Source: Variovorax paradoxus
GTDB taxonomy: Bacteria; Pseudomonadota; Gammaproteobacteria; Burkholderiales; Burkholderiaceae_C
Length of the DNA: 64,000 bases
Reading direction: 5' to 3'
NCBI GenBank assembly: GCA_016806145.1
Contig: CP063166.1
Span: 4,092,001-4,156,000, forward strand
In this document: piece after piece, positions 1-64,000 of the stretch
Layout: every line of letters starts with the position of its first letter
How positions within the stretch are numbered: position 1 is the first letter of the stretch
Notes under the pieces: generated by a model
Databases searched by the model: none
The model's input: only the letters and a program-made list of their open reading frames with translations
What the model was told of the DNA's origin: nothing
Made by a program: the position numbers and the translations under genes

Positions 1-133
1 GGCCCGGCGCCTCGTCGCGCAGGCGGTCGAACAGCGTGGGCAGGAGCCACGCATGCGGGCGCCGCGCAGGCGCATGGCCCGCTCGCGCCACGCGCGCGCC
101 GGGATGCATGGGGTCGATGAAATCGTCGGACAT
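1..133 (-). CDS. N-terminal fragment, possible T6SS baseplate protein TssE
   Basis: Only the first 44 codons are inside the window; the gene continues off the left edge. The minus-strand ATG is preceded by GGAGG seven bases upstream, a convincing ribosome binding site. The visible protein has a low-complexity start followed by LLPTLFDRLRDE at residues 33-44. That resembles the opening signature of TssE/gp25-like proteins (typically a run such as P-S-L-L-D-R-L-T-D-D), which form part of the type VI secretion baseplate. No other T6SS gene can be seen because the window ends here. The assignment rests on about twelve residues, so another family is possible. Confidence 0.4.
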   Translation of the reverse strand, partial: MSDDFIDPMHPGARVARAGHAPARRPHAWLLPTLFDRLRDEAPG

Positions 134-356
134 GGTCGCTACCTCCGCAAAGGCCGCCGAGTGTGGCGGCCCGCGCGATGCGGCAGTGCAAACAATGGTC
201 ACGCCGCCGCGCGCCGGCGCAGACAGGCCGCGGAAGCGGGAGATATGTCATGCGCGGCCCCGCGAGTCCTACAGAACCCGCCGCCCCCCGCCGACACCTC
301 CCCCACCCCTCGCGCAGTGATGCTGGGACCATCGTCAACAACGTGGAGTGCTCGCG

Positions 357-431
357 GTGAATTCCATCATTTACATCGTCGGTCTGGTCGTCGTGGTCGT
401 GGCCGTGCTTTCGTTCTTCGGCCTGCGCTGA
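357..431 (+). CDS. 24-residue single-pass membrane protein
   Basis: A GTG-initiated frame of 24 codons with a GTGGAG ribosome binding site about ten bases upstream. After MNSII the peptide is almost entirely hydrophobic (IVGLVVVVVAVLSFFGL) and ends in a single Arg, so it looks like one transmembrane helix with a short positive tail. A strong rho-independent terminator follows about 40 bases later, which argues that this is a real, separately transcribed unit. Tiny one-helix proteins of this style are, to my knowledge, recurrent in Comamonadaceae, but no function is known to me. Confidence 0.55.
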   Translation: MNSIIYIVGLVVVVVAVLSFFGLR

Positions 432-470
432 AAGACCTCAGTCCCCCTCGAACCATCCACACGTCAGAAA

Positions 471-497
471 AAACGGGGCCGCCACGCGGCCCCGTTT
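471..497. terminator. Rho-independent terminator after the small membrane protein
   Basis: A perfect 12-bp stem AAACGGGGCCGC / GCGGCCCCGTTT with a three-base CAC loop and a T run on its 3' side (A run on the other strand). It lies 40 bases after the stop of the 24-residue gene and before the DUF2868 gene, and could work in both directions. Confidence 0.85.
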
Positions 498-601
498 TGC
501 TGTTGGGGCGCCGGGCATAATCCGCGCGCTGAGCCGCCCTCGGCCGAGGGCTCATTCGTCGGCTTTCCGCCGGCCCCGCCTCTGTTCGCGAAGGGACGCT
601 G

Positions 602-2004
602 TTGACCACCACCGCACTGCGCGAGGACCCCGACTTTTCCGATGCGGTGATCACCGAGGCGATCCGATGGGCCGAGCAGAACGGCCCGCTCGACGACGCG
701 CAGGCCATGCGCATCGCCGCGCAGGCGCCGCACACCGCGGCGCGCATCGCCGAACGCGCGCGCCAGCTCGGCGAGCGGCTCGGACTGCAGGCCGAACTGC
801 ATCGCGCGCGCCAATGGTCGCCCTGGGTGCTGCTCGGGCTCGTGGCCCTCATCGTCATCGCCGGCCTCGCGCTCGCGGGCAACGTCGTGGGCAGCGGCGA
901 GCGCCACATCAACGTGATCGTCGCACTGGTCAGCCTGCTCGGCGTGCACCTGCTGACGCTGCTGCTGTGGCTGCTCGGCCTGTGGCTGCCGCTCTCGTCG
1001 TTCGGCTCGGCCTCGCTGGGCTGGATCTGGCTCTCGCTGACCGCGCGCGTGGCCGGCGGCCGGCATGGGCAGGCGCCGCTGCTCGTGCGCGCCACCACCG
1101 ACCTGCTGGGCCGCGCGAAGCTGCTGCCCTGGGCCTTCGGCATCGTGAGCCACGGCATCTGGTCGCTGTCCTTCGCGGTGGTGCTGGCGGCGATGCTGTT
1201 CGCGCTGGCCTTCCGCAGCTACACGCTGAGCTGGGAGACCACCATCCTCGACCCCGCCTTCTTCGTGCGCGCGGTCGACGCGCTGGGCTGGGCGCCGTCG
1301 AAGCTGGGCTTCCCGGTGCCCGATGCCGCCACCGTGCTGGCCGCCGCGCCGCCGGCCTCGGGCCAGCGCATCTGGGCGCTGTGGCTCACCGGCTGCATCC
1401 TCACCTACGGGCTGCTGCCGCGCCTCGTGCTGCTGGGCTGGAGCGCCGCCGTGTGGCGCCTGCGCCGCCAGGCGCTGCGGCCCGCTCTCGAGGCGCCCTA
1501 CTACCGCCAGCTCGCGGCCCGCTTCGCGGCGCTCGCGCCCAGCGCCATCGTCGATGCCGATCCGGGCCGCCGCGCGCGCGAGGCGCCCGTGGGCCTCGCG
1601 CCTTCGGACCTGCGCGACCTGCGCGTGCTGGTCGGCTTCGAACTGCCGCCCGACATCGCCTGGCCGCCCGAAGGCTTGCCCGCCGACCTGCGGCTCGAGC
1701 GCATCGACGGCAGCGCCCCCGAGCGCCGCGCGCTGCTCGACCGGCTCGCTCGCTCGCGCGGCCGCGCAGCGTGGTGCTGGCCTGCCGCGCGGCCGCGAGC
1801 CCCGATCGCGGCACCGAGCGCTTCGTGCGCGACCTGCTCGCGCACAGCGGCGAGTGCCGCCTGTGGCTGATCGCCGAGGGCGGCAACGACGGCCCGGCGA
1901 TCGCGCGCTGGCTCGCGTGGCTGCGCGACGCCGGCCTCGAGCGCGTGGCCGCGGGCACCTCGCTCGCCGAGCTGCTGGGCGCCACCGACAGCGTTGCATC
2001 ATGA
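602..2004 (+). pseudogene. DUF2868 membrane protein, apparent frameshift
   Basis: TTG start with AAGGGA five bases upstream. The N-terminal 380 or so codons encode a membrane protein with hydrophobic segments at about residues 75-97, 104-131, 175-205 and 257-280, separated by a long soluble stretch. This matches DUF2868 proteins, which are paired with DUF3482 GTPase-like proteins as here. Coding character then jumps frame around 1745-1770: the original frame ends in low-complexity Ala/Arg/Cys and stops at 1870, while the next frame continues as family-like sequence (VVLACRAAASPDRGTERFVR) to a stop at 2004. A single-base indel in the CGCTCGCTCGCGCGG run explains this. It may be a true mutation or a sequencing error in GC-rich DNA. 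The intact downstream partner favours error or a recent event. Confidence 0.7.
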
Positions 2005-2065
2005 GCGCCGCGCCGGGCCGCCCCAAGCAAGCTCGCACCGCAGTGCGAAGCACGAAGGTACTTCG

Positions 2066-3493
2066 ATGAGCGACCCGATCCGCATCGCCGTCGTCGGCCA
2101 CACCAACGCCGGCAAGACCTCGCTGCTGCGCACGCTCACGCGGCGCATCGATTTCGGCGCGGTGTCCGACCGCCCCGGCACCACGCGCCATGTCGAGTCG
2201 GTCGACCTCGAGATCGACGGCCGCCCCGCCGTGCGCTTCTACGACACGCCGGGCCTCGAGGACGCGGTGGCCCTGCGCGAGCATCTCTCGCGCATCGATC
2301 CCGCGGGCCAGGCCACGCCGCCCGAGCGCATCCGCCGCTTCCTGCAGGGCCCCGAGGCGCACGGCACCTTCGAGCAGGAGGCCAAGGTGCTGCGCGCCAT
2401 GCTCGACATCGACGCCGCCTTCCTCGTGATCGATGTGCGCGAACCGGTGCTGCCCAAGTTCCGCGACGAGATCGAGCTGCTCAATGCCTGCGCGCGGCCG
2501 GTGCTGCCGGTGCTCAACTTCGTGCGCGACGCGGCCAGCCGCGAGGCCGCCTGGAAGGAACTGCTCTCGGCCTATGGCCTGCACGTGCAGGTGCGCTTCG
2601 ACGCGGCCGCGCCCTTCGTCGGCGCCGAGCGCGATCTCTACGGCGACCTCGCGACCCTGCTGCGCGACCGGCGCGAACTGCTGCGCGGCGTGGCCGACGC
2701 GCTTGAGGCCGAAGCCGCGGCGCGCCGCCGCGCGGCCGCCACGCGCGTGGCCGAGCTGCTGGTCGACGCCACCGCGCTGCGGCGCAGCGTGCCGGCCGCC
2801 GAGTTCGCCGATCCCGCGCGCCGCGACGCGCTGGTCGCCGCGTTGCGCAAGACCGTGTTCGACAAGGCGCAGCGCTGCGCCGACGACCTGCTCGCGCTCT
2901 ACGGCTTTCGCCACGGCGACGCGGCCGAGGCGCCGCTGCCGATGATCGAGGGCCGCTGGGCGCTCGACTTCTTCAACCCCGAGGCGATGAAGGACGCCGG
3001 TCTGCGCCTGGGCAAGGGCGCGGCCATCGGCGCCGCGGTCGGCGCGGTGGCCGATCTCGCGGTGGCCGGCCTCTCGCTCGGCGCCGGCGTGGCGCTGGGC
3101 GGCGCCATCGGCAGCGCGGTGTCGCAGGGCTGGGGCCCGCTGGGCCGCAAGCTCGCCAACAAGCTGCGCGACGTGCACGAGCTCACCGTGGAAGACGGCG
3201 TGCTGTTCACGCTCGCGGCCTGGCAACTGCAGCTCGCGCGCGCGCTCGAGCGCCGCGGCCATGCGGCCACGCAGCGCATCGAGGCGGTGGACGGCCGCGT
3301 CGATACGGCCGGCGAAGCCATCGCCGCCACGCTGCGTGCCGCGCAGCCGGCGCGCAGCCATCCCGAGTGGGAGAGCGGCCAGGGCGCGGCCGGTGCCTTG
3401 CAATCGATGCGCGCGCTGTGGCGGCCCGCGCCGCAGCGCGAGGCGCTGGTGGGCACGCTCGCCGGGCTGCTGCAGGGCGGTTTCGACGTCTGA
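2066..3493 (+). CDS. DUF3482 family GTPase-like protein
   Basis: 475 residues from the ATG at 2066, chosen because GAAGG precedes it and the protein then opens directly with the P-loop domain. Walker A is GHTNAGKTS at residues 11-19, a switch-like PGTTRH lies near 38-42, and DTPG (G3) at 60-63, so the N-terminus is an Era/Der-like G domain. The usual N/TKxD specificity motif is replaced by something like NFVRD, as in the DUF3482 family. The C-terminal half holds a glycine-zipper hydrophobic stretch (about residues 318-350), suggesting membrane contact. It sits about 60 bases after the DUF2868 gene, its usual partner, and the two probably form one complex. Its cellular role is not known to me. 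Confidence 0.8.
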   Translation: MSDPIRIAVVGHTNAGKTSLLRTLTRRIDFGAVSDRPGTTRHVESVDLEIDGRPAVRFYDTPGLEDAVALREHLSRIDPAGQATPPERIRRFLQGPEAHGTFEQEAKVLRAMLDIDAAFLVIDVREPVLPKFRDEIELLNACARPVLPVLNFVRDAASREAAWKELLSAYGLHVQVRFDAAAPFVGAERDLYGDLATLLRDRRELLRGVADALEAEAAARRRAAATRVAELLVDATALRRSVPAAEFADPARRDALVAALRKTVFDKAQRCADDLLALYGFRHGDAAEAPLPMIEGRWALDFFNPEAMKDAGLRLGKGAAIGAAVGAVADLAVAGLSLGAGVALGGAIGSAVSQGWGPLGRKLANKLRDVHELTVEDGVLFTLAAWQLQLARALERRGHAATQRIEAVDGRVDTAGEAIAATLRAAQPARSHPEWESGQGAAGALQSMRALWRPAPQREALVGTLAGLLQGGFDV

Positions 3494-3536
3494 GGCGTCG
3501 TTGTGGCTCGATAGGGGATCGGGATCGGGCAGCCGT

Positions 3537-3719
3537 ACGCAGAGGACGCGAAGGTTTCGCGAAGGACGCAAAAGAACAGCCTTTGAAGGTGGGCTGCGCC
3601 CTCTCAAGGGTCGTGCTTCTTCGCGGGGACTGCGAAGCCCGCAGCCCATGCGCAATGGCAGCCCACCTTTCTCTGGTCTTCCTTTCGCGTCCTTCGCGAA
3701 ACCTTCGCGTCCTCTGCGT
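3537..3719. repeat. Long inverted-repeat element, copy A
   Basis: Two arms of about 38 bp (3537-3574 and 3682-3719) are near-perfect reverse complements around the core GACGCGAAGGTTTCGCGAAG. A second nested stem (AAGGTGGGCTGC / GCAGCCCACCTT) lies inside them. The element fills the gap between the DUF3482 gene and the convergent paoC gene. The same arms recur at 43974-44073 and 48418-48520 with much shorter loops, so this is a dispersed genomic repeat that would fold as a long RNA or DNA hairpin. Confidence 0.9.
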
Positions 3720-3732
3720 CCGGTTCCCGATT

Positions 3733-5955
3733 TCAGTCGAGCAGATCCTCCAGCCGCAGCGGCAGCCGCCGCAGCCGCTTGCCCGTGGCATGGAACACCG
3801 CGTTCACGATCGCGGGCGCCACGCCCACCATCGCGACCTCGCCGAGCCCCTTCACGCCGAGCGCGTTGAAGCGCGTGTCGGGCTTGCCGACGAAGCCGAC
3901 CTCGATGCGGCCGATGTCGGCCGCCACCGGCAGCACGTACTCGGCCAGGTCGGCATTGAGGAAGCCGCCATGGCGCGGATCGACCTCGCTGGCCTCGCGC
4001 AGCGCGGCGCCGATGCCCCAGACCACGCCGCCCTCGACCTGGCTGCGCGCGGTGCGCGGACTCGCGACCGCGCCGCAGTCGGCCACGCTCACCACGCGCG
4101 GCACGCGGATGCGCCGCGTGGTCGGCTCGATGCGCACCTCGACGAAATGCGCGATGAAGCTGAAGCCCACGTAGTCGGGATAGACCGGCCCGGCCGCGGC
4201 CGGCAGCCCGCCCGTGAGCCGGCCGTACACCTGCTCGGGCTGGCCGGGCGCGCGACGCCGGCTCTCGGCCTCGGCCTGCGCGCGGCCCGAGGCGCGCAGC
4301 AGCTCGAGCGCGGTGGCGTTCGCGCCCGCGCCGGGCGCACGGGTGCGCAGGTCCTCCATCAATCGCTGCGCCGCCTCCTGCACCGGCGGCAGCACGGTCG
4401 CGGTGCCCCAGGAGCCGGCGGTCAGGTGCTGCGGCGCGGCGCCGGTGTCGCCGAGCGCGATCTCCACCGCGGCCACCGGCGCGCCCAGCACGCGCGACAC
4501 CGTGAGCGCGATCGCGGTGCGCATGCCCTGCCCCATCTCGTGCCCGCCCACGGCCACGCGCACGCGGCCGTCGCCGGCCAGTCGCACGGTGGCGAAGGCC
4601 GGCGCCATCCCGGCCTTGTAGGCGCCCACGGCCACGCCCCAGCCGATGCGGCTGCCGTCGGCGGCGCGCATCGAACCCGGCGCCATGTCGCGGCGCGCCC
4701 AGCCGAAGGCCTCGCTGCCCTGCACCAGGCATTCGGCCAGGTGGCGCGAGGAGAAGGGCTTGCCGCTCAGCGGATCGACCGCGGTGTCGTTGGCGAGCCG
4801 GAAGGCCACCGGGTCGCGGCCCAGCAGGTAGGCCATCTCGTCGACCGCGCTCTCGAAGGCGAAGGCCGCCGGATGCTCGAAGGGCGCGCGCATGTAGCCC
4901 GGCGTCTGCACGTCGGTGCGCACCAGCCGGTCGCGGCCGAGGAAGTGCTTCACGCCGTACAGCCGCGAGGTGATCTCGCTGCCGCTCGAGGGAAAGAGGT
5001 CGTGGCGCGAGGTCTGCTGGTCGATGTCGTGCACCGCCGCGACCAGCCGGCCCTCGCGGTCCGCGCCCAGGCGCACGTGGTGGCGGCTCGCGGGCCGGAA
5101 GCTGGCGTTGTGGAACAGCTGCGCGCGCGTCAGCACCAGCTTGACCGGCCGGCCGAGCTCGCGCGCGGCGATCGCCACCGCCGCGGTGTGCGACTGCAGC
5201 GAGTTCTTCTGGCCGAAGCCGCCGCCCAGCGTGGGCGAGAGCACACGCACGCGCGCCGGCTCGATGCCGAGCTGCTTCGCGAGGCCGTGGCGCACGCCCT
5301 CGGCGTTCTGCGTCGGCTCGCGCACGGTCAGCACGCCCTCGTTCCATTCGGCCACGGTCGCGATGATTTCCATCGGGTTCTGGTGCTGGATCGGCAGCTC
5401 GTAGCGCGCCTCCACCGTGAAGGCCGCCGCGGCCAGCGCAGCCTCGGCATCCCCCACGCGGCGGTCGGCGAACATCGGCTGCGGCAGCAGCGCGGACTGG
5501 GACTGCGGCTGCGCGTCGGGCGCGTCGATGCCCGCGACGAAGGGTTGGGCCTCGTAGCGCACCTCCACCAGCGCCGCCGCCTCGCGCGCGGCCTCTAGCG
5601 TGTCGGCGACCGCCATCGCGACCGTCTGGCCGCGGTAGGCGATCTGCGCCGAGCGCAGCGGATAGAAGCTCTGGAAGCCGAAGCCACCGCCCATCAGGAA
5701 GCCGCCCGATTCGAAGGCGCCGATGTTCTGGTGCGTGTAGACCTTGCGCACGCCGCGCACGCGCTCGGCGGCGCCGGTGTCGATGCGCGCCACGCTGCCG
5801 CGCGCGATGCGCGACGGCACCAGCGCGGCATGCAGCAGGCCGGCGCGCGCATCGTCGGCCGCATAGCGGGTGGCGCCGCGCACCTTGTCGTGCGCATCGA
5901 CGCGCTCGGCGCCGGGTCGCGCGCCGCGTGGGGGATTGCTTGTCGTGGTTGCCAT
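3733..5955 (-). CDS. paoC: Aldehyde oxidoreductase molybdenum subunit PaoC-like
   Basis: 740 residues; the xanthine-oxidase-family molybdenum-cofactor subunit that oxidises aldehydes to acids. The length is close to that of E. coli PaoC (about 730). The fold shows the expected order: an N-terminal domain opening with RVDAHDKVRGATRYAADD, glycine-rich cofactor loops such as TLGGGFGQK and GHEMGQGMRT, and the conserved catalytic-Glu motif GLGEVAMVG with Glu near residue 706. It starts three bases after the stop of paoB, so the subunits are translated as a set. No paoD-type cofactor insertion chaperone is visible next to it; in E. coli it follows paoC. Here the DNA after paoC holds repeat copy A instead. 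Confidence 0.88.
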   Translation of the reverse strand: MATTTSNPPRGARPGAERVDAHDKVRGATRYAADDARAGLLHAALVPSRIARGSVARIDTGAAERVRGVRKVYTHQNIGAFESGGFLMGGGFGFQSFYPLRSAQIAYRGQTVAMAVADTLEAAREAAALVEVRYEAQPFVAGIDAPDAQPQSQSALLPQPMFADRRVGDAEAALAAAAFTVEARYELPIQHQNPMEIIATVAEWNEGVLTVREPTQNAEGVRHGLAKQLGIEPARVRVLSPTLGGGFGQKNSLQSHTAAVAIAARELGRPVKLVLTRAQLFHNASFRPASRHHVRLGADREGRLVAAVHDIDQQTSRHDLFPSSGSEITSRLYGVKHFLGRDRLVRTDVQTPGYMRAPFEHPAAFAFESAVDEMAYLLGRDPVAFRLANDTAVDPLSGKPFSSRHLAECLVQGSEAFGWARRDMAPGSMRAADGSRIGWGVAVGAYKAGMAPAFATVRLAGDGRVRVAVGGHEMGQGMRTAIALTVSRVLGAPVAAVEIALGDTGAAPQHLTAGSWGTATVLPPVQEAAQRLMEDLRTRAPGAGANATALELLRASGRAQAEAESRRRAPGQPEQVYGRLTGGLPAAAGPVYPDYVGFSFIAHFVEVRIEPTTRRIRVPRVVSVADCGAVASPRTARSQVEGGVVWGIGAALREASEVDPRHGGFLNADLAEYVLPVAADIGRIEVGFVGKPDTRFNALGVKGLGEVAMVGVAPAIVNAVFHATGKRLRRLPLRLEDLLD

Positions 5956-5958
5956 GGT

Positions 5959-6954
5959 TCAGCTCCTGTCCCGGGCCAGCATCAGCGCGTCGGTCACCGT
6001 CTCGATGCCGAGCACCACCTTGAAGCCGTTGTGTTCGAGCGGCTTCGCCTGCGCGAACGCGATCTCGGCCGCGCGCCGCGCCGCCGCCTGCGTGAAGGGC
6101 CGCCCGACCAGGCTGCGCTCGGCCTCGAGCGCGCGCCACGGGTGCGTGGCCACGCCGCCGAGCGCGATGCGCGCATCGACCACGCGGTTGGCGCGCAGGT
6201 GCAGGCCCACGGCGGCCGAGGCCAGCGCGAAGGCATAGGACTCGCGGTCGCGGATCTTGTGGTACGTGGAGGCCCTGCCCACCGGCGTGCGCGGCACGCG
6301 GATGCGCACGATCAGCTCGTCGGCCGCGAGCACGGTCTCGAGGTGCGGCGTGGCGCCGGGCGCGCGGTGCAGTTCGCGCACGGCCACCGTGCGTTCGCCG
6401 CGCGGGCTCAGCGTGTCGACCTGCGCATCGAAGGCCGCGAGCGCCACCGCCCAGTCGCCCGGGTAGACGGCCACGCAGGCCTCGCTGCCGCCGAGCACCG
6501 CATGGCCCCGGTTCACGCCGGCCAGCGCCGCGCAGCCGCTGCCGGGCACGCGCTTGTTGCAGGCGAACTCGGGGCCGCCGCGGAAATAGGCGCAGCGCGT
6601 GCGCTGCAGCAGGTTGCCGCCCACGCTCGCCATGTTGCGCAGCTGCTGCGAGGCGGCCTTCCACAGCGATTCCGACAGCGCGGTGAACTCGCGCCGCACG
6701 ACCGGATGCTCGGCCACGTCGCTCATCGCGGCGAGCGCGCCGATGCGCAGCTCGGCCCGGTCGCCGGCGTCGATCTCGCGCAGGCCCTCGATGCGGCCGA
6801 TGTCGATGACGGTGGCCGGCGCTTCCACGCCGAGCTTCATCAGGTCGAACAGGGTGGTGCCGCCCGCGAAGTAGCGCGCGCCGGGCTGGCTGCGCGCGAG
6901 CAGCTGCACGGCCTCGGCGCTGCTGCGCGGCCGGTGGTAGGCGAAGTCATGCAT
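5959..6954 (-). CDS. paoB: Aldehyde oxidoreductase FAD and 4Fe-4S subunit PaoB-like
   Basis: 331 residues from the ATG overlapping the end of paoA by eight bases; an upstream in-frame start would run deep into paoA and was rejected. FAD-binding motifs are AGGTTLFDLMK (30-40) and SVGGNLLQRT (110-119). Four cysteines at about 121, 132, 141 and 160 lie in an insertion (RTRCAYF...ACNKRVPGSGC...SEAC) that I know from E. coli PaoB, where it holds an extra 4Fe-4S cluster absent from ordinary xanthine dehydrogenases. That is the main reason for naming this operon pao rather than generic xdh. The subunit passes electrons between the molybdenum site and the 2Fe-2S subunit. Confidence 0.86.
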   Translation of the reverse strand: MHDFAYHRPRSSAEAVQLLARSQPGARYFAGGTTLFDLMKLGVEAPATVIDIGRIEGLREIDAGDRAELRIGALAAMSDVAEHPVVRREFTALSESLWKAASQQLRNMASVGGNLLQRTRCAYFRGGPEFACNKRVPGSGCAALAGVNRGHAVLGGSEACVAVYPGDWAVALAAFDAQVDTLSPRGERTVAVRELHRAPGATPHLETVLAADELIVRIRVPRTPVGRASTYHKIRDRESYAFALASAAVGLHLRANRVVDARIALGGVATHPWRALEAERSLVGRPFTQAAARRAAEIAFAQAKPLEHNGFKVVLGIETVTDALMLARDRS

Positions 6955-7603
6955 GGCGACGGCCCTCCATGGCTTCGGTCTCGGCGCGCATGCGCGGGGC
7001 GGCATCGCGGATCGCCTCGAGGATGCCAGCGTAGGCGCCACAGCGGCAGAGGTTGCCGCTCATGTATTCGCGGATCTGCGCCTCGCTGGTGGCATGGCCC
7101 TCGCGCACGCAGGCGATCGCGGCCATCACCTGGCCCGGCGTGCAGTAGCCGCACTGCAGCGCGTCGTGGTCGACGAAGGCCTGCTGCATCGGATGCAGCG
7201 TGCCGTCGGGCGCGGCGATGCCCTCGATGGTGGTGACGGCACAGCCGTCGGTCTTCACGCCCAGCGTGAGGCAGGAGGCGACGCGCCGGCCGTCGAGGTG
7301 CACGGTGCAGGCGCCGCACTGGCCGTGGTCGCAACCCTTCTTGGCGCCGGTGAGGCCGAGCTGCTCGCGCAGCACGTCGAGCAGCGAGGCGCGCGGCTCG
7401 AGCTGCAGCGCATGCGGCTGGCCGTTGATGACGACGCGGGTGTCGATGCGCGGCGGCGCGGGCGGGGCCGTGGCCTCCTGCGCGCTCGCCAGACCGGTGC
7501 CCGCGGCACCGGCCGCACCGGCGGCGCCGGCCGCGGTGCTCATCATGAAGGTGCGCCGGTTCAGCGCGGGCGCGCCGGTGCCGGAGGATGCGGTGGGATT
7601 CAT
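6947..7603 (-). CDS. paoA: Aldehyde oxidoreductase 2Fe-2S subunit PaoA-like, Tat-exported
   Basis: 218 residues with a twin-arginine signal (NRRTFMM at 15-21 followed by an Ala/Gly-rich hydrophobic stretch), so the folded heterotrimer is expected to be exported to the periplasm as for E. coli PaoABC. Two 2Fe-2S clusters are supported: plant-ferredoxin type C91, C96, C99 and C111 (CDHGQCGACT), and C151, C154, C186 and C188 (CGYCTPGQ ... NLCRCGA). It lies 27 bases after doxX and overlaps paoB by eight bases, giving operon order doxX-paoA-paoB-paoC. Confidence 0.88.
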   Translation of the reverse strand: MNPTASSGTGAPALNRRTFMMSTAAGAAGAAGAAGTGLASAQEATAPPAPPRIDTRVVINGQPHALQLEPRASLLDVLREQLGLTGAKKGCDHGQCGACTVHLDGRRVASCLTLGVKTDGCAVTTIEGIAAPDGTLHPMQQAFVDHDALQCGYCTPGQVMAAIACVREGHATSEAQIREYMSGNLCRCGAYAGILEAIRDAAPRMRAETEAMEGRRHA

Positions 7604-7630
7604 CGTGGCTTCCTTTCTTTCTTCTTCCGT

Positions 7631-8086
7631 TCAGACTTCGCGCCCGATGCGCGCATCGAGCGACAGCCGGCCGCCGCCGCGCGCCAGCAGGCACAGCGCG
7701 ATGAAGAACAGCATCAACGGGTATTCGAAGCCGCGGTCGATCCACGGGAAGGTCGGGCCCATCACGTAGCAGATGACCAGCATCTGCGCCGCGACCATCG
7801 CGGCGACCACGCGCGTGAGCAGCCCGGCCGCCAGCATCAGCCCGCCCACGCCCTCGAGGATGGCGACGAACCAGCCCAGCAGCTCGGCGCCCGGCAGGTG
7901 CAGCACGTTGGCGATCAGGTTGACCGAGCCCTTCATCGGGTCGGCCATGCTGCCGTGGCTGCGGCCCAGCAGCTTGGGCAGGCCGTGGGTCACGAGCATC
8001 AGGCCGAAAGCCAGGCGCAGCAGGGCGTAGCTCAGCGGCTCGAAGCGGTCATAGGTGCCGCGCAGGCGCGGAAAGATCAACGGCAT
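7631..8086 (-). CDS. DoxX family membrane protein
   Basis: 151 residues from the ATG at 8086, which has a GAGGAGCGAC-type ribosome binding site; the longer frame would read into the regulator promoter. Four hydrophobic segments (about 18-38, 68-90, 93-112 and 118-136) and the phrase THGLPKLLG near the end of helix 1 are typical of DoxX/DoxD-like proteins. It is the first gene of the doxX-paoABC operon. A role in electron transfer or redox protection of the aldehyde oxidoreductase is plausible but is inference. Confidence 0.8.
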   Translation of the reverse strand: MPLIFPRLRGTYDRFEPLSYALLRLAFGLMLVTHGLPKLLGRSHGSMADPMKGSVNLIANVLHLPGAELLGWFVAILEGVGGLMLAAGLLTRVVAAMVAAQMLVICYVMGPTFPWIDRGFEYPLMLFFIALCLLARGGGRLSLDARIGREV

Positions 8087-8164
8087 GGGGGTCGCTCCTC
8101 GGAAGGAAAAAGGTGACGAGGCACGGCGGGATGGCCGCGCGCTGGCAGTCTCTCTGTTCTGAAC

Positions 8165-8191
8165 TGGCGAATAAATACGCGAATCTCGCCA
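8165..8191. promoter_or_regulatory. Probable LysR operator in the doxX-pao / lysR intergenic region
   Basis: A perfect TGGCGA / TCGCCA inverted repeat separated by 15 bases, in an unusually AT-rich patch between the divergent doxX and LysR genes, followed by TACAAT (8193-8198), which could be a -10 element for the regulator. The position and dyad are typical of a LysR-type binding site controlling both directions. Confidence 0.5.
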
Positions 8192-8232
8192 ATACAATTC
8201 AATGGCAGCCAACAATCCACCGAGCCCATTCC

Positions 8233-9147
8233 ATGGACCGCTTCGACGCCATGTGCCTGTTCACCCGCATCGTGGAGCTCGGCAGCTTCACGCAGGCCGC
8301 GGCCGCGCTCGAGCTGCCGCGCGCCACCGCCACCCATGCGATCAAGGAGCTCGAGGCCCGGCTGCAGGTGCGCCTGCTCGAGCGCACCACGCGCCAGGTG
8401 CGCACCACGGTCGACGGCCAGGCCTACTACGAGCGCTGCCGCCACCTGCTGCTCGAACTCGAGGACGCCGAGTCCTCGCTCGCGCAGCTCGCGGTCAATC
8501 CGCGCGGGCGGCTGCGCATCGACATCCACGGCGCGGCCGCCAACGACATCGTGCTGCCGCGCATCGGCGACTTCCATGCGCGCTATCCGAACATCGTGCT
8601 CGCCGTGGGCAGCGGCGACCGGCTCGTGGAGCTGGTGCGCGAGGGCGTCGATTGCGTGGTGCGCGCGGGCGAGCCCAAGGACTCCTCGCTGGTCACGCGC
8701 CGGCTCGCGCTGCTGCCGCAGGTGACCTGCGCGAGCCCGGCCTACCTGGCCGAACGCGGCACGCCGCTGACGCCGGCCGACCTGCTGGGCCAGCAGCACC
8801 TGGCGGTGAACTTCTTCTCGTCCTCGCGGCCCGACCACTTCCCCTACCTGTTCGAGGTGAACGGGCGCATCGAGCAGGTCGTGCTGCCCGACTGGATCAG
8901 CGTGAACAACGCCGACAGCTACAAGACCTGCGCCGAGCAGGGCTGCGGGATCATCCAGGTGCCGCGCTATCACATCGAGCGCCAGCTGCGCGCCGGCACG
9001 CTGGTCGAGATCCTCGCCGACACGCCCTGCCCGCCGATGGTCTATTCGGTGCTCTACCCGCAGCACCGGCTGCTGTCGCCGCGCGTGCGGGTGTTCGTGG
9101 ACTGGGTGACGGCGCTCTATGCGGAGCGCTTCGGGGCGCTGAAGTAG
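8233..9147 (+). CDS. LysR family transcriptional regulator (divergent from doxX-pao)
   Basis: 304 residues starting MDRFDAMCLFTRIVE; the upstream in-frame ATG at 8113 would cover the operator region and was rejected. The N-terminal 60 residues are a winged helix-turn-helix (GSFTQAAAALELPRATATHA). The remainder is a two-lobed LysR substrate-binding domain of the CrgA/YhjC type. It is transcribed divergently from doxX-paoABC across a 146-base gap holding a TGGCGA-N15-TCGCCA dyad, so it is the likely regulator of the aldehyde oxidoreductase. The inducer is not visible from sequence. Confidence 0.85.
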   Translation: MDRFDAMCLFTRIVELGSFTQAAAALELPRATATHAIKELEARLQVRLLERTTRQVRTTVDGQAYYERCRHLLLELEDAESSLAQLAVNPRGRLRIDIHGAAANDIVLPRIGDFHARYPNIVLAVGSGDRLVELVREGVDCVVRAGEPKDSSLVTRRLALLPQVTCASPAYLAERGTPLTPADLLGQQHLAVNFFSSSRPDHFPYLFEVNGRIEQVVLPDWISVNNADSYKTCAEQGCGIIQVPRYHIERQLRAGTLVEILADTPCPPMVYSVLYPQHRLLSPRVRVFVDWVTALYAERFGALK

Positions 9148-9148
9148 C

Positions 9149-9186
9149 GCCATGCCGTGGGACCGTGCCGCGCCGGCAGGCATGGC
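9149..9186. terminator. Hairpin between convergent genes
   Basis: GCCATGCC / GGCATGGC, an 8-bp perfect stem with a GC-rich 22-base loop, directly after the LysR stop and before the end of the convergent 626-residue gene. There is no T run, so this is only a possible bidirectional terminator. Confidence 0.35.
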
Positions 9187-9207
9187 CGCGGCATCCGGGC
9201 CGGCCGC

Positions 9208-11088
9208 TCATTCATCGTCCGACAGCTGCGCCAGCTTGACGCGCAAGGTCTCGCGCTCGCTATCGAACAGCAGCGGAAGCGCCAGCCATTGCTCGTAGAG
9301 CGTGGCGATCCAGCAGCAATAGCCGCTGTCGGGCCGATGCGCCTCCAGGCGCTCGAAGCACTGATGGATGTCGAGCATGTGGGCCGGTTCATGGCGGCCG
9401 ATCCACGCGAGCGCACGGATCGCCGCACAGGTCGACCAATCGGCGGGACCGAGCATCGCGGAGAGCAGCAGCTCGCGCCGCCGCGAACCCTGCCAGCCCT
9501 CGTCAACCTGCGCCAGGACCTGCGCCGCGACCATCTGCACGCGCGGTACCCAGGCCAGCGCCTCGGTGCCCGCCGGCAGCGCGGGTGGATGCACCATGCA
9601 AGCCAGCACCTCGAGCGAACGGTCTTGCCCCGACGCGGGACCGAGGGCCAGCGCCGCGTGGCTGGCGGCGGCCCAGTTGGCGTCCGGTTCATAGGGCATC
9701 CGGGCCAGCCCGGCGATGCGTTCGAGCACCTCCGGCGCAGGAGCCGGCAATGCCGGGCTCGCATCGGTGCCGTCGTAGCGCCACAGCGAATGTGCCACCG
9801 GACCGGCCGGCTCCCGCGGATCGGGATGCGGGATGCCGCCGACCCGCACCGCCAGAGTCACGGGCTGATCCAGTGCCGCCAGCGCCAGCGTGAAAGCCAG
9901 GGCATTGGAAGGCGCCTCGATCGAGGACAGGCTCGTCGACAAGCGATTCGGCCGAGACGGCTCGGTGCTGTTGCCGGCCGGCGGGGCGGCCCGAAGCGAC
10001 GCCAGCAGCTGGCGCAGCGTATTGGCGCTCGCGTCCTCCGGCTCGGGCAGCCTGTCGAACGCGGCATGCCAGAGCCGCTGCGCCCGCGCATTGCCTGCCT
10101 GGGCGGCTTCGAGGACGCGGTCGATCCACTGCGCGTCTCCCGTCAGCTTCCATTGGCAATACCACTGCGAGGCCTGCGCCCAGTCATGATGGGCCTCCTG
10201 CGCAAGCACATGGTCGTACCCCTGCAGCGCCTGTGCCCAGTCATGGTTCTCGAGCCAGCCATCCGCCATCTCGAGAAAAGTGCTGAGCTCTTGCGGTTCG
10301 AACGCGATCGCACGGCGAAAGGCCTGCTTGGCCTCGGGCATGCGCCGCTGCTGGCGCAGCACCAGGCCGATCGCCGTCGCCGCATGCCAGTCGGAAGCTT
10401 CGGCCAGTGGCCCGGCCAGCCGCAGCGCATCGTCGAACAGGCCGGCGCGCCGCAGGAAGCCGATCCGCAGCATCCACCACTGCGCCTGGAACTCGTCCGG
10501 CGGCGCGATGCGCGCCAGCACCCGTGCCCAGCGCTGCATCGACAAGAGTCGGGGGGCGCTGCTGAGTCGGGCTTCGGAGGACTGCGTCAGCATCGTCTTG
10601 GCCAGGCGCATCTGCAGCCCGACGGAGAGCGACTCGATCGCTCCCGCGGGCTCGAGCCACTCGAGCAGCCAGGCACTCAGCCTGCCAGCGCCGTCGGGTT
10701 CCGACTGCACGATCTCCACCACGAGTTCGGTGGCCTCCTCCAGCCGGCCATCGCGCCGCCAGAGCCATGCCCGCAACGCCTCGGGGCCCGCGTACCTTTG
10801 CTGTTCAGGAGGCAGCAGCGTCTCGGCGGCACCGCTGCCCGCCTTGTGCGCATAGCGCCCGGCCAAGGCCAGCGAGTCCGCATCGGTCGGCGCCATCAGC
10901 AGCAGATTGCCCAGGTGCTGCGCGCCATGCGCGAGTTCGCCGACCATCTCGAGTGAGTTGCGCGCGATCCATCGCTCGAACTCGAAGGTGCCGGCGCGAA
11001 GTTCCACCGCGCCGCTTTCCTTCGGCGCCGCGTCCACCGCGTTCTGCGGCGCGACGCGACCGCCGATCCAGCGTTTCCACCATGACAT
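9208..11088 (-). CDS. Hypothetical protein with TPR/HEAT-like helical repeats
   Basis: 626 residues from the ATG that gives MSWWKRWIGG. I do not recognise the family. The protein is almost entirely helical by composition, Ala/Leu/Trp-rich, with stretches spaced like tetratricopeptide units around residues 200-330 (for example ATAIGLVLRQQRRMPEAKQA, then HDWAQALQGYDHVL and HDWAQASQWYCQWK). It has no signal peptide or membrane helix, so it is probably cytosolic. Base composition is visibly lower than its neighbours (about 60% GC in a sampled 60-base line against over 70%), and codon use looks different, suggesting acquisition. It stands alone, convergent with the LysR gene. Confidence 0.6.
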   Translation of the reverse strand: MSWWKRWIGGRVAPQNAVDAAPKESGAVELRAGTFEFERWIARNSLEMVGELAHGAQHLGNLLLMAPTDADSLALAGRYAHKAGSGAAETLLPPEQQRYAGPEALRAWLWRRDGRLEEATELVVEIVQSEPDGAGRLSAWLLEWLEPAGAIESLSVGLQMRLAKTMLTQSSEARLSSAPRLLSMQRWARVLARIAPPDEFQAQWWMLRIGFLRRAGLFDDALRLAGPLAEASDWHAATAIGLVLRQQRRMPEAKQAFRRAIAFEPQELSTFLEMADGWLENHDWAQALQGYDHVLAQEAHHDWAQASQWYCQWKLTGDAQWIDRVLEAAQAGNARAQRLWHAAFDRLPEPEDASANTLRQLLASLRAAPPAGNSTEPSRPNRLSTSLSSIEAPSNALAFTLALAALDQPVTLAVRVGGIPHPDPREPAGPVAHSLWRYDGTDASPALPAPAPEVLERIAGLARMPYEPDANWAAASHAALALGPASGQDRSLEVLACMVHPPALPAGTEALAWVPRVQMVAAQVLAQVDEGWQGSRRRELLLSAMLGPADWSTCAAIRALAWIGRHEPAHMLDIHQCFERLEAHRPDSGYCCWIATLYEQWLALPLLFDSERETLRVKLAQLSDDE

Positions 11089-11302
11089 CGCCTTGTTCTC
11101 CCTCGATTGCACATCGCGCACATCGCGCAGGACATTGCCTGGCCTCGCCCATCGAGCGCGAATGTACCGGACGCAAACCCTTCTTTGATGGACGCCGCCT
11201 CATGGCCACGCATCCGCGTTGAAAGCGGCACGCAGGCCGGTGCTCGGCCAGCGGGTCGGAGGCTTCATGACGCCACGATGTCGCTGCCGCGGGCCGTTGC
11301 GC

Positions 11303-11320
11303 CAGTCATGGTTCCGTCAT
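11303..11320 (+). promoter_or_regulatory. PHO box upstream of the glycerophosphodiesterase gene
   Basis: CAGTCAT-GGTT-CCGTCAT: two seven-base half-sites close to the PhoB consensus CTGTCAT, separated by the canonical four bases. It lies about 58 bases upstream of the phosphodiesterase ATG. A second, independent match is found before the phospholipase C operon, which raises confidence in both. Confidence 0.65.
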
Positions 11321-11377
11321 GGGTCAAACCTAGCATCCGGCGGCCTTCTGGCCATATCCAACACGCAAAAAACAACC

Positions 11378-12808
11378 ATGACCTCAAAGCTTCCCGCGCC
11401 CGCACCCCGTCCCCTGCGTGCCGCCTTCGTCGCGCTCGGCGGCAGCCTCGTCATCGCCGCCTGCGGCGGTGGTGGTGGCGGCAGCGCCTTCGTCCCGGTC
11501 CTGCCGCCCGCCCCCGCGCCGGCACCGGCGCCCACCCCGACCCCGCTGGGCACGCTCGACGGCTCGGTGCCCCTGGTGATCGGCCACCGCGGCCTGCCCG
11601 GCCTGTTCCCGGAGGAAACCCAGAAGGCCTACGAAGCGGCCGCCGATGCCGGCGCCGATTCGCTCGAGACCGACCTGCACCTGACCAAGGACTGCGTGCT
11701 GGTCGCGCGCCACAACCCCTGGCTCAGCGACAACACCGACATCGCCGACGTCGCGAAGACCAACGCCACCGTGGCCGCGCGCAAGCGCACCGTGCCCGGC
11801 GTGCGCGTCGACGTGACCTACCCGGCGATTCCCGCCAACGGCCCGGCGAAGTACCTGAGCGACCTGACCGATCCCAAGGATCCGAAGTCGGTGCTCAAGT
11901 CGCTGGTCGTCGACGGCGAGGACCACACCAACGACTGGTCGATCACCGACTTCACGCTGGCCGAGCTCAAGCAGTGGATCCACGGCACCACCTACGACGC
12001 GAAGGACGAGCGCCCGACCGACCTGAACGGCAAGCTGCCGATCCTGAGCTTCCAGGAAGTGATCGACATCATGCGTGCCAAGGCCAAGGCCACCGGCCGC
12101 ACGATCACCGTGTATCCGGAAACCAAGAACCCGATCTGGAACAACGCCCAGGCGATCGCCAACGGCTGCGGCCCGGCCGGCAGCCATCCGCTGGAAGACG
12201 CGCTGCTCAAGGCGATGAACGCCAACGACCTGAACCGCAAGGACGCACCGATCTTCGTGCAGAGCTTCGACCCGGTGAGCCTGAAGTACCTGCGCTCGGC
12301 CGGCCTGAAGGCGCGCGCGGTGCAACTGGTCGACGGCAACGACATCGACTTCAAGACCGGCGAGATGATCTACGTCACCACCGACGACTACACCTTCGTC
12401 GACGGCCGTCCCTACAGCTGGACGCTCGCGGGCGACCCGCGCTGGTTCGGCGCGATGCTCACGCCGGCCGGCCTGGCCGAGGTCAAGACCTATGCCGACG
12501 GCATCGGCCCGTGGAAACCGCAGGTGATGGCGCACACGATCGTTCCGTTCAAGACGCCCAACAAGGGCATGGTCGAAGCCAACACGATCAAGCCCACCAG
12601 CCTGATCGCCGATGCCCACAAGGCCGGCCTGTTCGTGCACAGCTACACCTTCCGCAACGAGTCGCGCTACCTGGCCGCCGTCTACAAGGGCGACCCGAAG
12701 GCCGAGTACCTCGCGTACTTCCGCGCCGGCATCGACGGCGTGTTCTCGGACTTCGCGAACACGGCCTTCGCCGCGCGCCAGGACTACCTGAAGGAAACCG
12801 GCCGCTGA
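11378..12808 (+). CDS. Glycerophosphodiester phosphodiesterase lipoprotein
   Basis: 476 residues. The start at 11378 gives a lipoprotein signal ending LVIAAC with the lipidated Cys at 29, followed by six Gly and a Pro/Ala linker. The catalytic domain has the GDPD landmarks: GHRG at 69-72, ETD at 97-99 and ARH at 110-112 (the second catalytic His at 112), as in GlpQ-type enzymes. It should hydrolyse deacylated phospholipids such as glycerophosphocholine to glycerol-3-phosphate plus alcohol, outside the cytoplasmic membrane. A PHO box upstream implies induction on phosphate starvation, and it pairs functionally with the phospholipase C at 20.5 kb. Confidence 0.88.
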   Translation: MTSKLPAPAPRPLRAAFVALGGSLVIAACGGGGGGSAFVPVLPPAPAPAPAPTPTPLGTLDGSVPLVIGHRGLPGLFPEETQKAYEAAADAGADSLETDLHLTKDCVLVARHNPWLSDNTDIADVAKTNATVAARKRTVPGVRVDVTYPAIPANGPAKYLSDLTDPKDPKSVLKSLVVDGEDHTNDWSITDFTLAELKQWIHGTTYDAKDERPTDLNGKLPILSFQEVIDIMRAKAKATGRTITVYPETKNPIWNNAQAIANGCGPAGSHPLEDALLKAMNANDLNRKDAPIFVQSFDPVSLKYLRSAGLKARAVQLVDGNDIDFKTGEMIYVTTDDYTFVDGRPYSWTLAGDPRWFGAMLTPAGLAEVKTYADGIGPWKPQVMAHTIVPFKTPNKGMVEANTIKPTSLIADAHKAGLFVHSYTFRNESRYLAAVYKGDPKAEYLAYFRAGIDGVFSDFANTAFAARQDYLKETGR

Positions 12809-12851
12809 GCCGGCACGCGGCGGACCGACCGAAGCAGGCAGGCGGCACACC

Positions 12852-13472
12852 ATGTACCCGGGCGAACGACTCAACGGGTACAGCCACCTGCTCGGCCTGC
12901 TGCTCGCCCTGCCGGCGGCCGTGCTGCTGCTGGCCAAGACCCTGCCCACGGGCGACCCGGCGAAGATCGCCGGCTCGCTCGTGTTCTCCCTTTCGGCGGT
13001 CGCGCTCTACGCGGCCTCCACCCTGTTCCACAGCACGCGCGGCCGGCGCAAGCGCCTGTGGGAATGCGCCGACCATTGCGCGATCTACCTGCTGATCGCC
13101 GGCACCTACACGCCGTTCGCACTCGTGATGCTCGAAGGCGCCTGGGCCTGGGTGCCGCTGCTGGCGATGTGGGGCGCGGCCGCGGTCGGCATCCGGCGCG
13201 AGCTGCTGGCCGCGCGCGGCGCGCCCGTGAAGCCCTCGCTGCCGCTGTACATCGGCATGGGCTGGCTCGCGATCGCGGCGGCCGTGCCGCTGGCGATGCA
13301 GCTCGAGGGCGGCGGCCTCGCATGGCTGCTGATCGGCGCCGTGCTCTACACCGCGGGCACGGTCTTCTACCGCAACCGCCGCGGCTTCCGGCATGCGCAT
13401 GCGGTGTGGCACCTGTTCGTGCTCGCGGGCACGGTGAGCCATTACGTGGCGGTGGGCTGGTTTGTGCTGTAG
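12852..13472 (+). CDS. trhA: PAQR / hemolysin III family membrane protein TrhA
   Basis: 206 residues with seven hydrophobic segments and the PAQR/Hly-III metal-site pattern: a His in the first part (NGYSHLLGL), STLFHS around 57-62, and the C-terminal HAHAVWHLFVLAG. These Ser/His positions form the conserved Zn-type site of the family. Bacterial members affect membrane fluidity homeostasis; the haemolysin name is historical. It starts 44 bases after the phosphodiesterase gene on the same strand and may be read through from it. Confidence 0.85.
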   Translation: MYPGERLNGYSHLLGLLLALPAAVLLLAKTLPTGDPAKIAGSLVFSLSAVALYAASTLFHSTRGRRKRLWECADHCAIYLLIAGTYTPFALVMLEGAWAWVPLLAMWGAAAVGIRRELLAARGAPVKPSLPLYIGMGWLAIAAAVPLAMQLEGGGLAWLLIGAVLYTAGTVFYRNRRGFRHAHAVWHLFVLAGTVSHYVAVGWFVL

Positions 13473-13580
13473 CGCGGTCACGAAGCGCGCGCGGCTTCGT
13501 CAATGACCGCGGCGGTCATCGCGCCGCGCGAGCTCGCGGCGACACACTGGTCGCCCGCCGTTGCGCTTCACGAGCCCCGC

Positions 13581-14024
13581 ATGACCTCCACCACCCCTTC
13601 CTCGGCGACCGAGGATCTCCGCGCCAGCTTCCTCGCATTCCGCCACGCGGTGTTCGAACGCCACGAATTCGACGCGATCGCCCGCTTCCTGCATCCCGAC
13701 TTCAGCAGCAGCTCGCCGCTGCTGCGCGGTCGCGGCCCGGCCATGTACGCCGACTTCGCGCGCCTGCTCCTCGCGGGCCTGCCCGACCTGCGGCCGCTCG
13801 AGCAGGTGGTGCTGGTCGAGGGCACGCAACTGATGGCGATGACCCAATGGGCCGGCACCCACACCGGCAACTTCCTCGGCGCGCCGCCCACCGGCCGCGC
13901 GCTGCGCTTCGCGACCGCGGACCGCTACGAGACGCAGGACGGGCTGCTGCTGCGCCACTGGGACGTGGTGGACCGGCTCGAGGCCTCCATCGAGGCCGGG
14001 CTGCTGCGGCGCGCGGCGCCGTGA
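13581..14024 (+). CDS. SnoaL-like ester cyclase / NTF2-fold protein
   Basis: 147 residues from the ATG at 13581 (MTSTTPSS); a longer frame from 13503 lacks a better ribosome site. The pattern FRHAVFERHEFDAIARFLHPDF followed by a GxGxMYADF segment and WAGTHTGNFLGAPPTGRALRF is typical of the SnoaL/polyketide-cyclase-like NTF2 fold. Such proteins are small cyclases or isomerases, but many have no assigned substrate. No neighbouring pathway gene helps here. Confidence 0.7.
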   Translation: MTSTTPSSATEDLRASFLAFRHAVFERHEFDAIARFLHPDFSSSSPLLRGRGPAMYADFARLLLAGLPDLRPLEQVVLVEGTQLMAMTQWAGTHTGNFLGAPPTGRALRFATADRYETQDGLLLRHWDVVDRLEASIEAGLLRRAAP

Positions 14025-14045
14025 AACACGGCGGCCGGAACGCTC

Positions 14046-14167
14046 ACAAGGTGTGAAGAAACCGTAGCGAGCGCCCCGAGGTCGCGCCGAGGACCGTAGC
14101 CGTACTCTGTACGGTGAGGACCGCAGGTGCGAGATCGGGGCGCGCAGTAGGTTTATTCACACCTTGT
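14046..14167. repeat. Palindromic element with about 35-bp terminal inverted repeats
   Basis: The left end (ACAAGGTGTGAAGAAACC..., then GCGAGCGCCCCGAGGTC) and the right end read on the other strand (ACAAGGTGTGAATAAACC..., then TGCGCGCCCCGATCTC) match over about 35 bases with a few mismatches. A smaller hairpin lies in the middle (ACCGT...ACGGT around 14093-14114). The right end runs into the murA stop codon. It resembles a MITE- or REP-like element, or a bidirectional terminator between convergent genes. Confidence 0.7.
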
Positions 14168-15468
14168 CACTCCTCGCTGGTCCACTCCACCTGCACGCCC
14201 AGGCTGCGCAGGTTCTCGACGAAGCGCGGATGCGCGCGGCGGATCGGCGTGGCGTTGCGGATCTCGGAGCGGCCCTCGATGCTCGAGGCCACCATGAACA
14301 GCGCGATCGCCACGCGGATGATGTAGGGGCTCTCGACCACCGCGGGCACCAGCGGGGAACCGCCGAAGGTGATGAGCCGGTGCGGGTCGGACGAGAACAC
14401 GTGGGCGCCGAACTTCGAGAGCTCGCCGGTCCAGCCGAGCGCGCCGTCGTAGACCTTGTTCCAGAACATCGCGTTGCCCTGCGCGCGCACGCCCAGCGCG
14501 ATGAAGATCGGCAGCAGGTCGACCGGGAAGTACGGCCACGGAGCGGCCTCGACCTTGGTCAGTACGTTGGCGGTGAAGGGCGTCTGCACCTTCAGCGGCC
14601 CCGAGCGCACGGCGCGCGACCAGCCGTCCTCGTGCACGATCTGCACGCCGAACTTGGCGAAGGTGCGGTCGATCAGCGGGAAGTTGCCCGGCGCGCTGTT
14701 GCGCACCACCACGTCGCCGCCGGTGATGGCACCGAGCGCGAGGAAGGTGGTGATCTCGTGGAAGTCCTCGTCGAAGCGGAACTCGCCGCCGCCCAGCGCA
14801 TGGCCGCCATGCACCGTGAGGCGCGAGGTGCCGATGCCGTCGATGCGCGCGCCGATCATGGCCATGAAGCGGCAGAACTCCTGCACGTGCGGCTCGGAGG
14901 CGGCGTTGGTCAGGGTCGAGGTGCCCTCGGCGCCGACCGCGCACAGCACGAAGTTCTCGGTGGTGGTGACCGAGGCGTAGTCGAGCCAGTGGTCGGTGGG
15001 CACCAGGCGCCCGGCGGTGCGCACCAGCAGCGAGCCCTCGGCGCGCTCGACCTGGCCGCCGAAGCTGCGGAACACCTCGACGTGCGGATCGATCTCGCGC
15101 ACGCCCAGGGTGCAGCCCTTGACGTTGTCCTCGAGCCGCGCCACGCCGAAGCGCGCCAGCAGCGGCGGCACCAGCATGATCGAGGAGCGCATCTCCTCGG
15201 GCAGCCGGTGGGCGGCGGCGTCGAACACGGTGTCGCGGTGGTGCAGCGCGAGCGTGCCGGTGGCGTGGTCGAGCTGCACCTCGCTGCCGAGCGTGCGGAA
15301 GATGTCGAGGATCTTGCGCACGTCGGTGATGTCGGGCACGCCGTGAAGGCGCAGCGGCTCGCGCGTGAGCAGGGTGGCGCAGAGGATCGGCAGCACCGCG
15401 TTCTTGTTGGCCGACGGCGTGATGCGGCCGCGCAGCGGCGTGCCGCCGTGGACGATGAGATTGGACAT
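14167..15468 (-). CDS. murA: UDP-N-acetylglucosamine 1-carboxyvinyltransferase (MurA paralogue)
   Basis: 433 residues, enolpyruvyl-transferase fold, full length for the family (about 420). Conserved residues include K22-N23 (SANKNAVLPIL), the MRSSIMLVPPLLARFG helix and the active-site Cys at 119 in KGCTLGVREIDPH, which corresponds to Cys115 of E. coli MurA. The flexible loop differs from the usual GGCTIGARPVDLH, as in secondary MurA-like proteins of Burkholderiales. It should transfer enolpyruvate from PEP to UDP-GlcNAc, the first committed step of peptidoglycan synthesis. The context (MFS transporter and beta-lactamase) is not the housekeeping murA locus, so this is more likely a paralogue. 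Confidence 0.82.
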   Translation of the reverse strand: MSNLIVHGGTPLRGRITPSANKNAVLPILCATLLTREPLRLHGVPDITDVRKILDIFRTLGSEVQLDHATGTLALHHRDTVFDAAAHRLPEEMRSSIMLVPPLLARFGVARLEDNVKGCTLGVREIDPHVEVFRSFGGQVERAEGSLLVRTAGRLVPTDHWLDYASVTTTENFVLCAVGAEGTSTLTNAASEPHVQEFCRFMAMIGARIDGIGTSRLTVHGGHALGGGEFRFDEDFHEITTFLALGAITGGDVVVRNSAPGNFPLIDRTFAKFGVQIVHEDGWSRAVRSGPLKVQTPFTANVLTKVEAAPWPYFPVDLLPIFIALGVRAQGNAMFWNKVYDGALGWTGELSKFGAHVFSSDPHRLITFGGSPLVPAVVESPYIIRVAIALFMVASSIEGRSEIRNATPIRRAHPRFVENLRSLGVQVEWTSEE

Positions 15469-15500
15469 GTGTGTGGACCCCTGTGTGGGGTGGATGATAG

Positions 15501-15530
15501 GCCGCGACAAGCCGCGACAGGATGCGACAG
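15501..15530. repeat. Three tandem 10-bp repeats upstream of murA
   Basis: GCCGCGACAA, GCCGCGACAG and GATGCGACAG follow each other without spacing, 33 bases upstream of the murA start on the minus strand and just after the MFS stop. On a helical-phase 10-bp period they could bind a regulator along one DNA face; nothing more can be said. Confidence 0.5.
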
Positions 15531-15536
15531 GCTTCG

Positions 15537-16766
15537 CTAGGACTCGTGGCCCGGCGTGCGGCGCGGAATCCAGTGCGCCAGCACGCCGGCCGCGGCGAAG
15601 GCGAGCCCGCCCGTGACCGCGATGCCCGCGGCCAGCGACAGGCTGCCCGCGAGGAAGGACAGCAGCGCCGGCCCGCAGGAGGCGCCGATGTCGGACATCA
15701 GCCGCCACACGCCGAGGAAGTGCGCGCGGCCGTGGCGCGGCGAATGGTCGGCGCCCAGGGTCATGATCATTCCCGAGCCGATGCCGTTGCCGAAACCGAT
15801 GGCCAGCGCCGCGACCAGCAGCGTGGCGGCGCCCGTGGTCAGCGGCATCAGCAGCATCGCGAGTCCCATGATCAGCATCGAGGGCACCGCCACCCAGCGC
15901 CGGCCCTTCTGGTCCATCACCTTGCCGGCCGGATAGAACACCAGCATGTCGATGCCGCCGGCCATGCCGTAGATCAGCGAAGCCACCGAGGGCGCCAGCG
16001 CGAGATGGTCGGCCCACAGCGGGATCACCGCCTGGCGCGAGGCGCGCACCGCGCTGACCAGCGTCACGGCGAAGCCCAGCGTGAGGAACACGCGGCGATG
16101 GTCGCGCAGGGTCGAGACGATGGTGGGCTTCGCGGGCGCGGCCTGGCCCGGCGGCGCGGGCGGCAGCTCGAGGTCGGGAATGCGCGCGCCGAGGATGGCC
16201 GCGCCGGCCACCGCCACGATGCCGAGCACATAGGCCGCCATCAGGCCGAAGAAATGCACCGCGCCGGCCGCCAGGAAGGGGCCGATGAACATGCCGATGC
16301 GCATCACGCCGCCCAGCGTGGACAGCGCCCGCGCGCGGTACTCGACCGGCACCGCCTCGCTCATGTAGCTCTGGCGCGCGAGGTTGTAGACCGCCTGCGA
16401 CATGCCGACCATGAAGCAGCCGAGCGCGAACAGGCCCAGGTGCGAGGTCCACACGCACAGCGCCATGCCGAGCGCGCTCCAGGCGCCGGCCGCGACGATG
16501 GCCCAGCGCTCGCCCCAGCGCATGGTGATCATCGAGGCCGGGATGTTGTTGAGCAGCGAGCCGATGCCGATCAGCGCCATCACCAGCGCCGCCATCGGCA
16601 CCGAGGCGCCGAGCTCGCGCGCCGTGAGCGGCACGATGGGCAGGATCGCGCCCTCCCCGATGCCGAACAGCAGCGAGGGCCCGAAGGCCGGCACCGCGAT
16701 GCGCCACAGCGAGAACGAGGGCTGGGAGGAGGACGAAGGGGTGGAGACGGCGGGCGGGGACGACAT
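15537..16766 (-). CDS. MFS transporter
   Basis: 409 residues, about twelve hydrophobic segments, with the family signature regions: RWGERW between helices 2 and 3, the RARALSTLGGVMRIGMFIGPF stretch around helices 4-5, and GKVMDQKGRRW between helices 8 and 9, a variant of the MFS G-x3-D-R-x-G-R-R loop. The start MSSPPAVSTPSSSS places a polar tail before helix 1. It is probably a drug or metabolite efflux carrier driven by the proton gradient; substrate unknown. It precedes murA on the same strand by 68 bases and follows the beta-lactamase gene, an association suggestive of cell-wall stress or antibiotic response. Confidence 0.8.
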   Translation of the reverse strand: MSSPPAVSTPSSSSQPSFSLWRIAVPAFGPSLLFGIGEGAILPIVPLTARELGASVPMAALVMALIGIGSLLNNIPASMITMRWGERWAIVAAGAWSALGMALCVWTSHLGLFALGCFMVGMSQAVYNLARQSYMSEAVPVEYRARALSTLGGVMRIGMFIGPFLAAGAVHFFGLMAAYVLGIVAVAGAAILGARIPDLELPPAPPGQAAPAKPTIVSTLRDHRRVFLTLGFAVTLVSAVRASRQAVIPLWADHLALAPSVASLIYGMAGGIDMLVFYPAGKVMDQKGRRWVAVPSMLIMGLAMLLMPLTTGAATLLVAALAIGFGNGIGSGMIMTLGADHSPRHGRAHFLGVWRLMSDIGASCGPALLSFLAGSLSLAAGIAVTGGLAFAAAGVLAHWIPRRTPGHES

Positions 16767-16912
16767 GCGGCGGGGGCTCTGGCTGGATGCCCTGGCCGCG
16801 CGGGGCGCGCAAGGCGCGGCCATTGTCCCGCCGATGGCGCGCCGGCGCAGGCGCACCGCGCAGTGCCCGATGGGGCGGGTACGGCATTGCGGCCCCGAGG
16901 CAGCGCGGGCGC

Positions 16913-17803
16913 TCAGCCCCGCATCGCGTTCGCCACGATGCGCACCGCCGAGGCCACCACGTCGTTGCGCGTCTTCGCGCCCTTGTCGCCCGGGAAGGTC
17001 AGGTAGACCGCGAGCACCAGCGGCGCGCCCGAAGCCGGCCACAGCACGCCGACGTCGTTGTTGGTGCCGTAGTCGCCCGCGCCGGTCTTGTCGCCCACGG
17101 TCCAGCCGGGCGGCACGCCGGCCACGAAGCGCTCCTTGCTGGTGGTGTTGCCGCGCAGCCAGGCCTCGAGCCGCGCGCGCTGCGGCGCGGCCAGCGCATC
17201 GCCGAGCACCAGCCGCTGCACGCTGGCGGCCATCGCGGCCGGGCTGGTGGTGTCGCGCGGATCGCCGGGGATGGCGCTGTTGAGCTCGGTTTCCCAACGG
17301 TCGAGGCGGAACACCGTGTCGCCGATGGAGCGTGCATAGGCCGTGACGCCGGCCGGCCCGCCGAGCTGGTGCATCAGCATGTTGGCCGCGGCGTTGTCGC
17401 TGTACTGCAGCGTGGCGGCGCACAGGTCGGCCACGGTCATGCCGTCGGCCAGGTGCTTCTCGGTGATCGGCGAATTGGGCAGCAGCTGGGCGCGGGTGTA
17501 GCTCAGGCGGCGCTCGAGCAGCGCCGGCTCCTGCGCGGTGGCGCGCTGCAGGATCGCGGCCGCGAGCATCAGCTTGAAGGTGCTGCACATCGGAAACAGC
17601 TCGTTGCCGCGGTGCGCGATGCGCGCGCCGCTGCCGGTGTCGAGCGCGTGCACGCCCAGGCGGCCGCCGCAGTCGCGCTCGAGCGCCGCGAGCCGGGCCT
17701 CGGCGTCCGGGCCGGAGGCGGCGGACCAGGCCGTGCAGGCGCTCGCGAGCGGCACCGCGCTGGCGGCGGCGAGGAGCGTACGGCGTCGGATCGATGTGTT
17801 CAT
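16913..17803 (-). CDS. bla: Class A beta-lactamase
   Basis: 296 residues with all class A motifs: S74-T-F-K77 (nucleophile and base), S135-D-N137, the omega-loop E171 in WETELN, and K239-T-G241. It hydrolyses beta-lactam rings in the periplasm. The N-terminus starts IRRRTLLAAAS, a plausible twin-arginine signal, and PLASAC ends in a possible lipidated Cys at 23, so it may be a Tat-exported lipoprotein. A Cys precedes the active-site Ser (MCSTFK), as in several Burkholderiales and carbapenemase relatives, but no partner Cys is seen after KTG. No AmpR-like regulator is adjacent; the upstream gap holds the PHO box of the opposite operon. Confidence 0.9.
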   Translation of the reverse strand: MNTSIRRRTLLAAASAVPLASACTAWSAASGPDAEARLAALERDCGGRLGVHALDTGSGARIAHRGNELFPMCSTFKLMLAAAILQRATAQEPALLERRLSYTRAQLLPNSPITEKHLADGMTVADLCAATLQYSDNAAANMLMHQLGGPAGVTAYARSIGDTVFRLDRWETELNSAIPGDPRDTTSPAAMAASVQRLVLGDALAAPQRARLEAWLRGNTTSKERFVAGVPPGWTVGDKTGAGDYGTNNDVGVLWPASGAPLVLAVYLTFPGDKGAKTRNDVVASAVRIVANAMRG

Positions 17804-17945
17804 GGGTATCTTGGTGCGAAGGGAGTGGTTGGACGAGACCGCATCGTAGGAACGGGTGCCCCGCGCCGCCAGCGCGAGCGGGGCGGCGGGCGTCCCGGCT
17901 GTATCGGGTGTAACGGCGCCTTCCTCGTTCCTCTGTCGACCGGCG

Positions 17946-17963
17946 CTGTCGCGGCGCTGTCAT
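17946..17963 (+). promoter_or_regulatory. PHO box upstream of the phosphatase-lipoprotein / phospholipase C operon
   Basis: CTGTCGC-GGCG-CTGTCAT, one half-site identical to the PhoB consensus and one with two changes, with exact four-base spacing. It lies in the 340-base gap (17804-18143) between the divergent beta-lactamase and phosphatase-like genes, about 180 bases upstream of the latter. The rest of the gap contains an AT-richer patch (17994-18020) that could hold the promoter and otherwise nothing recognisable. Confidence 0.7.
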
Positions 17964-18143
17964 GCGCGTCGCGCAGCATCCGTGGCATTGGTTGTATTTG
18001 TGGACTTTGTTGTAAATCACATTCATCTGCCCAAGTGCACATGAATGCATCGATCGACGGCAGGCCACGCGCGACCGCGAATGCCTTCGTGCCGGGGCGG
18101 CCTTGAGCCCGCACCGGCGTTCTTGACCTGCCGGAGTTCCCCG

Positions 18144-20210
18144 ATGACAACGCCGAGAGGCCGCCTCGCGCGCGCCGCCCTGTGCCTGACCCCCGTGCTA
18201 CTGCTGGCCGCCTGCGGCGGCGGCGGCGGTGGTTCGACCCCCTTCCTTCCCGTTGCGCCGCCCGCGCCCGCGCCGGCTCCCGCACCCGCGCCCTCCCCGG
18301 CGCCGGCACCGCGCCCCAAGGCGCTGGTCATCGGCGTCGACGGTGTGCAGTACGCGGCCCTGCAGCAGGCGCTCGGCGATGCGCGCATGCCCGCGCTGCA
18401 AGGCCTGGGCACCTTGCTGCCCTCCTACACCGGCGGCGTGCTCGGCCGGCGCACGCAGCAGCAGGCCACCGACGGACCGTCGTGGGCCACGCTGCTGACC
18501 GGCGGCTGGGCCGACCGGCACGAGATCCGCTCCAACTACGAAGGCCAGGCCTTCGGCGCCGACACGGTCTTCAAGCTGCTCAAGCAGCGCCGCGCCGACA
18601 CCCGCAGCGCGGTGGTCGCGAGCTGGAGCGGCCTGCCGCAACTGCTGCGCACCGACAAGGCCGCGGGCTACCTCGAGCTCGCGAAGGACTGCGACGGCAG
18701 CGACGACTGCGTCTCGACCGAGGCCGCGGGCGCGCTCGAGCGCGACGGCTACGACCTCGTGGTGGCCGACTACCAGGGCCCGGCGCAGGTCGCCGACGTG
18801 GCGGGCTACGGCACCGACTACCAGAACGCGCTCGCGCGGGTCGACAAGCAGATCGCCACGCTGCGCTCCGCGCTGGCGCGGCGCCGCGCGGCCCAGCCGC
18901 AGGAGGACTGGCTGGTGGTCGTCGCCACCACCCACGGCCTGGGCGCCACCGGCGTGGCCGACGGCATTCCGGTGCCGTCGAACCTCGCGACCGCGCTGGT
19001 GCTCGACCGCCGCGCCAACCTCGACGCAGCAGCGCCCGCCGGGCTGCCCGCGAACATCGCCGACTGGTACGGCTACGCTTCAACGGCCGACATCGCGCCC
19101 ACCCTGCTGACCCACCTGTCGGCCCTGCCCGCGGCCGACAAGTACGCGATCGACGGCGCGCCGCTGCTGGGCGCGCCCGGCGTGCGCCAGCTCGCTGCGG
19201 TGGCCAACGACAAGCGCAACGGCATCCGCCTGAGCTGGACGCTGCCGGCCCCGGTCGCCTCCATCACGGTGCTGCGTGACGGCGCGGCCGTGGCCACGCT
19301 GCCCGGCACGGCCCTCGGCTTCGAGGACACCACCATGCCCTTCGACGCCAGCGGCACCTATGCCTACGGCTACACCGTGGTGGCCGACAAGACGCCGGTC
19401 TCGCTGCGCGCTTCGCTCGACTACGTGAAGCCGATCGTGCTGCTGCCCAGCGTGGCCAACGGCCTCACGCACCTGTTCCCGCTGAACGGCGCGCTCGAGG
19501 ACCGCATCGCCGGTGGCCAGGTCTTCGCGCCCTGGGTCAAGGGCGCCACCGCGGTCTATGCGGCGGCCGGCGACGGACCGCTGGGCAGCGGCACCCGCGC
19601 GCTGCTGTCGACCGACTACACCGGCGCCAAGGTCTGCACCGCCTGCGACGGCGGCTACTCGATCCCGACCGCCAGCGTGACCAGCACCAGCGCGCCCTTC
19701 AGCTTCGGCTTCTGGTTCCGCTCCGACGCCACCCGCTCGGGCATGCCGGTGATCTCGAACAAGGACTGGGGCAGCGGCTCCAACCCGGGCATCGCGATCG
19801 GCCAGTACGGCAGCGCGCTGCGCTTCAACATCGGCCGCGGCGGCGAGCGCGTGGGCGACAAGGACCTGGGCTTCAGCGCCAACACCTGGGCCTATGTGGT
19901 GATGACGGTGGACGTGCAGGCGCTGAAGGCGAACTACTACGTGTTCGACCCCTCGCTGGGCCTGCAGAGCAGTTCCGTGACGCTCACCAGCGCCTTCGCG
20001 GCCGCGCTCAACGGTCTCAACAAGGGCTTCTCGCTCAACGAGGACGGCGATGGCGGCTACGGCCCGAACTACCGCAACGGCAATGCGAGCAACACCATCG
20101 CCGGGCGCTTCGACTTCGCCGAGTTCGCGACCTGGAACCGCGTGCTGAGCGCGGCCGAGATCGAGTCGATCGCGCGTTCGCGCGGTTCGCTGACCACGCT
20201 GGTGCCCTGA
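18144..20210 (+). CDS. Alkaline-phosphatase-superfamily lipoprotein with LamG-like C-terminus
   Basis: 688 residues from the ATG giving MTTPRGRLAR. The signal ends LLLAAC (Cys24) and is followed by six Gly and a long Ala-Pro linker to residue 58. The core begins LVIGVDGVQY (metal Asp about 66), then TDGPSWATLLTGG around 109-121 with the Ser/Thr position of nucleotide pyrophosphatase/sulfatase-type enzymes. From about residue 450 the protein changes to a beta-rich concanavalin/LamG-like domain (FGFWFRSDATRSGMPVISNK, then FDFAEFATWNRVLSAAEIE). It probably removes phosphate from extracellular esters at the cell surface. It is the first gene of a PHO-box operon with a small lipoprotein and phospholipase C. 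Confidence 0.75.
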   Translation: MTTPRGRLARAALCLTPVLLLAACGGGGGGSTPFLPVAPPAPAPAPAPAPSPAPAPRPKALVIGVDGVQYAALQQALGDARMPALQGLGTLLPSYTGGVLGRRTQQQATDGPSWATLLTGGWADRHEIRSNYEGQAFGADTVFKLLKQRRADTRSAVVASWSGLPQLLRTDKAAGYLELAKDCDGSDDCVSTEAAGALERDGYDLVVADYQGPAQVADVAGYGTDYQNALARVDKQIATLRSALARRRAAQPQEDWLVVVATTHGLGATGVADGIPVPSNLATALVLDRRANLDAAAPAGLPANIADWYGYASTADIAPTLLTHLSALPAADKYAIDGAPLLGAPGVRQLAAVANDKRNGIRLSWTLPAPVASITVLRDGAAVATLPGTALGFEDTTMPFDASGTYAYGYTVVADKTPVSLRASLDYVKPIVLLPSVANGLTHLFPLNGALEDRIAGGQVFAPWVKGATAVYAAAGDGPLGSGTRALLSTDYTGAKVCTACDGGYSIPTASVTSTSAPFSFGFWFRSDATRSGMPVISNKDWGSGSNPGIAIGQYGSALRFNIGRGGERVGDKDLGFSANTWAYVVMTVDVQALKANYYVFDPSLGLQSSSVTLTSAFAAALNGLNKGFSLNEDGDGGYGPNYRNGNASNTIAGRFDFAEFATWNRVLSAAEIESIARSRGSLTTLVP

Positions 20211-20222
20211 GGAGAGACACGC

Positions 20223-20465
20223 ATGCGCAACCCAACGATGCAACGCGCGGCCTGCGTTCTGGCGCTGCTCGCCGCCACCGTGCTCACGGCCTGCGGCGGC
20301 GGCGGCGGGGGTGGCGGCGCCATCGCCCTGCCCCCGGCCACGGGCCTCGTGCCCAACGACCCGGCCACCGCCGGTCCGCCGATCGAGGCGCTGACCCCGC
20401 CGGGCGGCACGCCCGATTCCCAACTGCCGCCGCGCCGTCCCGAGTCGGTGCGCTGCGCGCCCTGA
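20223..20465 (+). CDS. Small lipoprotein with poly-Gly tether
   Basis: 80 residues. The signal peptide ends VLTAC with the lipidated Cys near 24, followed by eight Gly and a short Pro-rich remainder ending in a Cys-Ala-Pro. There is no domain. It lies 12 bases after the phosphatase-like gene and 11 bases before the phospholipase C gene, so it is co-expressed with them. It shares the CGGGGGG start with both neighbouring lipoenzymes. A chaperone or surface anchor for the Tat-exported phospholipase is a guess; no function is known to me. Confidence 0.65.
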   Translation: MRNPTMQRAACVLALLAATVLTACGGGGGGGGAIALPPATGLVPNDPATAGPPIEALTPPGGTPDSQLPPRRPESVRCAP

Positions 20466-20476
20466 GCCCGAACACC

Positions 20477-22591
20477 ATGAGCGACAAGCAAGCATCCCCT
20501 TCCCGCCGCGGCTTCCTGCGCGGCGCCGCCACCACCGCGGGCGCGGCCGCCGCGCTCGGCCTGCTGCCGCCCGGCATCCGCCGCGCGCTGGCGATTCCCG
20601 CCACGCAGGAGACCGGCACCATCAGCGACGTCAAGCACGTCGTGATCTTCATGCAGGAGAACCGCTCCTTCGACCACTACTTCGGCACCCTGCGCGGCGT
20701 GCGCGGCTTCGGCGACCGCTTCCCGGTGCCGCTGTCCAACGGCAAGCCGGTGTGGCAACAGCCGCCGGCCTCGGGCAGCGGCACCTGCGTGCCCTTCCGC
20801 TACGACACCACCGCCACCAGCGCGCAGCGCACCACCGGCATGGCCCACAGCTGGTCCGACGGCCAGCAGGCCTGGAACGGCGGGCGCATGAACCAGTGGG
20901 TGGCGGCCAAGACGGCGCGCGCGCTCGGCTACTACACGCAGAGCGACATCGCCTACCAGTTCGCGCTGGCCGACGCCTTCACGCTGTGCGACGCCTACCA
21001 CTGCAGCGAGCTCACCGGCACCAACTCCAACCGCCTGTTCCTCTGGAGCGGCACCAACGACCCGCTGGGGCAGGGCGGCGGTCCCGCGATCGACAACTCG
21101 AACGACGACCTCGCGAACGCGCCCGGCTACGACTGGACCACCTACCCCGAGCGCCTGGAACAGGCCGGCGTGAGCTGGCAGATCTACCAGGACATGGCCG
21201 ACAACTACACCGACAACCCGCTCGAGGGCTTCACCAGCTTTCGCCAGGCCTACTACGCGCCCGAGCCGACCGAGGCGCAGCGCTCGCTCAAGGCGCGCGG
21301 CCTGTCGACGCGCTCGCTCGACGCCCTGGCCGACGACGTGAAGGCCGGCCGCCTGCCGCAGGTGAGCTGGATCGTCGCGCCCGAGAAGTACTCGGAGCAT
21401 CCCGGCCCCTCGTCGCCGCTGTGGGGCGCCGAATACACCGAGCGCGTGCTCAACGCCCTCACGGCCGATCCCGCGGTCTGGAGCCAGACCGTGCTGTTCA
21501 TCATGTTCGACGAGAACGACGGCTACTTCGACCACATGCCGCCGCCCTCGATCCCCTCGCTGAACGCCGACGGCAGCGAGGCCGGCATGAGCACGGTGTC
21601 GACGCTGGGCGAGCGCAACGACCTCAAGGCGCCCTACCGAGGCTCGCCCTTCGGCATGGGCTGGCGCGTGCCGATGTACGTGGTGTCGCCCTGGAGCCGC
21701 GGCGGCTGGGTCAACTCGCAGGTGGCCGACCACACCTCGGTGGTGCGCTTCCTCGAGACGCGTTTCGGCGTGATGGAGCCCAACATCAGCCCCTGGCGGC
21801 GCGCGGTCGCGGGCGACCTAGGCACCTGCTTCGACTTCGCCACGCCCAACGCGGCGCTGCCCGCGCTGCCGCACATCGACGGCAAGGCGGCCGACGATGC
21901 CATCGCGAAGCAGCTGCTGCTGCCCACCCCGGTCGCGCCCGCGCCCGGCACCGGCACCCTGCCGCAGCAGGCCACCGGCGTGCGCTACTCGCGCGCCCTG
22001 CCCTACGAGCTGCACACCAGCGGCCGGCCCGACGTGGCGCAGCAGAAGTTCTGGCTGGTGTTCGGCAACACCGGCGGCGCCGGTGCGGTGTTCCATGTCT
22101 ACGACCATCTTGCGCTCGACAAGGTGCCGCGCCGCTACACGGTGGAGCCCGGCAAGCTGCTCAACGACGCCTGGGCGGTGGCGGCCGGCGGGCGCTACGA
22201 CCTCTCGGTGTTCGGCCCCAACGGCTACTTCCGGCGCTTCGGCGGCAAGCTGCCGGCCGCGCTCGCGGGCGGCACGGCGCTGCCCGAGGTGCGCGTCTGC
22301 TACGACGCCGCCAACGGCGACGTGCACCTGGAGATGCACAACCTCGGCAACATCAGCTGCACCGTCACGGTGGCGCCGAATGCCTACCGCACCGACGGTC
22401 CGTGGACCTTCGCGCTCGCGCCGGGCCAGGTGGTGGTGCAGAAGTGGGACCTGGCACCCGCGAAGCACTGGTACGACTTCAGCGTGACGGCCAACGTGGA
22501 CGACGGCACCAGCTACCTGCGCCGCTTCGCGGGCCGCGTGGAGAACGGCAGCCACGGCATCAGCGATCCGGCGATGGGCCAGGCGGCCTGA
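20477..22591 (+). CDS. Phosphocholine-specific phospholipase C, Tat-exported
   Basis: 704 residues with the twin-arginine signal SRRGFLRG at 9-16. The catalytic domain starts HVVIFMQENRSFDHYFGTLRG (about 54-74), the hallmark of the bacterial PC-PLC/acid-phosphatase family; further metal and active-site segments include MFDENDGYFDHM and VSPWSRGGWVNSQVADHTS. The two C-terminal repeats of the family (DUF756-like) are recognisable after residue 500. The enzyme cleaves phosphatidylcholine or sphingomyelin to phosphocholine and diacylglycerol. It is the third gene of the PHO-box operon, so it is expected to scavenge phosphate from lipids together with the glycerophosphodiesterase at 11.4 kb. Confidence 0.9.
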   Translation: MSDKQASPSRRGFLRGAATTAGAAAALGLLPPGIRRALAIPATQETGTISDVKHVVIFMQENRSFDHYFGTLRGVRGFGDRFPVPLSNGKPVWQQPPASGSGTCVPFRYDTTATSAQRTTGMAHSWSDGQQAWNGGRMNQWVAAKTARALGYYTQSDIAYQFALADAFTLCDAYHCSELTGTNSNRLFLWSGTNDPLGQGGGPAIDNSNDDLANAPGYDWTTYPERLEQAGVSWQIYQDMADNYTDNPLEGFTSFRQAYYAPEPTEAQRSLKARGLSTRSLDALADDVKAGRLPQVSWIVAPEKYSEHPGPSSPLWGAEYTERVLNALTADPAVWSQTVLFIMFDENDGYFDHMPPPSIPSLNADGSEAGMSTVSTLGERNDLKAPYRGSPFGMGWRVPMYVVSPWSRGGWVNSQVADHTSVVRFLETRFGVMEPNISPWRRAVAGDLGTCFDFATPNAALPALPHIDGKAADDAIAKQLLLPTPVAPAPGTGTLPQQATGVRYSRALPYELHTSGRPDVAQQKFWLVFGNTGGAGAVFHVYDHLALDKVPRRYTVEPGKLLNDAWAVAAGGRYDLSVFGPNGYFRRFGGKLPAALAGGTALPEVRVCYDAANGDVHLEMHNLGNISCTVTVAPNAYRTDGPWTFALAPGQVVVQKWDLAPAKHWYDFSVTANVDDGTSYLRRFAGRVENGSHGISDPAMGQAA

Positions 22592-22612
22592 GCGTCACGC
22601 GCCTCCTCCACA

Positions 22613-22639
22613 ATGGCGCCGGTCCGCTACCGGCGCCAT
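22613..22639. terminator. Perfect hairpin after the phospholipase C gene
   Basis: ATGGCGCCGG / CCGGCGCCAT, a perfect 10-bp stem with a seven-base loop, 21 bases after the phospholipase stop and 25 bases before the DeoR gene start. It could terminate the upstream operon or act as an operator for the regulator; there is no T run. Confidence 0.45.
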
Positions 22640-22663
22640 CGCTCCCTCTCCCATCGGCATCCC

Positions 22664-23440
22664 ATGCTCCAAGAAGAACGATTCCTGCGCATCCGCAGCC
22701 TGCTGGCCACCTTCTCGCGCCTGAGCGTCGAGCGGATCATGCAGGACCTCGCGGTCTCGCGCGAAACCGTGCGCCGCGACCTGCTCGAGCTCGAGGGCCT
22801 TGGCGAGCTGCGGCGGGTGCATGGCGGCGCCGTCGCCACGGGCGCGGAACCCGAGCCGCCGCTGGCGGTGCGGCTGGTGGCGCGGCAGCGCGAGAAGCGC
22901 GCCATCGCCCGGGCCGCGATCGCGCTGCTCGAGCCGGGGCAGACGGTGTTCCTCGACACCGGCAGCACCACCGCGCTGCTGGCCGAGGCACTGGCCACGC
23001 TCAGCGGCATGACGGTCATCACCAACTCGCTGAGCATCGCGCTCAAGCTCGCGGGCGCGGCCGAGGGCCGCGACACCGGCGGGCGCACCGTGCTGCTCGG
23101 CGGCGAGATCGACGTCAAAACCCAGGCCACCTGCGGCGCCGGCACGGTCGAGGAGATCCGCCGCTACCGCGCCGACGTGGCGCTGCTGTCGCCGGTGGCG
23201 ATGCATCCGAAGCACGGCGCGATGAGCTTCGAGCACCACGAGGCCGCGATCGCGCGCGCCATGGCCGAGCAGGCACAGCAGCTGGTGATCCTGGCCGACC
23301 ACGCCAAGATCGGCCAGGCCAGCCGCGTCACCTATGCGCGCAGCGCCGACATCGACGTGGTCGTCACCGATGCCGCCTCGCGCGACATGCCGGCGCTGCC
23401 GGCGCTGCGCCGCGCCTGCGAGCGCGTGGTGCTCGCCTGA
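22664..23440 (+). CDS. DeoR family transcriptional regulator
   Basis: 258 residues from the ATG giving MLQEERFLRIRSLL. It has an N-terminal winged helix-turn-helix with the DeoR signature (LSVERIMQDLAVSRETVRRDLLELE, then HGGAV), followed by the sugar-phosphate isomerase-like sensor domain (FLDTGSTTALLAEAL ... LADHAKIG). Such regulators usually respond to phosphorylated sugars or glycerol-3-phosphate. Its location after the lipid-phosphate operon makes a GlpR-like role attractive, but no target operon is visible. It is followed by the amidotransferase gene after 20 bases. Confidence 0.82.
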   Translation: MLQEERFLRIRSLLATFSRLSVERIMQDLAVSRETVRRDLLELEGLGELRRVHGGAVATGAEPEPPLAVRLVARQREKRAIARAAIALLEPGQTVFLDTGSTTALLAEALATLSGMTVITNSLSIALKLAGAAEGRDTGGRTVLLGGEIDVKTQATCGAGTVEEIRRYRADVALLSPVAMHPKHGAMSFEHHEAAIARAMAEQAQQLVILADHAKIGQASRVTYARSADIDVVVTDAASRDMPALPALRRACERVVLA

Positions 23441-23460
23441 GGCTTTGGCATCATCGGGGA

Positions 23461-24225
23461 ATGGATACCGCGCACCCTCTCCCCCTGGTCATCGTCAAGC
23501 TCGGCGACACCTTCGACGCCCTGCGCGAGACGCACGGCGACTTCGAGCACTGGATCGCCGACGGCCTGGCGAACGACACGCTGCCGATCGCCGTGATCGA
23601 CCCGCGCCGCGGCGACACGCTGCCCGACCCCGCCACCATCGCGGGCGCGGTGCTGACCGGCTCGCATGCGATGGTGTCGCACCGCGAGGACTGGAGCGAA
23701 CGCACCGCCGGCTGGCTCGCGCACGCGGTCGCGCAGGGCACGCCGGTGCTCGGCATCTGCTACGGCCACCAGCTGCTCGCGCATGCGCTCGGCGGCGAGG
23801 CCGGCGACCATCCGCGCGGGCTGGAGATCGGCACCGTGACCGTGGCGCTCGAAGCCGCCGCGGCCGACGACGCGCTGCTGCGCGAGCTGCCGCCGCGCTT
23901 CGAGGCCCACGTGGTGCACCGCCAGAGCGCGCTGCGCCTGCCCGAGGGCGCGGTGCGGCTGGCGGGCAATGCGCACGAGCCGGTGCAGGCCTTCCGCGTC
24001 GGCGAACGGGCCTGGGGCCTGCAGTTCCATCCCGAGTTCGGCGCGCCGATGATGCGCGGCTACGTCGAGCAGCTGGCCGGCGACCTGCGCGCCGACGGTG
24101 CCGATCCCGCGGCGCTGCGCGAGGGTGTCGGCGCCACGCCGGCCGCGGCCTCGCTGCTGGCGCGCTTCGCGCGTATCGCGCAGGCGCACGACGAGGCCCG
24201 CGGCCGCGTGCCGGTCGACGCCTGA
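23461..24225 (+). CDS. Class I glutamine amidotransferase (GuaA-like domain)
   Basis: 254 residues, a single GATase-1 domain. The nucleophile elbow is GICYGHQLLAHALGG with Cys100; the remaining triad is His190 and Glu192 in GLQFHPEFG. The stand-alone domain without a synthetase part resembles the gamma-glutamyl hydrolase or GMP-synthase-like amidotransferases often labelled glutamine amidotransferase. It hydrolyses glutamine or a gamma-glutamyl compound, but the acceptor is unknown. It starts 20 bases after the DeoR gene and probably shares its transcript. Confidence 0.8.
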   Translation: MDTAHPLPLVIVKLGDTFDALRETHGDFEHWIADGLANDTLPIAVIDPRRGDTLPDPATIAGAVLTGSHAMVSHREDWSERTAGWLAHAVAQGTPVLGICYGHQLLAHALGGEAGDHPRGLEIGTVTVALEAAAADDALLRELPPRFEAHVVHRQSALRLPEGAVRLAGNAHEPVQAFRVGERAWGLQFHPEFGAPMMRGYVEQLAGDLRADGADPAALREGVGATPAAASLLARFARIAQAHDEARGRVPVDA

Positions 24226-24351
24226 CCACCCCCGTTTTTTTTGCCTTGAACCCGCGCGCGGCTTCGCGTCGGCGTCGGACCGCGACTACAGATCGCGCCC
24301 GGCGCTTCGGTTAAGGTGGCCCGCACTTCCCTCCACCGAGGCCCCCACGCC

Positions 24352-24990
24352 ATGCCCCGCCCCGACTCCCCTCCCGTGCGCAAGCACTTCTCGATGATCC
24401 GCGGCTTCCACCTCGCCGACGTGTTCACGCTCGGCAACGCGGCCTGCGGCGTGGGCGGCGTGTTCCTCGCGATGGCCTACATGGCGAGCCAGTCGCTGAC
24501 CCACTTCTACTGGGCCGCCGCGCTCGCGCCCGCGGCCTTCGTGTTCGACGTGTTCGACGGCCGCATCGCGCGCTGGCGCCAGACCCATTCGGCGCTCGGG
24601 CGCGAGCTCGATTCGCTGGCCGACATCATCTCCTTCGGCGTGGCGCCGGCCGCGCTGGGCGTCGCGGCCGGCCTCGACGGCGGCTGGGACTGCGTGGCGC
24701 TGGTCTACTTCGTCTGCTGCGGCGTGAGCCGGCTCGCGCGCTTCAACGTCACGGCCGAATCGCTCTCGGCCGGCGGCGACAAGGTCAAGTACTTCGAGGG
24801 CACGCCGATCCCGACCAGCGTGGTGCTGGTGGGCGTGCTCGCCTGGGCCGCCTCGCAGGGCCGGCTGGGCGACGCGCTGTGGGGCGGCGCCTGGAGCGTG
24901 GGCCCGTGGCAGCTGCATCCGATGGCGCTGCTGTTCGCGCTCTCGGGCACGCTGATGATCAGCAAGACGCTGCGCATCCCGAAGTTCTGA
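24352..24990 (+). CDS. pssA: CDP-diacylglycerol-serine O-phosphatidyltransferase family
   Basis: 212 residues from the ATG at 24352; a longer frame starting at 24316 is less likely. The CDP-alcohol phosphatidyltransferase motif is intact: D66-x2-D69-G70-x2-A73-R74-x8-G83-x3-D87-x3-D91. About six hydrophobic helices are present. It would make phosphatidylserine from CDP-diacylglycerol and serine in the inner membrane, feeding phosphatidylethanolamine synthesis. The stand-alone location away from psd suggests it may be a second copy or have another alcohol acceptor. Confidence 0.75.
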   Translation: MPRPDSPPVRKHFSMIRGFHLADVFTLGNAACGVGGVFLAMAYMASQSLTHFYWAAALAPAAFVFDVFDGRIARWRQTHSALGRELDSLADIISFGVAPAALGVAAGLDGGWDCVALVYFVCCGVSRLARFNVTAESLSAGGDKVKYFEGTPIPTSVVLVGVLAWAASQGRLGDALWGGAWSVGPWQLHPMALLFALSGTLMISKTLRIPKF

Positions 24991-25019
24991 GCCAGCGCAA
25001 ACCCAAGGAAGACACCCTC

Positions 25020-25601
25020 ATGACCATGAAGCTGTATTTCGACCCGCACAGCCGCGCGCAGGTCGCCAAGTGGATGCTCGACGAGGCCGGCGTGGACTAC
25101 GAGATCGTGCCCACGCTGCTGCGCGAGAAGGCGCACAAGACACGCGAGTTCCGCAAGATCAACCCGGCCGGCAAGCTGCCCGCGCTGGTCGACGGCCGCA
25201 CGCGGCTGTTCGAGAACGCGGCCATCTGCCTCTACATCGCCGAGAAGTACCCCGCGAAGAAGCTGGCCCCGCCCGTGGGCACGCCCGAGCGCGGCCGCTT
25301 CCTGTCGCTGATGGTCTATTCGACCGCGCAGCTCGAGCCCGCGATGGGCGACAGCATGCTCAGGCTGCGCAGCAACAACAGCGCGCGCGGCTGGACCGAC
25401 TTCGAGGAGGCCAAGGACGCGGTCGAGCGCGAGCTCGGCGACGGCCCCTACCTGTTCGGCGCGCAGTTCACCGCGGCCGACGTGATGATCGGCTCGATGT
25501 TCATCTACCTGCGCGCCTTCGGCGGCCGCTCGAACCGCCCCCGGATCGACGCCTACGTCGAGCGGCTGCAGGCGCGCCCGAAGGGCATGCGCTTCGGCTG
25601 A
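25020..25601 (+). CDS. Glutathione S-transferase family protein
   Basis: 193 residues. The start at 25020 gives MTMKLYFDPHSRAQV; an AAGGAAG ribosome site lies upstream. The N-terminal thioredoxin-like domain contains the conserved cis-Pro motif KLPALVD (about 53-59) followed by LFENAAICLYIAEKY, in which Glu and the following residue bind glutathione. The C-terminal helical domain has the FTAADVMIGSM capping-box motif. It probably conjugates or reduces electrophiles; substrate unknown. It lies 29 bases after the phosphatidyltransferase gene. Confidence 0.82.
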   Translation: MTMKLYFDPHSRAQVAKWMLDEAGVDYEIVPTLLREKAHKTREFRKINPAGKLPALVDGRTRLFENAAICLYIAEKYPAKKLAPPVGTPERGRFLSLMVYSTAQLEPAMGDSMLRLRSNNSARGWTDFEEAKDAVERELGDGPYLFGAQFTAADVMIGSMFIYLRAFGGRSNRPRIDAYVERLQARPKGMRFG

Positions 25602-25711
25602 AGCGAGACGTTCCGGCGCCGGCTGCCGCGCCGGCGACAGGTGGCGCGGCAGAGGCGGGCCTACGCTCGGTCCCCCGCTGTTTTCCAACGAAGGCTTCGC
25701 GCCGCACCACC

Positions 25712-28099
25712 ATGCACAACACCAAGAGACAGGCAGCCACCCTTCCCCTTTCCCTGCTCGCCACAGCGCTGCTGCTCGCGGGCTGCGCCAGCGCCCCGCC
25801 GCCCTCGGGGCGCGCGGTCACGATCGAGCGCACCACCTACGGCATCGCCCACGTCACCGCGCCCGACTACGAAGGCCTGGCCTTCGGCGCCGCCTACGCG
25901 CATGCGCAGGACAACGTCTGCCAGACCGCCGAGCACATGGTGACGATGCGCGGCGAGCGCTCGCGCTTCTTCGGCGCGCAGGAACGCGGCGCCTTCGGCC
26001 TGGGCCTGATGCCCAACGCGCAGATCGACCTGTTCGTGCGCTACCACATGGACGACACCGCGCTCGCGCGCGCCGGCGCCACCGCCAGCACCGAGGTGCA
26101 GGCCATGCTGCGCGGCTATGTGGCCGGCTACAACCGCTACCTGCAGGACGCCGGGCCCAACGGCCTGCCCGCGGCCTGCCGCGGCAAGCCCTGGGTACGG
26201 CCGATGACGGCGGCCGACCTGGCGCGCGCCACCGAGCAATCGATGATCCAGGGCGGCCTGGGCGCGCTCGCGGGCGCGGTGCTCGAGGCGGCGCCGCCCG
26301 CGCCGGGCGCGCGCACCGGCGCGGCGCCGGTGCCGCTCGAGCAGGCGGTGGCCGAGATCGGCCGCCACAGCTTCAACGCCAACCCCGAGGGCGGCGAGCT
26401 CGGCTCCAACGGCTGGGCCTTCGGGCGCAACGCCACGCCCGACGGCCGCGGCCTGCTGCTGGGCAACCCGCACTTCCCGTGGACCGGCACCAACCGCTTC
26501 TGGCAACTGCACCTGACGATCCCCGGCCGCGTCGACGTGATGGGCGCCACCGGCGGCCTGAGCCCGGTGGTGGCGATCGGCTTCAACAAGGACGTGGCCT
26601 GGACCCACACCGTGTCGACCGGCAAGCGATTCACGCTCTACGAGCTGCAGCTCGATCCGGCCGACCCGACCGTCTACATCGTCGACGGCCAGCGCCGCCG
26701 CATGACGGCGCGCACCGTGACCCTGCCGGCGAGCGAGGGCGCGCCCGCGCTGCAGCACACCTTCTACGAGAGCGAATGGGGCCCGCTGATCGCGCTGCCC
26801 AAGGCCGGCCTGGGCTGGACCGCGCAGCGCGCCTATGCGATCCGCGACGCCAACACGCTCAACGTGCGCTCGGCCGAGGCCTGGATGCGCATGGCGCAGG
26901 CGCGCAACGTGGCCGAGCTGCGCGCCGCGATGGGCAACCAGGGCATGCCGTGGATCAACACCATCGCGGCCGACCGCGACGGCAACGCGATGTACGCCGA
27001 CCTCTCGGCGGTGCCCGACGTCTCGGCCGAGCAGCTGCGCGCCTGCGCGCCCTCCCCGGGCGCCGCGGCGCTGCTCAACGCGGCCGGCCTCGCGGTGCTC
27101 GACGGCTCGCGCGCCGCCTGCGCCTGGCAGCGCGATGCCACGGCCGCGTCGCCGGGCCTCATCGCGCCGGTGCGCATGCCGGTCGTGGTCACGCCCGACT
27201 GGGTGCAGAACAGCAACGACAGCTACTGGCTCAGCAACCCGCGCATCGCGCCGATGGCGGGCGTGTCGCCGCTGGTCGGGCCGGTGGGCGTGCCGCAGCG
27301 GCTGCGAACGCGCAGCGGCATCCTCGAGATCGAGGGCCGGCTCGCGGGCGCCGACGGCCTGCCCGGCAACCGCATGGGCGCGGCCGAGCTGCGCAGCGTG
27401 ATCTTCCGCGACCGCAACCTCGCGGGCCTGCTGGTGATGGACGACCTGCAGGCGGCCTGCGCGGCCGCCGGCGGCGCGCTCGACGTCGACCAGGCGCTGG
27501 GCTGCCGCGTGCTCGCGGCCTGGGACCGCACCAGCAACGCCGACGCAAAGGGCGCGGCGCTGTTCCGCGAGTTCTGGCGCAAGGCCAAGGACATCCCGAA
27601 GGTCTGGCGCCTGCCCTTCGATCCGGCGCAGCCCGTCACCACGCCGGCCGGGCTCGACATGGCCGCGCCCGCCACCCGCGCCGCGGTCTTCAAGGCCCTG
27701 GGCGACGCGGTCGGCATCCTGCGCACCGCGGGCTTCGCGGCCGACGTGCCGCTGGGCGTGCCGCAGTCGCGCGAGGTGCGCGGCCAGCGAATCGCGCTGC
27801 ATGGCGGCGACGAGTTCGAGGGCGTGCTCAACAAGCTCGAGTCGCAGGGCCAGTCGCTGATCGACCCGAGGGGCTACCAGGTCAACTACGGCAGCAGCTA
27901 CATCCAGGTGGTGAGCTTCGACGAGCGCGGGCCGGTGGCGCAGGGCCTTTTGACCTACGGCCAGAGCAGCGACCTTGCTTCGCCGCGCGCCTACGACCAG
28001 TTGCCGCTGTTCGCGGCCAAGCAGTGGCACGCGCTGCCCTTCCACCGCGCCGACGTCGAGGCGCAGCGCGAGGGACGGCCGCTGCAGTTCGCCTACTGA
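25712..28099 (+). CDS. Penicillin acylase family lipoprotein (possible AHL or aculeacin-type acylase)
   Basis: 795 residues. The signal ends LLLAGC (Cys25), so the precursor is a lipoprotein. It is an N-terminal-nucleophile hydrolase: the alpha chain ends and the beta chain begins at GELGSNGWAFG, with Ser232 as the expected autocatalytically exposed nucleophile. This is followed by family blocks such as GLLLGNPHFPW and WTHTVSTGKRFTLYELQL. Members hydrolyse amide bonds of acylated compounds including penicillins, aculeacin and acyl-homoserine lactones. It stands alone between the GST and histidine phosphatase genes. The substrate cannot be deduced. Confidence 0.82.
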   Translation: MHNTKRQAATLPLSLLATALLLAGCASAPPPSGRAVTIERTTYGIAHVTAPDYEGLAFGAAYAHAQDNVCQTAEHMVTMRGERSRFFGAQERGAFGLGLMPNAQIDLFVRYHMDDTALARAGATASTEVQAMLRGYVAGYNRYLQDAGPNGLPAACRGKPWVRPMTAADLARATEQSMIQGGLGALAGAVLEAAPPAPGARTGAAPVPLEQAVAEIGRHSFNANPEGGELGSNGWAFGRNATPDGRGLLLGNPHFPWTGTNRFWQLHLTIPGRVDVMGATGGLSPVVAIGFNKDVAWTHTVSTGKRFTLYELQLDPADPTVYIVDGQRRRMTARTVTLPASEGAPALQHTFYESEWGPLIALPKAGLGWTAQRAYAIRDANTLNVRSAEAWMRMAQARNVAELRAAMGNQGMPWINTIAADRDGNAMYADLSAVPDVSAEQLRACAPSPGAAALLNAAGLAVLDGSRAACAWQRDATAASPGLIAPVRMPVVVTPDWVQNSNDSYWLSNPRIAPMAGVSPLVGPVGVPQRLRTRSGILEIEGRLAGADGLPGNRMGAAELRSVIFRDRNLAGLLVMDDLQAACAAAGGALDVDQALGCRVLAAWDRTSNADAKGAALFREFWRKAKDIPKVWRLPFDPAQPVTTPAGLDMAAPATRAAVFKALGDAVGILRTAGFAADVPLGVPQSREVRGQRIALHGGDEFEGVLNKLESQGQSLIDPRGYQVNYGSSYIQVVSFDERGPVAQGLLTYGQSSDLASPRAYDQLPLFAAKQWHALPFHRADVEAQREGRPLQFAY

Positions 28100-28155
28100 G
28101 ATCGAGCAAACCCGAGCCCGCCGCTGCGACACATGGATTGCGCAGAATCGACGCC

Positions 28156-28812
28156 ATGTCCCAAACCCCTGCCGCCACTGCTTCCGCCTCCGGCCACCGG
28201 CCCTCGGGCCTCGACCAGTTGATCGCCCTCGCCGCCGCCCAGCCGCTGGCGCCGGCCTGCGACCACTTCTACTTCCTGCGCCACGGCCAGACCGGCCGCA
28301 ACGCGCAGCGCATCTTCCAGGCCACCGACGAGCCGCTGAGCGAGCTCGGCCTGCGGCAGGCCGCGCGCGCGGCCGAGCTGCTGGCGGGCGAGCCGATCCG
28401 CACCATCGTCTGCTCCGACGCGCGGCGCGCCTTCGACACCGCTCACGCGGTGGGCAGCGCGCTGAAGCTGGTGCCCACCGCGCAGGCCGTGCTGCGCGAG
28501 CGCAACTTCGGCGCGCTGATCGGCACCTCGTCGGCCAACATCGACTGGGCCTGCGAGCCCGAGGGCGGCGAGACGCTGGCCCAGTTCGTCGCGCGCAAGC
28601 GCGCCGCGCTGGCCGAGGCCCTGGCCCAGCCCGCGCCGGTGCTGGTGGTGGCGCACGGCGGCACGCTCTATGCGCTGGCCGCGCTGCTGGGCGTGCCGGT
28701 CGACCTGGGGCTGCTGGGCAACGCGCAGCCATTGCGTTTCGACCGCAGCGGCCCCACATGGGCCGTGACGCCGCTGCTGCGGCATGCCGACGGCGACGCC
28801 GCGCTGGCCTAG
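28156..28812 (+). CDS. Histidine phosphatase family protein
   Basis: 218 residues. The RHG motif at 42-44 (FLRHGQTGRN) carries the catalytic His43; the second His lies in VVAHGGTLYAL, and an acid is expected in LRERNFGAL. This is the branch-1 phosphoglycerate-mutase-like fold, comprising broad phosphatases acting on small phosphoesters. The N-terminal 30 residues are low complexity. It starts 56 bases after the acylase gene and is followed by cbpA on the same strand. Confidence 0.83.
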   Translation: MSQTPAATASASGHRPSGLDQLIALAAAQPLAPACDHFYFLRHGQTGRNAQRIFQATDEPLSELGLRQAARAAELLAGEPIRTIVCSDARRAFDTAHAVGSALKLVPTAQAVLRERNFGALIGTSSANIDWACEPEGGETLAQFVARKRAALAEALAQPAPVLVVAHGGTLYALAALLGVPVDLGLLGNAQPLRFDRSGPTWAVTPLLRHADGDAALA

Positions 28813-28862
28813 GGTTCTCCGAGCACCGCGCGCGAGCCGTCCCCACACCCCACACCAAGACC

Positions 28863-29825
28863 ATGGAATTCAAGGACTACTACAGCGCCCTGGGCATCGA
28901 GCGCACCGCGTCGGACGACGAGGTGCGCAAGGCCTACCGCAAGCTCGCGCGCAAGTACCACCCCGACGTCAGCAAGGAGCCCGACGCCGAGCAGCGCATG
29001 CGCGACATCAACGAAGCCAAGGACGTGCTCGGCGACAAGGAGAAGCGCGCCGCCTACGACGCCCTGGCCGACCGCGTGGCGCGCGGCGGCCGCCCCGACG
29101 GCGACTTCCAGCCGCCGCCGGGCTGGGACACCGGCTTCGAGTTCCACCGCGGACCGCGCCAGGGCCCGGCCGACCATGCCGACTTCAGCGAGTTCTTCTC
29201 CTCGATGTTCGGCGAGGCCGAGCGCCGCGGCGCCGCGCGGCAGAACTTCCGCGCGCGCGGCGAGGACCACCATGCGGCGATCGAGATCGCGCTCGAAGAC
29301 GCCCTCGGCGGCGCCGAGCGCGAGATCAGCCTGCGCTCGCAGGTGCTCGACGCGCAGGGCCAGCCGCGCTGGGAAACGCGCACCCTGAGCGTGAAGATCC
29401 CGCCCGGCGTGCATCCGGGCCAGTTCATCCGCCTCGCGGGCCAGGGCCTGCCGGGCCATGGCGGCGAGCCGGCCGGCGACCTCTACCTCGAGGTGCGCAT
29501 CGCGCCGCACAAGCTCTACCGCGTCGAGGCGCGCGACCTCTACATGACCCTGCCGGTCACGCCCACCGAGGCCGCGCTCGGCGCGCAGGTCGAGGTGCCG
29601 CTGCCCGGCGGCGGCGCGGTCGAGGTCACGGTGCCGAAGCAGGCCAAGAGCGGCCTCAAGCTGCGCCTCAAGGGCCGCGGCCTCGCGGGCAAGACGCCCG
29701 GCGACCTCTACCTGCTGCTCGACATCGCGCTGCCGCCCGCCGACAGCGAGGCCGCGCGCAGCGCCTACGAGGCGCTCGCGAAGGCCTCGGCCTCGTTCAA
29801 CCCACGCCAGCACCTGGGAGTCTGA
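28863..29825 (+). CDS. cbpA: Curved DNA-binding protein CbpA (DnaJ-type co-chaperone)
   Basis: 320 residues. The J domain spans about 1-70 with the HPD tripeptide at 33-35 needed to stimulate DnaK. There is a Gly/Phe-type linker and two C-terminal beta domains (about 125-305), but no CxxCxGxG zinc-finger repeats, which separates CbpA from DnaJ. It acts with Hsp70 and binds curved DNA in E. coli. The gene ends one base before the cbpM start, the classical cbpAM pair. Confidence 0.9.
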   Translation: MEFKDYYSALGIERTASDDEVRKAYRKLARKYHPDVSKEPDAEQRMRDINEAKDVLGDKEKRAAYDALADRVARGGRPDGDFQPPPGWDTGFEFHRGPRQGPADHADFSEFFSSMFGEAERRGAARQNFRARGEDHHAAIEIALEDALGGAEREISLRSQVLDAQGQPRWETRTLSVKIPPGVHPGQFIRLAGQGLPGHGGEPAGDLYLEVRIAPHKLYRVEARDLYMTLPVTPTEAALGAQVEVPLPGGGAVEVTVPKQAKSGLKLRLKGRGLAGKTPGDLYLLLDIALPPADSEAARSAYEALAKASASFNPRQHLGV

Positions 29826-29826
29826 G

Positions 29827-30141
29827 ATGGCGACCGTTTCCATCACCACCACCGCCGTCGGCCAACTGCATCCGCTGGCCGCGAGCGAACTCGCCCATGC
29901 CTGCGGTGCCGACACCGCCTGGGTCGTGCAACTGGTCGAGGTCGGCATCGTGCGCATCGAGACCGAGGAGGCGCAGCCCGAGCGCTGGCGCTTCTCGAGC
30001 GCCGACCTGCAGCATGCGCTGGAGGCACGGCGGCTCGAGCGCGACTTCGGCGTCGGCCTCGATGCCGCGGCGCTGATCCTCGACCTGCAGCACGAGGTGC
30101 GCAGGCTCAAGACGGTGCTGCAGGCGCACGGCCTGCGATAG
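29827..30141 (+). CDS. cbpM: Chaperone modulator CbpM
   Basis: 104 residues, directly behind cbpA with one base between stop and start. It has a MerR-like winged-helix fold (LHPLAASELAHACGADTAWVVQLVEVGIV) and an amphipathic C-terminal helix (LILDLQHEVRRLKTVLQ). CbpM binds the J domain of CbpA and inhibits its co-chaperone and DNA-binding activity. Length and context match the family well. Confidence 0.88.
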   Translation: MATVSITTTAVGQLHPLAASELAHACGADTAWVVQLVEVGIVRIETEEAQPERWRFSSADLQHALEARRLERDFGVGLDAAALILDLQHEVRRLKTVLQAHGLR

Positions 30142-30178
30142 GCCCACGCGCCGCAAGGAAAAGCCGCGCCGCGGCTTG

Positions 30179-30192
30179 ACCTTGACACCGTG
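30179..30192 (+). promoter_or_regulatory. Possible MerR-type (CueR-like) operator half-site
   Basis: ACCTTGACACCGTG matches the left half of copper-responsive CueR-type operators (ACCTTG, then a CAAGGT half in the other arm), but the right half here is degenerate (CGAGACCGAAG). An overlapping CTTGAC could serve as a -35 box. It lies 40 bases before the MerR family gene. Confidence 0.3.
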
Positions 30193-30231
30193 CGAGACCG
30201 AAGACTTCGGGCCTCTTCCACAGGAGGCCGC

Positions 30232-30747
30232 ATGACCCCTCGCACCCTTCCATCGCCCGTCCACGCCGACACCGCGCCGCGGTTCGACCTCGAGGCCGCG
30301 CTCGCGCGCGCCGGCGTTTCGCAACGGCTGCTGCGCCAGTGCGAGGCGCGCGGCCTGATCGGCGCGGCCGAGCCCCGCTACACGCACGCCCACGTCGCCG
30401 TGCTGCGCTTCGCGCGCCGCGCGCTGGCACTGGGCTTCGCCATGGACGAGATCGAGCAACTGGTGGCGCTGTGGCGCGACGAGGAACGCGCGAGCGCCGA
30501 GGTCAAGCGCCTCACGCTGTGCCGCGCCGAGGCGCTCGATTCGCGCATCGAGGAGCTGCAGGCGACGAAGCGCGTGCTCGAGCGGCTCGCGGGCCTGTGC
30601 CGGGGCGACCACCGGCCCGCGTGTCCGATCCTCGACGAGCTGGTGGAGCTCCGGGGCTTTGCCGCGCAGTGGCAGGGCGACTTGGCCCCTTCGATCAATG
30701 AGCGGGCCGGATCGGTGCAGGAGAGAAATCAGGCGCCAGGGCATTGA
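30232..30747 (+). CDS. MerR family regulator, CueR-like
   Basis: 171 residues from the ATG with AGGAGG in front. The DNA-binding part reads GVSQRLLRQCEARGLIG, then LGFAMDEIEQLVALWRD, as in MerR proteins. The metal loop has C123-x7-C131 followed by PILDEL, the CueR/HmrR arrangement for Cu(I), Ag(I) or Au(I). A longer than usual N-terminus (about 16 residues) precedes the helix-turn-helix. No copper efflux or oxidase gene is adjacent. Its last 53 bases overlap the 3' end of the convergent helicase gene, and the last 30 or so residues have no family look, which suggests that the neighbouring block replaced its original end. Confidence 0.75.
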   Translation: MTPRTLPSPVHADTAPRFDLEAALARAGVSQRLLRQCEARGLIGAAEPRYTHAHVAVLRFARRALALGFAMDEIEQLVALWRDEERASAEVKRLTLCRAEALDSRIEELQATKRVLERLAGLCRGDHRPACPILDELVELRGFAAQWQGDLAPSINERAGSVQERNQAPGH

Positions 30748-33352
30748 TCTCCCGCGCCAGCTGTCGCATGAGCTCGTCGCTCGCGTGCTCGTTGACCACG
30801 ACGCCGTGAAGCTGTGCCCTCAGCTCCTCCCAGCGCTCGCGCAACACCCGCCAGTTCTCCTCGTCGTAGCTTCCCTTGAAAACCACGGGCCGGATCTCGA
30901 TGCGGGGCGGGCCGTCGCCAGCCAAATCGGGGCCGGCTTTCTCCCAGGCCTGGAACTTCGATTGCCACAGGCTCCCGATGCGGTCCACGCGGCCGATCTG
31001 CTGCTCCACGACACCCGGATTCCACTCCGGATGAAGCAGGACGACCGTCCGGCACGCGGTGTGAAGGTTCAGCCCCTCGCGGCCCACGACCGACTGGACC
31101 ACGAGCACCTTGGGGTGGCTGTGCTCGCGATTGAATGCGAGCTGGAGCATCCGGCGCGTGTGGGGCCGGGTGTCTCCGTGCATCAGGCGCGCGAAAGCAC
31201 CCTCCGCCAGATTGAACTCACCCCTCAGCCGCTCTTCGAGCGCTTCCCATCGTTGCACTGCCTGTGCCTGCCCGCCCTGGCCCTCCGCATCGGAGCGGTC
31301 TTCCTGGTCGCTGGCCGCGTCGACCAGCTCGACGAAGGCTGCCGCGATACGTCCCGCGTCCACGGCGGCATCGCCGTGCCCCATGAGGTCCTGGATCGCG
31401 CGCGCCACCAGCGCCAGCACACCCGCATGGCGGGGGGTCTCGCGTCCGGCCTCGTGTTCCACGCGTGCTGCAAACGCCTCGTAGATCGACCGGATCCGAT
31501 GTCCGACCTCGATCGATCCGAAGCCCTGCGCGATCGACGCCACCAGATGGGTCCTGAACGTTTCCCGCTGCTGTTCCAGCGCCGCGTATTGGGTTTTCAG
31601 TCGACTGTCGATGTCATCGAGCGAATCGCGCCGGCCCGATTGGCGCAGCGCGGCGAGCACGGCGGCGCGCTCGGTATCGGCCAGCTTCTCCTGCGGCCAG
31701 AGCACGCCGCTGTCGAGGCTGCGCAGCAACGCGCGGGCATTGAGAAGCCGGACCAGCGAACGCATCGGCCGCGTGAATCGACCGAAGACCAGCACCTTTT
31801 CGTTGGCAGCAGGTCCGCAGGTGGCTTCGATCGCCTCGACGGCCGCCGAAATGGCCGGATGCTCGTAGAGGGCCGCATCGCTCGACGGCGTCGCCCCCTC
31901 GCGAAACGCGTCGGCCATCCTTTGCTTCCACCAGTCGGCACGCTGCTCCCGCTTGTTCCTGGGTGCTGCAATCACGGGATCCGCGGCTTCGACCGGGCCC
32001 GCACCATCCGCCTCGGCCTGCGCCTTGTCTTCCTCGGCATCCTGCAGCAGCTGATCCATCAGTGCGGCGATTCCATGTCCATTGCCCAGCGTCAATCGCA
32101 AGCGCTTGGCGACCGCGTCGTCGCTGCCCCGCGTCGCGAACGACAGGGCTTCGGCGGCACAGACCGCCTGCCGCCACGCTGGCGGCAGGCTTGCCGCGTC
32201 GATCGCGATGGCTCGCTCGCGCCTGTAGGCATGGTGGCTCTCTCCCGACAGCTCGGCGAAGCGCCTGACCCAGGGATCGTCCCGCTTGTCTCGACGCACC
32301 AGGACCGAACCGAAGGCGCTCTTGAAGCTCTGGGCCGCCTCGCCGAACGCAGCTCGCGTTTCCGCATCGGTGGGGCTGGCGCGCACCTGCTTGACCGCGG
32401 CCGCATAGTCATCGATCAACCGCTGGGCGCGGGGCAAGTCCGTTCCCAGGCGCCGAAGCGTCGAGGTCCATTGCTTCGCGTCCAGTTCGATCGGCGTTGC
32501 CGTCATCGCAAGCCGCCTCGCATCGGCGCCGGGCTGCACGACGAAATCCAGCAGGCGGTTGAGATTGCTTTCCTCGCCCCGGCTCTTGTGCGCCTCGTCG
32601 ACGATCACGAGATCGAAGCGCCCGAGCCCGAGGCCCACCACCTGTTCGAGCGCGCTCCTGAATACCGTGCGCTTGAGGTAGTTGCCGGGCTTAAACAACG
32701 GCGACTCCGCACCCCAGCGATTCAGTTCAGGGTGAAAGGCCAGTGCATCGAGCAAGGCCTCGTCCGAATTCTGGAGAATCCACTCCGCCGCAGCTGCGAC
32801 GCGGGCGTCGTTCATCTTTCCATCGCCCTTGTAGCCACGCGGACGCTGCCCCCTCACCGAACTCCGCTTCCGGGCCAAGATCAGGGTGGCCGGCAGCAGC
32901 GTCCACTTCCAGTTGGTCTTGGTATTGCCCTTGATCGACCAGTTGCAAAAGGCATGCGAGATCAGCAACGCCGGGTGATCTCCCCAGGGTTCCTCTGCGC
33001 CGGCCCCTTGCTTCCACGCATCCAGGTACGCGTCCAGGCTTCGAATGATCAGGGGCGTGTTCTCGATGTGCGCCTTGCGCTGCAGCTCTTCGCGCCACTG
33101 ATAGCCCAGCACCGGCGGAACGATGATGGCGACGCGTCCTCCGGCGTCGATCACGCCACGCGCGACGGCCGCGGCAATGCGCGTCTTGCCCAGTCCGACT
33201 TCGTCCGCGATGAGCACGCCGTTGCCCGGCAGGCGCTCGGCGATGGCGACGAGGCTGGCACGCTGCCCCGCGTTGAGTTCGATGGCGTGGCCGGCGGCGA
33301 TCTCCTGCAGATTCCGCCCGACGGCCTCCCAGCCCGCAAATGACCGGCTCAT
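30695..33352 (-). CDS. SNF2-type DEAD/DEAH helicase, candidate defence gene
   Basis: 885 residues from the ATG at 33352, which overlaps the stop of the preceding gene in an ATGA arrangement. Superfamily 2 helicase motifs are clear: motif I ADEVGLGKT (49-57), motif II VDEAH (251-255), motif III AMTATP (283-288), and motif VI QQIGRVDRIGS (784-794). The SNF2 style is shown by IADEVGLGKT and the GRVDRIGS arginine-finger block. Between motifs III and V lies a long helical insertion (about 300-600). It should be a DNA translocase without a visible nuclease of its own. Third and last gene of a three-gene, lower-GC operon with a phospholipase-D-like protein; the likely role is recognition or processing of foreign DNA. 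Confidence 0.85.
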   Translation of the reverse strand: MSRSFAGWEAVGRNLQEIAAGHAIELNAGQRASLVAIAERLPGNGVLIADEVGLGKTRIAAAVARGVIDAGGRVAIIVPPVLGYQWREELQRKAHIENTPLIIRSLDAYLDAWKQGAGAEEPWGDHPALLISHAFCNWSIKGNTKTNWKWTLLPATLILARKRSSVRGQRPRGYKGDGKMNDARVAAAAEWILQNSDEALLDALAFHPELNRWGAESPLFKPGNYLKRTVFRSALEQVVGLGLGRFDLVIVDEAHKSRGEESNLNRLLDFVVQPGADARRLAMTATPIELDAKQWTSTLRRLGTDLPRAQRLIDDYAAAVKQVRASPTDAETRAAFGEAAQSFKSAFGSVLVRRDKRDDPWVRRFAELSGESHHAYRRERAIAIDAASLPPAWRQAVCAAEALSFATRGSDDAVAKRLRLTLGNGHGIAALMDQLLQDAEEDKAQAEADGAGPVEAADPVIAAPRNKREQRADWWKQRMADAFREGATPSSDAALYEHPAISAAVEAIEATCGPAANEKVLVFGRFTRPMRSLVRLLNARALLRSLDSGVLWPQEKLADTERAAVLAALRQSGRRDSLDDIDSRLKTQYAALEQQRETFRTHLVASIAQGFGSIEVGHRIRSIYEAFAARVEHEAGRETPRHAGVLALVARAIQDLMGHGDAAVDAGRIAAAFVELVDAASDQEDRSDAEGQGGQAQAVQRWEALEERLRGEFNLAEGAFARLMHGDTRPHTRRMLQLAFNREHSHPKVLVVQSVVGREGLNLHTACRTVVLLHPEWNPGVVEQQIGRVDRIGSLWQSKFQAWEKAGPDLAGDGPPRIEIRPVVFKGSYDEENWRVLRERWEELRAQLHGVVVNEHASDELMRQLAREINALAPDFSPAPIRPAH

Positions 33353-35352
33353 TGCAGTTCTCCCATCGACACCATCTCGTCCACGCCCCAGCTGAGTTCG
33401 ATGCGCCGGAGCGCCTCCTCGTAGAGCCGCCCCTCGGAGGTTTCGGCGGTTTCGGCGAAGCTCGGGCGAAAGGGAGCGCACCGCAGAGGACTCAAGGGAT
33501 TCAACTTCGGCGCCTGCTGCATCCGGAAATAGGCCACCGGTCCGCTGTCCCTCATGCGAACCAGCGTCTGTTCGAGCCGTCGGCACCAGGGCTCCCAATC
33601 GCGCCTGTCGATGGCCGTCTGCTTTTCGGCGATGTTCTCGATCAGCTCCATCATCTGGCGGATCGAATAGCTCGACACCAGCGTGCGACCGCCTTCCCCG
33701 CCCGGCTCGCCCGGGTGGTCGTCCCGTGAATCGGGATCATCATTGGAGGTCTCCTCGATCGGCACCAGCGGAAAGTCCGCCAACTGCCACCAGCCCTCGT
33801 CGACCCCCAGAGGCATCAGCTTGGCTGCCGCAATGCGTCCGAACTCGTCGATCACGGGGATGTCCGCTTCCTTCCGCGTGCCATCGGCATTCCACCGGCA
33901 GCGCACGACCCGAGGGCGGCGCCCCGTCCATGGGATGGTGCCACCGCTCACGACGCCTGGAATGCCTTCGGGCGTCAGCACCTGGAAGGCGAGTTCGTAG
34001 TCCAGCACTTCGGCGGGCAGCGAAAGGAATCCGCCATCGCCTGTCTCGCACCACGCGAGCCAGGCCACCGGCGGCGCCGTATGCAAGGTCTCGGGCCGTT
34101 CGAAGGAATCGCCGGCCGACAGGACCGTGGAACCATCGAAGGCCTCGGTCCATTGGATCGGCAGCAGATTGCCGACGACCTGATGGGCCTCGATTCCCCG
34201 GTCCGCATGCCAGTACAGGGGACCGGGCGCGAAGACGACGCCGGCCTCGAGATTTCCCGATGAAGGGCTCATCGCGTTCGCGAACCCCGGCCCCGTGAGA
34301 TTGCCCGAGCCCAGGTAGATCCAGGCGCCATTGCATCGGGGGGCGTTGCTGGCGTACTTCGCGCTGAACAGGAACTTGGCGTGCAGCGTCCGCGCACTGT
34401 TGTCGCCGAACAGCGGTGACGGGGCCGCAGCGGGTCTCACTTTCACGCCTTGGTCTTCCAGGGCCTGTACCGAGGACGCCACCGCCTGGCACGCCAGCCG
34501 GTTGACGAAGAGATCCACCTCCGCGGCCCGGGTCAACAACGAGGCCTCCTTCAGTGCGCGGATCGCCGCGACGGGCACCGAAGGCGCTTCCGACGGGCGG
34601 GTCCCCGATTCGTAGAAACCGGAGCCCATGGCCAGATAGTTTCGGGGGCCGGATTCGCTTTCGGCCTTCACCTTGGTCGGCAGTTGGCTCAGCAAGGAGG
34701 CATGCCTGTTGTCGAAGAACCGCGGTTCGCCCGCTGCCGCCGCCGCGCACCGTGCCATCCAGGCATCGAGCAGTTGGACATGCTCGGAGCCCGACGGCGA
34801 TGCGTCCAGCAGCCGGGTGTCGAACCACGCCCGGATGGCACCCAGCAGCCCCTGGGCGGCACCGATGTCCGCGCACGCCCGGCGATCGTCGGCCGCGGGC
34901 TCCGCCAACGAATCGCTGTCGACCTCGACGCGCCACGCCAGATCGAGGCTGTCCTCGAGCGTCTGGCGTGTCCAGTTTCCCGTCGCAACGACCAATCGCA
35001 GACGCCAGCGATCGCGCTGCTCCAGATGGCGATAGCCCAAGAGCGCGACCTTGGCGTGCAGCAGCCGAAAGGGCTTGTCCCGCGCCTCCAGGATCGCGAG
35101 ATGAGCGATGCCCGGCGCGTCGATGAAGCCGATCGGCGGATGGCCAGGGTCGACGATCAGGGCCAGCGCGACGTGACCCTGGCTGGCGCGCTGGTCCTTC
35201 GTGAGCGCCGTGAAGCGCTCGGCTGCGTCGTTCAGGAACGGGGCATCGGCCGAATATCCGCAGATCCAGCCGAAATGACCAACGTAGCCTTCAGGCGCAT
35301 CGAAATGCTGAGCCAGCGAAGGCAGGCTCAGACGACCACGGTCACTGCTCAT
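33349..35352 (-). CDS. Phospholipase-D/Tdp1-like protein with two HKN motifs
   Basis: 667 residues. Two catalytic half-sites are visible: H99-x-K101 (LLHAKVALLGY) with N126 (VVATGNWT), and H324-x-K326 (LHAKFLFSAKY) with N351 (YLGSGNLTG). This H-x-K ... G-N pattern, rather than a full HKD, is the arrangement of tyrosyl-DNA phosphodiesterase 1 and related PLD nucleases. There is no signal peptide, so it acts in the cytosol, presumably on DNA ends or protein-DNA links. The C-terminal third (from about 440) is an unassigned domain. It overlaps the unknown first gene by 11 bases and the helicase gene by four, implying coupled translation and a shared complex. Confidence 0.8.
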   Translation of the reverse strand: MSSDRGRLSLPSLAQHFDAPEGYVGHFGWICGYSADAPFLNDAAERFTALTKDQRASQGHVALALIVDPGHPPIGFIDAPGIAHLAILEARDKPFRLLHAKVALLGYRHLEQRDRWRLRLVVATGNWTRQTLEDSLDLAWRVEVDSDSLAEPAADDRRACADIGAAQGLLGAIRAWFDTRLLDASPSGSEHVQLLDAWMARCAAAAAGEPRFFDNRHASLLSQLPTKVKAESESGPRNYLAMGSGFYESGTRPSEAPSVPVAAIRALKEASLLTRAAEVDLFVNRLACQAVASSVQALEDQGVKVRPAAAPSPLFGDNSARTLHAKFLFSAKYASNAPRCNGAWIYLGSGNLTGPGFANAMSPSSGNLEAGVVFAPGPLYWHADRGIEAHQVVGNLLPIQWTEAFDGSTVLSAGDSFERPETLHTAPPVAWLAWCETGDGGFLSLPAEVLDYELAFQVLTPEGIPGVVSGGTIPWTGRRPRVVRCRWNADGTRKEADIPVIDEFGRIAAAKLMPLGVDEGWWQLADFPLVPIEETSNDDPDSRDDHPGEPGGEGGRTLVSSYSIRQMMELIENIAEKQTAIDRRDWEPWCRRLEQTLVRMRDSGPVAYFRMQQAPKLNPLSPLRCAPFRPSFAETAETSEGRLYEEALRRIELSWGVDEMVSMGELQ

Positions 35353-36634
35353 GCGCCGCCTCCGATCGATTCCTTTGAAGCCATTCGCCGAGACGGCCTT
35401 GCATGTCGAGGTTCAGCAGGTACAGGTTGCGCACGCGATAGGAAATTCCGGTGGGAACGCGAACGTCGCCCGTCGGGCCATCGTCGTCTTCGTCCGCCTG
35501 CGAGGATTCCTCGATGGCCGTGCCGCGAAATGCCGCGCCCGCCGGCCGTACCTCGCTGCCGGCGAGGCGAAGCACCCTGCCGTCGCGCTCGACCAGGCCC
35601 CGGAGAACCTGCGCCGGGCTGTCGGCCGCGCACAGGCGGGAGAAATCGAGGGCTTCCGCGTCTCGATGCCCGAGCGCGAGGAATTCGTTCGCCGTCCGCC
35701 GCAGCGCATCGATGGAATGCCCGGTGCGTCGCGCCGCGTCATCGATGGAGGTCGGCCGCCCTTCGGGCCCCATGGCCCCCTCCACCGCATCGAGCGTCGC
35801 GATGGCGGCATCGCGAACGGCAAAGAACGCAGCGCCCGCCTGCAGGTCGTGCCAATGCCTATCGTCCGAAATCTCGGCGGGCCTGCGCCAATCCGTCGTC
35901 GGGTCGGTGTCGAGACGAGCGACCCAGTTCAATGCGCTGCGTCGACGCAGGCGACTGTCGGGCTCCTCGTTCTTTCCACCCAGTTCGAGCCGTGCCCGGA
36001 TCTGCGTGCAGGCGGAAGCCGGCAACGCCAGCAAGGGAGACAACGCGTCGCTCAAGTAGGCGGTGTCGGTGCGGTTTTCCTCTCCGCGCACCCACTTCAC
36101 GAGATGGTCGACCACGGACCGGTTGTAGGGCGAGTAAGGCCGGCACGCATCTTCGACGAACGCCTCTCCTTCGTCCGAGGCGCGAAAGGCATTGAAGCGT
36201 GTGGCGCCGTTCTCGGCAAATCCCAGTGCGGGCAATGCCCGTACCGCCGCCATGCGCATCGGCTGGCTCACGTAGAAGCCGCGTCGCGCGACCTTCCTGA
36301 AAGAAAGATCGGCGGTCTGTCCCTGCAGCTTGGTGCGGCCTCGCAGGCGGGCATCGGGTTGCCACCCCTGGCCCTTGAAAGCCAGGCAGCATGCCAATGC
36401 CTCGACGGCATTCGCGACCTCGATGTTCTGCACCTTGCCTCCGCGCAGTCGCACACGCTCGGCCACCACGATCCCCAGGGTCGCCAGCAGGAAGCGCTTG
36501 CCGTACCAGACACCACCCATGCCGGGAACGGCAAGCTCATTGAACCGTCGGATGGTCGCAGCGAGCCCCAGGCTTCGGGTGCGACGAGAAATCGGAAGCT
36601 GCTCAGGCCCCAATAGTCCCCAGACTCCTCCCAT
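35342..36634 (-). CDS. Unrecognised 430-residue protein, first gene of helicase/PLD operon
   Basis: 430 residues; the ATG has an AAGAGGGG ribosome site eight bases upstream. I do not recognise the family. The N-terminal third contains a hydrophobic helix-rich segment (FLLATLGIVVAERVRLRGG, about 48-66, then VANAVEALACCLAF) that could be a core helix rather than a membrane span. The middle is rich in Arg and aromatic residues. A second region (about 275-330) has the look of a small winged helix (SIDDAARRTGHSIDALRRTA). It ends with an acidic linker (SSQADEDDDGP) and a helical tail. No catalytic motif is evident, so it may be a DNA-binding or sensor subunit for the PLD and helicase proteins. Confidence 0.75.
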   Translation of the reverse strand: MGGVWGLLGPEQLPISRRTRSLGLAATIRRFNELAVPGMGGVWYGKRFLLATLGIVVAERVRLRGGKVQNIEVANAVEALACCLAFKGQGWQPDARLRGRTKLQGQTADLSFRKVARRGFYVSQPMRMAAVRALPALGFAENGATRFNAFRASDEGEAFVEDACRPYSPYNRSVVDHLVKWVRGEENRTDTAYLSDALSPLLALPASACTQIRARLELGGKNEEPDSRLRRRSALNWVARLDTDPTTDWRRPAEISDDRHWHDLQAGAAFFAVRDAAIATLDAVEGAMGPEGRPTSIDDAARRTGHSIDALRRTANEFLALGHRDAEALDFSRLCAADSPAQVLRGLVERDGRVLRLAGSEVRPAGAAFRGTAIEESSQADEDDDGPTGDVRVPTGISYRVRNLYLLNLDMQGRLGEWLQRNRSEAAHEQ

Positions 36635-36660
36635 TCATACCCCTCTTTTTTTTGATTGAG

Positions 36661-36702
36661 CGCTCCCCGCGTTCCATTTCACCGGTCGTTAGCGCGGGAG
36701 CG
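36661..36702. promoter_or_regulatory. Imperfect inverted repeat upstream of the helicase/PLD operon
   Basis: CGCTCCCCGCG and CGCGGGAGCG pair with one bulged base around a 21-base loop, 27 bases upstream of the first gene's start on the minus strand. In this position it could be an operator or leader hairpin for the three-gene operon. The 136-base gap to the next gene holds nothing else recognisable. Confidence 0.4.
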
Positions 36703-36770
36703 AGTTTCAGTCTATCCGTCGTGCGTTGCGCACGGCGCAGGCCGTGGCGAACTCGATGCTCACCGGAATC

Positions 36771-38525
36771 TCACTGCATCCGCGGCAGATTCCCGATCCG
36801 CACCAGCATCTCGGTGAACATCTGCATGTCCGCGTCGAGGTCGGGCACTTCCTTGTATTCCTTGGCGTTGTGCGCGGTGTATTTCTTGCCGGGCATCGCG
36901 GGGCCGAAGTTGATCGCGTTGGGCATCAGCTTGGCGGTGGTGCTGCCGGCCGTGGGCACGGGCTTGGCCTCCAGCCCGGTGGTGTCGCCGTAGATGTTCA
37001 GCAGCGTCGAGAGCCAGGCGCCCTTGGGATCGCGCGCCATCCAGTTGCCTTGGTCGTACTGGATGTCGGGCTTGACCTTGGCGGCGTCGGCCCAGGCCTG
37101 CACCTTCGCGGTGACCTGGGCCTTGAGTTCATCGGGCGTGCGGCCGCGCGGCATGCGCACGTTGACCGTGACCTCGACGCGACCGTCGGCGCCCGCGCGC
37201 ACCAGGTTCGGCGAGAAGGTCAGCGGGCCCATGAAGTCGTCGGCATAGCCCAGGCCCAGCTTCTCGCCAAGGTAGCCCGTGCCGTAGAGCGCATCGAGGT
37301 AGTCGACCGCCTGGCGAAAGCCGTTGGGCGCGAGCGCGAGGCCCGACTCCTTGAGGAACAGCGCGAGGCGCGGCACGGGGTTCACGCCCTCCTCGGGCCG
37401 CGAACCATGGGCCGAGACGCCGGTCACCTTGAGCTCGATGCTGTCGGCGCCGCGCGCGATGTCGATGGCGAACTTGCCGCCCTGGACTTCGTACTTGCGC
37501 ACGAAGCCGGCCTTCGCGGCCTCGAGCGTCGCGGCCGCCGCGCCGAGGTCGCCGCCCTTGAGCGTGGCGGTGGCGGTCTGCGCGATCGCATTGGCCGAGG
37601 CGGCACCGGCCATCGCGACGATGGCGGTGGCCGCGGGGTCGGCGGGCTGCGCGGGGAAGAACACCTTGAGCGCGCCCGAGCCCTTCTCGGCCACGACCGC
37701 CGGGTACTTGCTGTCGAGCACGATGTTGTAGGCCGGCAGCGCCGTCTTGTTGCGGTAGTAGAGCATCGCGTCGCCACCGGTCTCCTCGGTGGTCTCGATC
37801 ATCAGACGGATGCCGCGCTCGAGCGGCAGGCCGCTGTCCTTGACGGCCTTCATCGCATAGAGCACGGCGGCGATCGAACCCTTGTCGTCGATGGTGCCGC
37901 GGCCGTAGAGCAAGTCGCCCACGCGGGTCATGGTGAAGGGATCGAGTCGGGTGCCGTCGTCGAGCACCCATTCGGACAGCACGGCGGGCACCACGTCGGC
38001 ATGCGTGAGGATGCCGAACTCCTCGCTGCCGCTTCCCTGGAGGCTGACCTCGAAGATGCGGTTGTCGACGTTGCGCCAGTTCAGGCCGAAGTCCTTCGCC
38101 ATCGTCTCGACCAGCCGGCCGAAGTCGAGGATCGCGGGACTCTCGTGCGGCGGCACCTGCACGTTGCGCACGGTCGGGATCGCGACCATGGCGCCGATGG
38201 TCGCGATCGCCGCCTGCTGGTTGTGCAGCCGGTTGTACAGGCCGAGCAGGCGCGCGATGTCGACCAGCGCATCGCCTGCGAGCGGCTGGCGCCGGCCATA
38301 CGCGGACACGGCCGCGGCCAGCTCCTTGTTCGCGGGGTTCGCGGCCACGGCCTGGGCCAGGAAGGCATGGAAGTCCTTCGCAGTCTGGCCGGCCTGCCAG
38401 CGCGCGGCGAGCTGGTCGAGGGCGGGCTTCTTGAGCGTGTCGGCGAAGGCCGTGCCGCCAACGGCGAGCACGGCGCAGCCGAGGGACAGGGCGGGCAGCG
38501 AAAGGCGGGAAAGACGCGATGGCAT
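36771..38525 (-). CDS. Exported M20 family peptidase (PepV-like dipeptidase)
   Basis: 584 residues with a cleavable signal peptide (cut expected after GGTAFA near residue 28). The M20 metallopeptidase ligands are in order: H175 (THADVVP), D213-D214-K215 (GTIDDKG) and E247-E248 (ETTEETGGD). A lid domain follows, with the later His in GVSAHGSRPEEG. The length, with a roughly 100-residue helical N-terminal extension, exceeds PepV (about 470). It would release amino acids from dipeptides in the periplasm using two zinc ions. It is the first ordinary-GC gene on the right side of the helicase/PLD block. Confidence 0.83.
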   Translation of the reverse strand: MPSRLSRLSLPALSLGCAVLAVGGTAFADTLKKPALDQLAARWQAGQTAKDFHAFLAQAVAANPANKELAAAVSAYGRRQPLAGDALVDIARLLGLYNRLHNQQAAIATIGAMVAIPTVRNVQVPPHESPAILDFGRLVETMAKDFGLNWRNVDNRIFEVSLQGSGSEEFGILTHADVVPAVLSEWVLDDGTRLDPFTMTRVGDLLYGRGTIDDKGSIAAVLYAMKAVKDSGLPLERGIRLMIETTEETGGDAMLYYRNKTALPAYNIVLDSKYPAVVAEKGSGALKVFFPAQPADPAATAIVAMAGAASANAIAQTATATLKGGDLGAAAATLEAAKAGFVRKYEVQGGKFAIDIARGADSIELKVTGVSAHGSRPEEGVNPVPRLALFLKESGLALAPNGFRQAVDYLDALYGTGYLGEKLGLGYADDFMGPLTFSPNLVRAGADGRVEVTVNVRMPRGRTPDELKAQVTAKVQAWADAAKVKPDIQYDQGNWMARDPKGAWLSTLLNIYGDTTGLEAKPVPTAGSTTAKLMPNAINFGPAMPGKKYTAHNAKEYKEVPDLDADMQMFTEMLVRIGNLPRMQ

Positions 38526-38609
38526 GGAGGAGCTCCCTCGTGGCAGATACATCCGCCGACGATAGCCGAGCCCACGTCACAAGCAGCCTCGCGACGCGGG
38601 CCCCAACGA

Positions 38610-38644
38610 AAAACCGGGCCACGCTCGTCGCGTGGCCCGGTTTT
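38610..38644. terminator. Rho-independent terminator after the DUF4148 gene
   Basis: A 14-bp perfect stem AAAACCGGGCCACG / CGTGGCCCGGTTTT with a seven-base loop. T runs on both strands allow termination in both directions. It lies 45 bases after the minus-strand DUF4148 gene and before the M20 peptidase start. Confidence 0.9.
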
Positions 38645-38688
38645 CGAACCAATTCTCTTCAGCAGAAAGCGGCTTGCGCCGCCCGGCC

Positions 38689-39030
38689 TCACAGGCCGGC
38701 TTGACGCGTCAGCGTGCGGGCTTGCGCGGGGATCACGCTGCCCGGGAACGATTCGCGGCGCAGGTTCTGGCCGGGAGCGTGGGCAGCTGCCACGGCTTCG
38801 CCACGCACCACGGCGCGGTCGGTGTTGCCGGCCACCACGGGTGCCAGGTTGGCGGTCGCGCCGTCGGCGTAGATGTTGCCTTCGCGGGCAGCGGCGGCAG
38901 CCTGGGGCGCCACGTCGGCGCGGCTGTAGCCGGCGGTCACGGAATGCACGCCTTCATAGGTTTCGGCGTGGGCGCCGGCAACGGCGATCAGCGACAGGGC
39001 GGCGGCAGCGAGGATGTTCGAGGTCTTCAT
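38689..39030 (-). CDS. DUF4148-type small exported protein
   Basis: 113 residues with a signal peptide ending AGAHA (about residue 22), then ETYEGVHSVTAGYSRADV and a repetitive Ala-rich middle, ending NLRRESFPGSVIPAQARTLT. This order is characteristic of the DUF4148 proteins that occur in several copies in Variovorax and Burkholderia genomes. They are predicted periplasmic, and the function is unknown. An AAGGAAAG ribosome site precedes the start and a strong terminator follows, so it is a monocistronic, probably well-expressed gene. Its base composition is a little lower than that of its neighbours. Confidence 0.72.
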   Translation of the reverse strand: MKTSNILAAAALSLIAVAGAHAETYEGVHSVTAGYSRADVAPQAAAAAREGNIYADGATANLAPVVAGNTDRAVVRGEAVAAAHAPGQNLRRESFPGSVIPAQARTLTRQAGL

Positions 39031-39180
39031 ACGAGTGTCTTTCCTTGGATGGTCTTCTTTTGGACGGGCTCGAAGTTTGCCCCAGGAAACAAGGGAAAAC
39101 CCTCGCTCGAATGAACCACGGTGTTCATGAAATTGAAACAATGACGGGGAACTTTCCGACGACGACGCCCAAATGGCTAC

Positions 39181-39194
39181 ATTCGGCGCCGAAT
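39181..39194. promoter_or_regulatory. Perfect 14-bp palindrome ATTCGGCGCCGAAT
   Basis: The sequence is its own reverse complement and lies in the 200-base gap between the DUF4148 start and the end of the exported-protein gene. It could be a protein-binding site in the DUF4148 promoter region or a short terminator for the gene on its right. Confidence 0.35.
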
Positions 39195-39230
39195 CGGCGC
39201 TGATCGGGCCGTCCGTCGGATACCTTCCGG

Positions 39231-40091
39231 CTACCGCGGCCAGGCCCGCAGCACGGCGCGGATCGCGCGCGTGTCGCCGGCCTTGACCTCGGCGCGGTAG
39301 CTGCCGACCAGCGCCTCGCGCTCGCCATCGGCCTGCGCGTCGCCGCGCCAGGCCGCGAGCGCGGCGATCTCGTCCTCGCCGAGCGCCGACAGCCACACCA
39401 GCGTGAGCTGCCGCTCGAACTCGCGCGCGACGATCAGCAGGTTGCGCTGGCGCGTGGAGGTCACGCCGCGCGACCACAACGAGTCGATGGCGCCCTCGAG
39501 CGTGGCCTCGGGCAGCGCGCTGAACTGGGCCGCGTTGCCGCGCGCCAGCTGCTTGACCACGGCGGTCATCAGCAGCTCGCTCGAGAAGTCGATCTCGCGC
39601 AGGTCGGCCACCGCCATGCGCTCGAGCAGCGCGGTGCGCGCCGGTCCCGGCGGCTGGGCCTGCTGGCGCTTGACGAAGTCGGCGCGGGCCGCGTCGTCCA
39701 TCGCGCCATAGTCGGCGCGCACCTTCGCGAGGTGCGCGACCGCGGCCAGCGCCGCGGGCGACGGCGCCGCGCCGCCCTGCCCGGCAGCCGCCACGGCCGT
39801 GCGCACCGCGGCAACCGCGGCGTTCGCGTCGAAGGCATGGGCCGAGGCGGCATCGAGCGCCTTGAGCGCACCGCCCGCGATGGCTTCGTCGGCCGGCTCG
39901 AGCTGCTGCCTGGCGCCGCGCGCCACGGCGCCGGGCGCGTAGGCCGCCTGGTAGCGCGCCGCCACGCCCTCGAATTGCAGCAGCGCCTGTGCGCGGTCCT
40001 GGGCCACGGCGGGCGCGGCGGCCAGCAGCAGCGAGAGCGGGAGGCCGAGGGCCAGGGCGGCCAGGCAACGGGAGCGGAGGAACGACAGCAT
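39231..40091 (-). CDS. Exported protein of unknown function
   Basis: 286 residues. A clear signal peptide (FLRSRCLAALALGLPLSLLL, with cleavage after AVA near residue 30) leads into an Ala-rich helical protein without a recognisable domain or cysteine pair. One conserved-looking stretch is LWSRGVTSTRQRNLLIVAREFERQ around 205-230. It is divergent from the HtrA-like protease gene across 173 bases. I cannot name a family. Confidence 0.65.
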   Translation of the reverse strand: MLSFLRSRCLAALALGLPLSLLLAAAPAVAQDRAQALLQFEGVAARYQAAYAPGAVARGARQQLEPADEAIAGGALKALDAASAHAFDANAAVAAVRTAVAAAGQGGAAPSPAALAAVAHLAKVRADYGAMDDAARADFVKRQQAQPPGPARTALLERMAVADLREIDFSSELLMTAVVKQLARGNAAQFSALPEATLEGAIDSLWSRGVTSTRQRNLLIVAREFERQLTLVWLSALGEDEIAALAAWRGDAQADGEREALVGSYRAEVKAGDTRAIRAVLRAWPR

Positions 40092-40264
40092 GGCGCGATT
40101 ATTGGCGCCGGCCCGGGAGGGCCGCGTCGGACGAGCGCCAGCCGGGCACCCCGGAAAAATCGCGGCGCGCGCAGAACCGAAAGCGCTCGGCGCGATCGCA
40201 ATCCCACGCCGGTCACCGCGGCCCGCTAAAGTCCGCCCCGCTCCCGCTCAATGCCCACCGCGCC

Positions 40265-41350
40265 ATGCGAACCCTCTTCCTCCTCCCGCTCCTCCTTTCG
40301 ACCACCCTGCTCGCCCTGCCCGGCCATGCCCAGCCGCGCGCCGAGGCCACCCCGCGCCCGATCGCCGCGCGCGGCGCGCTCGGGGCCGAGGAGCAGAACA
40401 ACATCGCCGTGTTCAAGGCCGCCTCGCCCGCGGTGGTCAACATCACCTCGATCGGGCTCGAGCGCGGCCTGTTCTCGCTCAACGTGCAGCAGGTGCCGCA
40501 AGGCACGGGCACCGGCTTCGTCTGGGACACGCAGGGCCACATCGTCACCAACTACCACGTGATCCAGAACGCGGCCGCCGCGCGCGTGACGCTGGCCGAC
40601 CAGAGCAGCCACCGTGCACAGCTCGTGGGCGTGTTCCCCGATCGCGACCTCGCGGTGCTGCGCATCGACGCGCCCGCGGCCAAGCTGCGGCCGCTGCCGC
40701 TGGGCAGCAGCGCCGACCTGCAGGTGGGCCAGAAGGTCTACGCCATCGGCAATCCCTTCGGGCTCGACCAGACGCTGACCACCGGCATCGTGAGCGCGCT
40801 CAACCGCGAGATCGATTCGGTCAACCGGCGCACCATCCGCGGCGCGATCCAGACCGATGCCGCGATCAATCCCGGCAACTCGGGCGGCCCGCTGCTCGAT
40901 TCGGCGGGCCGGCTGATCGGGGTCAACACCGCCATCTTCAGCCCCTCGGGCGCGAGCGCGGGCATCGGTTTCTCGATCCCCGTGGACGAGGTCAACCGCA
41001 TCGTGCCGCGGCTGATCCGCGACGGCCGCTTCGTGCGCCCCGCGCTGGGCCTGACCTATGCGCCCAAGGAACTCAACAGCGCGCTCGACCTGCCGCGCGG
41101 CGTGGCGATCCTGCGCGTGCAGCCCGACAGCCCGGCCGCGCGCGCGGGCCTGCGTGCCTTCGCGCGCGGCGAGCGCGGCATCGTGCCGGGCGACGTGATC
41201 ACCGCGATCGACGGCGCGGCCGTCAGCAGCGCCGACGACGTGCTGACCGTGCTCGAGCGCCTGCAGCCCGGCGACGCGGTCGAGCTCACGCTGTGGCGCG
41301 CGGGCGCGACGCGGCGCCAGAAGGCCACGCTCGCGACCTCGGAGGAATAA
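40265..41350 (+). CDS. HtrA/Deg-like trypsin-type serine protease with PDZ domain
   Basis: 361 residues with a signal peptide (cleavage after GHA near 22). The S1C catalytic triad is H98 (TNYHVI), D128 (DRDLAVL) and S206 (GNSGGP). A single PDZ domain follows from about 255 to 345 (VLRVQPDSPAARAGLR ... GDVITAIDG). It is shorter than DegP, which has two PDZ domains, and resembles DegS-like or plant Deg-like periplasmic proteases for misfolded or regulatory substrates. No membrane anchor beyond the signal is evident. It converges on the lytic transglycosylase gene with three bases between their stops. Confidence 0.88.
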   Translation: MRTLFLLPLLLSTTLLALPGHAQPRAEATPRPIAARGALGAEEQNNIAVFKAASPAVVNITSIGLERGLFSLNVQQVPQGTGTGFVWDTQGHIVTNYHVIQNAAAARVTLADQSSHRAQLVGVFPDRDLAVLRIDAPAAKLRPLPLGSSADLQVGQKVYAIGNPFGLDQTLTTGIVSALNREIDSVNRRTIRGAIQTDAAINPGNSGGPLLDSAGRLIGVNTAIFSPSGASAGIGFSIPVDEVNRIVPRLIRDGRFVRPALGLTYAPKELNSALDLPRGVAILRVQPDSPAARAGLRAFARGERGIVPGDVITAIDGAAVSSADDVLTVLERLQPGDAVELTLWRAGATRRQKATLATSEE

Positions 41351-41353
41351 GCG

Positions 41354-42688
41354 CTACGGCGTGGCGATGCGCTGCAGCAGCTGCACGGTCGGATAGCCGT
41401 CGGCCGGCTCGCCCACGCTGCGCTGCCAGCGCCGGATCGCATCGCGCGTGGCCGGGCCCAGCAGCCCGTCGGCCGTGCCGGCGCCGAAGCCGCGCGCATT
41501 GAGCGCCTGCTGCAGCGCGATCGTCTCGGCGCGCGACAGCGGCTGCAGGTCGCGCGGCCAGTCGGCGCGCACGCCGGGCCCGCCCGCGAGGCGCTGCGCC
41601 AGCAGGCCCACGCCCAGCGCATAGCTGGTCGCGTTGTTGTAGCGCAGGATGGTGCGGAAGTTGGGCCCGACCAGGAAAGCCGGCCCGCGCGCGCCGGCCG
41701 GCAGCAGGATCGAGGCATCGGGCAGCGCGGGCAGCGGCGTGGCGTCGTCCATCGCGCGCACGCCTTCGGCCGTCCATTGGCTCGCCGACTGGCGCAGTTG
41801 CCCGTCGGCGCGCGCGAGGTCGAAGCCCGGCGGCAGCCGCACCTCCACGCCCCAGGGCTGGCCGGCCTGCCAGCCCGAGTGCTGGAGGAAGTTCGCGGTC
41901 GAGGCCGTGACGTCGGCCATGCTGTCCCAGATGTCGCGCCGGCCGTCGCCGTCGGCATCGACCGCATGCGCGAGGAACACGGTCGGCAGGAACTGCGTCT
42001 GGCCCATCGCACCGGCCCAGGAGCCGATCATGCGGTCGCGCGGGATGTCGCCGCGCTGCAGGATCTTGAGCGCCGCCATCAGCTGCTCGCGTGCCCAGCC
42101 GGCGCGCCGGCCCTCGAAGCCCAGTGTGGCGAGCGCATCGATGGTCGAGATGTCGCCGTAGTTGGCGCCGTAGTTGCTCTCCATGCCCCAGATCGCGACC
42201 ACGATCTCGCCCGGCACGCCGTAGCGCGCGGCCACGGCATCGAGCTGTGGCCGCAGCGCCTGCAGCCGTTCCTGGCCGCGCGCCACGCGCTGGGCCGAGA
42301 CGGCCGTGTCGAGATAGTCCCAGACCGCGCGCACGAACTCGGCCTGGCTGCGGTCGCGCTCCACCACCTGCGGCAGGTAGCTCGCGCCGTCGAAGGCGCT
42401 GTGCAGGGTGGCCTCGTCGATGCCGGCGGCGCGCGCCTGGGTGCGGAACTGCGCGACCCAGCGCTCGAAGTCCTGCTGGATGCGGGCATCGTCGACGGCG
42501 GGTGCGACCGGTGCGGTGGGAGTGGCCGAAGGCACGGGCGCGGCGGCGCGCGGCACGGCGGGTATTGGCTGGGTCTGCGTGCGCGCGGGCGGCGGCGCGG
42601 CGCAGCCCGCGATGAAGGCGGCGAGCAGCAGGCTCGCGGATGCGCGGTACGGCAGGCGATGCGACGGACGTGAAGTGACATGGGGCAT
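41354..42688 (-). CDS. MltB-type lytic murein transglycosylase with PG-binding domain
   Basis: 444 residues from the ATG at 42688. The signal peptide ends AFIAGC (Cys29), so it is a lipoprotein, with a Pro-rich linker to residue 65. The SLT_2/MltB catalytic domain carries the active Glu at 170 in AIWGMESNYG, with GAMGQTQFLPTVF and DIWDSMADV blocks after it. A C-terminal peptidoglycan-binding-1 domain (about 385-440, LQQALNARGFGAGTADGLLG) is present. It cleaves the MurNAc-GlcNAc bond forming 1,6-anhydro ends at the outer membrane. Confidence 0.88.
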   Translation of the reverse strand: MPHVTSRPSHRLPYRASASLLLAAFIAGCAAPPPARTQTQPIPAVPRAAAPVPSATPTAPVAPAVDDARIQQDFERWVAQFRTQARAAGIDEATLHSAFDGASYLPQVVERDRSQAEFVRAVWDYLDTAVSAQRVARGQERLQALRPQLDAVAARYGVPGEIVVAIWGMESNYGANYGDISTIDALATLGFEGRRAGWAREQLMAALKILQRGDIPRDRMIGSWAGAMGQTQFLPTVFLAHAVDADGDGRRDIWDSMADVTASTANFLQHSGWQAGQPWGVEVRLPPGFDLARADGQLRQSASQWTAEGVRAMDDATPLPALPDASILLPAGARGPAFLVGPNFRTILRYNNATSYALGVGLLAQRLAGGPGVRADWPRDLQPLSRAETIALQQALNARGFGAGTADGLLGPATRDAIRRWQRSVGEPADGYPTVQLLQRIATP

Positions 42689-42839
42689 GCCCCCATTCTG
42701 ACGATGCGCGCAAAGGCCCCGCGCCCGGCTGCGGCAACGACGTGCCGCGCGACATGTCCTACGCCGCGACGCGGCCTGCGCGTGCCAGGCGAGCCATGCA
42801 CGGTGACCACGCTGCGAGCACCGAATCAAGGAGCCATCG

Positions 42840-43010
42840 ATGCCGACCCGAAAGACCAAGGGCCTCTACGCCAACATCCACGCCAAGCAGGAGCGCATCA
42901 AGCACGGCAGCGGCGAGCACATGCGCAAGCCGGGCAGCGAGGGCGCGCCCAGCGACGAGGCCTTCGAGAAGGCCGAGAAGACCGCCCACAAGAGCAAACA
43001 GCGGCACTGA
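42840..43010 (+). CDS. Small basic hydrophilic protein (56 residues)
   Basis: 56 residues with an excellent AAGGAG ribosome site seven bases upstream. It starts MPTRKTKGLYANIHAKQER, continues through MRKPGSEGAPSDEAFEKAEK and is rich in Lys, His and Glu with no hydrophobic core, so it is probably disordered. The KPGSEGAPSDEAFEKA phrase is reminiscent of conserved small proteins of unknown function in beta-proteobacteria. It is too short for most gene finders. Divergent from the transglycosylase gene. Confidence 0.7.
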   Translation: MPTRKTKGLYANIHAKQERIKHGSGEHMRKPGSEGAPSDEAFEKAEKTAHKSKQRH

Positions 43011-43040
43011 GGCCGCTGTCTCGCGTCGAGCCAAGCCCGC

Positions 43041-43934
43041 TCAGGGCTTCTGGAACAGCTTCAGCACGCTCGAGAAGTCGAGCGCGCCATGCCCCGCGAG
43101 GCTGTGCGCCGCATAGAGGTTGCGCGCGATGCCGCCCAGCGGCGTCGAGGCGCGCACGGCGGTCGCGTTCTCCTGCGCCAGGCCCAGGTCCTTGAGCATC
43201 AGGTCGGTGCCGAAGCCGCCCGCGTAGTTCTTCGAGGCCGGCGCGGCCTCCATCACGCCGGGCATCGGGTTGTACTTCTCGAGCGCCCAGTTGCCGCCCG
43301 AGCTGCGGCGCATGATCTCCGACAGCACCTTGGGATCGAGCCCGTTGGCCACGCCGAGCGCGAGCGCTTCCGAGGTGCCGATCATCAGGATGCCGAGCAA
43401 CATGTTGTTGCAGATCTTGGCGGTCTGGCCCGCGCCCGCGGCACCCGCGTGGAAGATGTTGGCGCCCATCTTCTCGAGTACCGGCCGAGCGCGCTCGAGG
43501 TCCTTCGTCTCGCCGCCGACCATGAAGGTCAGCGTGCCCGCGATGGCACCGCCCGTGCCGCCCGACACCGGCGCATCGATCATCGCGATGCCCTTGGCGG
43601 CGGCCGCCTCGGCCACCTTGCGCGAGGTGGCGGCGGCGATGGTGCTGCTGTCGATCACGAGCGCGCCGGCCTGGATGCTCTCGAGCAGGCCGGGCTTGCC
43701 CGCGCCGCCGAGGAACAGGCCCTCGACGTGCGCGCTGGCCGGCAGCATGCTGATCACGACCTCGGCATCGGCCACGCTGTCGGCCGCCGACTTCGCGATC
43801 GGCAGGCCCTCGCCCGCGAACTTCTGGCAGGCGTCGGCCGAGAGGTCGAAGGCGCTGAGCGTGTGGCCGGCCTTGAGCAGGTTGAGGGCCATCGGGCCGC
43901 CCATGTTGCCGAGGCCGATGAATGCGATCTTCAT
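43041..43934 (-). CDS. mmsB: 3-hydroxyisobutyrate dehydrogenase
   Basis: 297 residues. It has a Rossmann NAD site GLGNMGGPMA (7-16), the family signature DAPVSGGTGGA (120-130), and the catalytic Lys173 with Asn177 (GQTAKICNNMLLG). It oxidises 3-hydroxyisobutyrate to methylmalonate semialdehyde, the step before MmsA in valine degradation. It is the last gene of the mmsA-lprI-acd-HIBCH-mmsB set. Repeat copy B lies in the 149-base gap before it, so its expression may be attenuated or have its own promoter. Confidence 0.9.
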   Translation of the reverse strand: MKIAFIGLGNMGGPMALNLLKAGHTLSAFDLSADACQKFAGEGLPIAKSAADSVADAEVVISMLPASAHVEGLFLGGAGKPGLLESIQAGALVIDSSTIAAATSRKVAEAAAAKGIAMIDAPVSGGTGGAIAGTLTFMVGGETKDLERARPVLEKMGANIFHAGAAGAGQTAKICNNMLLGILMIGTSEALALGVANGLDPKVLSEIMRRSSGGNWALEKYNPMPGVMEAAPASKNYAGGFGTDLMLKDLGLAQENATAVRASTPLGGIARNLYAAHSLAGHGALDFSSVLKLFQKP

Positions 43935-43973
43935 GTGTTGTCTCCGAAGGATTGAGTGTCTTGAATGCAGGAA

Positions 43974-44073
43974 CCGGACGCAGAGGACGCGAAGGTTTCG
44001 CGAAGGACGCAAAAAAACTTCAAATGGATTTCTTTCGCGCTCTTCGCGAAACCTTCGCGTCCTCTGCGTCCGG
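43974..44073. repeat. Long inverted-repeat element, copy B
   Basis: Arms of about 38-40 bp around a 20-base A-rich loop, with the same core GACGCGAAGGTTTCGCGAAG as copies at 3.5 and 48.4 kb. It occupies nearly the whole gap between the hydrolase gene and mmsB on their shared transcript, so the mRNA would carry a very stable hairpin there. Confidence 0.92.
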
Positions 44074-44083
44074 AAATCCGTCT

Positions 44084-45199
44084 TTACCTCAGCGTCGCCA
44101 GCTCCGCCGGCATCTCGCCGCGCGGGCGCAGGTGGTCGTCGATGAAGGCCTGGGTGATCTCCTCGATGCTCGCGGGCGACCACTGGGGATTGCGGTCCTT
44201 GTCGATCAGCACCGCGCGGATGCCCTCGGCGAAGTCCTTGTGCGCGCAGAAGCCCAGCGAGGCCCAGTACTCGAGGCGGAACACCTCGGCCAGCGACATG
44301 CGGTGCACGCGCTGCCAGAGCTCGAAGCTCAGCGCGGCCGAGCTCGGCGCGCCCTTCATGAAGGTCTTGGCGGCGCTCTGCAGCCAGGCGTCGTCGCTGC
44401 GCAATGCGCGCAGGCGCTGCGCGATGTCGAGCAGGTCGTCGCCGGCCATCAGCGCGTTGATGGTGTCGTAGTGCTCGCGCACCTTCGACGCCGGCAGTTC
44501 GGCGCCCTCGCCGGCCTTGGCGAGGATGCGCGACAGCGTGGCGCGGTCGGCCTTGCCATCGCCGGCCCAGCGCGCGGCGGCGATGGCCTCGAGCACCTGG
44601 CCCTTGTGCTCCTGCGGCACCAGCACGTCGGCCAGGCCGCAGAAGATCGCGTCGGCGGCATTGAGATTCGCGGCCGTCAGCGCGAGGAACAGGCCGGTGC
44701 GGCCCGGCGTGCGGCGCAGGAACCAGCTGCCGCCCACGTCGGGGTACAGGCCGATGCTGATCTCGGGCATGGCGATGCGGCTCTGCGCGGTCACCACGCG
44801 GTGCGAGCAGCCCGACATCAGGCCCACGCCGCCGCCCATCACGATGCCGTGGCCCCAGCAGAGGAAGGGCTTCGGGAAGGTGTGGATCAGGTGGTCGAGC
44901 TCGTACTCCTCGCGGAAGAAGTCCTCGGCGTAGGTGTTGCGTTCGGCGCCGCATTCGCGCAGCGTCTGGTAGAGCTGGCGCAGGTCGCCGCCCGCGCAGA
45001 AGGCCTTCTCGCCCGCGGCCTGCAGCAGCACGCCGACGATGCCGTCGTCCTTCGCCCATGCGCGCAGCTGGGGCGTGAGCAGGCGCACCATGTCCACCGA
45101 CAGCGCGTTGAGCGAGGCGGGTGCGTTGAGCGTGGCGACGCCGAAGCGCTGGCCGCCGGCGGTCTTGATTTCGTCGAAGAGAACTACGGAGTCGGTCAT
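44084..45199 (-). CDS. 3-hydroxyisobutyryl-CoA hydrolase (enoyl-CoA hydratase superfamily)
   Basis: 371 residues from the ATG giving MTDSVVLFDE. Crotonase-fold oxyanion segments are FCAGGDL (67-73) and MGGGVGL (121-127). The phrase MPEISIGLYPDVGGSWFLRR (144-163) with Glu146 and Asp154, plus the extra C-terminal helical region, places it with HIBYL-CoA hydrolases rather than simple hydratases (about 260 residues). It releases free 3-hydroxyisobutyrate from its CoA ester, after acyl-CoA dehydrogenase and hydratase steps. It starts 28 bases after the dehydrogenase stop. Confidence 0.85.
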   Translation of the reverse strand: MTDSVVLFDEIKTAGGQRFGVATLNAPASLNALSVDMVRLLTPQLRAWAKDDGIVGVLLQAAGEKAFCAGGDLRQLYQTLRECGAERNTYAEDFFREEYELDHLIHTFPKPFLCWGHGIVMGGGVGLMSGCSHRVVTAQSRIAMPEISIGLYPDVGGSWFLRRTPGRTGLFLALTAANLNAADAIFCGLADVLVPQEHKGQVLEAIAAARWAGDGKADRATLSRILAKAGEGAELPASKVREHYDTINALMAGDDLLDIAQRLRALRSDDAWLQSAAKTFMKGAPSSAALSFELWQRVHRMSLAEVFRLEYWASLGFCAHKDFAEGIRAVLIDKDRNPQWSPASIEEITQAFIDDHLRPRGEMPAELATLR

Positions 45200-45227
45200 T
45201 GTCTTGAGGGGTTCCGGATACGGGGCG

Positions 45228-46382
45228 TCAGCGGATATCGCTGTCCCCTTCCAGCAATTTTCGCGCAACGATCACGCGCATGATCTCGTTGGTGCCCTCG
45301 AGGATCTGGTGCACGCGGGTGTCGCGCACCAGCCGCTCGAGCGGGAACTCGCTGAGGTAGCCGTAGCCGCCGTGCAATTGCAGCGCGTCGTTGCAGACAT
45401 CGAAGCCCGCATCGGTCGCGAAGCGCTTGGCCATCGCGCAATAGGTGCTGGCGTCGGCATGGCCGGCGTCGAGCTTGCTCGCGGCCAGCCGCACCATCTG
45501 GCGCGCGGCCACCAGCTCGGTCGCCATGTCGGCGAGCTTGAACTGCAGCGCCTGGAAGCTCGCGATCGGCTTGCCGAACTGCTGGCGTTCGTGCAGGTAG
45601 CGGCGCGCCGCGTCGAGCGCGCCCTGCGCCGCGCCCACCGAGCAGGTCGCGATGTTGATGCGACCGCCGTCGAGCCCCTTCATCGCGATGCGGAAGCCCT
45701 CGCCTTCCTTGCCCAGCAGGTTCGCGGCGGGGATGCGCACGTTGTCGAAATTGATGGTGCGCGTGGGTTGGCTGTTCCAGCCCATCTTGTGCTCCTTCTT
45801 GCCATAGCTCACGCCGGGCGCGTCGGCCGGCACCGCGAAGGCCGAGATGCCGCTGGCGCCCGCGCCGCCGGTGCGCGCCATCAGCACCAGCACGTCGGTG
45901 GAACCGGCGCCCGAGATGAAGGCCTTGCCGCCGTTGATCACGTACTCCGCGCCCTGCAGCTCGGCGCGCGTCTTGAGCGAGCCCGCGTCCGAGCCGGCAC
46001 CAGGCTCGGTGAGGCAGTACGAGGCCAGCTTGCGCCCGCTGGTGAGGTCCTCGCCCCACTGCTCGGCCACCGCATCGGTGGCCCATGTGCCGAGCATCCA
46101 GGTCGCCATGTTGTGGATGGTGATGAAGGCCGTGGTCGACGGGTCGACCGCGGCCATCTCCTCGAACACCAGCGCCGCATCGAGCCGCGGCAGGCCGAGG
46201 CCGCCGATGCGCTCGGGCGCGTAGAGGCCGCAGAAGCCCAGCTCGCCGGCCTTGGCGATGGCCTCCTTCGGAAAGAAGGCCTCGGCGTCCCACTGCGCCG
46301 CATGCGGCGCGAATTCGGCCTGCGCGAAATCGCGCGCGCTCTGCGCAAAGGCGTTCTGCTCTTCGGACAGTTCGAAGTTCAT
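45228..46382 (-). CDS. Acyl-CoA dehydrogenase (probable isobutyryl-CoA dehydrogenase)
   Basis: 384 residues from MNFELSEEQ, full length for the family. Landmarks are YCLTEPGAGSD (FAD/substrate), LHGGYGYL and QILEGTNEIMR with the catalytic Glu near 362 in the isobutyryl/short-chain position. It oxidises an acyl-CoA to the 2-enoyl-CoA, passing electrons to ETF. The surrounding valine pathway genes point to isobutyryl-CoA as substrate. The start overlaps the stop of the LprI-like gene by four bases (ATGA). Confidence 0.87.
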   Translation of the reverse strand: MNFELSEEQNAFAQSARDFAQAEFAPHAAQWDAEAFFPKEAIAKAGELGFCGLYAPERIGGLGLPRLDAALVFEEMAAVDPSTTAFITIHNMATWMLGTWATDAVAEQWGEDLTSGRKLASYCLTEPGAGSDAGSLKTRAELQGAEYVINGGKAFISGAGSTDVLVLMARTGGAGASGISAFAVPADAPGVSYGKKEHKMGWNSQPTRTINFDNVRIPAANLLGKEGEGFRIAMKGLDGGRINIATCSVGAAQGALDAARRYLHERQQFGKPIASFQALQFKLADMATELVAARQMVRLAASKLDAGHADASTYCAMAKRFATDAGFDVCNDALQLHGGYGYLSEFPLERLVRDTRVHQILEGTNEIMRVIVARKLLEGDSDIR

Positions 46383-46771
46383 TGTTCGCGACCCTTCCAG
46401 CGATCCAGTTCGGCGGTCCGTTTCCGGGTCGATTTCTCCAGGCATGAATTGAATACCAGCGGCCACATGGAGCCGCCCTCGTTGGCCTTCGAGGCGCGCT
46501 TGCAGGCCGGGTCGCGGCCCTTGAGCCAGGCGCGCTGCTCGTTGCGCAGCGCGGTGCGCATCGATGGCGACAGCGTCTTCATCACCTCGCCATAGCGGAT
46601 GTTGAGCGCCGCATCGGCGGCGCGGAAATCGCGCGCCGCGCAGGCGTTCATCTGCTGCTGGTTCCCGTTGGGATCGCAGTCGTCCGCGTCGGGGGCCGCC
46701 CGCGCGCCGCCGGCGAGCAGCGCGAGCGTCGCCACCGCGCCCCAGGCCGCGACGCGAAGGCGCTTCCTCAC
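46379..46771 (-). CDS. LprI-like / DUF1311 exported protein inside the valine operon
   Basis: 130 residues from a GTG start that overlaps the mmsA stop (GTGA). It has a signal peptide (cleavage after GGARA near 25), then a Cys-containing helical domain: [37 protein letters not shown] and [16 protein letters not shown]. This is the DUF1311/LprI lysozyme-inhibitor-like pattern (M-N-x-C, W-L-x-x-R-D-x-x-C). It is a periplasmic protein, possibly inhibiting lysozyme. Its position is odd: it is translationally coupled on both sides to cytosolic valine-degradation genes. Confidence 0.75.
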
Positions 46772-48291
46772 TTGAGGCTGATGGTGGTGTTGACGCCGTG
46801 CGAGACGGTGCTGTCGTCGAACCAGCGTGCCGTGACGGTCTTGGTCTGGGTGTAGAACATGATGACCTGCTTGCCGTACGGGCCCAGGTCGCCGAGCTTG
46901 GAGGCGCGCGAACCGGTGAACGAGAACATCGGGACCGGCACCGGGATCGGCACGTTGATGCCGACCTGGCCCACGTCGATGTCTTCCTGGAAGCGGCGCG
47001 CCGCGGCGCCCGACTGCGTGAAGATCGCGGTGCCGTTGCCGTTCGGGTTGCTGTTGATCAGCTCGATGGCCTCGTCGATGGTCTCGGCATCGGCCACGCA
47101 CAGCACCGGTCCGAAGATCTCCTGGTCATAGATGGTCATGCCGGGCTTCACGCCGGTGAAGATCGTCGGGCCGACGAAGTTGCCCTTCTCGTAGCCGGGC
47201 ACGCTGGGCTTGCGGCCGTCGAGCACGAGTTCGGCGCCATCGGCCAGGCCGCGTTCGATCAGGCTGCTGACGCGGTCGTGCGCAGCGCACGAGACCAGCG
47301 GGCCCACGTCCACGCCCTTCTCGGTGCCGGCACCGATCTTCAGCGTCCTGGCCTTCTCGATCAGCTCGGGCACCCACTTGCGCGCGTCGCCCACCAGCAC
47401 CGCCACCGACACCGCCATGCAGCGTTGGCCCGCGGCACCGAAGCTCGCGCCGGCCAGCGCGTTGAGCGTCTGTTCCTTGTTGGCGTCGGGCATCACGATG
47501 GCGTGGTTCTTCGCGCCCATCATGCATTGCACGCGCTTGCCGGCCAGCGTGGCGCGGTTGTAGACGTGGGTGCCGACCTTGGTCGAGCCGACGAAGCTGA
47601 TCGCCTTGATGTCCTTGTGGTCGCAGATGCCGTTGACCACCGCCTCGCCGCCGTGCACCACGTTGAGCACGCCGGCCGGGATGCCGGCCTCGAGCGCGAG
47701 CTCGCACAGTCGCATCGTGACCATCGGGTCCTGCTCGGAGGGCTTGAGCACGAAGGTGTTGCCGGTGACGATGGCCATCGGGAACATCCACAGCGGGATC
47801 ATGGCCGGGAAGTTGAACGGCGTGATGCCCGCGCACACGCCCAGCGGCTGCAGCAGGGTGTACGTGTCGACGCCGTTGGCCACGTTGTTGGCCAGCTCGC
47901 CGAGCTGCAGGTTGCCGATGTTCGAGGCGTGCTCGACCACCTCGAGGCCGCGGAACACGTCGCCTTCGGCATCGGGCAGGGTCTTGCCCTGCTCGGCCGT
48001 GAGGATCGCGGCCAGCTCGGCCATGTTCTCGCGGATCAGCTGCTGGTACTTGAGGAAGATGCGCGCGCGGGCGCCGAGCGGCGTCTTGCGCCAGGTCTTG
48101 AAGGCGTCCTTGGCCGAAGCGACGGCGGCGTCGAGCTCGTCGGGCGTGGCGAAGGGCACGCGGGCCAGCACCTGCTGCGTGGCCGGGTTGACGATGTCGC
48201 GCCATTCGGTGGTCTTCGACTCGACGAACTTGCCGCCGATCAAGAGCTTGACGGTGGCGATCTGGGTCGAGGGCTGGGTGCTGGCGTCCAT
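46768..48291 (-). CDS. mmsA: CoA-acylating methylmalonate-semialdehyde dehydrogenase
   Basis: 507 residues from [13 protein letters not shown] fold with [15 protein letters not shown], the nucleophile C291 in [10 protein letters not shown], and MMGAKNHA (257-264) in place of the usual general-base Glu, which is the hallmark of CoA-dependent MMSDH. It converts methylmalonate semialdehyde, NAD and CoA to propionyl-CoA, CO2 and NADH. First gene of the valine operon; its promoter region faces a divergent LysR gene and carries strong dyads. Confidence 0.93.
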
Positions 48292-48350
48292 GTGCTTGTC
48301 TCCTGTGAATGCGGTGCCGAAGGCGGCGGAACAGCGGGCATCGTAGCTTT

Positions 48351-48398
48351 GCAGTTTTGCTATGACAATAGACAAAATTGCGCTGGGGTTTTGCAAAA
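48351..48398. promoter_or_regulatory. Twin dyad operators between mmsA and the divergent LysR gene
   Basis: GCAGTTTTG (48351-48359) pairs with CAAAATTGC (48373-48381) with one mismatch, enclosing an inner CTAT-GACA-ATAG dyad. Eight bases on, TTTTGCAAAA (48389-48398) is a perfect palindrome. Position and T/A-rich half-sites are typical of LysR recognition and activation sites controlling mmsA and the regulator itself. Confidence 0.55.
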
Positions 48399-48417
48399 AT
48401 GCAGAACGCGGGGACAA

Positions 48418-48520
48418 GGACGCAGAGGACGCGAAGGTTCCGCGAAGAGCGCAAAAAAAACGAATTCACTTTTTTGATTTCTTTCGCGTCCTTCGCGGAA
48501 CCTTCGCGTCCTCTGCGTCC
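48418..48520. repeat. Long inverted-repeat element, copy C, with a compensatory change
   Basis: Arms like copies A and B, but the core reads GGTTCCGCG in one arm and CGCGGAACC in the other. The base that differs from the other copies has changed in both arms, so pairing is kept. The element separates the mmsA/lysR operators from the LysR start codon by over 100 bases. Confidence 0.9.
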
Positions 48521-48544
48521 GGTTCCCGCATTCAGAAAGAGCCG

Positions 48545-49450
48545 ATGGACTGGGACAACCTCCGCTATTTCCTCGAACTCGCGCGCTCCGGCACGCTGAT
48601 GAGCGCCGCGCGCCGGCTCGAAGTCGACCACACGACGGTGGCGCGCCGCATCCAGGCGCTCGAGAAGGAGGTGGGCGCGCCGCTGTTCGCGCGCGAGGCC
48701 GGCGGGCACCGGCTCACCGAGGCCGGCCGGCGGCTGCAGCCGCAGGTGGAGGCGATGGAGAGCGCCTTCCTCGCGGTGGAGAGCACGGCGCCGGCCTCGC
48801 AGGAAGGGCTGTCGGGGCTGGTGCGCATCGGCGCCACCGAAGGCTTCGGCACCGCGGTGCTGGCGCCGCAGCTCGCGCTGTTCGCGCGGCAGCATCCGCG
48901 GCTGACCATCGACCTGCTGGCGATGCCGAGGCTGGTGCACCTGTCGCGGCGCGAAGCCGACATCGTGATCTCGCTCGAGCGGCCGGCGCGCGGGCCGGTG
49001 CTGGTCACCAAGCTCAGCGACTACACGCTGCGCCTCTACGCCTCGAAGCCCTACCTCGCGGCGCACAAGCCGATCGCCACGCGCGAGGACCTGCGCGGCC
49101 ACACCTTCATCAGCTATGTCGACGATCTGCTGTTCAGCAAGGAGCTGCAGTACCTCGACGAGCTGCACCGCCCCGACAGCTTCGCGCTGCGCAGCACCAG
49201 CGTGCTGGCGCAGCACCGCGCGGTGGCCGCGGGCGCGGGCATCGCGGTGCTGCCGGCCTTCCTGGCCGAGGGCGACGGCAGCCTGCAGCCGGTGCTGGCG
49301 GGCCAGGCGAACTTCACGCGCACCTTCTGGATGTCGATGCCGGCCGAGACCAAGCACCTCGCGCGCATGAAGGCGACCTGGGAGTTCCTGCAGCAGACCG
49401 CGCAGGCGCAGCGCGAGCTGCTGCTGCCCGATGCGGGCCCGCGGGCCTGA
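48545..49450 (+). CDS. LysR family regulator divergent from mmsA
   Basis: 301 residues starting MDWDNLRYFLELARSG, where the helix-turn-helix begins at once. Longer in-frame starts would translate the repeat element and were rejected. Helix-turn-helix LMSAARRLEVDHTTVARRIQALE and a substrate-binding domain with the IGATEGFGTAVLAP start of lobe I are typical. Divergent from mmsA, it is probably the activator or repressor of the valine operon. Copy C of the repeat lies just before its ribosome site (AAAGAG). Confidence 0.85.
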   Translation: MDWDNLRYFLELARSGTLMSAARRLEVDHTTVARRIQALEKEVGAPLFAREAGGHRLTEAGRRLQPQVEAMESAFLAVESTAPASQEGLSGLVRIGATEGFGTAVLAPQLALFARQHPRLTIDLLAMPRLVHLSRREADIVISLERPARGPVLVTKLSDYTLRLYASKPYLAAHKPIATREDLRGHTFISYVDDLLFSKELQYLDELHRPDSFALRSTSVLAQHRAVAAGAGIAVLPAFLAEGDGSLQPVLAGQANFTRTFWMSMPAETKHLARMKATWEFLQQTAQAQRELLLPDAGPRA

Positions 49451-49462
49451 GCCGCAACGCCC

Positions 49463-50431
49463 CTACGCCACGCCCTCCAGCACCGGCTCGCCCGGTACGG
49501 GCGCTTCGGCCCGCACCAACTCGCCCAGATGGCGCCACAGCCGCTCGGCCTGCTCGGCCAGCGGCGCGCGCCGGCGCATCAGCATGAAGCGCAGCGGCAC
49601 CTCGAGCGAAGTGCCGCCGGCCCGCACGAGGCGCCCGGCATCGAGGTCCTCGCGTACCAGCGCCTGCGGCAGCCAGGCCACGCCCAGCCGCGACAGCGCC
49701 ATGAAGCGCAACCCGTCGGTCAGGCTGGCCTCGTGGTGGCGCTGCAGCCGCAGGTCGCCATGGCGCTCGAGCAGCGGCGCCAGCGACCAGCCGAGGTGGC
49801 ATTCCTCGGCATAGCCCAGGAACGAAACAGGCCCGCCGGCGGGATCGCGCAGGTCGAACAGCGGCCCGCCCGCGGCATTGGGCGCGCTCACCGGCACCAG
49901 CCGTTCGCGCCCCAGTTCCAGCACCAGGCAGTCGCCCGCCTCGCAGGCCGAGCCCGCGCGCGCGGCCACCGCGCCGGCCTCGTCGAACAGCGCGACCACG
50001 TAGTCGACCGAGCCCTCGGCCAGCATCTCGAAGCACTCGGGCAGGTTGTCGGAGCTGACGCTGAACTTGGCGCTCCGGAAGTCGTTGTGCAGCCGCGGCA
50101 CCCAATCGGGGAAGAACACGGCCGACATGATGTGCGGCGCCGCGAAGCGGATGCGCTGCTGCCGGTCCTCGCCATCGGCCTTGATCGACTTGCGCAGCCC
50201 CTCCAGCGCATAGACCACCTCGGAGGAGATCGCCTGCAGCCGCTCGCCGGGCTGCGTGAGCTCGAGCGCCGCGGTGCGCCGGTCGAACAGCGGCGCGCCG
50301 ATCCACTGCTCGAGGCCCTGGATGCGCCGGCTCAGTCCCGACACCGACACATGGCAGCGCTCGGCGGCGCGGCTGAAGCTGCGCGTCTGGCACAGGACCA
50401 GGAAATCCTTCAGGCTGACCAGATCGATCAT
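49463..50431 (-). CDS. LysR family regulator of the DapA/aminotransferase cluster
   Basis: 322 residues from MIDLVSLKDFLVLC; a longer frame would cover the operators. Helix-turn-helix RSFSRAAERCHVSVSGLSRRI and a full effector domain (lobe I from residue 90). It is divergent from the five-gene catabolic cluster starting at 50608, separated by two near-identical LysR-like dyads. It converges on the previous LysR gene with 12 bases between their stops. The likely inducer is a substrate of that cluster. Confidence 0.85.
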   Translation of the reverse strand: MIDLVSLKDFLVLCQTRSFSRAAERCHVSVSGLSRRIQGLEQWIGAPLFDRRTAALELTQPGERLQAISSEVVYALEGLRKSIKADGEDRQQRIRFAAPHIMSAVFFPDWVPRLHNDFRSAKFSVSSDNLPECFEMLAEGSVDYVVALFDEAGAVAARAGSACEAGDCLVLELGRERLVPVSAPNAAGGPLFDLRDPAGGPVSFLGYAEECHLGWSLAPLLERHGDLRLQRHHEASLTDGLRFMALSRLGVAWLPQALVREDLDAGRLVRAGGTSLEVPLRFMLMRRRAPLAEQAERLWRHLGELVRAEAPVPGEPVLEGVA

Positions 50432-50529
50432 TTGCGGTTTCCTCAAAATGTGGCGGTCATACGAGTCTACTGTCGCCCGGCTGAAGCCCGGGCACTTCGG
50501 CATCCTTATCTTTTGCGGCTTTCGCAAAA
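50430..50529. promoter_or_regulatory. Two related LysR-type sites
   Basis: ATTTGCGGTTTCCTCAAAAT (50430-50449, overlapping the regulator start) and TTTTGCG-GCTTT-CGCAAAA (50511-50529, a perfect 7-bp dyad) share the pattern TTTGCGG(C/T)TT ... AAAA. They are about 80 bases apart in the divergent promoter region of the LysR and DapA-like genes. A GC hairpin (50475-50493) lies between them. This fits recognition and activation sites of the adjacent LysR protein. Confidence 0.6.
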
Positions 50530-50607
50530 CCCGGCGCCCGATCGGCAACCCGCTCGAGGCCCTTGCGCCCAAGAATTCCGGCACCTCGAACCCTTGCTGG
50601 AATCCAG

Positions 50608-51555
50608 ATGCCGTCCCCCACCCCCCAACGCCTGCGCGGCGTGCTCGCCCCGGTCCTCACCCCCTTCGACGCCACTCTGAAGCCCGACGCCGCCCGCTTC
50701 CTGCGGCTGTGCCGCTGGCTGGTGGCGCAGGACTGCGGGCTCGCGATGTTCGGCACCAATTCCGAGGGCAACTCGCTCTCGGTCGACGAGCGCATCGAGC
50801 TGCTGCAGCAGGCCGTGGCCGCGGGCGTGCCCTCAGCGCGCATGCTGCCGGGCACCGGCAGCTGCTCGCTGGCCGACGCGGTGCGGCTCACGCGCTGCGC
50901 GGTCGACCAGGGCTGCGCCGGTGTGCTGGCGCTGCCGCCCTTCTATTACAAGAGCGTCACCGACGACGGCCTGTTCGCCTTCTTCAGCGAGGTGATCGAG
51001 CGGGTCGGCGAACGCGGCCTGCGGCTCTACCTCTATCACATCCCGCCGGTGGCGCAGGTGGGCTTCTCCCCGGCGCTGGTCGAGCGCCTGCTGAAGCGCT
51101 ACCCCGGCACGGTCGCGGGCATGAAGGACACCGGCGGCGACTGGGACTACACGGCGCGCACCATCGCGCAGTTCGGCCCCGAGGGCTTCGACGTCTTCGC
51201 GGGCACCGAGACCATCCTGCTCGACACCCTGCGCCACGGCGGCGCGGGCTGCATCTCGGCCACCGCGAACGTCAATCCCCGCGCCATCGTGCGCCTGTTC
51301 GACACGTGGCAGGACGTGGATGCCGATGCGCGGCAGGCGGCGCTCAATGCGGTGCGCGCGAAGTTCGCGGCCCATCCGCTGATTCCCGCCATGAAGTCGG
51401 CCATCGCGATGGCCACGGGCGATGCGCAATGGGCGCGCGTGCGGCCACCGCTCGAGGCGCTCGATGCGCAGCGGCAGGCGTCGCTGCGGCAGGCGCTGCG
51501 CGACCAGTCCTTCGATCTCGCCGCACTCGACGTCGATGCCAGCGATCGCCACTGA
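50608..51555 (+). CDS. Dihydrodipicolinate synthase / N-acetylneuraminate lyase family aldolase
   Basis: 315 residues. TIM-barrel class I aldolase with the Schiff-base Lys173 (GMKDTGGDW), the Tyr near 143 (LYLYHIPP) and the GTNSEGNSLS loop (49-58) of the DapA family. It is not the lysine-pathway DapA by context: it opens a catabolic cluster under a divergent LysR gene. It probably makes or cleaves a pyruvate-containing hydroxyacid. Its end overlaps the next start by 20 bases. Confidence 0.82.
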   Translation: MPSPTPQRLRGVLAPVLTPFDATLKPDAARFLRLCRWLVAQDCGLAMFGTNSEGNSLSVDERIELLQQAVAAGVPSARMLPGTGSCSLADAVRLTRCAVDQGCAGVLALPPFYYKSVTDDGLFAFFSEVIERVGERGLRLYLYHIPPVAQVGFSPALVERLLKRYPGTVAGMKDTGGDWDYTARTIAQFGPEGFDVFAGTETILLDTLRHGGAGCISATANVNPRAIVRLFDTWQDVDADARQAALNAVRAKFAAHPLIPAMKSAIAMATGDAQWARVRPPLEALDAQRQASLRQALRDQSFDLAALDVDASDRH

Positions 51556-52792
51556 GCCGGTCGCGGCCGCGCCCTTCACCGAGGCCGAGCTCGCGCGCCT
51601 GCGCCGCGACACCCCCGCCTGGAGCACGGGCGCGCACCTCGCGCATTTCGCGCATGGCTCGGCGAGCCTGCCGCCCGAACCCGTCTACGCGCAATGGCAG
51701 GCCTGGCTCGAGGCCGAGCGCACGCTGGGCACGCACCGCGCCACCGAGCGGCATGCGAACGCGCTGCATGCGGTGCGCGCCAGCGTCGCGCGGCTCGTCA
51801 ACGCGCAGCCGCACCAGGTCGCGCTGCTGGGTTCCGCGAGCCAGGCCTGGGCCACCGCGATGAGCGCGGCCCACGCGCCCCATGTGATCACGACCCACGA
51901 CGAATATGGCGCCAACGCGCTGCACCTGCTGAACGCGGCGCGACAGGGGCGGCTCGGCTTCACGGTGATCGGCACGCGGCCCGGCGCGACGCCGCTGACG
52001 CAGCGCCTGGACCATGCGCTGCGCCATGCACCCGCCGGCAGCAGCCCCGTGGTCTCGCTCGCCGCCGTGCCGACCGCCTGGGGCGCGGCCACGCCCATGG
52101 ACGGCGTGGCGCGCTGCGTGCATGCGCATGGCGGCCTGCTGTTCCTCGATGCCAGCCATGCAGTGGGCCAGGGGCCGGTCGACATGCAGGCCCTGGGCTG
52201 CGACGTGCTGGTGTTCCCCACGCGCAAATGGCTGCGCGGCCCGCGCGGCGCGGGCGTGCTGTGCCTGTCGGAACGCGCGCTCGAAATGCTCGGCACGCCC
52301 GATGCCATCGACGTGGCGGGCGCGCAGTGGCTGGAGGCCGAGCGCCTGCAGCCCTGGTCCGATGCGCGGCGTTTCGAGGGCCACGAGTTCCATCCGGGCC
52401 TGCGGCTGGCGCTGGGCGCGGCCTGCGACTACGCGCTCGCGGTCGACCCCGCGCGCATCGCACGACAGAACGCGCGGGTGCGCCAGTGCCTCGCGCAGGC
52501 GCTGCAGGAGCGCTTCGGCTGGCAGCCGCTCGAGGCCGGCTTGCCCGATCGCAGCGCGCTGCTGACCTATCGTCTGCCCGAGGCCTTCGGCGATGGCGCG
52601 GCCTTCGTCCGCCGCCTTGCCGACGCGGGCGTCCACGCCTCCTTCGTCGGCCCGCAGCACGCGCGCTGGGCGCTCGAGGCCGCAGGCCTGCCGGGCGTGC
52701 TGCGGCTCACGCCGCACTACCTCACGGACGAGGACGAGATCGCGCGCCTCGTGGAGGCCATCGAGACGACGAATACCCGCGTCCACCGCTGA
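51536..52792 (+). CDS. Class V aminotransferase family protein
   Basis: 418 residues from MPAIATEPV, overlapping the aldolase gene. It has the PLP-dependent fold type I of class V: Asp205 in LLFLDASHAVG and the Schiff-base Lys231 in FPTRKWLRGPRGAG. These enzymes transaminate, desulphurate or deaminate small amino acids. In this cluster it may supply the oxo-acid for the aldolase or act on a beta-hydroxy amino acid. Substrate unknown. Confidence 0.8.
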   Translation: MPAIATEPVAAAPFTEAELARLRRDTPAWSTGAHLAHFAHGSASLPPEPVYAQWQAWLEAERTLGTHRATERHANALHAVRASVARLVNAQPHQVALLGSASQAWATAMSAAHAPHVITTHDEYGANALHLLNAARQGRLGFTVIGTRPGATPLTQRLDHALRHAPAGSSPVVSLAAVPTAWGAATPMDGVARCVHAHGGLLFLDASHAVGQGPVDMQALGCDVLVFPTRKWLRGPRGAGVLCLSERALEMLGTPDAIDVAGAQWLEAERLQPWSDARRFEGHEFHPGLRLALGAACDYALAVDPARIARQNARVRQCLAQALQERFGWQPLEAGLPDRSALLTYRLPEAFGDGAAFVRRLADAGVHASFVGPQHARWALEAAGLPGVLRLTPHYLTDEDEIARLVEAIETTNTRVHR

Positions 52793-52826
52793 CGCTGTTC
52801 CATCGACACCCAAAAAGGAGACAAGC

Positions 52827-53816
52827 ATGAAGATCCATCCCCACCCCCTCGCCCGCCTGGCCACCGCGCTCGCGCTGTTCGCCACCGTCGCCGCGAGTCC
52901 GCCGGCCGCCGCGCAGGCCTATCCCTCGAAGCCCATCAGCGTCGTCATCCAGTCCCCGGTCGGCGGTCCGTCGGATGCCCTCGCGCGCCTGCTCGCGCCG
53001 CGCCTGCAGGCCGCGCTCGGGCAGCCGCTGGTGATCGAGGCCCGGGTCGGCGCCGGCGGCAACATCGGCACCGACTTCGTGGTCAAGGCCAAACCCGACG
53101 GCTACACGCTGCTGCTGTCCTCGAGCGGGCCGCTGGCGATCAGCCCCTGGCTCTATCCGAAGCTGCCCTATCGCCCGCTCAAGGACCTGGTGCCGGTGGT
53201 GCAGCTCGCGGCAGTGCCGCTGGTGCTCGAGGTCAACGACGCGCACCCGGCGCGCAGCGCGGCGGAGTTCCTGCGGCTGCTGAAGGCCAACCCCGGCAAG
53301 TACAGCTTCGGCTCGTCCGGCAATGGCACGCCGCAGCACCTGTCGGCGGTGCTGCTCGGTTCGATGACCGGCGTGACGCTCACGCACGTGCCCTACAAGG
53401 GCCAGGCGCCGATGGCCACCGACCTGATGGGCGGGCAGATCGACTTCGCGATCGACAGCATGGTCTCGGCCATGCCCAACCTCGCGACCGGACGGCTGCG
53501 CGCACTGGCCGTCACCGGCCGCCAGCGCTCGCCGCTGCTGCCCGGGGTGCCGACGATGGAAGAGGCCGGCGTGCCCGGCTACGAGGCGCTCGCCTGGTAC
53601 GGCCTGATGGCGCCGGCGGGCACGCCGCGCGCCATCGTCGAGCGGCTCAACGAGGCCGCGCGCCAGGCGCTCGACACACCCGCCGTGCGCGAGCAGATCG
53701 CGCGGCTCGGCAGCGCGCCCGTGCACGGCACGCCCGAGCGCTTCGGCGCCTTCATCCAGGCCGAGTACGACAAGTGGGGGCCGATCGTGAAGAGCACCGG
53801 CGCCGTCGTCGATTGA
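52827..53816 (+). CDS. Bug-family tripartite tricarboxylate transporter receptor
   Basis: 329 residues with a signal peptide (cleavage after PAAAQA near 30) and the Bug start YPSKPISVVIQSPVGGPSD. Conserved GAGGNIGTDFVVKAKPDGYTLL and VPYKGQAPMATDLMGGQID blocks are present. It is a periplasmic binding protein for carboxylates or amino acids, feeding a TctAB-type carrier encoded elsewhere; no tctA or tctB gene is seen here. An AAGGAG ribosome site lies upstream. It probably delivers the cluster's substrate. Confidence 0.9.
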   Translation: MKIHPHPLARLATALALFATVAASPPAAAQAYPSKPISVVIQSPVGGPSDALARLLAPRLQAALGQPLVIEARVGAGGNIGTDFVVKAKPDGYTLLLSSSGPLAISPWLYPKLPYRPLKDLVPVVQLAAVPLVLEVNDAHPARSAAEFLRLLKANPGKYSFGSSGNGTPQHLSAVLLGSMTGVTLTHVPYKGQAPMATDLMGGQIDFAIDSMVSAMPNLATGRLRALAVTGRQRSPLLPGVPTMEEAGVPGYEALAWYGLMAPAGTPRAIVERLNEAARQALDTPAVREQIARLGSAPVHGTPERFGAFIQAEYDKWGPIVKSTGAVVD

Positions 53817-53829
53817 GGCCGCACCGCCC

Positions 53830-55011
53830 ATGAAGATCCTCAGCATCGCGGAACGCACCGTTCCCATCGCCTCCTCGCTGCGCAACGCGCGCATCGATTT
53901 CAGCGAGATCACCGCCAGCGTGGTGGCTGTCGTCACCGACCAGTTCCGCGACGGCCGCCGGGTCGTCGGCCATGCCTTCAACTCCTTCGGCCGCTACGGC
54001 TGCGGCGGGCCGCTGCGCGAGCGCTTCATCCCGCGCCTGCTGCGTGCCACGCCCGAGGAACTCAACGACCCCGCCAGCGGCATCGTCGACCCGCAACGCG
54101 CGCTCGACCTGATGCTGCGGCGCGAGAAGGCCGGCGCCCATGCCGAGCGCTCGATGGCGGTCGGCACGCTGGAACTCGCGCTCTGGGACATCGTCGGCAA
54201 GATGCGCGGCCTGCCGCTGTACCGGGTGCTGGCCGAGCGCATGGGCGAGCCCGGCATCGAACCCGCGCACTCGGTGCGCTGCTACGTGGGCGGCGGCTTC
54301 TACCGCGACCACGACGACCTGGCCCGGCTCGGCGACGAGGTGCGCGGCCATCTCGATGCCGGCTACACCGAGCTCAAGATCAAGGCCGGCGGCCTGCCGC
54401 TGGCCGCGGAGCTGCGGCGCATCGAGTCGGTGCTGGCGCTGGTGGACTCGGGTTCGCGGCTGGCGCTCGATGCGAGCTGCGCCTTCGGGCGCGACGAGGC
54501 GCTGGCCTTCGCGCGCGCCATCGCGCCCTATGGCCTGCGCTGGCTCGAGGAGCCCTGCGACCCCGCCGACTTCGAGACCTACCGCGCGGTGAGCGAGGCC
54601 TACGCGGGCACCGTCGCCGGCGGCGAGAACCTGTTCTCGCGCGAGGAGGTCGCCAACTTCCTGCGCTACGGCGGCTTCGAAGGCCGCGTCGTGCTGCAGC
54701 CCGATCCGCCGCTGGCCTACGGCCTGCTCGAGCTGCAGCGCATCGTGGCGCTGGCACGGGCCCACGGCGTGGCGCGCGAGAACATCGTGCCGCATGGCGG
54801 CAACCTGATGTCGCTGCATGCGACCGCGGGGCTGGGGCTCGGCAGCGCGGAGTCCTATCCGGGGCTGTTCGGCCCCTTCGGCGGCTTCAGCCGCGAGGTC
54901 CGCATCGAGAACGGGCGCGCCACCTTGCCCGAGTCGCCGGGCATCGGCTTCGAGGAGCAGCCCGCGCTCTACGGCATCTTCCGCGAGCTCGCGGCCAGCC
55001 TGGGGGTGTGA
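53830..55011 (+). CDS. Enolase-superfamily dehydratase, D-tartrate-dehydratase-like
   Basis: 393 residues. Mandelate-racemase subgroup landmarks: K183-x-K185 (LKIKAGG), metal ligands D214 (LALDAS), E240 (LEEP) and E266 (GGENLFS), and the catalytic His322 (IVPHGGNLMSLH). The N-terminal SLRNARIDFSEITASVVAVVTD and the GLGLGSAESYPGLFGPFGGF region resemble Bradyrhizobium D-tartrate dehydratase (TarD) as I remember it. It would dehydrate a 2,3-dihydroxy acid to an oxo-acid. It starts 13 bases after the Bug receptor stop. Confidence 0.82.
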   Translation: MKILSIAERTVPIASSLRNARIDFSEITASVVAVVTDQFRDGRRVVGHAFNSFGRYGCGGPLRERFIPRLLRATPEELNDPASGIVDPQRALDLMLRREKAGAHAERSMAVGTLELALWDIVGKMRGLPLYRVLAERMGEPGIEPAHSVRCYVGGGFYRDHDDLARLGDEVRGHLDAGYTELKIKAGGLPLAAELRRIESVLALVDSGSRLALDASCAFGRDEALAFARAIAPYGLRWLEEPCDPADFETYRAVSEAYAGTVAGGENLFSREEVANFLRYGGFEGRVVLQPDPPLAYGLLELQRIVALARAHGVARENIVPHGGNLMSLHATAGLGLGSAESYPGLFGPFGGFSREVRIENGRATLPESPGIGFEEQPALYGIFRELAASLGV

Positions 55012-55066
55012 ACGCGCGCGCGCCGGCCGCAGAATGCGCGGACAACGCCTGCCAGGAGACGCCCGC

Positions 55067-56233
55067 ATGCCACGCCACCGCCCCGCCCGCCTGACCCACA
55101 TCGCCGGCATCGGCGTCGACCGCATGGGCGCCATCGCCGACGACGCCGAGGGCCCGCCCTTCCTGCGGCTCGAGAACCTCGACGTCGACATCCCGCCCGA
55201 TGGCGAGGCCGTGGCGCGCACCGTGCGCGCCGCCACCGAGGACGCCGACAACAGCTACCTGCCCTTCGTCGGCCAGGCGCGGCTGCGCGAGGTCGCGGCG
55301 CGCCATGTGTCGGAACTCTCGGGCGTGGCCTACGAGGCGCGCCATTGCGTGATCTCGGCCGGCGGGCTCTCGGGCCTCCTCAATGCCCTGCTGGCCACGG
55401 TGGAGGTCGGCGACGAGGTGCTGGTGACCGACCCGACCTATGCCGGCCTGCTCAACCGCATCCGGCTCGCGGGCGGCACGCCGAAGTACGTGCCGTTTCG
55501 CTTCACGCCGGGCGGCGAATGGAAGCTCGACCGCGAGGCGCTGCGCGCCGCCGTGGGCCCGCGCGTGCGAACGATGCTGCTGATGTCGCCCTCGATGCCC
55601 TCGGGCGGTTGCTTCGATGCCGACGACTGGCGCGCGATCGCCGCGCTGTGCGTGCAGCACGACCTGACGCTGATCCTCGATGCCGCGATGGAGCGGCTGC
55701 TGTTCGACGGCCGCCAGGTCATCCATCCGGCCGGGCTGCCCGGCATGGCCGAGCGCACCATCACCGTGGGCTCGTCGGCCAAGGAGCTGCGCATGATCGG
55801 CTGGCGCGTGGGCTGGACCGTCGCACCCGAGAGCTACATGCCCGACCTGGTGGCGGTGTCGCTGGCCAACGTGGTGGTGCCGGTGGGCATCGCGCAGGAC
55901 GCGGTCGCCACCGCGCTCGCGCAGTCGCCGCGCACGCTGGCGCCCTACGTGGCCGAGCTCGAACGGCGGCGCGACACGCTGCTCGACGAGCTGCGCGGCC
56001 TGCCCGTGGGCGTGCCGGCCGGCGGCTGGTCGATGCTGCTGCGCGCCAGCGACTTCGGCATCGACGGCCAGACGCTCTCCGAGCGGCTGCTGAAGGCGCG
56101 CGTCTGCGCCACCGCCATGCAGGGCTGGGGCGAGACGCATGGCGCGCAGTACCTGCGCTTCGTGTTCTCGAACGAGCCGGTGGAACGGCTGCGCGGCCTC
56201 GGCGACAAGGTGCGCGCGGCGCTCGGGGCCTAG
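55067..56233 (+). CDS. Class I/II pyridoxal-phosphate aminotransferase
   Basis: 388 residues from the ATG at 55067, with AGGAGA upstream. Fold type I with Asp205 (LILDAAMERLL), the Schiff-base Lys239 (VGSSAKELRMIGWRVGW), and a variant SPSMPSGGCF where the usual motif is N-P-x-N-P-T-G. The missing Asn in that motif is unusual for an aspartate-aminotransferase-like enzyme and may alter substrate choice. It completes the cluster; its stop codon overlaps that of the convergent CoA-transferase in a shared CTAG. Confidence 0.82.
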   Translation: MPRHRPARLTHIAGIGVDRMGAIADDAEGPPFLRLENLDVDIPPDGEAVARTVRAATEDADNSYLPFVGQARLREVAARHVSELSGVAYEARHCVISAGGLSGLLNALLATVEVGDEVLVTDPTYAGLLNRIRLAGGTPKYVPFRFTPGGEWKLDREALRAAVGPRVRTMLLMSPSMPSGGCFDADDWRAIAALCVQHDLTLILDAAMERLLFDGRQVIHPAGLPGMAERTITVGSSAKELRMIGWRVGWTVAPESYMPDLVAVSLANVVVPVGIAQDAVATALAQSPRTLAPYVAELERRRDTLLDELRGLPVGVPAGGWSMLLRASDFGIDGQTLSERLLKARVCATAMQGWGETHGAQYLRFVFSNEPVERLRGLGDKVRAALGA

Positions 56234-57609
56234 GGCCACTCCGCGGGGTGGCTGCCCGGCGGCATCGAGGGCCGCGGCCAGGCGGCCGGCGTGAGCGCGA
56301 GCAGCGCGCTGTGGCGCAGGCCCGCGAGCTCGCCAAAGCCCGAGGGCTCGGTTTCCACATAGGGCGCGATATCGGGCCTGGCCGTGGCGAGCCCGCCGGG
56401 CACGCGGCCGAGTCCGCGCAGCCAGTGGCCGGTCTGCGCGAGCGACACGCGCACCACCCAACTGCCGCCCTCGCGCTGCTGGCGATGCAGCGCGGCGGCC
56501 GCGCCGAAGGCGATCAGGTAGCCCGTGGCCTCGTCGAGGATCTGCATCGGCAGCGGCTTCGGCTTGCCGTCGCCGGCCGCCTCGCCCTCGGCCTGGTTGA
56601 AGCCCATGGCGGTCTGCACCAGCGAATCGAAGCCGCGTCGGCCGGCCCACGGGCCCTGCGTGCCATAGGCCGTGAGCGAGACGCAGACGATGCCTGGCCG
56701 CAGCGCCGCGAGCTGCGCCGGCCCGAAACCCAATTCCTCGAGGCCGCCGGGCCGGTAGCCCTGCACGAACACATGCGCATCCCCGGCCAGCCGACGCAGT
56801 GCCGCCTGTCCTTCGTCGGTACGCAAGTCCACATGCGTCGACAGCTTGCCGCGGCTGGTGTCGGCGATGGCCTCGATATTGGGCAGCCGCGGCGAGTTGA
56901 CCAGCAGCACGTCGGCCCCGTAGGCCGCGAGCGCGCGGCCGCCGACCGGGCCGGCCAGGATGCGCGTGAGGTCGAGCACGCGCAGGCCCGCGAGCGGCCG
57001 CTGGTCCTCGCGCAGCGGCGGCAGCGCGAGCGGTGCCGCATCGCCGATGCGCTCGATGGTGAACAGCGGCTGCGCGGCGATCGCGCGGCCCTGCGGCGTG
57101 GCATCCCATTCGTCGAAGCGGCGCAGCGCGGTGGCCACCAGCCCGCGCGCGGCGGCGGCTTCCTCGAAGTCGAGCGCACGCCAGCCGGCCAGCGCGGCTT
57201 CGGCATCGGCGCGCACGGCCGTCGCGGGATCGAGGCCCAGCAGGCGCAGCGCGCCTTCGCGGTGGTGCGCGAAGTTGGCATGGATGCGCACCCAGCCGTC
57301 CGCCGTGCGGTAGAGGCCCGAGAACGCGTCCCAGAGCTCGGGCACGCGGCCGTCGAGGCTGAACCAGCCGGTGCATTCGAGCGCGGCGTGGCGCATGTCG
57401 ACCGCGACCGCTTGCCGCGGCACGCCGCGCGCATGGCCGAGTTCGCAGGCCGCCAGCGCGGCCGCGGCGATGCTGCCCTGCGCCGCCGCGCCGACCGCGA
57501 AGGACGACGGCAGCACCGGGTCGGCGCCCGTGAGCCGCGCCAGCGGCAGTGCGTCGGCCGGCAGGCCGGCCTGGCGCCAGAGGTCGTGGAGGATCTCGCT
57601 CGCGCTCAT
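56230..57609 (-). CDS. Family III CoA-transferase (CaiB/BaiF type)
   Basis: 459 residues from MSASEILHDLW. Family III blocks are VLDLTRILAGPVGGRALAAYGADVL (about 223-247), DLRTDEGQAALRRL and YGTQGPWAGRRGFDSLVQ, where an Asp near the FDS is a candidate for the covalent carboxylate. It has an extra N-terminal domain of about 200 residues, giving a longer protein than single-domain Frc or CaiB (about 400-430). It transfers CoA between acids; the substrates are unknown. Its ribosome site lies just beyond the scoAB terminator, so it is expressed independently of scoAB. Confidence 0.82.
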   Translation of the reverse strand: MSASEILHDLWRQAGLPADALPLARLTGADPVLPSSFAVGAAAQGSIAAAALAACELGHARGVPRQAVAVDMRHAALECTGWFSLDGRVPELWDAFSGLYRTADGWVRIHANFAHHREGALRLLGLDPATAVRADAEAALAGWRALDFEEAAAARGLVATALRRFDEWDATPQGRAIAAQPLFTIERIGDAAPLALPPLREDQRPLAGLRVLDLTRILAGPVGGRALAAYGADVLLVNSPRLPNIEAIADTSRGKLSTHVDLRTDEGQAALRRLAGDAHVFVQGYRPGGLEELGFGPAQLAALRPGIVCVSLTAYGTQGPWAGRRGFDSLVQTAMGFNQAEGEAAGDGKPKPLPMQILDEATGYLIAFGAAAALHRQQREGGSWVVRVSLAQTGHWLRGLGRVPGGLATARPDIAPYVETEPSGFGELAGLRHSALLALTPAAWPRPSMPPGSHPAEWP

Positions 57610-57627
57610 CTTTCGTTCTCTCCAATG

Positions 57628-57660
57628 AAAAAAGGCAGGGCCCGCTCGCGCGGCCCTGCC
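57628..57660 (-). terminator. Rho-independent terminator of scoAB
   Basis: On the minus strand a 9-bp stem GGCAGGGCC / GGCCCTGCC is followed by six T. It lies 27 bases after the scoB stop and 19 bases before the CoA-transferase start, ending the scoAB transcript. Confidence 0.88.
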
Positions 57661-57686
57661 CTTCGTTTGTCGTAACTGCCTTCGCC

Positions 57687-58325
57687 TTACTGGATCAGCT
57701 TGGCGCCGGTCTTGGCCTGCAGCGCATCGAAGCTCACGCCGGGCGCGAGCTCGATCACCTTGAGGCCCTCGGGCACCACGTCCATCACGGCGAGGTCGGT
57801 GATGATGCGGTCGACCACGCCCACGCCGGTCAGCGGCAGGGTGCACTTCTCGAGGATCTTGAAGTCCTCGGTGCCGTCCTTCTTCTTGGCCACGTGTTCC
57901 ATCAGCACGATCACGCGCTTCACGCCGGCCACCAGGTCCATCGCGCCGCCCATGCCCTTGACCATCTTGCCGGGGATCATCCAGTTGGCGAGGTCGCCCT
58001 GGGTGCTCACCTGCATCGCGCCGAGGATCGAGAGGTTGATCTTGCCGCCGCGGATCATCGCGAAGCTGTCGTGGCTGCCGAAGATGGCCGAGCCCGGCAG
58101 CGTGGTGACGGTCTGCTTGCCGGCGTTGATCAGGTCGGCGTCGACCTGGTCCTCGGTCGGGAACGGGCCGATGCCCAGCATGCCGTTCTCGCTCTGCAGC
58201 CAGACTTCCTTGGTGCCCGTGTGGTTGGCCACCAGCGTCGGGATGCCGATGCCGAGGTTGACGTAGAAGCCGTCTTCCAGCTCTTGCGCGGCGCGCGCCG
58301 CCATCTGGTCTTGGGTCCAGGGCAT
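57687..58325 (-). CDS. scoB: 3-oxoacid CoA-transferase subunit B
   Basis: 212 residues. Catalytic Glu46 in the family motif [21 protein letters not shown] and [15 protein letters not shown] are also typical. With subunit A it moves CoA from succinyl-CoA to acetoacetate or another 3-oxoacid. Only one base separates the scoA stop from this ATG. A strong terminator follows. Confidence 0.92.
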
Positions 58326-58326
58326 C

Positions 58327-59127
58327 TCAGGCTCCTTCTTTCTTGTTGACGACCTTCGCGGGCACTTCGCTGCCGGCGGCGGCCTGGGCGATGGCGGTCT
58401 GGGCCTCGACCTTGGCGGCCGCGGCATCGACGCCGGCGCTCACGGTGCGCTTCTCGATGCGCTTCTCTGGCGTGGCGTTGAGCACCAGGCGGTGCACGTA
58501 GATGCCCGGCAGGTGGATGTCGTCGGGGGCCAGCTCGCCCACCTCGACGATCTTCTCGACCTCGACGATGCAGATCTTGCCGGCCATCGCGGCCGCGGGA
58601 TTGAAGTTGCGCGCCGTCAGGCGGAAGCGCAGGTTGCCCGACTTGTCGGCCACGTCGGCCTTGACCAGCGCCACGTCGGGCACCAGCGAATGCTCCATCA
58701 CGTAGGTCTCGCCGTCGAACTCGCGCAGTTCCTTGCCCTCGGCGACCTGCGTGCCCACGCCGGTCTTGGTGAAGAAGGCCGGGATGCCGGCGCCACCGGC
58801 GCGCAGCTTCTCGGCCAGCGTGCCCTGGGGCGTGAATTCCAGCGCGAGCTCGCCCGCCAGGTACTGGCGTTCGAATTCCTTGTTCTCGCCCACGTAGGAG
58901 GCGATCATCTTCTTGATCTGGCGCGTCTCGAGCAGCTTGCCGAGGCCGAAGCCGTCGACGCCCGCATTGTTCGAGATCACGGTGAGGTTCTGCGCGCCGG
59001 AATCCTTGAGCGCGTCGATGAGCGCCTCGGGAATGCCGCACAGGCCGAAGCCGCCGACCGCGAGCATCTGCCCGTCGGCCACGACCCCCTTGAGCGCCGC
59101 CTCGGCGGAGGGATAGATCTTGTTCAC
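58327..59127 (-). CDS. scoA: 3-oxoacid CoA-transferase subunit A
   Basis: 266 residues from a GTG start with AAGGAG in front; the family start [11 protein letters not shown] follows immediately, so upstream starts are rejected. Conserved [13 protein letters not shown] (25-37) and the [15 protein letters not shown] block are the CoA-binding features of family I CoA-transferases. It has a C-terminal extension of about 25 Ala/Lys-rich residues beyond the usual 230-240. First gene of scoAB; the promoter contains a perfect palindrome shared with the divergent PAS-LuxR gene. Confidence 0.92.
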
Positions 59128-59177
59128 TCGTGCTCCTTGATTGGCTGTGTCGAGAGTGGGTGGGAAAGCCCTGAACG

Positions 59178-59203
59178 ATACTACGTACCCGCATACGTAG
59201 TAT
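59178..59203. promoter_or_regulatory. Perfect 10-bp dyad operator between scoA and the PAS-LuxR gene
   Basis: ATACTACGTA-CCCGCA-TACGTAGTAT: ten base pairs of perfect symmetry with a six-base centre, in the 95-base gap between divergent start codons. It is the obvious binding site for the adjacent LuxR-type regulator. Confidence 0.75.
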
Positions 59204-59222
59204 TTCGTAATGGTGACCCCCG

Positions 59223-59825
59223 ATGCAGGAGACGACCGATCGCAAGGCTGAGGCGGCAACGCCCGACATCGACTACCGGCTGGCCTTCGAGCATGCCCCG
59301 GTCGGGATGGTGGTGTCGCGCCACCGCGCCATCGTGGCCTGCAACCAGCGCGTGTGCGAGATCTTCGGCGCAACGCCCTCCGCGCTGGTGGGGCATTCGT
59401 TCAGCATCCTCTACCCCAGCCTCGCCGAGTTCGAGCGCATCGGCAAGCGCATGGAACCGATCATGAATGCCAGCGGGCATTACGCCGACAACCGCATGAT
59501 GCGCCGCCTCGGCAACCTGCACGGCGCGATCGCGGGCGAGACCTTCTGGTGCCATGTCACCGGCCATGCGATGAACCGCGCCATTCCGCACGAGTCGGGC
59601 ATCTGGACCTTCGAGGACCTGGGCTCGCGTCGCGCGACCAAGGCCCAGCTCACGCCGCGCGAGCGCGAGGTGGCGGCCCAGGTGATGCGCGGCCTGACCT
59701 CGAAGGAGATCGGCAAGGCGCTGGGCATCAGCCACCGCACGGTGGAACTGCATCGCGCGCGGCTGATGCGCAAGTACGCGGCGGCCACGACGGCGGAGCT
59801 GGTGCAGAAGCTGATCGCGGGCTGA
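59223..59825 (+). CDS. PAS domain LuxR-type transcriptional regulator
   Basis: 200 residues. A PAS sensor fold covers about 15-130 (YRLAFEHAPVGMVVSRHRAIVACNQRV ... GETFWCHVTGHAM). It is followed by a LuxR helix-turn-helix at about 138-198 (LTPREREVAAQVMRGLTSKEIG, then ISHRTVELHRARLMRKY). No receiver domain is present, so it is a one-component sensor of a small ligand or redox state. It is divergent from scoAB around a perfect dyad and is the likely regulator of 3-oxoacid use. Confidence 0.87.
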   Translation: MQETTDRKAEAATPDIDYRLAFEHAPVGMVVSRHRAIVACNQRVCEIFGATPSALVGHSFSILYPSLAEFERIGKRMEPIMNASGHYADNRMMRRLGNLHGAIAGETFWCHVTGHAMNRAIPHESGIWTFEDLGSRRATKAQLTPREREVAAQVMRGLTSKEIGKALGISHRTVELHRARLMRKYAAATTAELVQKLIAG

Positions 59826-59950
59826 CCAGCCCGTCGAGCGGATCGCGCCGCGGGCCGCCGGGTTCCCTTCGATCGTTGCCGAAACGGAAACGCCGTGTCG
59901 ATGAAAGGCACGAACCACGGCGCTCTCGCAGGACTATCGTTGCAGTCATG

Positions 59951-59965
59951 CGGACACGGTGTCCG
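59951..59965. promoter_or_regulatory. Perfect palindrome CGGACAC-G-GTGTCCG
   Basis: Seven-base half-sites around one central base, 24 bases before the small-protein start and 12 bases before its ribosome site (AAGGAG). The position suggests a repressor site over the promoter of the 46-residue gene. Confidence 0.55.
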
Positions 59966-59989
59966 CGTCACTGTTCAAGGAGTCGTCTC

Positions 59990-60130
59990 ATGACCACAGC
60001 CCTTCATTCCGAAAAGGCCCTTCTGCAATCGCGCCTGGCCGCGCATGCCCATGTGCTCGCCGTGCACAAGGCACCGGTCGCGCTGACGCTGGCCGCCGTC
60101 ATCCTGTCGGTGCTCGGCGTACGCGCCTGA
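59990..60130 (+). CDS. Small hypothetical protein with one hydrophobic segment
   Basis: 46 residues. CAAGGAG ribosome site seven bases upstream and a hairpin right after the stop. The N-terminal half is polar and His-rich (HSEKALLQSRLAAHAHVLAVH). The C-terminal half (APVALTLAAVILSVLGV) is a probable transmembrane helix. A palindromic operator precedes it. No family is recognised. Confidence 0.6.
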   Translation: MTTALHSEKALLQSRLAAHAHVLAVHKAPVALTLAAVILSVLGVRA

Positions 60131-60149
60131 CCCTGGCATTGCGCCAGGG
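60131..60149. terminator. Hairpin directly after the 46-residue gene
   Basis: CCCTGGC / GCCAGGG, a 7-bp perfect stem with a five-base loop, starting on the base after the stop codon. It lacks a T run, so it is a probable but weak terminator. Confidence 0.5.
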
Positions 60150-60213
60150 CTGAACGAGAGGCGCCGCGCCGCACGCATCGCGGGATGCGCCCACGGCGCC
60201 CCTCATTCAGCGC

Positions 60214-60312
60214 TCATTCTTCTTCGGTTGCCATCGCGGCAACCGCATGCCGGGCATTGCGCATCTGCCCGCGCGCGAGCGCGACGACGTAGTTCAGCTG
60301 GCGGATGAACAT
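60214..60312 (-). pseudogene. Possible LysR N-terminal remnant (32 codons)
   Basis: The frame starts MFIRQLNYVVALAR, the exact style of a LysR regulator N-terminus, but then leaves the family (GQMRNARHAVAAM) and stops after 32 codons. It lies 22 bases downstream of the DUF2325 gene on the same strand. It is best read as the stump of a deleted LysR gene; chance similarity over 14 residues cannot be excluded. Confidence 0.3.
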
Positions 60313-60334
60313 CGGGACGAGGCGCGCGCCCGGC

Positions 60335-61681
60335 TCAGCCGTGCCGCGGGCAGATCGGCGACGTGCCGGACGGCCCGTCTTCCCTGCCCTCGCCCTGTGC
60401 CTGCATGCCTTCCGCCGGTCCCGAGAAGGCCGCGGCGAAGCAGCCGATGCCCGCGCTGCGCAGCGGCAGGTAGCGCACCTGCTGGCGCGTGCACAGCCGC
60501 TTGAGGTTGTCCACCGATTCGTGGTCGATGCAGTCGACCGGGAACACCACCACATGGGCCCAGGACACGGCCGCGGCCAGCAGCCCCGCGCGGTCCTCGA
60601 GGCCGCCGCCATGGCGCCGGAACTCCCCGTCATGGCGCAGCACGAGATCGCGGATCGCCGGATAGGTGCTGGGCCGCCCGCCCACGTAGAGGATGCGGCG
60701 GCCCTGCAGCTGCGCATCGAGCTGCGCCGACTGGTCGTTGCGCCCGCCGTCGTCCGCGTTGATCCGCAGTTGCAGCTCGGCGGCGCCGAGTTCGCGGCCC
60801 AGCGCCTGGGCGTGGCGGCGCAGGTGCTCGAGCGTCTCGGCGAGCTGTGCCGCCTCGGCCTGCGCGGCGGCGGCGGTCTGTTCGGCGCGCTCGCGGCGCG
60901 CGGTCTGCAGGGCGATCAGCGCGGCTGCCTTCTCGGCCTTGTCGGTCTCCTCCACGCGGTCCTGCCGTTCGGGCGCCGCGCCGGCCGTGGCCTCGATCAA
61001 TTCGCGCTGCAGCGCCGCGATCTGCCGGTCTCGCTCCTCCATCAGTTCCTGCGAGCGCAGCTGCTGGCGGTCGAGCTTCTCGCGCAGTTCGGCGTTGTCG
61101 CGCGCAAGCGCCACGAGACGGCGGATGTCGGCACGGTTGGCCGCGCCGACCAGGTGCGACAGCATGTGGACATCGCCGAACACGCGCTGGCGCAGCGCGG
61201 GCGTGGTCTTGCGGTGCGTCAGCACGGCCCAGTAGGCGCCGGGCACCTCGCCCTGTTGCAGTGACTCGTCCCAGTAGGCGGTCAGCGCCTCGGCGTCGGC
61301 GAGCGTCGAGGCGCGCTGCAGCGCCGGCGCATGCCGGTGGTCGAGCGCCTTCTGCAGCGCCTTCGCGACCTGCGGGTCGTGCGAGGTCTGCCGCACCGCG
61401 TCGTGGTGGATGTCCAGGTCGCTGGCGCCCTTCACGTCGGCGAAGCGTGCCATCAGCTTGCGCAGCTCGGCCGTGCTCAGGCAGGTGCCGATCACCGAGC
61501 AATGGAGATGGTGGTCGAGGTCCGCCAGCCGTGCGCGGCCGGCCGCGACGGCCTCGTGCGCCTCGGGCTCGGGCGTGGCGCAGCAGTCGATCGCGGCATG
61601 GCGCAGCGACGAATCCGCGCGATCGACGCGCGTGAGCGCGGCATCGGCGGCGGCGAGAAGGCGGAAAGGCGGCTGCTGCAT
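60335..61681 (-). CDS. DUF2325 domain protein with long coiled coil
   Basis: 448 residues from the ATG giving MQQPPFRLLA; a start 20 codons upstream (61741) is possible. The N-terminal domain has LHCSVIGTCLSTAELRKLM (about 61-79), a recurring phrase in this group. A coiled coil runs from about 190 to 320 (ELREKLDRQQLRSQELMEER and following). The C-terminal DUF2325 domain (about 330-425) is GRRILYVGGRPSTYPAIRDLV ... FPVDCIDHESVDNLKRLC. Function unknown. Confidence 0.78.
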   Translation of the reverse strand: MQQPPFRLLAAADAALTRVDRADSSLRHAAIDCCATPEPEAHEAVAAGRARLADLDHHLHCSVIGTCLSTAELRKLMARFADVKGASDLDIHHDAVRQTSHDPQVAKALQKALDHRHAPALQRASTLADAEALTAYWDESLQQGEVPGAYWAVLTHRKTTPALRQRVFGDVHMLSHLVGAANRADIRRLVALARDNAELREKLDRQQLRSQELMEERDRQIAALQRELIEATAGAAPERQDRVEETDKAEKAAALIALQTARRERAEQTAAAAQAEAAQLAETLEHLRRHAQALGRELGAAELQLRINADDGGRNDQSAQLDAQLQGRRILYVGGRPSTYPAIRDLVLRHDGEFRRHGGGLEDRAGLLAAAVSWAHVVVFPVDCIDHESVDNLKRLCTRQQVRYLPLRSAGIGCFAAAFSGPAEGMQAQGEGREDGPSGTSPICPRHG

Positions 61682-61799
61682 CGGCGGGGCGCGCGACGGC
61701 GCGGTCTGGCGAAAACGACACCGCAATATACGACGCAACATAGCGAAAGCCAAGCGCGAGCGTTTTCGCCCCGGATTCCACACGGAGTCGAGCAAAGGC

Positions 61800-62189
61800 T
61801 CAGGCCTTGGCGCCGTCGCGCTCGCGCGCCTCGAGCACGGCCCATTCCTCGTCGGTGAACAGTCGCGAGCGCGTCAGGAAGCGCACGCCCTCGGGCCCTT
61901 CGAGCGAGAACATGCCGCCGCGCCCCGGCACCACGTCGATGATCAGCTGCGTGTGCTGCCAGTACTCGAACTGCGGGCCGCTGATGTAGAACGGCATGCC
62001 GCCGATGTGGCCCAGCAGCCGGTCGTAGTCGCCGACGATGAACTCGCCCTGGGCATAGCACATGGGCGCGCTGCCGTCGCAGCAGCCGCCCGACTGGTGG
62101 AACATCAGCGCGCCGTGCTTCGCGGCGAGCCGCTCGATCAGCGCCAGCGCCGCGTCGGTCGCGGTCACGCGCAGGACTTCTTGGGTCAT
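61800..62189 (-). CDS. DUF779 protein, partner of the aldehyde dehydrogenase
   Basis: 129 residues. Conserved Cys/His features are HQSGGCCDGSAPMCY (31-45; C36, C37, C44) and FEYWQHTQLIIDVVPGRGGMFSLE. DUF779 proteins are repeatedly encoded next to acetaldehyde-type dehydrogenases, as here. Their role is unknown, but the cysteines could bind metal or act in redox handling. It is downstream of the dehydrogenase on the same strand with an 80-base gap holding a strong hairpin. Confidence 0.85.
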   Translation of the reverse strand: MTQEVLRVTATDAALALIERLAAKHGALMFHQSGGCCDGSAPMCYAQGEFIVGDYDRLLGHIGGMPFYISGPQFEYWQHTQLIIDVVPGRGGMFSLEGPEGVRFLTRSRLFTDEEWAVLEARERDGAKA

Positions 62190-62218
62190 GGAAAACCTTC
62201 CTTCGGGGCTGCACGAAG

Positions 62219-62251
62219 GCCCCGCGCGTCCCGTCACGGGCCGCGCGGGGC
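62219..62251. other. Strong intercistronic hairpin between the dehydrogenase and DUF779 genes
   Basis: GCCCCGCGCG / CGCGCGGGGC, a 10-bp GC stem extended by an inner CCCGT-C-ACGGG stem. There is no T run, so it more likely stabilises or processes the mRNA and lowers DUF779 expression than terminates it. Confidence 0.5.
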
Positions 62252-62269
62252 GTGCCTTGTGGCTGGGGA

Positions 62270-63790
<1,521 letters not shown>

Positions 63791-63846
63791 GCGTGTCTCC
63801 ATGTGTGTTGCAGGCGCCGCGACATGCGGCGTCCCGCACGAAGGTC

Positions 63847-63861
63847 TGCAAGGCCCATACC
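63847..63861 (-). promoter_or_regulatory. Possible sigma-54 promoter for the aldehyde dehydrogenase
   Basis: On the minus strand GG-N10-GC spacing is exact, with a good TTGCA -12 element and a weaker -24 element (CGGGTAT). It lies about 57 bases upstream of the dehydrogenase start and 48 bases from a TGTCGCA/TGCGACA dyad that could be the enhancer. Confidence 0.45.
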
Positions 63862-63908
63862 CGCCGGCCTCGGTGGAATCCCGAAGGTGCTCCTCCAGGG
63901 CGCCGCCG

Positions 63909-63941
63909 TGTCGCAAGGGTTTTCTTTCGCAATCTGCGACA
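63909..63941. promoter_or_regulatory. Possible AcoR-type enhancer dyad
   Basis: TGTCGCA and TGCGACA, a perfect 7-bp dyad with 19 bases between, and a third half-site TGTCGCG at 63968-63974. Dyads of TGTCGC type are, as I remember, the binding sites of AcoR-like sigma-54 activators. The regulator gene itself would lie beyond the right edge. Confidence 0.45.
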
Positions 63942-64000
63942 TATCCGCGCGAACATGACGGCTAGCATGTCGCGAAAGGCGAACCGGGCGAACCGGCTCG

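Follow-up and report, generated by a model that had tools for sequence, protein, structure and literature searches.

Introduction

The described immune system closest to the locus reported here is Azaca, an operon (ZacA-ZacB-ZacC; PADLOC models PDLC03828-03830) that, like our locus, joins an unknown protein to a PLD nuclease and a SNF2 helicase. Azaca was reportedly found as an anti-phage system, and a helicase and a PLD protein are also combined, together with a kinase, in Mokosh. PMC10952713 lists Azaca among phage defence systems and PMC10482375 places it among systems of unknown mechanism. A further combination of this kind, an HKD nuclease with a Swi2/Snf2 helicase, is given for BREX-related (BR) Type-2 systems in PMC12839542. 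Here we describe three genes on the minus strand of a 64,000-nucleotide stretch of Variovorax paradoxus DNA, the whole of which we call the window. We refer to the genes as A, PLD and SNF2 and to the set as the trio. Our best reading is that the trio constitutes an undescribed sister system of Azaca, whose function in defence we infer, and the open-access literature searched contains no description of it.

Results

The first gene, A (35342..36634, minus strand), encodes a subunit of 430 aa from a large family without known domain and is the counterpart of ZacA by position. It is followed by PLD (33349..35352, minus strand), a predicted nuclease of 667 aa with two H-x-K...N motifs that is a remote homologue of ZacB, and by SNF2 (30695..33352, minus strand), a Swi2/Snf2-type helicase that is kin to the ZacC, PDC-M27C and DrmD helicases and has 885 aa when counted from an ATG and 967 aa in a longer ORF that begins with TTG. 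A and PLD overlap by exactly 11 bases and PLD and SNF2 by exactly 4, so that the three minus-strand genes, sizes and overlaps given in an earlier note made from the sequence alone were all correct. That note had further read the last two products as a SNF2 helicase and a PLD protein with two HKN motifs, and both identifications hold: Pfam finds Helicase_C, ResIII and SNF2-rel_dom in SNF2, and the two motifs of PLD (H99/K101/N126 and H324/K326/N351), plus E369, are invariant in all 46 aligned relatives, while the Pfam match of PLD to PLDc_2 stands at 20.8 bits, under the 27-bit cut-off. The conserved motifs of SNF2 include Walker A, DEAH, TATP and motif V/VI. The Walker A residues tested are conserved in 39 of 40 relatives, with a gap in the remaining one, and the D, E and H of motif II together with the tested motif V/VI residues in 40 of 40. 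From established family knowledge we take these to be the HKN nuclease and helicase motifs of PLD and SNF2. The first protein, which the same note could not recognise, likewise has no credible family in Pfam, NCBIfam or PADLOC. A comparison of 51 A proteins with the PADLOC models at E<=1 returned a sole match to Cas5g (one protein, E 0.046), and solved structures gave A a single chance-level match (E 0.99) and the PLD profile none at E<=1.

The three genes are real and form one unit. In protein searches that scored about 8000 sequences each, A had 614 relatives and PLD 942 (E<=1e-3), of which 120 were listed in each case. A genome scan produced 76 loci, judged by record title to lie mainly in Pseudomonadota, the other hosts being Planctomycetota, Nitrospirota, Acidobacteria, Desulfovibrio-type bacteria and a Polyangiaceae MAG. 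The order A-PLD-SNF2 is kept in 60 of the 61 loci whose sequence runs for 5.5 kb or more from the A start, the 15 of 76 with too little sequence being omitted, and the one exception, L050, has part of PLD only and lacks SNF2. With start codons picked by script, 43 of 63 loci show an exact 4-bp overlap between PLD and SNF2. Furthermore, the distance matrices of A, PLD and SNF2, calculated for 55 of the 76 loci, correlate with r of 0.911, 0.901 and 0.935 (0 of 999 permutations as high), from which it follows that the three genes travel together. Trio copies in L025, L028, L050, L073 and L076 look interrupted, with A or PLD frames cut short in the script ORFs or, in L050, without SNF2, as is expected where an accessory system comes and goes.

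The trio occupies an inserted low-GC segment (30664..36772, without strand) that holds little else and is absent from three congeners. On its left lies a MerR-family regulator gene (30190..30747, plus strand), the last bases of which belong to the insertion, where they overlap with the end of SNF2, and on its right an M20-family peptidase gene (36771..38552, minus strand), an ordinary genomic neighbour. The GC content of the segment is 66.6%, against 72.8% in the 10 kb to the left and 70.7% in the 10 kb to the right, and is below that of all 457 non-overlapping 6.1-kb windows (step 100). The lower GC that had first been noticed is therefore real, while the figure then given, 60-65% against about 73% in neighbouring genes, is not borne out. 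The empty site is seen in G404, G406 and G412, where the sequences matching 30663-30672 and 36773-36775 of the window map 10-27 bp apart. As the flanks are adjacent in these three congeners, the insertion, of about 6.1 kb, consists of the trio and little else. Congeners G410 and G400 carry other DNA at the MerR/M20 site, judged by Pfam only: a CheW/Cache protein in G410, and in G400 a LysR regulator with long ORFs without Pfam match. A role of this site as a defence hotspot is not supported. To the left of the insertion, a plus-strand 430-aa ORF (28784-30076) has a GC3 of 55% and counterparts that hold stops in several congeners. This frame is unlikely to be a real gene; the one on the minus strand at 28809-30272 may be the better candidate.

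A occurs in 2 of the 398 genomes of a phylum sample, the window's own included, and in 4 of 81 genomes of the genus, as three complete copies (again with the window's own) and one fragment of 35 residues close to the end of a contig. Apart from that of the window, the complete copies are assigned by an exact 100-base match each to the contigs of L044 (Variovorax sp. Root411) and L053 (Xenophilus sp. L33). Their proteins are 41-46% identical to those of the window, and over the 17-18 kb compared their DNA shows no resemblance to the flanks in the window. Such low identity and differing flanks suggest separate gains.

To place the trio beside Azaca, ZacA was tied to a Pfam family. Genes of DUF6361 (PF19888) at L087:7337-8503 and L088:7212-8528 have ZacB and ZacC genes adjoining, and PADLOC scores these loci as ZacA 1.6e-128, ZacB 5.7e-167 and ZacC 0 (L087) and as ZacA 3e-89, ZacB 2.6e-117 and ZacC 1.2e-266 (L088). 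The genomic neighbours and the scores together identify DUF6361 as ZacA. Further Azaca loci were taken from plasmids and genomes. An annotated DUF6361-PLD-helicase operon of Azaca type also lies on a haloarchaeal plasmid from Halomarina (L095:6001-12295), which extends the architecture into Archaea.

The PLD and SNF2 of the trio are remotely homologous to ZacB and ZacC. All 46 PLDs match the ZacB model PDLC03829, at 3.3e-12 for the best and 1.4e-8 for that of the window, and hhalign gives 94.9% in an alignment of 122 columns in the N-terminal region. Similarly, the ZacC model PDLC03830 matches 40 of 40 SNF2s (best 1.4e-19, with PDC-M27C and DrmD scoring better), and hhalign gives 97.3% over 376 columns. 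For the window's SNF2 the best models are those of DrmD (PADLOC 2.7e-21, NCBIfam 100 bits), with ZacC at 4.5e-11. The first subunit differs: none of 51 A proteins matches the ZacA model PDLC03828 at E<=1, DUF6361 is absent from the Pfam matches of A at E<=0.1, and hhalign of A with ZacA gives 0.3% untrimmed and 1.2% with another ZacA profile. Gap trimming raises the score to 29.7 (E 0.006, hhalign probability 6%), aligning columns 147-314 of the A profile with columns 177-318 of ZacA, and this score beats 40 column-shuffled and 200 block-shuffled decoys, the best of which reached 25.3. With the other ZacA profile, the trimmed score is 20.2 and was equalled by 7 of 40 decoys. Across two ZacA profiles, a single sequence and the shuffled controls, the signal for direct homology of A and ZacA proved too weak and unstable for us to claim it. 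These results bear on whether the trio is instead a very divergent Azaca, in which A would be a ZacA homologue beyond sequence detection and the locus a type of Azaca instead of its sister. The same gene order, the similar sizes and the trimmed score above all 240 decoys speak for that possibility, yet the low hhalign values, the second profile at the level of its decoys and the silence of the ZacA model across the 51 A proteins make it doubtful. We therefore prefer a sister system, and the trio is not filed as Azaca because its first subunit does not answer to ZacA.

PDC-M27, a candidate system in PADLOC (L128, with relatives L129 and L130), shares the plan and gene order of the trio, with subunits of 474, 674 and 887 aa (longest ORF, L128) against 430, 667 and 885. 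L128 was identified by PDC-M27B (2.3e-224), its first subunit being assigned by position, and L129 and L130 by homology to its first gene. In a relative from Rhodoferax the first subunit is 35.5% identical to that of L128, and PLD and helicase genes are annotated. PDC-M27-type cores are found on one conjugative and one mobilizable plasmid. By hhalign, the PDC-M27 first subunit resembles neither A (0.3% against the first gene of L128) nor ZacA. PDC-M27B matches 2 of 46 PLDs, weakly (best 0.0066), with an hhalign value of 9.7%, and PDC-M27C matches 40 of 40 SNF2s (best 4.5e-26), the top E-value among the 25 PADLOC families listed of 31, with hhalign giving 99.2% over 120 columns. Since the helicase models of other systems also match, that of DrmD better than PDC-M27C for the window's SNF2, this indicates kinship with PDC-M27 and not membership.

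The genes beside the window's trio are of a metabolic or regulatory kind and do not make up a defence island, and AAA, WYL, DUF2779 and PD-(D/E)XK/UvrD modules are absent from the nine flanking ORFs scanned. A gene of one of these families lies upstream in 26 of 65 trio loci and is missing upstream in 39 (AAA 20, WYL 14, PD-(D/E)XK 8, UvrD 8, DUF2779 3), a count that covers loci with at least 4.5 kb upstream (15 of 80 omitted), leaves downstream genes such as those of L011 uncounted and includes some AAA matches more than 7 kb off, which may be unrelated. A PDC-M27-type and an Azaca core have such modules beside them too. Ahead of its core, the Rhodoferax plasmid relative of PDC-M27 has AAA, DUF2779 and WYL genes that share 62-71% identity with the corresponding set in four trio loci, which lies upstream in L002, L003 and L037 and downstream in L011. 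In Azaca locus L102 the core follows a PD-(D/E)XK gene and a UvrD gene with 40% and 46% identity, respectively, to their counterparts upstream of the trio in L080, and Azaca loci L092, L093, L094 and L098 have a UvrD about 28-32% identical to that of L080 over part of the chain. As both modules also occur without the trio, such sharing reflects common company rather than a common pathway. An AAA-DUF2779-WYL set without trio is found on a Diaphorobacter plasmid (L131:6742-11476), close to a HipA-type gene and additional WYL regulators, and AddAB-like PD-(D/E)XK and UvrD pairs without adjoining core at L136:11001-16749, L137:11001-16798, L138:9675-15528 and L139:11001-16756, in some plasmids near TIR or WYL genes. 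The latter pair may be a defence module in its own right. Either module as an obligatory part of the trio is ruled out, being missing from the window's copy and upstream of 39 of 65 loci, and occurring trio-free.

A number of these neighbours are of defence type, and WYL regulators, according to the title of PMC9122601, co-localise with phage defence systems. Among four annotated plasmid copies, L078 lies near a NERD gene, L079 near HEPN, Fic, CcdAB and integrase genes, L080 near a recombinase, and L081 near a transposase and a conjugation gene. The near neighbours further scanned with PADLOC at 1e-20, namely 91 of at least 92 proteins (one very long ORF of L069 being omitted), gave raw counts, among the 25 families listed of 133, of WYL 4, type I methyltransferase 3, DrmD 2, BrxH 2 and others, and these matches weakly support the defence reading. 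An accessory operon for DNA repair or recombination rather than defence would also accommodate SNF2, PLD/Tdp1-like, AddAB-like UvrD/PD-(D/E)XK and WYL proteins, all of which occur in DNA-damage responses as well. PafBC and SiwR are WYL regulators of that kind. Such an operon is highly improbable, however, given the rare and patchy occurrence (2 of 398), the precise insertion polymorphism and the flanking modules held in common with PDC-M27-type and Azaca cores in some loci.

With regard to mobile DNA, relatives of PLD are present in seven plasmid records, four of them typed conjugative, and relatives of A in none of 50,697 phage records and none of the viral contigs covered by a pattern scan. 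Of the plasmid records, five of the seven with a PLD relative, 10 of 45 with a ZacA relative and two of three with a relative of the PDC-M27 first subunit were examined, as were five of 29 with a DUF2779 relative plus Rhodoferax as a sixth, and four of 11 with a PD-(D/E)XK relative plus Leisingera, Fuscovulum and Paracoccus. Carriage on plasmids, by the trio and by PDC-M27-type cores on conjugative and mobilizable ones, and the lack of matches in phage records or viral contigs would suit a trio whose targets are plasmids or other mobile DNA, or that serves in competition between mobile elements, rather than one directed at phages. We regard this as unlikely, because the nearest named system, Azaca, is listed as phage defence (PMC10952713) and because chromosomal copies exist too, for example L045 on a complete chromosome and the window's own on a multi-megabase contig.

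Discussion

We propose that the trio is probably a self-contained and horizontally moved immune cassette with the architecture of Azaca and a first-subunit family of its own. It probably works as Azaca does, and we infer the following course of events. A, PLD and SNF2 would form one complex, in which A would recognise some feature of invading DNA, be it a sequence, an end, a replication intermediate or a modification, and gate the complex. SNF2 would translocate along the DNA on ATP, and PLD, as a one-chain pseudo-dimer with two HKN half-sites, the arrangement of Tdp1/BfiI-type enzymes, would cut the DNA without metal and so may protect the cell from phages. As the cassette contains no methyltransferase, self DNA is probably spared by its structure or state and not by a methyl mark. 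The earlier suggestion of a candidate helicase/PLD defence operon, either a variant or new, is in keeping with the conserved synteny, the insertion polymorphism, the ZacB/ZacC homology and, in part, the defence-type neighbours. Its proposed check, conserved synteny inside defence islands, came out for the synteny (60 of 61) but not for the window's flanks, the modules being present in 26 of 65 loci.

As in DISARM, the trio pairs a SNF2 helicase with similarity to DrmD and a PLD protein, and the absence of a DUF1998 protein and a methyltransferase, first remarked upon in the earlier note, extends to the Pfam scan of the trio and to the nine flanking ORFs scanned. Unlike DISARM, then, the trio is without the DUF1998 protein DrmB and without a methyltransferase among those ORFs, and with its NCBIfam DrmD match at 100.3 bits against a 610-bit cut-off, membership of DISARM was rejected. 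The likeness to BR Type-2 lies in the nuclease and Swi2/Snf2 helicase, and Mokosh models are absent from the PADLOC matches listed (for SNF2, 25 of 31 families). Assignment to BREX-type systems or to Mokosh is rejected or not supported.

The trio thereby adds a sister of the poorly understood Azaca that the PADLOC models tried have missed, and explains operons of helicase and PLD in which the first gene had no name. With the equation of DUF6361 with ZacA and a profile of A, both could be recognised by annotation tools. The parallel with Azaca drawn in the earlier note is borne out by the remote homology to ZacB and ZacC but not by ZacA (0 of 51). The A-B-C order of Azaca, kept in the Azaca loci compared, is that of the trio (60 of 61 loci), and the best ZacB and ZacC scores of the trio family are 3.3e-12 and 1.4e-19, against 2.6e-117 or lower in two real Azaca loci. 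With PDC-M27 the trio shares not only plan and order but also, through the Rhodoferax relative, the AAA-DUF2779-WYL genes of four of its loci. Finally, the balance stands about even on whether Azaca, PDC-M27 and the trio make up one modular immune superfamily, in which a PLD nuclease and a SNF2 motor would be combined with swapped, unrelated first subunits acting as recognition modules, and in which regulatory and nuclease add-ons, namely AAA-DUF2779-WYL and the AddAB-like PD-(D/E)XK and UvrD pair, would fit more than one core. If so, more first subunits are to be expected upstream of such PLD-SNF2 pairs, beside those of the three systems compared here.
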